Source: Accumulibacter sp. (lineage in GTDB: Bacteria; Pseudomonadota; Gammaproteobacteria; Burkholderiales; Rhodocyclaceae). Taken from it: a DNA stretch of 33,822 bases. The DNA lies in the NCBI GenBank assembly GCA_031266435.1, contig JAISAZ010000030.1, forward strand, positions 1 to 33,822, written 5' to 3'. The notes under the pieces are model-generated. The model had not been told where the DNA came from, ran no database searches, and saw nothing but the letters and a program-made list of their open reading frames with translations. Positions 1 to 33,822 of the stretch are shown one piece after another. How positions within the stretch are numbered: position 1 is the stretch's first letter; each line of letters starts with the position of its first letter. Position numbers and translations under genes: made by a program.

Positions 1-1335
1 AAATGACCGTGTCGCCGTATCCCGTATCCGCGTCGGCGCGCGTGGTAAAAAACAGATCCGGTTCGCCCGCAGAACGCAGGACGCCTTCTTCCCGAATCCT
101 TGCCGCGTTTTCCGCACTCGTGTGGTGATAGACCGTCACCGTCCCGTCGTCGTTCAGCGCTAGTCCGGTCGTCTCGTCAATTTCATCTGTTACGCCGACA
201 TCGCCCTGATTGAAAACGATCCCCACGTTCTGACCGTTTCCCTTCTTCCCGAAAGCCGCGTCTCCATCTGCCGCAACGACTTTCAGGGGCGCGCGCTGGT
301 ACAGCGCTTCGGGCGTCGTTCCGAGGCGTCCCGCTTGCGTCGCGTAGAAGCTCCCGACGAGCGTTGCGTACGCTTCGTTGATCCTTGAATCGAAGCGCCC
401 CGCCGCGTCGAGTTGCGCTTTCATCGTTTCTTTCACAGCGTCCGCAGACGCCTGGAACGCTTTTTCTTCTTCCGTGCTCTGGAGTGCGGAGTGCACCGCC
501 GCCTTCAGTTCTTCCGCTGCGCCCGATTCGATCCACGCCGCCGCTTCCGCTCTGGAAAACCCTTCCGGGTCGACCTTGATGTGGTCGACGAGACTTGGCG
601 CGGACTCGGTCGGCGCGATCCGCGCGGCGTATTCCTCGACGGGGATTGCAATCTGCCCGCCCGTCTCCAAGGCGTCGGGCAACTGCTCTGCGGCGGATGG
701 CGACGAGGCCGCAAGCTGTTCGGTAAGCCCTGCCTGATAAAGCGTCTTCGCGTCGAAATAGACGTGTGAAACCGGCCCGTCTTCGGCCACTTCCCGAATG
801 AAGCTCTCGAAGGTTTCCGGGTCGCGTTGCAGCACCTTGTCCGCAGACGCGAGCTTGTTCAACTGCTCGACGAACTTTGCCGTCTCTTCGGCGATGCGCG
901 TCTTCACGCGCTTCTCGTCCCGATCCGCAAAAATCTCCCGCGTCGCGGCATACACTTCCGCCGGCGCGCCGCCGAATTCGCCAGCCACTTCCAGAAATAC
1001 TTCCGTCCAGTTCGTCACTTTCCCGGATTCGGCGATCTGACCCAGAACTTCACCCAAGCCGCCCAGCCCGCCTTGCGCGAGCGACTGCGCTCCAAGTTCC
1101 GCGCCTTTCTTGATCCAAGGATTTTTTGTCGCAAGCTTCGTGGAGCGCCGCGCTGGAAATCTTCGTTGACCCCCGATATCCCATTGAGTACACTTTCAAG
1201 CGCGCTCTGGGCGGGGGTGCGGCTGTCATTCTCTTCCTGAGACTGGACCAGCGTATCTAACATACCCCGGAGCGTTTCTATTTCCCCCAGTTTCAGAAAA
1301 TAGACGCGCCCGATTCGATCCACGCCTCCGCTCAT
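1..1335 (-). pseudogene. Frameshifted, left-truncated phage polyvalent-type protein
   Basis: Read on the minus strand, one frame stays open from about position 1198 to the left edge. It gives a long helical, Glu/Ala-rich protein with the phrase FYATQAGRLGTTPEALYQ, then VTVYHHTSAENAARIREEG and a TRADADTGYGDTV stretch. I associate these with large phage or prophage polyvalent proteins; the YHHTS part resembles an ADP-ribosyltransferase-like fold. The N-terminal part (from ATG 1335, residues such as RGMLDTLVQSQEEND and LNGISGVNEDFQ) is in a different frame. The two join naturally near 1138-1150, so one base appears lost or gained there; without the join the protein stops at 1015. A sequencing error would look the same. 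The start is uncertain because the upstream frame stays open to 1566 across yajD and no good ribosome site is visible. The domain assignment comes from sequence phrases only. Confidence 0.5.
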
Positions 1336-1411
1336 CCGAGAACGACAGAGCGAGGCGTCTCTCCGCGAAACCGTCGTACAATATTCGAAAAATCTCGACG
1401 GAGTCTTTCGA

Positions 1412-1792
1412 TTGGACAGCGCGCGCACAGACCGCCTGATCGCCGAAGCCGTCCGCGCCCGACACGCGCGCGAGCGGGGGTACCGCGAACGGGCGCTCAA
1501 AATCCATCCTTGGGTCTGCGGACGTTGCGGGCGTGAATTTTCCCGCGAGAACGTAAGCCAGCTCACCGTTCATCACCGCGACCACGATCACGACAATAAC
1601 CCGCCGGATGGGAGCAATTGGGAGTTGCTCTGTATTTATTGCCACGAAAACGAGCACGCGCGCGAACTCGACGCCGAGGCCGCGCGGCAGGCGGGTGCGG
1701 ACGACTCTGCGCCGACGGTGAAGCACGCGACTTCGCAGCCCTTCGCCAATCTCAAGGAGCTTTTAAGACAGAAGACAGAAGATAGAAGATAG
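1412..1792 (+). CDS. yajD: YajD-type HNH nuclease family protein
   Basis: A 126-residue protein that matches the E. coli YajD pattern closely: a GYRERALKIHPWVCGRCGREF block (first CxxC), LTVHHRDHDHDNNPPDGSNWELLC (the HH of the HNH site), YCHENEHARE (second Cys/His group), and a C-terminal PFANLKELL. Family knowledge gives a metal-binding HNH endonuclease fold; the cellular role is not established. The start is a TTG with GGAG eight bases upstream. No ATG lies at a suitable place before the conserved block. The last residues (RQKTEDRR) and the stop codon are written by a tandem heptamer repeat, so the natural C-terminus may have been replaced. It diverges from the broken phage-type gene on its left and converges with yggU. 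Confidence 0.85.
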   Translation: MDSARTDRLIAEAVRARHARERGYRERALKIHPWVCGRCGREFSRENVSQLTVHHRDHDHDNNPPDGSNWELLCIYCHENEHARELDAEAARQAGADDSAPTVKHATSQPFANLKELLRQKTEDRR

Positions 1793-1800
1793 AAGACAGA
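1766..1800. repeat. Five tandem AGAYAGA heptamers at the 3' end of yajD
   Basis: Five consecutive 7-base units (AGACAGA, AGACAGA, AGATAGA, AGATAGA, AGACAGA) with only C/T variation at one position. The yajD stop codon lies inside the array. On the other strand the unit reads TCTGTCT, the same style as the arrays at 2111-2152 and 2281-2315. Confidence 0.85.
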
Positions 1801-2300
1801 GCGCTCGCTGACGCTCGCTTCGTGATCTGTGTTCAGTCGTCAGATGTCGCAAGACTTCCGCCGTCGGATTACAGATACCTACACAAAGGCCGAAGGCCGT
1901 TCTGTCCTCTGATGGGCACGGCACGCCGTGTCCCTACGAGAACCCACGAATACGGAAATCCGCCTGCCTGTTCCATCATTCATACGCATACGGAATCGTT
2001 GGGCTTCATTTCATTCAGCCCAACCTATACCGCCGGCGGGCACGGCACGCCGTGCCCCTACGGATCGGTCACCGACGGGGAGGGGCTTTGAAACACCGAT
2101 CGGTTTTCATCTGTCTCCCGTCTCCTGTCCTCTGTCTCCTGATCCCTGATACGCGCTTGCGGAACGTTGTGGCTCTCGTTCCTCAGCCCAACCTATACCG
2201 CCGGCGGGCACGGCACGCCGTGCCCCTCCGATCCCTGATCCCTGACATCTGATTCCTGATTCCTGAGGCCGAAGGCCGTTCAGTCTTCTGTCCTCAGTCC
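1801..2300. repeat. Gene-free repeat field between convergent yajD and yggU
   Basis: I see no credible gene here; the open frames are repeat-derived and lack ribosome sites. It holds three copies of the palindrome GGGCACGGCACGCCGTGCCC (1914, 2038, 2206; the first has one T change). The second and third copies are embedded in a direct repeat of about 45 bases (2016-2060 and 2184-2228). Two copies of a GGCCGAAGGCC hairpin (about 1889 and 2267) are each followed by TTCTGTCCTC-like text. Degenerate heptamer runs lie at 2111-2152 (CTGTCTC type) and 2229-2270 (TGATCCC/TGATTCC type). Confidence 0.8.
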
Positions 2301-2315
2301 TCAGTCCTCAGTCAG
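2281..2315. repeat. Five tandem CAGTCCT-type heptamers at the 3' end of yggU
   Basis: Units CAGTCTT, CTGTCCT, CAGTCCT, CAGTCCT, CAGTCAG run without gaps. The stop codon and last four residues of yggU (minus strand) lie inside the array. This mirrors the heptamer array that ends yajD on the other side of the same gap. Confidence 0.85.
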
Positions 2316-2597
2316 CAACCGTTCGCGCGCGTCGGGGGGCGGGGCGGCGATTTCGAGTTTTTTGTCGCGCGCGCTTTGTCCGCTTTTCAGGAGGATCGCC
2401 GACTTTGCGACGCCGAGCCGCCCCGCGAGGAAGGCGATCAGCGCGTCGTTGGCCTTGCCGTCGACGGGGGGAGCGGCGAGCCGGATTTTCAGCGCGTCGC
2501 CGTGGATTCCGGCGATTTCGGTTTTTTTCGCTCCGGGTTGGACGTGCAGCGTGAGCGTTATTGTTTTGCCGTTTTCACGGAACCAGTTTTTCGTCAT
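2301..2597 (-). CDS. yggU: DUF167 / YggU family protein
   Basis: A 98-residue protein with the hallmark DUF167 pattern: LHVQPGAKKTEIAGIHGDALKIRLAAPPVDGKAN, then a helix leading into LLKSGQSARDKKLEI. The family is small and conserved, usually found beside yggT, and has no firmly established function. The ATG at 2597 overlaps the yggT stop as ATGA, so translation is probably coupled. The same frame stays open far upstream, but only the part after this ATG matches the family and the rest lies antisense-shifted inside yggT. The C-terminal LLTED and stop are written by the heptamer array. Confidence 0.9.
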   Translation of the reverse strand: MTKNWFRENGKTITLTLHVQPGAKKTEIAGIHGDALKIRLAAPPVDGKANDALIAFLAGRLGVAKSAILLKSGQSARDKKLEIAAPPPDARERLLTED

Positions 2598-3133
2598 AAG
2601 AGGTTCAGCGCGCACTGCATGAGGACGATCGCGATCAGCGGCGAGAGGTCGACGTTGGCGATCAGGGGGACGAAGCGGCGGATCGGCTTTAAGATGGGGA
2701 GCGTCAGCCGCGCGAGCGTCTCTCCGGTCGTCGAGTAGGGGTTCGTCCAGGAGAGCAGGGCCTGGATGAGGAGCAGGCTGATCATCATGAGGAGCGCGGC
2801 GCGCAGACAGCCTTTGAAGGATTCGCGGAGAATTACGACGGCGAGCGTTTCGATCGAGTTGAGGCGGAGGTAGCCGTAGAGCGTCAGGAGGACCGCAGCC
2901 AGAAAAAGCTGGAGGAGGATGGCGGCGGCGATGCTCGAAAAATCGAGGCCGAAGAAGCCCGGAAGAACCCGGCGCAGGGGCTTGACGACGCAGTCGGTCA
3001 GCGTCATGACGAAGGCGCCGAGCCGTCCGGCGAAGGAGACGCGGCGGAGTTGCATGAGAAAGCGCAGGAAAAAGAGCGCCGTGAAAAAATCGACGAACGC
3101 CCTCAGGAGGAAGGAGACCGCGCTTTCGATCAT
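2594..3133 (-). CDS. yggT: YggT family integral membrane protein
   Basis: A 179-residue hydrophobic protein made of two tandem YggT units. Each has two membrane helices and a conserved turn: VVKPLRRVLPGFFGLDFSSI in the first half and LTLPILKPIRRFVPLIANVDLSPLI in the second. Family knowledge places it in the inner membrane; links to osmotic shock tolerance and to membrane complexes have been proposed, but the role is not settled. It follows proC in the usual yggS-proC-yggT-yggU order, with about 100 untranslated bases between proC and yggT, and it overlaps yggU by four bases. Confidence 0.92.
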   Translation of the reverse strand: MIESAVSFLLRAFVDFFTALFFLRFLMQLRRVSFAGRLGAFVMTLTDCVVKPLRRVLPGFFGLDFSSIAAAILLQLFLAAVLLTLYGYLRLNSIETLAVVILRESFKGCLRAALLMMISLLLIQALLSWTNPYSTTGETLARLTLPILKPIRRFVPLIANVDLSPLIAIVLMQCALNLL

Positions 3134-3237
3134 TTTGTGCGCCGCGCGTCGAGTGCGCTTCTCTCCACGATCGGCGGGGAGGCCGCCGCCTTCGGGAGCG
3201 ATGAAGCGCTGGGGTCGAAGTCGAAAAACATGACACT

Positions 3238-4050
3238 TCAGCTTTCGCCGAGTTCCCGTCCGATTTCGGCGCTGCGCGCGGACGCGGCGAACGCACCGTC
3301 GATGATGATGTCTTTCAGGTTTTTTTGCGTCATGACGGCGAGCGCCGCCTCGGTCGTCCCGGCTTTGGACGTGACGCGCTCGCGCAGGACGCTCGCGGCG
3401 TCGTCGGACTGCGCCGCGAGCTTCGCCGCACCGAGGACGGTTTCGATCGACAGGAGGCGCGCGTTCTTTTCGCTGAAGCCGAGTTTGAGCGCCGCTTCGT
3501 GCAGGGCTTCGATGAACAGGAATGCGTAGGCGGGGCCGCTGCCGGAAATCGCCGTGATCGCGTCAATCCGGGATTCTTCGTCGACCCAGACGACGCGTCC
3601 GACGGCCTGCATGATGCGCTCGGCGCCGCGCCGCGCCGCTTCGGAGACCGAGGGGTGGGCGAAAAGCCCCGTCATTCCGGCGCCGATCAGCGCGGGCGTG
3701 TTCGGCATCGCGCGGACGAGATTATCGTATCCGCCGAGCCAGCGCGAGAGGTCGACGAGCCTTAGGCCGGCGGCGATCGTGAGGACGAGTTGCCGGTCGA
3801 GGAAGGGCGGCAGCGGTTCGCAGGCTTTTCGCATCTGTTGCGGTTTGACGGCAAGCAGCACGACATCGCAGTCGAGCACGGCGGCGTTGGCCTCGGCGCG
3901 GCAGCGTACGCCGTAGGCGCGCTCCAAGCGCTCGCGCCCCGCTTCGTTGATCTCGATCACGGTGATGTCCGTCGCCGGGATCCCCTTGTTCAAGAGGCCG
4001 CCGATCAGGGCGTTGGCCATATTTCCGCCGCCCAGGAAGGTGATTTTCAC
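3238..4050 (-). CDS. proC: Pyrroline-5-carboxylate reductase
   Basis: A 270-residue enzyme of normal length that reduces 1-pyrroline-5-carboxylate to proline with NAD(P)H, the last step of proline synthesis, in the cytoplasm. The N-terminus shows the Rossmann signature FLGGGNMANALIGGLL. The middle has VLLAVKPQQM and RAMPNTPALIGAGMTGL. The C-terminal dimer domain carries AISGSGPAYAFLFIEAL and the family signature around VTSKAGTTEAALAVM. The start is a GTG at 4050 that overlaps the yggS stop (GTGA), so the two genes are translationally coupled. Confidence 0.96.
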   Translation of the reverse strand: MKITFLGGGNMANALIGGLLNKGIPATDITVIEINEAGRERLERAYGVRCRAEANAAVLDCDVVLLAVKPQQMRKACEPLPPFLDRQLVLTIAAGLRLVDLSRWLGGYDNLVRAMPNTPALIGAGMTGLFAHPSVSEAARRGAERIMQAVGRVVWVDEESRIDAITAISGSGPAYAFLFIEALHEAALKLGFSEKNARLLSIETVLGAAKLAAQSDDAASVLRERVTSKAGTTEAALAVMTQKNLKDIIIDGAFAASARSAEIGRELGES

Positions 4051-4736
4051 TTTTTTTCCCTTTCCCCAAAAATCGCCGTACCGACCCGGACGAGCGTCGA
4101 GCCTTCGGCGATCGCCGCTTCGAGGTCGTGCGACATTCCCATCGAGAGAGTATCGAGGTCGATGCCCTCCTTTTTCAGCGCGTCGAAGAGTTCGCGCAAG
4201 CGGGCAAAGCCCGCGCGCTGGCGCAAAAAATCGTCCTCAGGCTCTGGAATCGACATCAGTCCGCGCAGGACGAGGCGCGGCAGCGCGACGACGAGGCGCG
4301 CGAGCGCCAAGGCTTCGCTGGGCGGAACGCCGCTTTTGCTCGCTTCGCCGCTCGTATTGATCTGCAAGCAGACCTGCAAGGGCGCGAGCGCTTCGGAGCG
4401 CTGCGCGGAAAGGCGCTCGGCGATTTTCAGGCGGTCTATCGAGTGCGCCCACGCGAAATTTTCGGCGACCGGGCGCGTTTTATTGCTCTGGAGCGGGCCG
4501 ATGAAGTGCCATTCGAGCCCCTCCGGCGCGAGTTGGGCGATTTTCGGGACGCCCTCGCCGACGTAATTTTCACCGAAAATTTTCTGTCCGGCGCGCGCGG
4601 CGTCCGCGATGCGTTCAGCCGACCACGTTTTGCTCGCCGCGAGCAGCGCGATTCCGGCGGGGTCGCGCCCGTATTTTCGGGCGGCGTCGGCGATGCGCGC
4701 GCGGACGGATTGCAGGTTGCGGGAGATTGAAATCAT
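4047..4736 (-). CDS. yggS: YggS/PROSC-type pyridoxal phosphate homeostasis protein
   Basis: A 229-residue PLP-binding protein with a single alanine-racemase-like TIM barrel. It is not known as an enzyme; the family keeps PLP and amino-acid/keto-acid pools balanced. Visible motifs are LLAASKTWSAERI (PLP lysine), IFGENYVGEGVPKI, WHFIGPLQSNK, LMSIPEP, and the phosphate-binding end LSMGMSHDLEAAIAEGSTLVRVGTAIFG. I chose ATG 4736 because family members start just before SISRNLQSVRARI; an in-frame ATG twelve residues upstream adds an unconserved tail. It heads the yggS-proC pair and diverges from pilT. Confidence 0.94.
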   Translation of the reverse strand: MISISRNLQSVRARIADAARKYGRDPAGIALLAASKTWSAERIADAARAGQKIFGENYVGEGVPKIAQLAPEGLEWHFIGPLQSNKTRPVAENFAWAHSIDRLKIAERLSAQRSEALAPLQVCLQINTSGEASKSGVPPSEALALARLVVALPRLVLRGLMSIPEPEDDFLRQRAGFARLRELFDALKKEGIDLDTLSMGMSHDLEAAIAEGSTLVRVGTAIFGEREKK

Positions 4737-4762
4737 AATCCGGTGTAAACTAGAGGTTTTCA

Positions 4763-4771
4763 AGTATAGCA
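4763..4771 (-). promoter_or_regulatory. Extended -10 promoter candidate for yggS-proC
   Basis: On the minus strand the yggS-pilT gap contains TGCTATACT, an extended -10 box (TGn plus TATACT). The predicted start would leave a leader of about 20 bases before the yggS ATG. No good -35 box precedes it, which extended -10 promoters tolerate. Prediction from sequence only. Confidence 0.4.
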
Positions 4772-4804
4772 TTGCATCCTGACCCGCGTTGAGGACGATC
4801 CCTG

Positions 4805-5848
4805 ATGGATATTACTGAGTTACTCGCTTTCGGCGTCAAGAACAAGGCGTCCGATTTGCATTTGTCGGCGGGACTGCCGCCGATGATCCGCGTCAATGGC
4901 GACATTCGGCGCATCAACCTGCCCGCGATGGACCACAAGGACGTACACTCGATGGTGTACGACATCATGAATGACGGCCAGCGCAAGCACTACGAGGAAA
5001 CGCTCGAATGCGATTTTTCCTTCGAGATTCCGAACCTTGCGCGCTTTCGCGTCAACGCCTTCGTCCAGAACCGTGGCGCGGGCGCCGTTTTCCGGACGAT
5101 CCCGACGAGAGTCCTGACGCTCGAAGAGCTTCGCTGTCCGTCGATCTTCAGGAACATCGCCGAATATCCTCGCGGAATCGTTCTCGTCACAGGACCGACG
5201 GGTTCGGGCAAGTCGACGACGCTCGCGGCGATGGTCAACCACATCAACGAGACCGACCACGCGCACATCCTGACCGTCGAGGACCCGATCGAATTCGTTC
5301 ATGAATCGAAGAAGTCGCTGATCAACCAGCGCGAGGTCGGGCCGCATACGCTTTCTTTCGGCAACGCCTTGAAGTCGGCGCTGCGCGAAGACCCCGACGC
5401 GATCCTCGTCGGCGAAATGCGCGACCTCGAAACGATTCGGCTCGCGCTGACGGGCGCCGAGACGGGCCACCTCGTCTTCGGCACCCTGCACACCTCGAGC
5501 GCCGCCAAGACCGTCGACCGTATCGTCGACGTCTTTCCCGCCGCTGAAAAGGAGATGGTTCGCGCGATGCTTTCCGAATCCCTGCGCGCCGTCATTTCGC
5601 AGACCCTGCTCAAGACGAAAGACGGCATGGGCCGCGTCGCGGCGCACGAGATCATGATCGGGACGCCGGCGATTCGCAACCTGATCCGTGAAAACAAGGT
5701 CGCGCAGATGTATTCGGTCATTCAGACGAGCGCGCAACTCGGTATGCAGACGCTCGATCAGAATCTGCTCGACCTCGTCCGCCACAACGCCGTGTCTCTT
5801 GAAGAAGCGCGCAGCAAGGCGACGAACAAGGATATTTTCCCGGGCTGA
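4805..5848 (+). CDS. pilT: Type IV pilus retraction ATPase PilT
   Basis: A 347-residue hexameric ATPase of standard length that powers pilus retraction and twitching from the inner face of the membrane. An N-terminal PAS-like domain (residues 1-100) leads to the RecA-like core: Walker A GPTGSGKS (130-137), Asp box TVEDPIEF (158-165), Walker B DAILVGEMRD (198-207) and His box TGHLVFGTLHT (220-230). The C-terminal AIRNLIRE matches the AIRNLIRE motif needed for retraction in PilT. GAGGA nine bases before the ATG is a good ribosome site. pilU follows, as in other proteobacteria, and yggS diverges. Confidence 0.97.
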   Translation: MDITELLAFGVKNKASDLHLSAGLPPMIRVNGDIRRINLPAMDHKDVHSMVYDIMNDGQRKHYEETLECDFSFEIPNLARFRVNAFVQNRGAGAVFRTIPTRVLTLEELRCPSIFRNIAEYPRGIVLVTGPTGSGKSTTLAAMVNHINETDHAHILTVEDPIEFVHESKKSLINQREVGPHTLSFGNALKSALREDPDAILVGEMRDLETIRLALTGAETGHLVFGTLHTSSAAKTVDRIVDVFPAAEKEMVRAMLSESLRAVISQTLLKTKDGMGRVAAHEIMIGTPAIRNLIRENKVAQMYSVIQTSAQLGMQTLDQNLLDLVRHNAVSLEEARSKATNKDIFPG

Positions 5849-5912
5849 CGCGAACGGCGCTTTGATCTTGAGACCCTCCCGGTTGGAAACATCAGCCTAC
5901 AGGGGGATAATC

Positions 5913-5978
5913 ATGCGCTTGGGGATTGCCCCCTTCAAGCGCATTGTCGTCCGGCGCGATCGGACGTGGATGAAATAA
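5913..5978 (+). CDS. Possible 21-residue ORF with internal hairpin between pilT and pilU
   Basis: An ATG preceded by the strong ribosome site AGGGGG opens a 21-codon frame (MRLGIAPFKRIVVRRDRTWMK) that ends 35 bases before pilU. The same bases form an imperfect hairpin: GCGCTTGGGG (5915-5924) pairs with CCCC and CAAGCGC (5930-5942) around a two-base bulge. It has no downstream U-run, so it is not an intrinsic terminator. This may be a real small peptide, or a structured spacer that tunes pilU expression or transcript processing. I do not recognise the peptide. Confidence 0.25.
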   Translation: MRLGIAPFKRIVVRRDRTWMK

Positions 5979-6013
5979 ACAAACAAACGACATTGGAGTG
6001 CGACTAAAACATC

Positions 6014-7150
6014 ATGGAACGCGACCAGGCCCTGAATTTCATGCACGACCTTCTGCGCTTGATGCAGCAGAAGAACGGTTCGGATCTTTTCATCACGTCG
6101 CACTTTCCGCCGGCGATCAAGGTCGACGGAAAGATCCTGCCGGTCTCCGACCAGGCGCTGACGCCGCAGCATACGGCCGAACTCGCGCGCTCGATCATGA
6201 ACGACCGTCAGGCGGCTGAATTCGAGGCGACGAAGGAGTGCAACTTTGCGATTTCGCCGTCGGGGATCGGCCGTTTTCGCGTCAACGTCCTGTGGCAGCA
6301 GGGGCACATCGCCGTCGTCTGCCGGACGATCAACCTGACGATCCCGACGCTCGATTCGCTCGGCCTTCCGCCCGTCCTGAAGGACATCGCAATGATCAAG
6401 CGCGGCCTGGTCATTTTCGTCGGCGGGACGGGAACGGGGAAGACGACGTCGCTCGCCGCGCTCGTCGACCACCGCAACGTCAACAGCTACGGTCACATCA
6501 TCACCGTCGAAGACCCGATCGAATACACGCACCAGCACAAGAACTGCATCGTGACGCAACGCGAGATCGGCGTCGATACCGATTCGTGGGAAAACGCGCT
6601 GAAGAATTCCTTGCGCCAAGCGCCCGACGTGATCCTGATGGGCGAAGTCCGCGACCGTCAGACGATGGATTTCGCGGTTTCCTTTGCCGAAACGGGCCAC
6701 CTCTGCCTCGCCACCCTGCACGCGAACAACACGAACCAGGCGATCGACCGGGTTCTCAACTTTTTCCCGGAAGACCGTCGTCAGCAGCTTCTGATGGACC
6801 TTTCGCTGAATCTCCGTGCGCTCGTTTCGCAACGCCTTCTGCCGAGAAAGAGCGGTCGGGGACGCGTTCCCGCGATCGAGATCATGCTCAATTCGCCGCT
6901 GATCTCCGACCTGATTTTCAAGGGCGACATCCCGGAAATCCGGGAAATCATGAAAAAATCACGTTCGCTCGGCATGCAAACCTTCGATCAGGCATTGTTC
7001 GATCACTACGAAGCCGGTAACATCACGTATGAAGAAGCCTTGCGTAACGCTGACTCGATCAACGACCTCCGTCTGCGGATCAAGTTGGAAGGCAAGGAAA
7101 CCAAGAATCGCGATCTGACTTCGGGGACCACACACCTCGAAGTCGTATAA
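6014..7150 (+). CDS. pilU: Type IV pilus retraction accessory ATPase PilU
   Basis: A 378-residue paralogue of PilT that supports retraction under load together with PilT. Motifs: Walker A GGTGTGKT (about residues 137-144), VEDPIEYTHQHKNCIVTQREIG, Walker B DVILMGEVRD and His box TGHLCLATLHANNTNQ. The CLATLHANNTNQA phrase and the extended C-terminus (LRIKLEGKETKNRDLTSG) separate PilU from PilT. A GGAG lies 14 bases before the ATG, somewhat far. It lies 165 bases downstream of pilT, probably in the same transcript, with a structured spacer between. Confidence 0.95.
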   Translation: MERDQALNFMHDLLRLMQQKNGSDLFITSHFPPAIKVDGKILPVSDQALTPQHTAELARSIMNDRQAAEFEATKECNFAISPSGIGRFRVNVLWQQGHIAVVCRTINLTIPTLDSLGLPPVLKDIAMIKRGLVIFVGGTGTGKTTSLAALVDHRNVNSYGHIITVEDPIEYTHQHKNCIVTQREIGVDTDSWENALKNSLRQAPDVILMGEVRDRQTMDFAVSFAETGHLCLATLHANNTNQAIDRVLNFFPEDRRQQLLMDLSLNLRALVSQRLLPRKSGRGRVPAIEIMLNSPLISDLIFKGDIPEIREIMKKSRSLGMQTFDQALFDHYEAGNITYEEALRNADSINDLRLRIKLEGKETKNRDLTSGTTHLEVV

Positions 7151-7259
7151 CCGGATGGCGCGGCCGCCAACAGCAGCGCCGCCCTCTCGGTTTCGCCGTT
7201 TGAAGTCCCAAGCGGCGGTAAGATCGCAATATCATAATAACAAAAATACGCTTCTCTTC

Positions 7260-7289
7260 TCCCTGTTTCGTAAAGTAAGGGAATTTTTT
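7260..7289 (+). terminator. Weak intrinsic terminator candidate after pilU
   Basis: TCCCT (7260-7264) can pair with AGGGA (7278-7282) across a 13-base loop, followed by six T (7284-7289). The stem is short, so this is only a candidate end for the pilT-pilU transcript. Confidence 0.25.
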
Positions 7290-7326
7290 CGTTTCCTGGC
7301 GACGATTGGCGCCGGAGATTTGCTTG

Positions 7327-7344
7327 TCCCCGCAAGATCGGGGA
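7327..7344 (+). promoter_or_regulatory. Hairpin just upstream of the PFOR leader ribosome site
   Basis: TCCCCG (7327-7332) and CGGGGA (7339-7344) form a six-base-pair GC-rich stem with loop CAAGAT. The leader ribosome site GGGAGGG follows within a few bases. The position would suit control of leader translation; no ligand-binding pattern is recognisable. Confidence 0.3.
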
Positions 7345-7362
7345 TCGGGAGGGTAGTAATCT

Positions 7363-7410
7363 ATGGCTTGCCCTATGGTTCTGTACTTTTTCTTTGGATA
7401 CTCAACTTAA
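7363..7410 (+). CDS. Putative leader peptide upstream of the PFOR gene
   Basis: ATG at 7363 follows a strong GGGAGGG ribosome site. It opens a 15-codon frame reading MACPMVLYFFFGYST, whose stop lies one base before the PFOR ATG at 7412. The PFOR gene itself has only a weak GGA far upstream, so its translation probably depends on ribosomes finishing this peptide. I do not know a family for it. A run of three Phe codons between aromatic residues is visible, but no attenuator terminator is. Confidence 0.4.
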   Translation: MACPMVLYFFFGYST

Positions 7411-7411
7411 T

Positions 7412-10400
7412 ATGAAGAAAGCGAAATACCCAGGAATTCCGAGCGTCATCAACGGGAACGGCGCGGTGGCCCACGTCATGCAAAACGTCTGCGGCGGCGT
7501 CATCGGCTATCCGATCACGCCTTCGACCGAAATCGCCGAACTGTACGAAGCCTACCGGGCGGAAGGCGGCGTCAACGTCTGGGGCAAGCACCCGTTCTTC
7601 TTTGAACCCGAAGGCGAACACTCGGCGCAGACCGGCGCGCTCGGCGCGACGCTCCCGGGCGGGCAGTTCATCTCGAACGCCTCGTCGAGCCAGGGGATTC
7701 TGTACGGGATCGAATCGCACTACGTCACGGCCGGGAAAAAACTCGGCGGCTTCGTCCTCCAGGTCGCGGCGCGCGTCGTTTCCAAGCATTCGCTGAACGT
7801 CATGGCGGGTCACGACGACGTTTACTCGCTCCTGCCGGCGGGCTACACGATCCTTTTCGGCTCGAATCCGCAGGAAGCGGCCGACCTCGCCGCGATCGCC
7901 TACCGCGCGTCGTCGCTCTCGATGATCCCGGTCGCAAACGCGATGGACGGGTTTGCGACGAGCCATATGATGTGCGAAACCCTGCTCCCCGAAGCCGAGC
8001 TTTTGCGCGAATACCTCGGCGACCCGTCGAGCCGGATCGCCTCCCCGACGCTCCCGCAGGAAATCCTCTACGGCGCCAAGGGCCGCGTATCCCAGTTGAA
8101 GCAGTATCTGTCGCGCCACCAGGCCGAGATCGACCCTTCCAGGCGCGCGGCGCTGCAAGACTTTCTCGACGCCAACGCCGACAAGGTCGAAAAAGACGCC
8201 GAAGGCAAGCTCCTCCCGAAAACGCAGGACAACCTGCCCGAAGCGCTGCGTCCGCAATGGCGGCGGCAATGGCTGAACGCGCACGAAAAAGGCACGCGCC
8301 AACTCGTTCCCGCCTACGTCGACGTCAATAACCCCGGATTGACCGGGGTCGTCCAGAACCAGCCCGACTTCCAGGCGGGCGCCGCCGACCACCGCGCGCA
8401 CTTCGCCAAGGACGCTCCCGCGCTCATCCGTCAGGCGATGTCCGAATACTCGGCCCTGAGCGGACGCGAGTACGCGCCGGTGCGCGCTTTCATGTGCGAC
8501 GACGCCGAAACGATCATGATCGGCCTGGGTTCGGTGACCGACGACGTCGAAGCCGTCGTGACTTACCTGCGCGGGCAGGGGATGAAAGTCGGCGTCGCGT
8601 CGGTCAAGCTCCTCCAGCCCTTCCCCGAAGCCGAAATCATCGCCGCCATCGAGGGCAAGAAAGCGGTTATGGTTCTCGAACGTTCCGAACAGACGGCGCT
8701 GGCGAGTTTCGTGTCGCAAGCCCTCGTGAAAGCGCGCGAAAACGGCGAGGCGCACGCCGGACACCCGCGCCACGAAGGCATTCCCGCCCTGAAGGCGCTG
8801 CCGCGCGTCACGACGGCGATCTTCGGACTCGGCGGACACGACCTCCAGCCGCGCCACCTGATCGCCGCTTTCAAGGCGATGGAAGACGGAAAGAGCGCGC
8901 CCTTCATCTACCTGGGTTCGCAATTCTTCTCGAACCCCGCGACGCTCTCGCCACGCATGGCCGAGATGCAGAAGCAGTTGAAAAAAGCCTACCCGGAAAC
9001 CGTGAAGATGGCGCTGGAAACCGGCGAGAATCCGAGGCTGCTTCCCGAAAAGGCCTTCCGCATCCGCTTCCACTCGGTCGGCGGTTACGGAACGATCGCG
9101 TCGGGCAAGCTCCTGACCGACATCCTCGCGGGCGCGCTGGAAATGCATTCGAAGTCCGCGCCGAAGTACGGTTCGGAAAAAAGCGGCGCGCCGACGAATT
9201 ACTACATCACCCTGAGTGCGGAACCGATCAAGATCACGAACGCCGAACTCGAAGACGTCGAAGTCGTCATTTCTCCCGACCACCGTGTATTCAGCCACGC
9301 GAACCCCTTGCGTGGGCTTGCCGCAGGCGGGACTTTCATCCTGCAATCGAACGCCGACCCCGAAGACGTTTGGGGACATCTGCCGCAGCACGCGAGAAAA
9401 ACGATCCGCGAGAAGAAGATCAACTTCTTCGTCATCGACGCTTTCGGCGTTGCCAAGCGCCACGCGCCGACCGAAGAGCTTGCGACCCGCATGATGGGCA
9501 TCGCCTTCATCGGCGCCGTCGTCGGCCACGTCGCCCAGGTCTCGGCGGGCGCCTCGGCGGAGGCTGTCCTCGAAAAAGTCCGCAAGCAGATCGCCAAGAA
9601 ATTCGGCGCGAAGGGCGCGACGGTCGTCGACAGCAATATGGAAATCATCCACGAAGGGGTCGAATCGACCCACCGCGTCGATTACACGTCGGCGAACCTC
9701 GCCAAGATCGACGCCAAACCCGCGCCGATCATGCTCCGCAACGTCTCGCTGTCGGCGTCGATGTGCCGGCTGCCCGGCGCCTCGGAGACGGCGGGACTCT
9801 TCGACAACGAATACTTCAACGAAATTCTCGCCGGACCTTTCCGCGACGGGACGATCAGCGAAGCGCCCGCGCTTCCCGGCGCGGGCATGTTCATGCCGCC
9901 GGGCACCGGCGGTCTGAAAGACAAGGGACTTTTCCGCCGCGCCGCGCCGCAATACGACCCCAATCTCTGTACGGCGTGCATGGAATGTACGCTCGTGTGT
10001 CCCGACGCCGCGATCCCCTGCACGGTCCACGAGATTCACGCGCTCCTGCTCCAGGGAATCCGCGCGCTCGAGATTCCCGAAGCGCAACAAGAAGCCCTGC
10101 GCGCGCACGTCTACCCCGTCGCCGAGGCCGTGCGCGAAGCCTACCGCCAAAGCAAGGGCGCGCACGCCTTCCACGAACTCGTCGCCGAAGCCGCGTCGCG
10201 TCTGCCAGCAAGGCAACCCGTCCTGCTGGCGAATTTCACGAAGCTCGTCGACGTCCTGTCGGCGTACCCGGTCGCGCGAACCCGGCCGTTTTTCGACGCC
10301 GAGGAAAAAGCCGCACCCGGCGGCGGCGCGCTCTTCAGCGTGACCGTCGACCCGTGGAAATGCACGGGCTGCCTCGAATGCGTCGACGTTTGCGGTCCCG

Positions 10401-12424
10401 GCGCCTTGAAGCCACGCGACCAGGACGATTCGGTCCTCGAAGCGATGCAGGCACGTTTCGAGTTCATGGCAAACCTCCCCGAAACGCCGGCGCGCTTCAT
10501 CGACCGCGCGCTCGAACACAGCACCGGCGACATCAAGCGCCTTTTCCTCGATCGCCCGAATTACTACGCGGCGACCGGCGGTCACGGCGCCTGCCGGGGT
10601 TGCGGCGAAGTGACGGCGACGCGGATGATTCTTGCGATGAGCCACGCGATCGGCTCGCGCCGCCGCCAAGCGCATATCGAGGAACTCGAAAACCTGACCG
10701 ACGCGCTCAGGGAAAAACAAAAATCGCTTTCGAAAAAAGACGCAAAGCGCTTTGACCATATCGAAAACCTCGCGGCGACGCTCGAAAAACGTCTCTATTT
10801 CTTCGAAGGCGGCCCGACGGGCAACGGCCCCTCCGGGACGATCGTCGCCAATTCGACCGGGTGTAGCAGCGTGTATGCCTCGACGGCGCCTTTCAATCCT
10901 TTCAACACGCCGTGGGTCAACAGCCTCTTCCAGGACGCGCAGCCGCTCGCCAAGGGAATTTTCGAAGGCGTCGCTTCGCAGGTCGCCGCCGACGTTCGCG
11001 CTTTGCGGATCGCGCGCCTCGAACTCGACGACGCCTACGTCCCCGAAAAACACGACGCCGAACTCAAAACGCTCCTGTGGTCGCAATTCACGCTCGACGA
11101 GCTGCGCCTCGTGCCGACGGTACTGACGATCGGCGGCGACGGCGCCTCTTACGACATCGGTTTCGGCGCGCTCTCCCGAATCCTTGCGAGCATGACGCCG
11201 ATCAAGATGCTCATTCTGAATACCGGCGCGTACTCGAATACGGGCGGACAGGCCTCGACATCGAGCTACATCGGTCAGGATTCGGACCTCGCGCGCGTCG
11301 GCGCGGCGTACAGCGGAAAGCGCGAGTCGCGCAAAGAGCTTGGCCTCATCGCGGCCTTCCACTCGAACGTCTTCGTCTGCTCGACCTGCACGTCGCTCCA
11401 GGGGCATTTCCTCAAAAATGCCTTCGAATTCCTGACTTATACCGACGGCGCCGCGCTCTTCGACGTCTACACGCCGTGTCAGGGAGAGCACGGAATCGCC
11501 GACAACGCGTCGGCGCGGCAGGCGAGGCTCGCGGTCGAAAGCCGCATGAGTCCGGCCTTCGTGCACGACCCGCGCCGGGGTAAAAGCATCCACGACTGGT
11601 TCTCGCTCGAAGGGAACCCGGAGCCGAAGAAGGCTTGGGCGTCCTCGAAGCTCGAATACATCGACGGCGACGGAAAGCTCGCATTCCTGACGATCGCCCT
11701 GACGCCGGCGAGCTTCGCGCTCAGCGAAGGCCGCTTCAAGAAGCAGTTCCGCAAACTGCCCGACAGCGCGACCGACGCGGTGCTCATCGAGGAATTCATC
11801 GACCTCGACGACGCGCAACGCCAAGGGAAAACGCCCTTCGTCTATTCGACCGACGACAAGAAGCGTCTCGTCCGCCTCGCGGTCGCCCCGGCGATCGTCG
11901 CGCTCGTCGAAGAGCGCCGCAAGTTCTGGACTCTGCTCCAGTACCTCGACGGTCAGCACGTCTCGAAGATGAGCGCCGAATACAGCGCCGGCGTCGCCGC
12001 GCTCCAGGCGAGCGTCAAGACGCTTCAGGAAGAGCGCGAAACCTCGCTCGACGCGCTCGCGCGCACGATGTCGGAACTCGCCGTTTCGAGTAAAGCCCCG
12101 GCGAACGGGAACTTCATCCCGATCGCGTCGGCGAGCGCTCCGGCGTCCGCGCCGGCGGCGCGGCCAGAGGCGGGAGCGCCCGCTTCGGACGTCAGAGCGG
12201 TCTTCGAGTACGACGAAGCCGACGAGGTCAAATGCACCAATTGCAAGACCTGCTATCAGGACCTTCCCGAACTGTTCGAAAAAACGCGCATCGCCGTCGA
12301 TGGGCAGGCGCGCGAGGTCGCGCACCTGATTCCCGGCGCGCTTTCCCGCGTTGCCCTGACGCCGGAACTCCAGAGCCGCATCCGGCGTGTCGCGGCGAAC
12401 TGCGACGCGGAGATCATTCGATGA
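7412..12424 (+). CDS. nifJ: Pyruvate:ferredoxin oxidoreductase-type 2-oxoacid oxidoreductase with fused C-terminal ferredoxin-like domain
   Basis: A 1670-residue single-chain PFOR, far longer than the usual 1170-1200. It would oxidise pyruvate plus CoA to acetyl-CoA and CO2 and reduce ferredoxin. Domain order: pyrimidine-binding N-domain (GYPITPSTEIAELYEAY; FEPEGEHSAQTGALGA), gamma domain (FHSVGGYGTIASGKLL), ferredoxin clusters C853/C856/C859/C863 and C984/C987/C990/C994, then the thiamine diphosphate domain with CRGC (1061, 1064), NSTGCSSVY, GGDGASYDIG (from 1241) and LNTGAYSNTGGQ. The two clusters are about 130 residues apart, wider than the roughly 50 I recall for NifJ. After the core come about 200 extra residues, an Ala/Pro/Ser linker, and CTNCKTC (1608, 1611, 1614) with a late Cys in AANCDAEIIR, as in single-cluster ferredoxins. 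Pyruvate is inferred as substrate. I start at ATG 7412; an in-frame TTG lies 18 bases upstream. Confidence 0.85.
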   Translation: MKKAKYPGIPSVINGNGAVAHVMQNVCGGVIGYPITPSTEIAELYEAYRAEGGVNVWGKHPFFFEPEGEHSAQTGALGATLPGGQFISNASSSQGILYGIESHYVTAGKKLGGFVLQVAARVVSKHSLNVMAGHDDVYSLLPAGYTILFGSNPQEAADLAAIAYRASSLSMIPVANAMDGFATSHMMCETLLPEAELLREYLGDPSSRIASPTLPQEILYGAKGRVSQLKQYLSRHQAEIDPSRRAALQDFLDANADKVEKDAEGKLLPKTQDNLPEALRPQWRRQWLNAHEKGTRQLVPAYVDVNNPGLTGVVQNQPDFQAGAADHRAHFAKDAPALIRQAMSEYSALSGREYAPVRAFMCDDAETIMIGLGSVTDDVEAVVTYLRGQGMKVGVASVKLLQPFPEAEIIAAIEGKKAVMVLERSEQTALASFVSQALVKARENGEAHAGHPRHEGIPALKALPRVTTAIFGLGGHDLQPRHLIAAFKAMEDGKSAPFIYLGSQFFSNPATLSPRMAEMQKQLKKAYPETVKMALETGENPRLLPEKAFRIRFHSVGGYGTIASGKLLTDILAGALEMHSKSAPKYGSEKSGAPTNYYITLSAEPIKITNAELEDVEVVISPDHRVFSHANPLRGLAAGGTFILQSNADPEDVWGHLPQHARKTIREKKINFFVIDAFGVAKRHAPTEELATRMMGIAFIGAVVGHVAQVSAGASAEAVLEKVRKQIAKKFGAKGATVVDSNMEIIHEGVESTHRVDYTSANLAKIDAKPAPIMLRNVSLSASMCRLPGASETAGLFDNEYFNEILAGPFRDGTISEAPALPGAGMFMPPGTGGLKDKGLFRRAAPQYDPNLCTACMECTLVCPDAAIPCTVHEIHALLLQGIRALEIPEAQQEALRAHVYPVAEAVREAYRQSKGAHAFHELVAEAASRLPARQPVLLANFTKLVDVLSAYPVARTRPFFDAEEKAAPGGGALFSVTVDPWKCTGCLECVDVCGPGALKPRDQDDSVLEAMQARFEFMANLPETPARFIDRALEHSTGDIKRLFLDRPNYYAATGGHGACRGCGEVTATRMILAMSHAIGSRRRQAHIEELENLTDALREKQKSLSKKDAKRFDHIENLAATLEKRLYFFEGGPTGNGPSGTIVANSTGCSSVYASTAPFNPFNTPWVNSLFQDAQPLAKGIFEGVASQVAADVRALRIARLELDDAYVPEKHDAELKTLLWSQFTLDELRLVPTVLTIGGDGASYDIGFGALSRILASMTPIKMLILNTGAYSNTGGQASTSSYIGQDSDLARVGAAYSGKRESRKELGLIAAFHSNVFVCSTCTSLQGHFLKNAFEFLTYTDGAALFDVYTPCQGEHGIADNASARQARLAVESRMSPAFVHDPRRGKSIHDWFSLEGNPEPKKAWASSKLEYIDGDGKLAFLTIALTPASFALSEGRFKKQFRKLPDSATDAVLIEEFIDLDDAQRQGKTPFVYSTDDKKRLVRLAVAPAIVALVEERRKFWTLLQYLDGQHVSKMSAEYSAGVAALQASVKTLQEERETSLDALARTMSELAVSSKAPANGNFIPIASASAPASAPAARPEAGAPASDVRAVFEYDEADEVKCTNCKTCYQDLPELFEKTRIAVDGQAREVAHLIPGALSRVALTPELQSRIRRVAANCDAEIIR

Positions 12425-15267
12425 GCGCGCAAGAATCGCTGTCCAGCGCGCCGCGCGACGCGCTCTCGCGCTATCTCGACGCCGGCGTCGTCCTGAAGGA
12501 CACGCGGACGCAGATCGACGCGCTCGAACAGACCCCGGCGGTCGAGGCTTTCCACAATCAGATGGCGCTCCTGCAGCGCCGCCTGAAGGACAAGCCGCAG
12601 GCTTTCCGCGAACTCTTCATTTCCGACGGCGTGGAGGCCGTCGCGTGGGAGTTCAGGCAAGCCGAACTTGGCGAGGACTTCACCCGGAAGCTCTGGCAAG
12701 CCTTGCTTGACGACGACGATACGAGCAAGCTCTTGATGCGTTTCCTCTGGAGTGTCCCGCTCGGCATGAAGCGCAAGTTCGTCCGCGCGATCGACCGCCA
12801 CCTCTCGGACCGCTACCCGGTCTTGAAAGGCCTGTCGGAAGACTGGCCGGCGACGACTTACATCCCGCCCTTCATCCGCGACCCCGAAGAGCGCTCGCGC
12901 GACTTTGGCCTCGTCAACCAAGGCTATATCGGCTACACGACGCAAGGCTACAGCATGCGCGAAGTCGATCTTTTCGTCTGGCTCGAAGCCATGCGCGACA
13001 AGCAGTGCGAAGACCGCCCCTGCGAACTCGGCCTCAGGATTCCGGGGCGGCCCGACCCGAAGGGCGGCTGTCCGGTCAAGATTCACATCCCGCAAATGCT
13101 CGCGCTCATGGGTTCCGGGCGTTTCCGCGAAGCGATGCAGTTGATCGAGAGCAGCAACCCGCTGCCCAACGTCACCGGGCGCGTCTGTCCGCAGGAACTC
13201 CAGTGCCAGGGCGTCTGTACGCACGCCAAGCGGCCGATCGAAATCGGGCAGATCGAGTGGTTCCTGCCGCAGCGCGAAAAACTCGTCAACCCCGACGCGA
13301 TCGCCGAGCGCTTCGCCGGTTTTCCCGACCCCTGGGCGACGGCGGAAAAACCGCCCGTTGCGATCGTCGGCTCGGGGCCGGCGGGGATGATCAACGCGTA
13401 TTTGCTCGCGGCGGAAGGCTTCCCGGTCGCCGTTTTCGAGTCCTTCCACGCGCTCGGCGGCGTTCTCCGCTACGGCATTCCCGAATTCCGGCTGCCGAAC
13501 GAGCTGATCGACGACGTCGTCCAGAAAATCAAGCTGCTCGGCGGGAAGTTCATCACGAACTTCGTCGTCGGAAAGACGGCGACGATCCAGGACCTGAAAA
13601 ACGCGGGCTTCTGGAAGGTCTTCGTCGGTTCCGGCGCGGGCCTGCCGCGCTTCATGAACGTCCCCGGCGAGCACCTGATCAACGTCATGTCGGCGAACGA
13701 ATTCCTGACGCGCGTCAACCTGATGCAGGGCTTGCGCGAGGATTTTGAGACGCCGCTCCCCGCGACGCGCGGAAAGGAAGTCATCGTCATCGGCGCGGGC
13801 AATACGGCGATGGATTCGGCGCGCACCGCGCGCCGCTTGGGCGCGACGGTGACGATCGTCTATCGCCGGACGCGCGCCGAAATGCCCGTCCGCGTCGAAG
13901 AACTGCACCACGCGATCGAAGAAGGCATCCAGATCAAGGAACTCCGCGCGCCGCGCGAATTCGTCGGCGACGAAAAGACCAACTTCGTGACGCACGCGAT
14001 GCTCGACGTCATGGCGCTCGGCGAACCCGACGCGTCGGGGCGCCGCAGCCCGGACCCGACGGGTCGCGTCGAGCCGATGAAGGTCGACCTCGTCATCATG
14101 GCGCTCGGCAACACGCCGAACCCGATCATCAAGGACTCGGAACCGGGTCTCAAGACAACCCGCGCGGGCAGCATCGCCGTCGATGGGGCGGGATCGCAAA
14201 AAACTTCGCTCGATGGCGTCTATTCGGGCGGCGACGCAGCGCGCGGCGGCGCGACGGCGATCCGCGCGGCGGGCGACGGCCAGGCGGCCGCGCGTGAAAT
14301 CGTCGGCGACCTCGACGTACCGGCGGAACGCATTCGCGGCATGGTGCAAGGCGCGAAGCACTACGCCGAACTCGGCATGGCGCCGCAGCGCATCGTGAAG
14401 AAAGTCGAACTCGCGCAGAATATCGTCGAATACATCGTCGAAGCGCCCCTGATTGCGAAAGCGGCGCGCGCCGGACAATTCGTTCGCGTCCTGCCGTGGC
14501 CGACGGGCGAACTGATCCCGCTGACGCTCGCCGACTGGGACGCCGACGCGGGGACGATCTGCATGGTCGTCCAGTCGATGGGCACGAGTTCGACGCGGAT
14601 CAACCAGATGAAGGTCGGCGACGCCTTCGCCGGAATCGCGGGGCCGCTCGGTCGGCCGAGCGAAGTCCACCGTTACGAAGGCAAGCAGACCGTCGTGTTT
14701 ACCGCAGGGGGCGTCGGCCTGCCGCCGGTCTACCCGATCATGCGCGAGCATCTGCGGGTCGGGAATCACGTCACGCTGATCGCGGGCTTCCGCAGCGCCG
14801 ACCTCCTCTTCTGGACGGGCGACGACGAGCGCGTCGGTCGATTGAAAGCCGAGTTCGGCGACCGGCTCGACATCATCTACACGAGCAACGACGGCACCTT
14901 CGGCGTCAAGGGCTTCGTGACGGGGCCGCTCGAAGCGATGCTCAAGGCCGGCTGCGTCAGCAAGGGGCGCAAACTCGCCGAAGTCGTCACGATCGGCCCG
15001 CCGCTGATGATGCGCGCCGTCAGCGACATGACGAAACCCTACGGCGTAAAGACCGTCGCGAGCCTCAATTCGATCATGGTCGACGCCACGGGGATGTGTG
15101 GCGCGTGCATGGTGCCCGTCGAACTCGAAGGAAAGATGGTCCGCAAGCACGCCTGCGTCGACGGGCCGGAACTCGACTCGCACATCATCGATTGGGACAA
15201 ATTCCTCCCGCGTTTCAACCAGTTCAGGCAGCAGGAACAGGAAAGCAAGGCGCGGAACGGTCTCTGA
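12421..15267 (+). CDS. One-chain NFN-like ferredoxin:NAD(P) oxidoreductase (GltD-like plus FNR-like fusion)
   Basis: A 948-residue fusion whose ATG overlaps the PFOR stop (ATGA). Residues 1 to about 190 match nothing I know. Next is a GltD/NfnB-like part: an altered Fe-S region (C196, C201, C217; then CPQELQCQGVC at 256-266), the FAD motif VGSGPAGM (about 315), LGGVLRYGIPEFRLP, and the NADPH motif VIGAGNTAMDSARTARR (about 457). From about 655 comes an NfnA/FNR-like part: GQFVRVLP, VVFTAGGVGLPPVYPIM, and a [2Fe-2S] site GMCGAC (C893, C896) with HACVDGPE (C912) and a preceding Asp. NFN enzymes couple NADH, NADPH and ferredoxin by flavin bifurcation, normally as two subunits. A plain ferredoxin:NADP oxidoreductase is the alternative. 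The first Fe-S block departs from the CxxCxxxxCxxxC of GltD. Confidence 0.82.
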   Translation: MSAQESLSSAPRDALSRYLDAGVVLKDTRTQIDALEQTPAVEAFHNQMALLQRRLKDKPQAFRELFISDGVEAVAWEFRQAELGEDFTRKLWQALLDDDDTSKLLMRFLWSVPLGMKRKFVRAIDRHLSDRYPVLKGLSEDWPATTYIPPFIRDPEERSRDFGLVNQGYIGYTTQGYSMREVDLFVWLEAMRDKQCEDRPCELGLRIPGRPDPKGGCPVKIHIPQMLALMGSGRFREAMQLIESSNPLPNVTGRVCPQELQCQGVCTHAKRPIEIGQIEWFLPQREKLVNPDAIAERFAGFPDPWATAEKPPVAIVGSGPAGMINAYLLAAEGFPVAVFESFHALGGVLRYGIPEFRLPNELIDDVVQKIKLLGGKFITNFVVGKTATIQDLKNAGFWKVFVGSGAGLPRFMNVPGEHLINVMSANEFLTRVNLMQGLREDFETPLPATRGKEVIVIGAGNTAMDSARTARRLGATVTIVYRRTRAEMPVRVEELHHAIEEGIQIKELRAPREFVGDEKTNFVTHAMLDVMALGEPDASGRRSPDPTGRVEPMKVDLVIMALGNTPNPIIKDSEPGLKTTRAGSIAVDGAGSQKTSLDGVYSGGDAARGGATAIRAAGDGQAAAREIVGDLDVPAERIRGMVQGAKHYAELGMAPQRIVKKVELAQNIVEYIVEAPLIAKAARAGQFVRVLPWPTGELIPLTLADWDADAGTICMVVQSMGTSSTRINQMKVGDAFAGIAGPLGRPSEVHRYEGKQTVVFTAGGVGLPPVYPIMREHLRVGNHVTLIAGFRSADLLFWTGDDERVGRLKAEFGDRLDIIYTSNDGTFGVKGFVTGPLEAMLKAGCVSKGRKLAEVVTIGPPLMMRAVSDMTKPYGVKTVASLNSIMVDATGMCGACMVPVELEGKMVRKHACVDGPELDSHIIDWDKFLPRFNQFRQQEQESKARNGL

Positions 15268-15280
15268 TCTCCGATGCTCC

Positions 15281-15314
15281 GGGCGGAACGGGAAACCGTT
15301 CCGCCCATTTTTTT
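15281..15314 (+). terminator. Intrinsic terminator of the PFOR-NFN operon
   Basis: GGGCGGAACGG (15281-15291) pairs perfectly with CCGTTCCGCCC (15296-15306) around a four-base loop and is followed by A and seven T. It begins 14 bases after the stop of the fusion gene. Confidence 0.9.
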
Positions 15315-15393
15315 GGGCGTCCGTCCCATAGGGGAAAAGGAATGGGGAAAAGGGTGCACACTCACTCTGCGCCAATCCCTCGCTTCAAAGCGA

Positions 15394-15421
15394 TTGACGA
15401 ATTCGCTCACCGGGCTAATAT
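15394..15421 (+). promoter_or_regulatory. Sigma-70-like promoter for the DUF1289 gene
   Basis: TTGACG (15394-15399), a 16-base spacer, and TAATAT (15416-15421). It lies between the upstream terminator and the DUF1289 start and would give a leader of about 45 bases. Confidence 0.5.
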
Positions 15422-15472
15422 GTTCGGTTGAATGCTTTTTGCCCGAAATTTCGATTCGATAGGAGCGATGCC

Positions 15473-15646
15473 ATGGATGAGAACACCGTTGATTACCGTT
15501 GCGTCGGCGTCTGCAAGCCCGACGAGGCGGGGCGTTGCGTCGGCTGCGGCCGCCCGATGGACGAGGAGGAATTGAGTTATTTCGCCGCGCTCGCGCCGGT
15601 TCAGGGCGCCGCTACGCCGAAGAGCGACGCCGAACGCGGGTCTTGA
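15473..15646 (+). CDS. DUF1289 family small cysteine-rich protein
   Basis: A 57-residue protein with the DUF1289 pattern: RCVGVCKPDEAGRCVGCGRPMDEEELSYF, four cysteines that probably bind a metal. The function of the family is not established. AGGAG lies seven bases before the chosen ATG. The frame stays open 45 bases further upstream, but those codons sit downstream of the promoter without a ribosome site and do not match the family. The stop is four bases from the end of the convergent priA. Confidence 0.88.
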   Translation: MDENTVDYRCVGVCKPDEAGRCVGCGRPMDEEELSYFAALAPVQGAATPKSDAERGS

Positions 15647-15650
15647 GTTT

Positions 15651-17708
15651 TCAGACTTCCTGCGGGTCGACTTCGAGGTGCCAGCGGAGCCGGTGCGGCG
15701 CTTTGATCGCGCCGACCGCGATGCGCCAGACGCGCAGGAAGTCCCGCAAGGCCCGCCGCGAGGGCGATTCGACGAGGAGTTGCGCGCGTTCGAGATTGGC
15801 GAGCCTCGCCATGCGCATCGGGACGGGGTCGTAGACGAAGACGTTTTCGGCGGCGCCTTCGCGAGGGTCGCCGGATTTGAGAGATTTGTGAGACTCTGCG
15901 TTCTCCTTCGCCGCCGCGAGGAAGGCGAGCGCGTCCGCCATGCGCGGCGCTTCGGCGCGCAGTATCGCCTGGTAGGCGTAGGGCGGGAATCCGGCTTGCC
16001 GGCGTTCTTCGAGCAGGGCGTCGGCGAACGACGGGTAGTCGTGCCGCGTGATCGCCGCGTAGAGCGGATGGTCGGGGAACTGCGTCTGTATCAGCACTTC
16101 GCCGGGTATCTCGGCGCGCCCCGCGCGGCCGGCGACCTGCATCAGTTGCGCGAACAGCCGTTCCGGCGCGCGCCAGTCGGCTGAAAAGAGCGCCGCGTCG
16201 GCGCCGAGGACGCCGACGAGCGTCAGGCCGGGGAAGTCGTGCCCCTTCGCAAGCATCTGCGTTCCGACGAGGATGTCGGCGTCTCCGGCGGTGATCCGCT
16301 CGACGAAGGCTTCCCATTGTTTGCGGCTGCGCGCCGAGTCGCGGTCGATCCGCAGGATGCGCGCTTCTGGAAAGTATTCGGTGAGCGCGGCTTCGACGCG
16401 CTGCGTTCCGCGACCGAAGGGCTGGATGTCCTGGTTGCCGCATACCGGACACGCTTTGGGGATGCGCTGTTCTCCGCCGCAGTGGTGACAGCGTAGCCGC
16501 TGGTCGGCCAAATGCACGACGAGGTTCGCCGAGCACCTCTCGCAGTGCGAGACCCAGCCGCAGTAAGCGCACACTAACACGGGCGCGTAGCCGCGGCGGT
16601 TGAGGAAGATCAGGCTTTGTTCTCCGTTTTGCAGACGCTTGTCGATCGCCGCGAGCAGCGCGCCGGAGAGTCCTTCGCGCAATTTTTCCTTTCGCGTGTC
16701 GATGCATCGGACTTCGGGCAGGCGCGCTTTTTTGACGGCGCGTTCCCTCAGGCTCAGGAGCGCGTAACGCCGGGGCGCGGAGGTCTTGGCCGCGTCGGTC
16801 GCGTTGGCCCAGCTCGCCAGCGACGGCGTCGCCGATCCGAGCACGATCGGGATTTTTCGTTCGCTCGCCCGGAAAACCGCGAGGTCGCGTGCCGAGTAGC
16901 GTACGCCGTCCTGCTGTTTGAACGAGGCGTCGTGCTCTTCGTCGACGACGATCAGCCCGAGTTCGGGCAGCGGCGTGAAAACGGCGAGGCGCGTTCCCAC
17001 GACGACGCGCGCATCCCCGGACGCCGCCGCGCGAAAGTTCCGCGCGCGCGCGGGTTCGCCCAGCTCGCTGTGGAGACACGCGAATCCCGCTTCGGGAAAG
17101 CGTTCCTTGATCCGGTTTTCAAGCTGCGGCGTCAAATTGATTTCGGGCGTCAGCAGGAGCGCCTGCCTGCCTTCCGCGAGGGTGCGTTCGATCAGCCGCA
17201 AGTAGATTTCGGTCTTGCCGCTCCCGGTCACGCCGTGCAGGAGCCAGGCCTTGAAGCCCGGCGCGTTCTCCGCGATTTTTTCGAGGATCTCGCGTTGCTC
17301 GCGCGTCAGTTCGGGCGGCGGCGCGCCGGATGCGGGCGCTTTGGGGAGAATTTTTCCGGCGCATCGCGCCTTGGGGGGCGCGTCGCGGCGGAACGCCACC
17401 GGAAGCGTCGAGAGCATCACTTCGCCGAGCGGCGCCTGGTAGTAGTCCGCGCAAAACGCGCAGAGGCTGAACCAGTCCGGCGGCAGCGGCGGCTCGTCGC
17501 GCAGGACCGCGTCGATCGGACGGAGCGCGTCGCGCGGGGAATCGCCGTTTTCCGAAATCCCCGCGATGATGCCGATCTTCGTTTTCGTTCCGAAGGGAAC
17601 GCGGACGCGCCGACCCACATCGTCGGGCGTGACGGTTTCACCGTCGGGTACGCGGTAGTCGAAAAAATGGTCGATCGGGACCTTGAGCGCGACTTCGATC
17701 GTTTGCAT
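15651..17708 (-). CDS. priA: Primosomal protein N', replication restart helicase PriA
   Basis: A 685-residue superfamily 2 helicase that recognises stalled or repaired forks and reloads the replisome. An N-terminal 3'-DNA-binding domain (residues 1-100, DHFFDYRVP and RVRVPFGTK) is followed by Walker A GVTGSGKTE, TPEINLTPQ, GTRLAVFTPL and the DEEH box. The zinc region follows, with CAYCGWVSHCERC, CHHCG and CPVCG. The C-terminal helicase lobe has GRGTQRVE, DADILVGTQMLAKGHDFPG and QVAGRAGRAEIPG. The length is a little short for the family but every motif is intact. ATG 17708 begins the typical QTIEVALKVPIDHFFDY. The upstream gap holds the DnaA/IHF cluster. Confidence 0.97.
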   Translation of the reverse strand: MQTIEVALKVPIDHFFDYRVPDGETVTPDDVGRRVRVPFGTKTKIGIIAGISENGDSPRDALRPIDAVLRDEPPLPPDWFSLCAFCADYYQAPLGEVMLSTLPVAFRRDAPPKARCAGKILPKAPASGAPPPELTREQREILEKIAENAPGFKAWLLHGVTGSGKTEIYLRLIERTLAEGRQALLLTPEINLTPQLENRIKERFPEAGFACLHSELGEPARARNFRAAASGDARVVVGTRLAVFTPLPELGLIVVDEEHDASFKQQDGVRYSARDLAVFRASERKIPIVLGSATPSLASWANATDAAKTSAPRRYALLSLRERAVKKARLPEVRCIDTRKEKLREGLSGALLAAIDKRLQNGEQSLIFLNRRGYAPVLVCAYCGWVSHCERCSANLVVHLADQRLRCHHCGGEQRIPKACPVCGNQDIQPFGRGTQRVEAALTEYFPEARILRIDRDSARSRKQWEAFVERITAGDADILVGTQMLAKGHDFPGLTLVGVLGADAALFSADWRAPERLFAQLMQVAGRAGRAEIPGEVLIQTQFPDHPLYAAITRHDYPSFADALLEERRQAGFPPYAYQAILRAEAPRMADALAFLAAAKENAESHKSLKSGDPREGAAENVFVYDPVPMRMARLANLERAQLLVESPSRRALRDFLRVWRIAVGAIKAPHRLRWHLEVDPQEV

Positions 17709-18018
17709 GGTTTATTGACTCTTTGAATCTCGCGCGAAATCGAACGACTTAGCGCGCAAAGCTCATTTCTTTTCTTAATAAACGCGACTAACTTCTTCTA
17801 GCGTCGCAAGATTTTCCGTTGTTCACATTTTCTGTGGATAAGTTTGTGGATTAATCCTGCCAAATCGCTTCAAACGCCCACCCCCCAAGGCTTTTTTTAC
17901 ATTGCCTTAAAAAAAGCAGAGAAAAAATTATGTTATTAATCAATGACTTATCGTAAATGCTTGATTAGCTAAGGTTTTTTCTTCATCCGAGCCTCGCAAG
18001 CATATTTCTGTGCATAAA
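17709..18018. promoter_or_regulatory. AT-rich gap with DnaA-box-like and IHF sites (origin-like)
   Basis: No gene is visible in this gap, which is conspicuously AT-rich against a GC-rich genome. It contains TGTGGATAA at 17833 (a perfect DnaA box on the minus strand), TGTGGATTA at 17845 and TTGTTCACA at 17819 (each one mismatch), and TGTGCATAA at 18009 (a perfect match to TTATNCACA on the minus strand). Two sequences match the IHF consensus WATCAANNNNTTR exactly: 17938-17950 on plus and 17954-17966 on minus. GCTTTTTTTA (17890) and TAAAAAAAGC (17908) form an AT inverted repeat. The layout resembles a replication origin or a DnaA-controlled promoter of priA. dnaA itself is not in the window. Confidence 0.5.
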
Positions 18019-19170
18019 TCAACGCCGCAAACGCGTTTTCTTCGTGCTTTTTAGTTTCCGGCTGTACCGATGCACGGCCTCCACGAGCGCGCCGACGTGT
18101 TCGGGCGGCGTGAATTGCGAAACGCCGTGCCCCAGGTTGAAAACGAGCCCGGTCGTGTCCGCACCGTAGGCGTCGATCAGCTTCCCGGCCTCGGCGGCGA
18201 TGCGCTCGGGCGCCGCGAAAAGCGCCTGCGGGTCGAGGTTGCCCTGCAAGGAGACCCGCGCGCCGACGCGGCGGCGCGCTTCTCCGAGTTCGGTCATCCA
18301 GTCGAGCGCCAGCGACGCGCAGCCGGCGGCGGCGATCGATTCGAGCCACGCCCCGCCGCCCTTGGTGAAAACGATCGAGGGAATCCGCGTCCCCTCCTTT
18401 TCCGCGATCAGGCCTTCGAGGATGCGCCGCGTATACGGCAGCGAAAATTCCCGGAAGGCCGCCGTCGAGAGGATGCCACCGCAGGAGTCGAAAACCATGA
18501 CCGCCTGCGCGCCCGACTCGATCTGCGCGTTGAGGCAGGCGAGCGCCGCGTCGGCGACGACATCGAGAATGCGGTGCATCAGATCGGGACGGTTGTAGAG
18601 CATCGTCTTGACGAAGCGGTAGTCTTTGCTGACGCCGCCTTCGACCATATAGCACGCGAGCGTGAAGGGGCTGCCCGAAAAGCCGATCAGCGGCACGCTT
18701 CCCGCGAGCGCGCGCCGCGTCGCCGAGACGGCGTCGGGAAGGTAGCGCAGGCGGTCGAAGGGGTCGGGAACGAACAGCTTGCGGATCGCGCGCTCGTCGC
18801 GGAGCGGGCGCTCGAATTTCGGCCCTTCGTTTTCGACGAAGGACAGCCCCAGCCCCATCGCGTCGGGGATCGTCAGGATGTCCGAAAAAACGATCGCCGC
18901 GTCGAGCGGGAAGCGCGCGAGCGGCATCAGCGCGACCTCGCACGCGAGCGCCGGGTTTTTGTAGAGGCGCGTAAAGCTGCCGACGCGCGCGCGGAGCGCG
19001 CGGTATTCGGGCAGGTAGCGACCCGCCTGACGCATCAGCCAGATCGGCGTGTGCGCCGTCTCTTCCTTGAAGAGCGCACGCAGAAAGGCGTCGTTCGCGC
19101 GGCGCGGCGCCTCGCTCGTCCCGGAGGATTCGTTCGCCTCGGGGCGCAGAGCGCCGTGTTCGTCCCTCAA
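18019..19170 (-). CDS. hemE: Uroporphyrinogen decarboxylase
   Basis: A 383-residue cytoplasmic enzyme that removes four carboxyl groups from uroporphyrinogen III to make coproporphyrinogen III in heme synthesis. The signature [19 protein letters not shown] lies near the N-terminus, followed by [20 protein letters not shown], the second signature [17 protein letters not shown], and the C-terminal [16 protein letters not shown]. The only plausible start is TTG 19170, which overlaps the ntrX stop and has GAAGAGG upstream; there is no ATG or GTG between it and the conserved NDAFLRAL. This gives about 20 more N-terminal residues than usual. It is the last gene of the minus-strand run that includes ntrX. 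Confidence 0.93.
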
Positions 19171-20420
19171 TCCGCGCCCTCTTCGCCGCGCCGTCCGTAA
19201 CTCAAACCCAATTGCTTCAGTTTGCGGTAGAGGTGCGTTCGTTCGAGACCCGTCTTTTCGGCGACCCGCGCCATGTTTCCCGCTTCGTTTTTCAGGTGAT
19301 GCTCGAAGTACAGGCGTTCGAAGGCTTCGCGCGCGTCGCGCAGGGGTTGGACGAAGAGCGCTTCTTCGGCTTGCGGACGCTTCGCTTCGCGCCGCAGGAC
19401 GGATTCGGCGTCGCTCGCCGTGATGTCTTCTTCCAGCGCGAAAAACGCGGTCTCCTTGACCACGGCGAGCAGTTCTGCCCATTCGCTTCCCCAGCTGTGC
19501 GAACGCAAGGCGTCGAGCGCGCCGTCCGAAAACCTGCGCGCGGGGACTTCGTCGCGCCCGACGAGGTGCGAAAGCAGAAAAGCGGCGATCAGCGGTATTT
19601 CGTCGGCGCATTCCGCAAGCGGCGGCAGGCTGATCGCGGTGTCGGAAAGCAGCGCGCGCAGCGCCGGGACCCCGTCCGCGCCGTCGGGCGCCGCGCGGGG
19701 AGCCGCGCTGGCGACGATCAGTTTCAGCCTGTATTTTTCCAGCCGGTCGAGAACGAAGGCGAGGTTTTTTTGCTGCGACTTGTTGAGCGCGACGAGATCG
19801 GGGACGAAGAGGATTCCGCCCGCCGCGTCTTCGAGCACCGCCTGCGTCAGCGGCGCGCTCGAATTCGAGAGGTCGATCCACGGCGTTCGCGGCGTCCGCA
19901 GCGCGCGCGCGCCGACTTCGACGATTCCACCCGCCGCGTTTCGGATCAGGAGCGCGCGGTTTTTGGCGAGCGCTTGCACGAGGCGCTTCCGAAAGTCCTT
20001 GAGCAGCGTCGAGCGCTCGAAGTCTTCGAGCGCCGGCGGCTGTTTTCCCGACGACAGTTTGTGTTTCAGCGCGTCCCGCACCGTCGCCAGGAGCTTTTGC
20101 AGCGCGATCGGCTTTTCGAGAAAGCCCGCCGCGCCGATGCGCGTCGCTTCGACGGCGGTGTCTATCGTTCCGTGCCCCGACATCATGACGACCGGCATCG
20201 TCAGCAGCCCCGACGACGACCATTCCTTGAGCAGGGAAATTCCGTCGATCTCGGGCATCCAGATGTCGAGCAGGACGAGGTCGAGCGTGCGCTCGCCGCG
20301 TATCCTGCGCGCGGACGCCGCGTTTTCGGCGAGGAGGACGGTGTAGCCCTCGTCGCTCAGTATCTCGGACAACAGTTCCCGAATTCCGATTTCGTCATCT
20401 ACGACTAATATCTGCGGCAT
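19167..20420 (-). CDS. ntrX: NtrX-like response regulator with degenerate AAA+ domain
   Basis: A 417-residue regulator paired with the NtrY kinase. The receiver is intact: VVDDE at the N-terminus, phospho-acceptor D52 in [11 protein letters not shown], and the conserved KP at 103-104. The C-terminus has a Fis-type helix-turn-helix ([24 protein letters not shown]). The central AAA+ domain is eroded. Where the Walker A should be (about 158-166) there is LIRNAAGGI, the Walker B position reads GGILFVPDL (202-210) without the DE pair, and no GAFTGA loop is present. It probably cannot hydrolyse ATP or activate sigma-54 and may act as a simple DNA-binding regulator. It overlaps hemE and starts two bases after ntrY. 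Confidence 0.85.
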
Positions 20421-20422
20421 AT

Positions 20423-22591
20423 TCAGACCTCCTCGGCCATTTCATCCGCGGCGCGTTCCGGCTGAGCCGGCGCCAGGGGAAGCCGGATGCAAATCTCGGC
20501 GCCTCCGGAGTGTCCGCTTTTTATTTTTATCTGTCCTTGATGCTCTTCGACGATCTTCTTGACGATCGACAGACCCAGCCCCGTCCCTCCGGGTTTCGTC
20601 GTCACGTAGGGTTCGAACACCCTGGGGAGGACTTCGGGCGGGAAGCCCGGCCCGCTGTCGGCAACCGACAGTTCCGCCGCGTCGCCGGCGGCGCGTGTCG
20701 CGACCCAAATATCGCTCGAAGCGTTTTCCGCGACCGCGTGTTCGGCGTTCCGCAAAAGGTTATGGATGATCTGGCGAAGCTGCGACGCGTCGCCGCGCAC
20801 CATCGGGAGCGCTTTCTCGAATTTTCGGCGGATCACCGCGCCCGACGATTCGTAGAGGCCGAGCACCTCGGCGACGAGCGCGTTCAGGTCGATGTCTTCA
20901 AGATCCGGCGACGGCAGGCGCGCGTACTCCGAAAACTCGTCGACCATCCGTTTCAGCGCCTGGACCTGATTGATGATGACCTGCGTCGAACGTTCGAGCA
21001 TTTCGAGTTCGTTCTTCCTGAGCTTTCCTTCGAGTTTGACGCGCAAGCGCTCGGCGGAAAGCTGGATCGGCGTCAGCGGATTTTTTATTTCGTGCGCGAG
21101 GCGGCGCGCGATTTCGCCCCACGCCGCGCTCCGCTGCGCCTCGATCAGTTGCGTCACGTCGTCGAAAACGACGACGCGGTCGGCGACCCCGCCCGTCTTT
21201 CCTTCTTGCAGCGTCGCACCGTGAAGGAGGAGGATCTGCGGCGGCGCGCCGGGGCGTTCGTGCCCGATCTGCGCCTGCCATTCCGTGTCTCCGTATTTGA
21301 AAAAGGCTTTCCGGATCGCGTCACCCAAAAAGCGCGCGCGCCCCCAGACTTCGACCGACGCGCCGAGGAGGCCGTCGAAGTCGTCGTCGAGGATCGCTTT
21401 CGCGCCCTTGTTTGCGATACGCAAGAGGAAGCCTCCGTCGAACACCAGGACGCCCGTCGAGACGCTCGCCAGGACCGATTCGAGGTAGGCGTGCGCCGCC
21501 TCGACTTCGATCCGGTGGCGCTCGGTCTCGCGGCGCGCCTCGTCGAGTTGGCGCGTCATCCGGCTGAACGACTGCGTCAGCATGCCGAGTTCGTCGCGGC
21601 TGTAGATCGCCTGACGCGGCGTGAAGTCGCCCGAAGCGACGGCCTGCGTTCCCTCGGCGAGAATCGAGAGCGGCTCGGAGAGGCGGCGCGCGAGGATGAA
21701 GGCAACGGCGATCGCCGAAAACAGCGCCAGCAAGACCGTCAGCGTCAGCGTCACCGCGTAGATCTTCGTCAAGCCTTCGCGTCCGAGCGACAGCTCCTGG
21801 TACTCCTTATAGACCGCCTGAACCTGCTCGGCGTTCGCCGCGAGGCTCGCGGGAATCGCCTGCGTCAGTTGGAGGATGCGCGTTTCCTGCCCGATCCCGC
21901 CGATCTGGATCGGGACGAGCACGCGGACCATCATCTCTCCCGGCGCGCTCGTTTCGATTTCGCTCAGCATCCGGCCGCTGATGCGCGCGCGGTTGATCTG
22001 CTCGGCCGTCGGTTGCGACGGGCGAAGTACCGAGAGGTCGCCGGTCGCCGCCGCGATGAGCTGGCCGTTGACGGCGAAAAGACCCGCCGATTGCACGTTC
22101 ATCTGTTCGCGCAGCCGGACGAGTTCGGCGTTCCATTGCGGGTCGGCCTGCTCGCCGAGTTCGAGCGCCATGTCGCGCGCTTTTGCGCCGAGGTCACCGC
22201 GCATCAGGCTGAGCGCTTCGTAACCCAGGTTCAGCCCGGATTCGAGCGCGTTTTCGACGCGGACGTTGAACCAGCTCTCGATGCTTTTCGTGAGAAACTG
22301 CACCGACACCGCGTAGATCAAAACACCGGGCAGAACCGCCATCAGCCCGAACGCCAGCACGAGCCGAAGTTTCAGGCGCGACCCGAAGAGGCGCGAGCGG
22401 TATTCGATCCGCAGATTCCACATCTGCCAGACGACGAGCGCGAACAGCGACGCGGCGACGGCGACGTTGATCCCGAGCAGCCAGGAATAATGCCGCGCGA
22501 AAAGCGACGAGTTCGCGCTCGCTGAGGCCAGCAGGAAAAGCAGAATGCCGGCGAGCGACGCCGCGACGATCGCGATCGCTTTTTTCATCAC
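20423..22591 (-). CDS. ntrY: NtrY-type membrane sensor histidine kinase
   Basis: A 722-residue kinase. Three or four membrane helices lie near residues 5-23, 37-58 and 76-98, then a periplasmic region (about 100-270) and a last helix at 278-300. A HAMP segment (300-350), a PAS domain (about 370-480) and the HisKA box ARRLAHEIKNPLTPIQL with H500 follow. The ATPase motifs are NLLRNAEHAV, DSGPGFPPEVLPRVFEP and TTKPGGTGLGLSIVKKI. It would phosphorylate the NtrX-like partner; the signal (nitrogen or redox in other bacteria) cannot be told. The start is GTG 22591, overlapping the DUF4390 stop (GTGA), with an ATG one codon later. Confidence 0.93.
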   Translation of the reverse strand: MMKKAIAIVAASLAGILLFLLASASANSSLFARHYSWLLGINVAVAASLFALVVWQMWNLRIEYRSRLFGSRLKLRLVLAFGLMAVLPGVLIYAVSVQFLTKSIESWFNVRVENALESGLNLGYEALSLMRGDLGAKARDMALELGEQADPQWNAELVRLREQMNVQSAGLFAVNGQLIAAATGDLSVLRPSQPTAEQINRARISGRMLSEIETSAPGEMMVRVLVPIQIGGIGQETRILQLTQAIPASLAANAEQVQAVYKEYQELSLGREGLTKIYAVTLTLTVLLALFSAIAVAFILARRLSEPLSILAEGTQAVASGDFTPRQAIYSRDELGMLTQSFSRMTRQLDEARRETERHRIEVEAAHAYLESVLASVSTGVLVFDGGFLLRIANKGAKAILDDDFDGLLGASVEVWGRARFLGDAIRKAFFKYGDTEWQAQIGHERPGAPPQILLLHGATLQEGKTGGVADRVVVFDDVTQLIEAQRSAAWGEIARRLAHEIKNPLTPIQLSAERLRVKLEGKLRKNELEMLERSTQVIINQVQALKRMVDEFSEYARLPSPDLEDIDLNALVAEVLGLYESSGAVIRRKFEKALPMVRGDASQLRQIIHNLLRNAEHAVAENASSDIWVATRAAGDAAELSVADSGPGFPPEVLPRVFEPYVTTKPGGTGLGLSIVKKIVEEHQGQIKIKSGHSGGAEICIRLPLAPAQPERAADEMAEEV

Positions 22592-23229
22592 GGCGCGCTC
22601 TCAGGGCTGGTTTGCGCCGCCGCATCGCCGGCGGGCGTTTCCGCCGCCGGGGGAGGCGCGGCGTCCGACCGCGTTTCGGGGACGACGAACTTCCAGCGAT
22701 GCCAGCCCGACGAGAGGTCCCAGTCGCGGTTCGAGAGCGCGTCGACCTGAAAGGTCTTCGGCATCGACGAGAGGTCGAGGCGCATCCAGATCCCCGCCTG
22801 GTAGGTTTCGCCTGCGACGAGTTCTCCTTGCCCCGCGACGCGCCAGTCACGCACGCGGGCTATCCTTGCGAGCACGTCGGCGAGCGAGTCGAAGCGCTGG
22901 TACAAGGCCCCGGTCGAAAGGCGGTACTCGCGCGTCAGTGCGTGGTAGGAAATCCGGTAAGTCCGGCTTTTTCGGACGATCTCCTCGTTCCACCAGTACC
23001 AGCGTGCGCGCTCGAGTTCGAAGTCGAGGACGAAGTGCAGAACGACGCCCTTGCTGATCGCCTCTTCGAGCCGCGCGTTGAAGGGAAGTCCGAATTCGGC
23101 GGAAAGCTCGCAACCCCTGTCGGTCATCGAGAGGCGCGACTCCAGAATGTCGATTCCGGCGGCCTCCGCGGAGAACGCGAAGAACACGCTCAGGAAGAGC
23201 GCTTCAAGCAGTCTTTCGCAAAAGCGCAT
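22588..23229 (-). CDS. DUF4390 family exported protein
   Basis: A 213-residue protein with a signal peptide (RFCERLLEALFLSVFFAFSAEA, probable cut before AGIDI), so periplasmic or envelope-located. The body has the DUF4390 style: GCELSAEFGLPFNARLEEAISKGVVLHFVLDFELERARWYWW, then SYHALTREYRLS and WHRWKFVVPE. The tail is Pro/Ala-rich. Function unknown; the family is typically encoded between rsmB and ntrY in betaproteobacteria, as here. I chose ATG 23229, which gives a compact signal peptide; ATG 23241 is four codons earlier. The start lies inside the rsmB 3' end, so the genes overlap by 26 bases. Confidence 0.85.
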   Translation of the reverse strand: MRFCERLLEALFLSVFFAFSAEAAGIDILESRLSMTDRGCELSAEFGLPFNARLEEAISKGVVLHFVLDFELERARWYWWNEEIVRKSRTYRISYHALTREYRLSTGALYQRFDSLADVLARIARVRDWRVAGQGELVAGETYQAGIWMRLDLSSMPKTFQVDALSNRDWDLSSGWHRWKFVVPETRSDAAPPPAAETPAGDAAAQTSPESAP

Positions 23230-24478
23230 AATAAAAGCCATCGTGCTCCGGGTCGGGCAGCAATTGCCTCTCCAGGATGCTTTCGGCGTCCGGGTGCCGA
23301 ACCAGGAAGGCGTCGACGGTCCCGGCGTTTTCTTCGACGAACACCGAGCACGTCGCGTAGAGCAGGCGCCCCCCCGGCGCGAGCGTCGGCCAGAGCGCGT
23401 CCAGCATCGCGCCTTGCTTCACCGCGAATTTTCGGATGTCGCTCTCGCGCCGCAGCGCCTTGATGTCGGGGTGGCGGCGAACGACGCCCGAGCCCGAGCA
23501 CGGCGCGTCGACGAGGACGGTGTCGAAAGCATGGCCGTCCCACCAGGCGGCAGGCGCGCAACAATCCGCGACGCGGATTTCGGCGGAAAGCCCCAGGCGC
23601 CGCAGGTTCTCTTCGATCCTGCCCGCGCGCGCGGCGTCGACCTCGAGCGCAACGAGTTCGATATCGACCGATTCGAGCAGATGCGCCGTCTTGCCGCCGG
23701 GAGCGGCGCACGCGTCGAGGACGCGTTTCCCCGTGGCGGGGGCAAGCAGCCTCGCCGCGCATTGCGCGCCCAGGTCCTGAACCGAAACGAGGCCGTCGTA
23801 AAACCCCGGCAGCCGATCGACGGGAACCGGCGCTTCGAGAAGGAGCGCGTCGTCGCCGAATTCTCCGAGCGCGCTCGGCTTTTTCACCTTCAGCCCCGAC
23901 GCGGCCAAGGCGTCTATATAGGCGTCCGCGCTCGTTTTCCGCCGGTTGACGCGCAGCGCCATCGGCGGCGCCGAATTTCCGGCGTCTACGACGCTCTCCC
24001 AGCGATCCGGGTGATCCTTTTTGAGGCGCTTTAGCCACCAGAGCGGATGATGCGTGCGGACGGCTTCGTCGCCCTTCCCTTCCGAAATCAGGACTTCGCG
24101 CTGTCGCAGGTAGTTGCGCAAGACGCCGTTGACGAGCTTCTTGTACCTTCCTTCCGCGAATTCTCCCGCCGCCGTGACCGCCTGGTCGACGACCATCGGG
24201 CGCGCGTCGGGCCGCGTTTCGAGGCGGTAGAGCGCGGCTTTCAGGAGCGCGTAGGTCTCCGCGTGCGCGAGCTTTTGCTGCATCAGTTTTCCGAGAACGA
24301 AGTCGCCTTCCGCGTAGCGCCGCAGGACACCGTAGATGATGTCTTGCGCCGCCGCGCGCGCGCCCTGCGCTTCGTGCGCCAGCGGAATCATCGCCTCGGA
24401 CAGGCTTTCCCCCGCGTCGACGCGCGCGAGAACGCGCGCGGCAAGTAAGAGGCTCCACCCCAGCGAATCGGGTTTCAT
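23204..24478 (-). CDS. rsmB: 16S rRNA (cytosine-967-C5) methyltransferase
   Basis: A 424-residue cytoplasmic RNA methyltransferase (Sun/RsmB) that uses SAM to make m5C967 in 16S rRNA. The N-terminal NusB-like RNA-binding domain spans about residues 1-140. The catalytic domain has the SAM motif VLDACAAPGGKTAHLLE, the PCS box VDAPCSGSGVVRRHPD, and the catalytic cysteine in YATCSVFVEENAG. I chose ATG 24478 (MKPDSLGWSLLLAARVLA), which fits the usual short N-terminus. An in-frame ATG at 24511 would add eleven residues encoded mostly by the adjacent 106-bp repeat. It heads the rsmB-DUF4390-ntrY-ntrX-hemE run. Confidence 0.94.
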   Translation of the reverse strand: MKPDSLGWSLLLAARVLARVDAGESLSEAMIPLAHEAQGARAAAQDIIYGVLRRYAEGDFVLGKLMQQKLAHAETYALLKAALYRLETRPDARPMVVDQAVTAAGEFAEGRYKKLVNGVLRNYLRQREVLISEGKGDEAVRTHHPLWWLKRLKKDHPDRWESVVDAGNSAPPMALRVNRRKTSADAYIDALAASGLKVKKPSALGEFGDDALLLEAPVPVDRLPGFYDGLVSVQDLGAQCAARLLAPATGKRVLDACAAPGGKTAHLLESVDIELVALEVDAARAGRIEENLRRLGLSAEIRVADCCAPAAWWDGHAFDTVLVDAPCSGSGVVRRHPDIKALRRESDIRKFAVKQGAMLDALWPTLAPGGRLLYATCSVFVEENAGTVDAFLVRHPDAESILERQLLPDPEHDGFYYALLRKTA

Positions 24479-24492
24479 CTTCGGGGGGTTCT

Positions 24493-24598
24493 CATTCCTT
24501 TTCCAGTTCATTCATGCCGAGAAGACGAGCCGCAGACAGTACAGGTAGTACGGCAAGGCGAAGTCGACAAAGGAAGGGATGAACTGTAAATGGAATCA
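24493..24598. repeat. 106-bp miniature repeat, copy A (5' of rsmB)
   Basis: The ends are imperfect inverted repeats: left CATTCCTTTTCCAGTTC and right GAACTGTAAATGGAATCA. The core holds GAGCCGCAGACAGTACAGG and TAGTACGGCAAGGCGAAG. The same length, ends and core recur at 26093-26198 in the same orientation. It lacks coding capacity and looks like a MITE or REP-type element. It reaches within 15 bases of the chosen rsmB start. Confidence 0.75.
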
Positions 24599-24861
24599 CT
24601 CTCATCTCGACGGCGCGCGACCGCAAACCGCGCGAAACGCGTTTTACCGTGGAAGGGCGCGTTCCGCACGCGCCGGGGAGGAACGGAAAACCATGGAACA
24701 TGGCTCATGAGTTTAGCACGGCATCGGCGCCGCATATCCGGTAAATGCGGTCGACTATCGGATAAACCGCCTCGCGCACTGGCGCGGGCTTTTTCGGGCG
24801 CGTAGAATCCTGATGAAGCGCCGCGTAATGTGCGCATCATTATTCACCGCAAGGAGACAAA
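24599..24861. other. Intergenic stretch with no gene seen
   Basis: Between repeat copy A and the small secreted-protein gene I see no convincing gene. A plus-strand frame of 71 codons (24590-24805) starts inside the repeat, is Arg-rich and lacks a ribosome site. A TAGAAT at about 24804 could be a -10 box for the next gene but has no clear -35 partner. A short GCGCG stem followed by five T near 24770-24790 is too weak to call. Confidence 0.5.
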
Positions 24862-25062
24862 ATGAAATTCGCAATTCTCGGCCTGTTGATGCTCGTTTCT
24901 TCGCCGTCGTTCGCCGCGGTCGGATACCTGAAGTCCTGCGAAACGGGGCGCTGGGAAGGGCGTCCGGCGTTCATCGGGAAATACGACGTCGACGGTCAGG
25001 AAGTCATTCGTTACTTCCGGAGAAGCCAGGTTCGCTACTGCCCGACGCAACTCACGCTTTAA
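24862..25062 (+). CDS. Small secreted protein of unknown function
   Basis: A 66-residue protein that I do not recognise. AAGGAG sits seven bases before the ATG, an excellent ribosome site. A clean signal peptide (MKFAILGLLMLVSSPSFA, cut before AVGYL) leaves a mature protein of about 48 residues with two cysteines (one in KSCETG, one in VRYCPT) that could form a disulfide, and a central GRPAFIGKYDVDGQEVIRYF. It lies just upstream of the S1/P1-type nuclease on the same strand, both between the two 106-bp repeats. Confidence 0.7.
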   Translation: MKFAILGLLMLVSSPSFAAVGYLKSCETGRWEGRPAFIGKYDVDGQEVIRYFRRSQVRYCPTQLTL

Positions 25063-25132
25063 CCGGTTTCCCAAAACGGCTCGCCCGGATTCGGGTCGCC
25101 TTTCCTTGATCTCGACCTCGTCGAGCTGCCGA

Positions 25133-26095
25133 GTGCGCGCCTTGCGCCCCCTCGTTTTCGGCGCGCTCGCGTCTTTCCTCCTTTTTCACGCCTTTCCGGC
25201 GTCGGCGTGGAACGCGAGCGGGCACCGCGTCATCGCGCTGATCGCGTGGGACAGGCTCGACCCCGCCGCAAAACGCGAGGCGGCGAAAATTCTTCGCGCG
25301 CACCCCGACTTCGCGTCCTGGACAAAAAGGGCGAGGGGACAAAACCTCGACGAAGTCGCCTTCATCGAGGCGTCGACGTGGCCCGACGACATTCGCAGGG
25401 ATAAACGCTTTCACAGCGACCGCAAATCGGGCGACGCGAAGCCCGACGCGCCCTTGCCGGGATTTCCCGACATGGCGCGTCACGCCGACTGGCATTTCAA
25501 GAACATTCCGTTCGGAAAATCCCGAAAAGGCGGGAAGAAAACCCCTCCCGCCGCTCCCACGCTACCGCGTTATATTCGGCCCGGTCGGCTCGACGAGCGC
25601 CTCCGGCAAATGAGCGAAGACCTCGCACCCGACAAAGCCCCGCTCGCGCAGCGCGCGTTCGCCCTGCCGTGGGTCATCCACCTCGCGGGCGAGGCACACC
25701 AGCCTCTGCACACCGCGTACCGCGTCGACCGCCCGAAGCTCGTCGTCAAGAACGCCTTCAACCCGCGCAAACCCACTTCGACGCTTCACGCTTTCTGGGA
25801 CGACCTTCCGGCGCCGTCGCGGCTCCGGGGAAAGGCGCTCCGCGACGCCGTCGACGCCCTGACGGCGACCTACCCGCGCTCGGCGTTCCGAAACCTCTCG
25901 GCGCCTTCGGATGCGTGGGTCGAAGAAAGCTGGCGGATCGCCCGCGCAAGGGCCTACCCGCCCGACGCGGACGGCGAGACCGTCACGAAAGCTTTTTTCG
26001 AGTCGAGCCACGATACGGCAAGACGCCGCACGGTCGAAGCCGGGTATCGGCTCGCGCTTTTGTTGAATCGGCAACTCGCACCCCGGGCGGACTGA
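25133..26095 (+). CDS. Secreted S1/P1-type zinc-dependent nuclease
   Basis: A 320-residue exported protein of the S1/P1 nuclease family (single-strand-specific endonuclease or 3'-nucleotidase with three zincs). From GTG 25133 the signal peptide ends PASA, and cleavage exposes W26, the N-terminal Trp that binds zinc in P1. Other ligands by position: H31 (GHR), D85 (STWPD), H121 (ADWHFKN), H183 and H193 (VIHLAGEAHQPLH), H219 and D223 (LHAFWD). The residue equal to P1 Asp120, which bridges two zincs, is Glu187 here. An upstream TTG at 25106 would lengthen the signal region and has no better ribosome site. The stop TGA is the first three bases of repeat copy B. It lies convergent to htpX. Confidence 0.85.
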   Translation: MRALRPLVFGALASFLLFHAFPASAWNASGHRVIALIAWDRLDPAAKREAAKILRAHPDFASWTKRARGQNLDEVAFIEASTWPDDIRRDKRFHSDRKSGDAKPDAPLPGFPDMARHADWHFKNIPFGKSRKGGKKTPPAAPTLPRYIRPGRLDERLRQMSEDLAPDKAPLAQRAFALPWVIHLAGEAHQPLHTAYRVDRPKLVVKNAFNPRKPTSTLHAFWDDLPAPSRLRGKALRDAVDALTATYPRSAFRNLSAPSDAWVEESWRIARARAYPPDADGETVTKAFFESSHDTARRRTVEAGYRLALLLNRQLAPRAD

Positions 26096-26198
26096 TTCCA
26101 TTTCCAGTTCGCTCATACTTTGATGCCGAGCCGCAGGCAGTACGGGTAGTACGACAAGGCGAAGCCGACATTGGCAGGAGCGGACCGGGAAGGAATCA
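26093..26198. repeat. 106-bp miniature repeat, copy B (between nuclease gene and htpX)
   Basis: Begins TGATTCCATTTCCAGTTC and ends AGGAATCA. The core has GAGCCGCAGGCAGTACGGG and TAGTACGACAAGGCGAAG, as in copy A. Its first three bases are the stop codon of the S1/P1 gene and its last three, read on the minus strand, are the stop codon of htpX. It therefore fills exactly the whole gap between two convergent genes. Confidence 0.8.
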
Positions 26199-27044
26199 GC
26201 GGCGGCGCATCGCGCGCAGGCGGCGAACCCTTTCCTCGGTCGGCGGGTGCGTTCTGAACAGGTTTCCGAAGTTACGCCCGGAGAGCGGATTCATGATCAT
26301 CATCTGCGCCGTCGCCGGGTGCGATTCCGCCGTCGGCATCGGGATCCGACTCGCGAAGGATTCGATCTTGAGCAGCGCGTCGGCCAGGGCGTCGGGGTCG
26401 TCGCTGACTTCCGCGCCCCCGCGGTCCGCCTCGAATTCGCGCGCTCTCGAGATCGCCATCTGGATCAGCATCGCCGCGATCGGCGCCAGGACCGCGACGC
26501 CCAGGCTCAGCGCCGGATTCGCCGGACGCCCCTCGGAATCGCGTCCGCCGAAGAACATGATGAAATTCGCCAGCGACGAGATCGCGCCCGCCATCGTCGC
26601 CGAAATCGTCGAAATCAGGATGTCGCGGTGCTTGACGTGGCTGAGTTCGTGCGCCATCACGCCGCGCAGTTCGCGGGGCGAGAGCGCGCGGAGGATTCCC
26701 GTCGTCGCGGCGACCGCCGCGTGTTCAGGGTTACGCCCCGTCGCGAAAGCGTTGGGCTGCGCCTCGTCGATCACATAGACGCGCGGCATTGGCAGCCCCG
26801 CGCGCACCGCGAGTTCGCGCACGATCGGGTAGAACTGCGGCGCGCTCTTCTCGTCGACTTCCCGCGCCTTGTACATCTTCAACACCATCGTGTCGGAAAA
26901 CCAGTAGGTGAACAAATTCATCGCGCCGCCTAAAACCAGCGCGCCCATCATCCCCGAACGTCCCCCGCAATACGCGCCGATCCCCGCAAAAAGCGCCATG
27001 ATCGCCGCCATCAGAACCGAGGTTTTGATCCAGTTGCCCAGCAT
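26196..27044 (-). CDS. htpX: Membrane zinc metalloprotease HtpX
   Basis: A 282-residue inner-membrane M48 protease that degrades misfolded membrane proteins under stress. Two N-terminal helices (about residues 8-25 and 31-50) precede the cytoplasmic part. The zinc site HELSHVKH lies in the middle, followed by two more hydrophobic segments ([19 protein letters not shown] and [19 protein letters not shown]) and the third ligand in [13 protein letters not shown]. The start is ATG 27044 with GGGGAG seven bases upstream; the longer open frame before it runs into fmt and is not conserved. It follows fmt after 56 bases. Its stop codon is formed by repeat copy B. Confidence 0.95.
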
Positions 27045-27100
27045 GTGTATTCTCCCCGAAACGATCCGATACGCTGAATATGGCGGAAAACTCTCGAAAT

Positions 27101-28078
27101 TCAAGTCCGCCGGTCTAAAAAAGTCCCGATGTCGAGCGGGTTCCCCGCCAGGAACGCGCCGACACCGAGGCGCCGCCCGCCGGCTTTTTGCACTTCCAGG
27201 ATACGCAGCGCCCCCGCGCCGCACGCGACGACGACGCCGCGCGTATTCGCCTCAAGAATCTTCCCGGCTTCCGCCTCCTCCGTCACTGCGGCTTCCGCGC
27301 GAGCCTTCCAGACTTTGACGGTCGTCCCGCGCCAAGCGAAATGCGCGCCGGGGTGCGGGTCGAAGGCCCGAACCTGGCGGTCGATCGCTTCGGCGGAGGC
27401 GGACCAGTCGATTTTAGCTTCGCTCTTTTCGATCTTCGCGGCGTAGCGCACCCCTTCGTCGGGCTGCGGGCGCGATGGAATCGGGAAGGCATTTTGGAAC
27501 GGAATCGCGGACGCCTGCGAGGCTTTCGAGAGCCGATCGAGCGTTTCGACGAGCAATGTTCCGCCGAGCACAGCGAGTTTGTCGTGCAGGGAGCTTGCCG
27601 TTTCGTCAGGAGAGACGCGCAAAACCGCCGCGTCCAGGATCGGCCCCGTATCGAGTCCGGCTTCCATCCGCATGATCGAGATTCCCGTTTCGGCGTCACC
27701 CGCGAGGATCGCGCGTTCAATCGGCGCCGCGCCGCGCCAGCGCGGCAGTAGCGACGCGTGGACGTTGATCCCGCCGAAGCGGGGGATCTCCAGTACGGCT
27801 TGCGGGAGGATCAGCCCGTAGGCGCAGACGACGAGTGCGTCGGCTCCGACGCGGCGGAGCATTTCCTGCGCGGGCGTCTCTTTGAGCGTCTCGGGCTGAA
27901 AGACGGGGATTCCCGACGCGTTTGCGAGGCGCTTGACCGGCGAGGCTCTCGCGGACATTCCCCGTCCCGCGTTTCGATCCGGCTGAGTGAGCGCCAACTC
28001 GACACGAAAACCCGCTTCGAGAAGGGCTTCGAGGTTTGCGGCGGCAAAGTCCGGCGTTCCCGCGAAAATCAGTTTCAT
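27101..28078 (-). CDS. fmt: Methionyl-tRNA formyltransferase
   Basis: A 325-residue enzyme that formylates initiator Met-tRNA with 10-formyl-THF. The N-terminal domain has [18 protein letters not shown] and [42 protein letters not shown], with the family HxSLLP signature, and then [21 protein letters not shown]. The C-terminal OB-fold tRNA-binding domain includes [16 protein letters not shown] 28078 overlaps the def stop (ATGA), a classical coupled def-fmt pair. Confidence 0.96.
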
Positions 28079-28578
28079 GCCGTTACGCGCGCCTGTTTGA
28101 GCAGCTTCGCCCGGATGCGTTTTTGTTTGAGCGGCGAGAGGTGTTCGACGAAGATCTTTCCGTCGAGGTGTTCCATCTCGTGTTGCAGACAGACCGAAAG
28201 CATGCCTTCGGCCTCCACTGTCTGGCGATTGCCGTCGAGGTCGAGGTAGCCGACGACGACGCGCTCGGCGCGTTCGATCTTGTCGTAGACGCCGGGAACC
28301 GAGAGGCAGCCTTCTTCGCCGACCCGGCTGCCTTCGCTCTGTATCAGTTCCGGGTTGACGAGGATGAGGAGCCGATCCCTCGTTTCGGACGCGTCGGCGA
28401 CGATCAGCCGTTTATGGACATTTACCTGCGTCGCCGCGAGGCCGATCCCCGGCGCGCCGTACATCGTCTCGGCCATGTCGAGCGCAAGACGGCGGAGTTC
28501 GTCGTCGATTTCGGTGATCGCTGTCGCCGGCGTCTTCAAACGCGGGTCGGGGTAGCGCAAAATTGGAAGCAATGGCAT
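28075..28578 (-). CDS. def: Peptide deformylase
   Basis: A 167-residue metalloenzyme that removes the formyl group from nascent proteins. All three family motifs are present: GIGLAATQV, EGCLSVPG (Cys metal ligand) and HEMEHLDG (HExxH). I start at ATG 28578 (MPLLPILRYPDPRL), the typical N-terminus; an in-frame TTG six codons upstream is possible. No clear ribosome site is seen. It leads the def-fmt-htpX operon. Confidence 0.95.
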   Translation of the reverse strand: MPLLPILRYPDPRLKTPATAITEIDDELRRLALDMAETMYGAPGIGLAATQVNVHKRLIVADASETRDRLLILVNPELIQSEGSRVGEEGCLSVPGVYDKIERAERVVVGYLDLDGNRQTVEAEGMLSVCLQHEMEHLDGKIFVEHLSPLKQKRIRAKLLKQARVTA

Positions 28579-28652
28579 ATTGTTTATTTCGATCAACGCC
28601 CAGCGAAGCCGGAAGACAAGCAGGGAAAAGCAAGCGCTCGTCCCGCGTGTGG

Positions 28653-28682
28653 ATTATCCCCCTTCGACGAGCATGTTTCCAA
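28653..28682 (-). promoter_or_regulatory. Sigma-70-like promoter candidate for def-fmt-htpX
   Basis: On the minus strand, TTGGAA (28682-28677), an 18-base spacer, and GATAAT (28658-28653). This would give a leader of about 65 bases before the def start. Sequence prediction only. Confidence 0.4.
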
Positions 28683-28703
28683 GCGGAGTGGGTTTTCAAT
28701 ATA

Positions 28704-28942
28704 AACCTGGAAACCGCAGTTGAGCACTGATTTTCCCCATTGAAGGCCAAGTGATGACAAACTTCTCCGGTTTTTTGACCGCTCACTTTCAGGGTGAGTC
28801 CGTTACGTGCCTGGGAGCACAGCCCCGCAGCGTGCTGGCGGTGTTGCTCCTCCTTGCAGACATGAGTCTGCCGCGTCGTCGCGCCTTGCCAGCACACTCC
28901 AGGACAGCACTCCCAAGCACGTTCGACTGCGGTTTCCAGGTT
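28704..28942. mobile_element. 239-bp MITE-like element with 17-bp perfect terminal inverted repeats
   Basis: AACCTGGAAACCGCAGT (28704-28720) is matched exactly by its reverse complement at 28926-28942. The inside has no credible gene (a minus-strand frame crosses it but lacks family features) and carries short internal palindromic stretches such as ACTTTCAGGGTGAGT. It is probably a non-autonomous or internally deleted insertion element. I cannot see an unambiguous target duplication, and I do not assign a family. It sits in the 588-base gap between def and the LysM gene, so it separates their two promoter candidates. Confidence 0.7.
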
Positions 28943-28970
28943 AAAAGTTTTCGATAGAAAAGCTTGATTG

Positions 28971-28999
28971 TTGAAGTAATTACGTGCAGAATCTAATGT
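28971..28999 (+). promoter_or_regulatory. Promoter candidate for the LysM gene and dprA
   Basis: TTGAAG (28971-28976), a 17-base spacer, and TAATGT (28994-28999), immediately after the MITE-like element. The leader would be about 160 bases long. I see nothing recognisable in the rest of the leader. Confidence 0.3.
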
Positions 29000-29166
29000 A
29001 ATATATTGGATCGATACTCGTTGGATCGTTTTGAACACATTGCCGACGCTCCTGATTTTTTCCGACCCGCGACAGCTTGTCCCCTCGCAGGGCCGTGGGA
29101 ATCTCGCGCCGAGGCGATCGGAATCCGGGATTTCAGTCCTGCCGTCCGCCGTATGAGGATATCACG

Positions 29167-30333
29167 ATGAGCCGCTATTACTTTGTTTTTCTCTTTGCCG
29201 TCTTTTCCGCTTTCAGCGCGCGCGCGCAGGAAGCGTCTTCCTCCAGCCCCGCAAATCCCGCCGACGCCGCTTCCGAATCCGCCGCCGGGTCTCTTGCCGA
29301 CTCCGCCACGGAGCTGACCGAATTGCGGCTTGCGGCGAACGCACCGCAAACCTATACCGTCGTCGCGGGCGACACCCTCTGGGGAATCGCCGCCAAGTTT
29401 CTCGACGAGCCTTGGCGCTGGCACGAACTGTGGCGCCTGACGGCCGAGCAGGCCAAGAATCCGCAACGCATCTTTCCGGGCGATGTTCTCATCGTCGAAT
29501 ACGGCATGGACAAGATTCCACGCCTCAGGATTCAGACGACCGGCCCCAATTCGCCGCGCGACTATCCTTTCGCATCGAGAGAAATCAAGATCGAACCCAA
29601 GATTTACCAGGATCAGAACGGGCAGAACATCCCCGCGATTCCGCCCAACGTCATCGAACCCTTCATCTCGGCGCCGCTCGTCGTCGAGGAGAGCGAACTT
29701 CGCAACGCTGCGACGCTCGTCGCGACTTCGCAAGACCGCGTCTTCCTCGGCAAGGGCGACACGGCCTACGTCGAAGGCGCCGACCCGACCAAGGAATTCT
29801 GGCAGATCTACCGCGATGTAAAACCCTTGCTCGACCCCGACAATCCGCGCCAGCCCCTGGGCTACGAGGCTTTTTATCTCGGCACGGCCAAGCAGGTTCT
29901 CCTCGGAAATCCGGCGACCTTCGAGATTCTTTCGGCCAAGGAAGAATTGGGACGCGGCGACCGCCTCCTGCCTTCCGAGCGCCCGCCTCTCGTCGACTAC
30001 ATGCCGCACAAGCCCGACTTCAAGATCGAAGGTCGCATCGCGTCGATTTACGGCGTTCCGGTCCACGAGTCGATCGGGACCGCCGGCGCGAATTCGGTCG
30101 TTTCGGTCAACCGGGGCGAGCGCGATGGGCTCGAAGTCGGGCACGTTTTGGCGATTGCGCGCAATCGCACGGTTTACGCGTACGACAAGCAAAACCGCCG
30201 TACCGCGCTCCAGACTCCGCCGCAACGCAGCGGCCTGCTCTTCATTTTCAGGACCTTCAAGAAGGTTTCCTACGGGCTCGTCGTACACGCGGAGGGCGTC
30301 GTCGAAGCGAATGACTTCGTCTCGACCCCCTGA
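29167..30333 (+). CDS. LysM-domain envelope protein
   Basis: A 388-residue exported protein. The signal peptide is about residues 1-20 (YYFVFLFAVFSAFSARA, cut near QEAS), followed by a Ser/Ala/Pro linker. A LysM peptidoglycan-binding domain spans about 62-111 (YTVVAGDTLWGIAAKFLDEPWRWHELWR, ending NPQRIFPGDVLIV). The remaining 270 residues are mostly beta-strand-like and include VSVNRGERDGLEVGHVLAIARNR, a repeat style seen in related proteins. ATG 29167 has GAGGA upstream; the earlier open frame lacks a signal peptide. LysM proteins of this kind usually precede dprA in betaproteobacteria. The exact role is unknown; envelope or peptidoglycan maintenance is likely. Confidence 0.88.
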   Translation: MSRYYFVFLFAVFSAFSARAQEASSSSPANPADAASESAAGSLADSATELTELRLAANAPQTYTVVAGDTLWGIAAKFLDEPWRWHELWRLTAEQAKNPQRIFPGDVLIVEYGMDKIPRLRIQTTGPNSPRDYPFASREIKIEPKIYQDQNGQNIPAIPPNVIEPFISAPLVVEESELRNAATLVATSQDRVFLGKGDTAYVEGADPTKEFWQIYRDVKPLLDPDNPRQPLGYEAFYLGTAKQVLLGNPATFEILSAKEELGRGDRLLPSERPPLVDYMPHKPDFKIEGRIASIYGVPVHESIGTAGANSVVSVNRGERDGLEVGHVLAIARNRTVYAYDKQNRRTALQTPPQRSGLLFIFRTFKKVSYGLVVHAEGVVEANDFVSTP

Positions 30334-31450
30334 AGCGAAAAGCGGCGACTCGATCGCCGACTGGCTCAGGCTGGCGCTGATTCCCGGCGTCGGGGGCGAG
30401 TCTCAGCGTAAACTCCTCCAGGCCTTCGGCTCGCCAGAAAACATCTTTTCGGCGAGCCGTTCGGAACTTCGCCGCGCCGTCGGCGAGAAAACCGTCGGAC
30501 TTCTCCTTGAAACCGACACGAGTGCGCGCGTTGCCGCGGCGCTCGATTGGGAAAAAGCGCCGGGGCGAGGCTTTCTCACGCTCGGCGACCCGCTCTACCC
30601 GCAAGCCTTCCTCAACATCCCGGATCCGCCGACGCTCCTCTACGTCCTTGGAAAACCCGAACTCCTGAACCGCAAGGCGATTGCGATCGTCGGGAGCCGC
30701 CACCCGACGCCGCAGGGTGAACGCAACGCCGAAGACTTCGCCGCCGCGCTCGCCGACGCCGGATTGCTCGTCGTGAGCGGCATGGCGCTCGGAATCGACG
30801 CGGCGGCGCATCGCGGCGCCTTGCGCTCCGGCGGCGAGACCGTCGCCTTCATCGGAACGGGGATCGACCGCGTCTATCCCGCGCGCAACAAGGACCTTGC
30901 CGTCGCAATCGCCGCGACGGGCACGATCGTCTCCGAATTTCCGCTGGGGACGCCCGTGACGGCGAGCAACTTCCCGCGCCGGAACCGCCTGATTTCCGGT
31001 CTCGCCGCGGGGGTTCTCGTCGTCGAAGCAACGACCGAAAGCGGCTCCCTGATCACCGCGCGGCTCGCCGGCGAGCAGGGGCGCGAAGTCTTTGCGATTC
31101 CGGGGTCGATTCACTCGCCGCAGTCGCGCGGCTGCCACCGGCTGATCCGTCAGGGAGCGAAACTCGTCGAGACCGCGCGCGACATTCTCGAAGAACTCGG
31201 CGAATTCAGCCTTTCTTCCCCCTCTTCTCCCGATACGCCCCCGTCGCGGCGCGCCGCCGAGAAACCGCTCCCCTCCCCGCTCGCCGCGCTCCTCGAACTC
31301 ATGGGCTTCGACCCCTGCGGCCTCGACGAGCTTCTTGTCCGCGCCCGCCTGCCGATGGAGTCGGTCTCGCCTATGCTTCTCCAACTCGAACTCGAAGGCC
31401 GCGTCGCAAGCCTCCCCGGCGGACGCTACCAGAGGCTCGTGTCCTCATGA
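30311..31450 (+). CDS. dprA: DNA-processing protein DprA
   Basis: A 379-residue single-stranded-DNA-binding protein that loads RecA on incoming DNA during transformation. An N-terminal helix-hairpin-like part (WLRLALIPGVGGESQRKLLQAFGSPENIF) is followed by the Rossmann DprA core (AIAIVGSRHPTPQGERNAEDF, VVSGMALGIDAAAHRGAL, GTGIDRVYPARN, SEFPLGTPVTASNFPRRNRLISGL, TESGSLITARLAGEQGREVFAIPG). A C-terminal winged-helix part (LLELMGFDPCGLDELLVRARLP) ends the protein. ATG 30311 lies inside the LysM gene and overlaps it by 23 bases, so the two are coupled. The smg (DUF494) gene that I expect next is absent. Confidence 0.94.
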   Translation: MTSSRPPEAKSGDSIADWLRLALIPGVGGESQRKLLQAFGSPENIFSASRSELRRAVGEKTVGLLLETDTSARVAAALDWEKAPGRGFLTLGDPLYPQAFLNIPDPPTLLYVLGKPELLNRKAIAIVGSRHPTPQGERNAEDFAAALADAGLLVVSGMALGIDAAAHRGALRSGGETVAFIGTGIDRVYPARNKDLAVAIAATGTIVSEFPLGTPVTASNFPRRNRLISGLAAGVLVVEATTESGSLITARLAGEQGREVFAIPGSIHSPQSRGCHRLIRQGAKLVETARDILEELGEFSLSSPSSPDTPPSRRAAEKPLPSPLAALLELMGFDPCGLDELLVRARLPMESVSPMLLQLELEGRVASLPGGRYQRLVSS

Positions 31451-31464
31451 ATCGTTTTCGCGCT

Positions 31465-31572
31465 TGATTCCATTTCCATTTCTTCCTATTCTTCGCATCC
31501 CACCGCTCCGCGCCCCGCCGCTCAGCGCGCCGAATCGAAAAATCGGAAGAAAAGCACGGTCTTTCGGAATCA
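31465..31572. repeat. Possible third miniature element with TGATTCC/GGAATCA ends
   Basis: The gap between dprA and topB begins TGATTCCATTTCCATTTC, sharing its first 14 bases with repeat copy B, and 107 bases later shows GGAATCA, the same right end. The size (108 bases) fits copies A and B, but the core is different, so it may be a diverged or chimeric member. A further CATTCCATTTCC lies at 31616. The rest of the dprA-topB gap (31573-31668) shows nothing else. Confidence 0.4.
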
Positions 31573-31668
31573 AAATGCTTGCGTTATTGCCTGAACTACT
31601 CTTATCATCCCTGCTCATTCCATTTCCTGCAATACCATCATCATTACCAGCCGAACTGCGAGCTTTCC

Positions 31669-33822
31669 ATGAGCAAAAAACTGATCATCGCCGAAAAACC
31701 TTCCGTCGCCGCCGACATCGCGCGCGCGGTCGGGAAATTCACACGCAACGGCGAATATTTCGAATCGGACGATTACGTCCTCTGCTCGGCGGTCGGTCAC
31801 CTCCTCGAAATCGCGTGTCCCGAAAAATACGAAGTGAAGCGCGGGAAATGGTCTTTTGCGAATCTCCCCGTCATCCCTCCGCATTTCGACCTCTGCCCGA
31901 TCGAAAAAAGCGAAACGCGCCTGAAACTTCTGTGCCGACTGATCAAGCGCAAGGATGTTTCTTCGCTCGTCAACGCGTGCGACGCAGGGCGCGAAGGCGA
32001 ACTCATATTCAATTACATCGCGCAGTACGCCAAGACGCAGAAACCCGTCGAGCGCCTCTGGCTCCAGTCGATGACGCAGCAGGCGATCCGCGACGGCTTC
32101 GTCCGCCTGCGTCCCGAAGTCGAAATGAAGGGACTCGCCGACGCGGCGGTGTGCCGATCCGAAGCCGACTGGCTCGTCGGAATCAACGGTACGCGCGCGA
32201 TGACGGCCTTCAACTCCAAGACCGGCGGATTTCACCTGACGACCGTCGGTCGCGTCCAGACGCCGACCCTGATGCTCATCGTCGAGCGCGAGGAGCGAAT
32301 CCGAAAATTCAAACCGCGCGACTACTGGGAAGTCGAAGGGATATTCGCGTGCGCCGAGGGTGAGTATCGCGGCAAGTGGTTCGACGAGCGCTTTTCCAAG
32401 ACCGCCGCGACCGACGAGCACGCGCGCCCCGACCGCTTGTGGGACAAAAACGAAGCGCGCGCCATCGCGGAAAAGTGCAAAGGAAAGCCGGGGAGCGTCA
32501 CCGAAGAGAAAAAATCCTCGACGCAGATGTCGCCGCTCCTTTACGACCTGACGAGCCTTCAGCGCGACGCGAACAGCCGCTTCGGTTTCTCGGCGAAATC
32601 GACGCTCGCGCTCGCGCAGGCGCTTTACGAGAGACACAAGCTCCTCACCTACCCGCGTACCGACGCGCGCGCGCTCCCCGAAGACTACCTCGGCACCGTC
32701 AAATCGACGCTCACGATGCTCGCCGGCGACGCGTCCCCCGCGCTTGCCGCGTATTCACCGTTCGCGCGCCGCATACTCGACCAGAAATGGGTCGTTCCGA
32801 GCAAGCGCGTATTCAACAACGCAAAAATTTCGGATCACTTTGCGATCATCCCGACGCTCCAGGCGCCCAAAACGCTCTCCGCGCCCGAGCGCCAACTCTA
32901 CGACCTCGTCGTCAAGCGCTTCCTCGCGGTTTTCTTCCCGGCGGCCGAATACCTCGTGACGACGCGGATTACGCGCGTCGTCGACGAGCCTTTCAAGACC
33001 GAGGGCAAGATTCTGGTCAATCCCGGATGGCTCTCCGTTTATAAGCGCGAATCGCAGGAGGACGGTGAGGAGAACCTCGTTCCGGTCGCAGCGGGCGAAC
33101 GCGTCAGCACCCGGAAACTCACGGTCAACGCGAATGCCACGCGGCCGCCGGCGCGGTTTTCAGAAGCGACGCTGCTCTCCGCGATGGAAGGCGCCGGGAA
33201 GCGCGTCGACGACGAGGAACTCAAGGCCGCGATGGCAGGACGCGGCCTCGGAACGCCGGCGACGCGCGCGCAGATCATCGAGAACCTCATCTCCGAGCAT
33301 TACGTCCTCCGGGAAGCGCGTGAACTCCATCCGACGGCGAAGGCTTTTTCGCTCCTCACGCTCCTCAACGGACTCGGAATCCCGGAATTGACCGCGCCCG
33401 AACTGACGGGCGAGTGGGAATACAAGCTCTCGCAAATGGAGCGCGGCGAACTCGCGCGGCCGATCTTCATGAAGGAAATCGCGCGCATGACGCAGCACAT
33501 CGTCGACCGCGCCAAAACCTTCGACAGCGATACGATTCCGGGCGATTTCGGCGAACTTCAAGTCCCCTGCCCTAAGTGTGGCGGAAAAATCCGCGAAACC
33601 TACAAAAAATTCCAATGCCAGTCCTGCGATTTTTCGCTCTGGAAAATCGTCGCGGGGCGGCAATTCGAACCCGCCGAAGCCGAAACGCTCATTACAAAGC
33701 GCGAGATCGGCCCGCTCACGGGTTTTCGGAGCAAGACGGGACGGGCTTTCGACGCCCTCGTTCGCCTCAACGACGAAAATGCGCCCGAATTCGACTTCGG
33801 GTCCTCGCAAAAGGACGCGCCC
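31669..33822 (+). CDS. topB: DNA topoisomerase III (right end cut by window)
   Basis: At least 718 residues of a type IA topoisomerase, which relaxes negative supercoils and decatenates DNA. The TOPRIM part shows LIIAEKPSVAADIARAVG and NACDAGREGELIF. The active-site Tyr328 lies in LLTYPRTDARALPED, the same number as in E. coli TopB. GLGTPATRAQIIENL follows. A C-terminal zinc site has C634, C637, C650 and C653 (CPKCGGKIRETYKKF), and a further repeat begins before the window ends. E. coli TopB has 653 residues, so this is a longer form with extra C-terminal domains. ATG 31669 has only a poor ribosome site. The stop codon is outside the window. Confidence 0.95.
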   Translation, partial: MSKKLIIAEKPSVAADIARAVGKFTRNGEYFESDDYVLCSAVGHLLEIACPEKYEVKRGKWSFANLPVIPPHFDLCPIEKSETRLKLLCRLIKRKDVSSLVNACDAGREGELIFNYIAQYAKTQKPVERLWLQSMTQQAIRDGFVRLRPEVEMKGLADAAVCRSEADWLVGINGTRAMTAFNSKTGGFHLTTVGRVQTPTLMLIVEREERIRKFKPRDYWEVEGIFACAEGEYRGKWFDERFSKTAATDEHARPDRLWDKNEARAIAEKCKGKPGSVTEEKKSSTQMSPLLYDLTSLQRDANSRFGFSAKSTLALAQALYERHKLLTYPRTDARALPEDYLGTVKSTLTMLAGDASPALAAYSPFARRILDQKWVVPSKRVFNNAKISDHFAIIPTLQAPKTLSAPERQLYDLVVKRFLAVFFPAAEYLVTTRITRVVDEPFKTEGKILVNPGWLSVYKRESQEDGEENLVPVAAGERVSTRKLTVNANATRPPARFSEATLLSAMEGAGKRVDDEELKAAMAGRGLGTPATRAQIIENLISEHYVLREARELHPTAKAFSLLTLLNGLGIPELTAPELTGEWEYKLSQMERGELARPIFMKEIARMTQHIVDRAKTFDSDTIPGDFGELQVPCPKCGGKIRETYKKFQCQSCDFSLWKIVAGRQFEPAEAETLITKREIGPLTGFRSKTGRAFDALVRLNDENAPEFDFGSSQKDAP

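Follow-up and report, generated by a model that had tools for sequence, protein, structure and literature searches.

A PFOR with a ferredoxin-like tail and a fused Nfn flavoprotein are encoded as one unit across two phyla

Free ferredoxin is the normal open crossroads of anaerobic metabolism. The locus studied here, in which the gene of a PFOR with a ferredoxin-like tail overlaps a flavoprotein gene, raises the question whether electrons from a 2-oxoacid could be handed on to pyridine nucleotides so that the free ferredoxin pool is bypassed. It lies on a contig of an "Accumulibacter sp." genome, of which the whole stretch of DNA analysed (33,822 nucleotides) is called the window in the following.

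Table 1. Coordinates of the PFOR–flavoprotein locus, given as positions of the window
Feature	Position	Strand	Remarks
PFOR gene	7412..12424	+	1670 aa; thiamine-diphosphate 2-oxoacid oxidoreductase core, two-cluster ferredoxin domain, C-terminal extension, and tail
Two [4Fe-4S] motifs of PFOR (C853, C856, C859, C863 and C984, C987, C990, C994)	9968..10393	+	kept in 60/60
Ala/Pro/Ser-rich PFOR linker, ~residues 1566-1595	12107..12196	+	mean pLDDT 43-49 in three ten-residue blocks
Mono-cluster ferredoxin domain of PFOR (predicted), residues 1596-1670	12197..12421	+	likely ligands C1608, C1611, C1614, C1664
GltD+FNR flavoprotein gene (Pattern C fused Nfn)	12421..15267	+	948 aa
N-terminal helical domain of flavoprotein, ~residues 1-141	12421..12843	+	helices in predicted model; candidate docking part
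NfnB/NfnL-like half	12844..14319	+	two [4Fe-4S] clusters, FAD and NADP sites (putative)
NfnA/NfnS-like half	14380..15264	+	FAD, NAD site, [2Fe-2S] (D888, C893, C896, C912) (putative)
Terminator-like hairpin, predicted intrinsic, closing the two-gene unit	15281..15306	+	11 pairs, 9 G-C, T-rich tail

The two genes and their products

An earlier note on this DNA had described two ATGA-overlapping genes for proteins of 1670 and 948 residues, ended by a terminator. Both frames were indeed read at these places and sizes, with the overlap at 12421-12424, and the terminator has its counterpart in an 11-pair hairpin with ATTTTTTTGG directly 3' of the stem, which is the longest stem among the 13 such sites found in a hairpin scan (10.6 expected). 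A frameshift or a misjoining of genes was rejected, as both frames are open and relatives have the same two genes. The pair stands alone among ordinary core neighbours, namely proC, two genes for T2SSE pilus-type ATPases, a DUF1289 gene, priA, URO-D, htpX, fmt, and dprA; a mobile origin was rejected because of these neighbours and because a viral-contig pattern scan returned 10 stretches, none of which encodes a relative. Right after the operon, a Cys-rich ORF of 57 residues is located at window positions 15473-15646, whose DUF1289 match is slightly below the cut-off. Antisense frames are open opposite both genes (window 7373-12325, minus strand, 1650 residues; 12256-15375, minus strand, 1039 residues), which probably reflects codon use at high GC. 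The host genome yielded no second match to the window PFOR at E <= 0.001 and no match to the second PFOR kind described below (PFOR2). It has an rnfC gene at G000:C99:1001-2302 (L225), and ~4.4 kb past this gene on the same contig there is an FNR/PyrK-like match (G000:C99:6698-7573, L004) with two TGA within the matched stretch.

For the first protein, the earlier note had reported all PFOR motifs, and this reading was borne out: the Pfam domains POR_N, PFOR_II, POR, and Fer4 follow each other in order, and in a set of 60 full-length sequences of this kind (PFOR1; the window and 59 of 88 loci) the 12 Cys of the three PFOR clusters, E69, R121, and N1276 are conserved in 60/60 and T36 in 59/60, with one gap. 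The roles of these residues are presumed by analogy with canonical PFORs. We regard E69, invariant in the 60 sequences, as the catalytic Glu; position 65 is Glu in 44/60. TIGR02176 gives 400 bits against an equivalog cut-off of 911.35, and because this score is far under the cut-off, the window PFOR is placed in the wider family as a divergent form. Canonical complete frames in the phylum sample have 1187-1251 residues from stop to stop, and the window PFOR is 420-480 residues longer. In several drafts the PFOR frame seems to be split or shifted (L189; L062:5023-9962; L068:1-4636; L070:4409-9381), either by faulty assembly or by true loss.

Behind the core, the Ala/Pro/Ser linker and the CTNCKTC with a late Cys that the earlier note had seen were found as described. 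The motif and the late Cys correspond to residues 1608, 1611, 1614, and 1664, and all four are kept in each of the 86 related loci with a readable tail, that is, in all of the 88 loci but L048, where the PFOR end is too short on the contig, and L116, which has no PFOR on its contig. Structure prediction, which the earlier note had proposed as a check, gave a disordered linker and an ordered tail as judged by pLDDT, the latter with a ferredoxin-like predicted fold. Fer4_15 matches 68 of 74 members at E <= 1, and in a fold search with the tail ferredoxins fill the top rows, the nearest solved relatives including Hydrogenobacter thermophilus ferredoxin 1; on these two grounds, a zinc-binding fragment was rejected. 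The predicted tail thus combines CxxCxxC...C with a ferredoxin fold, as mono-cluster ferredoxins do. Sequence, conservation, and predicted fold support a ferredoxin-like domain, which may bind a cluster.

The flavoprotein reaches 1741.3 bits with NCBIfam NF009415/PRK12779 (cut-off 1519), residues 11-947 aligning to model positions 8-942 of 944, and with this membership the idea of a new kind of protein was rejected. Its a-FAD, NAD, and [2Fe-2S] domains are C-terminal and it has ~200 extra residues, which is the Pattern C arrangement. The earlier note had pointed out that Nfn normally consists of two subunits; the one-chain fusion stands, its newness does not, as it is already PRK12779 and Pattern C. 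In the sections available of the paper that describes this pattern, the fused Nfn is uncharacterised, occurs in Actinobacteria and Proteobacteria, and exceeds Pattern B by ~200 residues (Liang et al. 2019, PMC6405883). As far as this text was available, PFOR occurs once in its main part, in the gene-arrangement legend of Figure 2, and so the adjacency of PFOR and Nfn may already be drawn there. The available part of PMC6085437 places a Mobiluncus Pattern C member as the earliest branch of one Nfn tree, which PMC6405883 repeats.

The NfnB and NfnA signatures that the earlier note had noticed on one chain were recovered by profile and by predicted fold. In the fold search, residues 654-948 match NfnS, and the NfnL match begins at residue 142, residues 1-141 being barely covered; residues 1-210 gave no Pfam match at E <= 10. 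Structure prediction of the flavoprotein, also proposed there, likewise shows one chain folding as NfnL plus NfnS. Putative ligands of the NfnB/NfnL-like half are D193, C196, C201, and C266 as well as C217, C256, C262, and E279, a split between two [4Fe-4S] clusters that we assume by analogy. This half has GRVCPQExQCx3C...Gx2E with the Glu ligand, an FAD site of the bifurcating type with R357, and an NADP site with R482 and R483. E279 aligns to E126 of Pyrococcus furiosus Nfn, and from the alignment we take R357 to be the Nfn N5 Arg (R201 in P. furiosus). In the NfnA/NfnS-like half, the [2Fe-2S] site GMCGAC, also seen before, belongs to the Asp-ligated motif DGTGMCGxCRx10CV, from which the window sequence DATGMCGACM is two letters off, with 15 instead of 11 residues before the last Cys. 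E279, R357, R482, R483, D888, C893, C896, and C912 are all invariant in 89/89 Pattern C chains. The ferredoxin-facing motif of NfnB, RCx2Cx4Cx3CPV, was not found in this form. The window has RDx2Cx4Cx15CPV, and RDx2Cx4Cx(14-19)CPV is present in 89/89 Pattern C chains, so that the first Cys of this cluster motif is Asp (D193) in each of them; two chains of the Pattern B order (L014, L015) have RC. With the conserved Nfn motifs, a coupled reaction of the flavoprotein with NAD(H), NADP(H), and ferredoxin would be likely.

Occurrence of the gene pair in other genomes

When genome contigs were scanned with the flavoprotein, 296 relatives came up, the best 80 of which were examined. In 79 of these 80 loci a PFOR gene is located directly upstream on the same strand, the aligned ends being -15 to +240 nt apart; the one without an adjacent PFOR, L116 from Ca. 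Thiosymbion, has its PFOR on another contig. The pair was also present in 8/8 genomes of one further genus, and 58 of the 78 loci measured have an ATGA where the PFOR ends. The best 80 of the 296 belong to Pseudomonadota (among them Rhodopseudomonas, Rhodoplanes, Rhodopila, Blastochloris, Propionivibrio, Rhodoferax, Paludibacterium, and Chromatiaceae) and Actinomycetota (among them Cellulomonas, Actinotalea, Tetrasphaera, and Micropruina), and the closest relative among them is the "Accumulibacter sp." MAG Gx485_bin129, whose flavoprotein is 97% identical. The search for the same pair in other genomes, also put forward in the earlier note, was therefore positive in two phyla, throughout which the PFOR and Pattern C genes behave as one unit.

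Genome samples gave a similar picture. Among 299 genomes of a phylum sample, Pattern C above the cut-off and a full-length PFOR1 occur in the same nine genomes, and the only other PFOR match at E <= 1e-100, in G270, is of the sister type. At E <= 1e-150, 12 of 199 genomes of the window's family, probably Rhodocyclaceae, have PFOR1 and 11 have Pattern C, the latter scoring above the cut-off in 9; in the twelfth PFOR1 genome (G360, L151) the Pattern C gene is cut shortly after its start by the contig edge. These family counts are not independent of the best 80 loci, since, e.g., G457 is L061, G349 is L062, and G440 is L070. In 246 genomes from the phylum of Actinotalea lenta (G299, L077), PFOR1 was detected at E <= 1e-60 in one, the centre itself, so that the pair looks rare in this phylum, though several actinomycetes have it. 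With regard to regulation, an FNR/Anr box with at most one mismatch was found upstream of PFOR1 in 7 of 58 loci, compared to 0.9% of shuffles, the seven being near-copies of a few lineages. These boxes lie ~190-285 nt upstream (L050, L053, L057, L059, L071, L089, L094), and none was found upstream of PFOR1 in the window.

A second tailed PFOR in rnf operons

A second long PFOR (PFOR2), 34-44% identical, was counted by hand in 36 of the 199 family genomes, and three genomes have both kinds. The flanks of PFOR2 were read in 21 of the 36 genomes (L135:6331-16635; L180-L198; L061:6541-16159; the contigs of L180 and L181 end shortly past rnfC), and in 21/21 the gene is located between rnfB and rnfC. 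In L135, the NCBIfam models for rnfB, C, D, E, and A score above a cut-off and rnfG below it. A tail of the mono-cluster type, different in sequence, stands at the end of 20/20 intact PFOR2 frames, L189 with its broken PFOR2 frame being left out. In a peat MAG (L061:1-16161) the PFOR1–Nfn pair is directly followed by rnfB-PFOR2-rnfCDGE, and thus both electron exits are encoded side by side. A quick tree of 34 rows, which left out L077 and L085 because their frames fall outside the motif filter, resolved PFOR1, PFOR2, and canonical PFORs as three separate clades, with a long-branch warning for the separation of canonical from tailed forms. In the available parts of two papers on Rnf (PMC12174285, PMC4014512), a PFOR between rnfB and rnfC is not mentioned.

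Electron path, alternatives, and known systems

Domains, fold predictions, ligand conservation, and gene pairing were computed for the pair, and from them we infer physical contact of the two proteins, the substrate, a cluster in the tail, the order of electron transfer, confurcation, and the direction of the reaction. The reading that we favour, and regard as reasonably probable, is a closed line along which the electrons of a 2-oxoacid, most probably pyruvate, are passed to pyridine nucleotides, with probable confurcation by Nfn. The PFOR core would convert pyruvate to acetyl-CoA and CO2 and pass on two electrons singly via its three [4Fe-4S] clusters. The tail ferredoxin would take single electrons from the last PFOR cluster and swing across to the flavoprotein's N-terminal clusters. 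From the D193/C196/C201/C266 cluster the electrons may run via the Glu-ligated cluster to the FAD at the NADP site; exchange of electrons with NAD(H) would fall to the C-terminal half of the flavoprotein. The net reaction would then probably be pyruvate + CoA + NADH + 2 NADP+ -> acetyl-CoA + CO2 + NAD+ + 2 NADPH, and the line may also work in the opposite direction, making pyruvate with NADPH as the driving reductant. The earlier note had proposed that electrons go from pyruvate to NAD(P)H on a dedicated line whose carrier is built in, and with the ferredoxin-like tail, the one-chain Nfn, and the fixed pair this is still the best reading, in which contact of the two proteins, cluster binding by the tail, pyruvate as the substrate, and bifurcation are presumed. 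It gains weight from the sister clade, whose tailed PFOR is encoded within an rnf operon.

Nfn confurcation is the likelier mode, since the remaining Nfn signatures tested are conserved; because of Asp193, the main rival is a simple, non-bifurcating pyruvate:NAD(P)+ oxidoreductase, in which electrons would pass from the tail through the flavoprotein to NADP+ or NAD+ uncoupled and the two nucleotide sites would mean a choice of acceptor. The replacement of Cys by Asp in the ferredoxin-facing motif of all 89 chains would be expected to shift the cluster potential, and there are functional parallels in the pyruvate:NADP+ oxidoreductase of Euglena and in phenylglyoxylate dehydrogenase, which forms NADH; models of the latter match the window PFOR far below their cut-offs. 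However, no variation is seen in the Glu ligand, the N5 Arg, or the Asp-ligated [2Fe-2S] motif, which would not be expected if coupling had been lost; in P. furiosus Nfn, a change of the Glu ligand to Cys led to an uncoupled enzyme according to the part of that work available. We therefore consider uncoupled reduction rather unlikely.

Alternatively, the pair may run in reverse as an NADPH-driven pyruvate synthase, with Nfn bifurcating NADPH to NAD+ and the tail ferredoxin and acetyl-CoA being carboxylated for acetate or CO2 assimilation. Purple non-sulfur bacteria, Chromatiaceae, and Accumulibacter-like bacteria are among the hosts, the tail has a near relative in ferredoxin 1 of H. thermophilus, an organism that makes pyruvate reductively, and the host genome also encodes a pyruvate dehydrogenase E1 (aceE), by which oxidation is already covered. 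On the other side, the pair also occurs in fermenting Actinomycetota (e.g., Cellulomonas, Actinotalea, and Tetrasphaera), in which oxidation would be more natural, and direction is not readable from sequence, so that we rate reverse use as improbable. A merely coincidental co-transcription, in which PFOR reduces soluble ferredoxins, the Pattern C enzyme draws on the common pool, and the tail only eases electron exit, would suit a host that encodes Rnf (rnfC) as another probable ferredoxin user, and the complex of the two proteins is itself a deduction, but the strict pairing over two phyla with both genes in the same genomes, the ATGA at the PFOR stop, and the changed ligand at the presumed ferredoxin-meeting face make it highly improbable.

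If the closed line from 2-oxoacid to pyridine nucleotides is correct, low-potential electrons would be steered to one chosen product by a PFOR that has its own ferredoxin and is tied to a single NAD(P) reductase, and in facultative bacteria they might be protected from oxygen. The uncharacterised Pattern C Nfn would in that case have a probable physiological electron donor, one open to direct assay. Taking both kinds together, we tentatively suggest, at somewhat less than even chances, that tailed PFORs form a self-wired class with two NAD(P) exits, either Nfn (soluble, with NADPH-forming confurcation) or the ion-pumping Rnf (NADH and an ion gradient), by which the free ferredoxin pool is bypassed. 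This two-exit reading, if true, would provide a pyruvate-confurcating enzyme and a PFOR–Rnf supercomplex, each the first of its kind known to us. The parts of the pair are of known kinds, and absent from the earlier note are the fixed pairing, the Asp, and PFOR2 in rnf operons. In the open-licence literature searched, as far as its texts were available, nothing was found on a tailed PFOR, a fixed Pattern C pairing, the Asp, or a PFOR in rnf operons, nor on the biochemistry of the PFOR–Pattern C pair. The available part of PMC12225005 reports a PFOR upregulated in R. palustris, which may or may not be the Nfn-paired one.

With canonical homodimeric PFOR/NifJ (1b0p, 6cin; TIGR02176), the window PFOR shares the domain order, the three [4Fe-4S] clusters, and the active-site residues, but it has long C-terminal helices, a linker, and the ferredoxin tail, and belongs to a separate clade. 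The flavoprotein is like NfnAB/NfnSL of Thermotoga maritima and P. furiosus (4ylf, 5jca, 5jfc) in both folds, in the FAD, NADP, and [2Fe-2S] signatures, and in the Glu-ligated cluster, but it is fused with the NfnB half first, has an extra N-terminal helical domain, and carries Asp for the first Cys of RCx2Cx4C, with 14-19 instead of 3 residues before CPV in Pattern C. It is of the same class as Pattern C in Liang et al. 2019 (PMC6405883), where a PFOR partner, a tail, or the Asp is not discussed in the sections available. PFOR2 is 38.4% identical to the window PFOR over 1514 aligned residues and has the same extension and a mono-cluster tail, whereas its place between rnfB and rnfC points to the Rnf complex as partner instead of Nfn. 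The Euglena pyruvate:NADP+ oxidoreductase also joins PFOR chemistry directly to NADP reduction, but there PFOR is fused to a P450-reductase-like flavoprotein, not to Nfn, and is not known to have a ferredoxin tail. Finally, the tail resembles mono-cluster ferredoxins (H. thermophilus Fd1, 7m1n/7m1o; P. furiosus, 1siz; R. palustris, 4id8 and 4ov1) in predicted fold and Cys spacing; whereas these are free small proteins, the window tail is covalently tethered to its PFOR.
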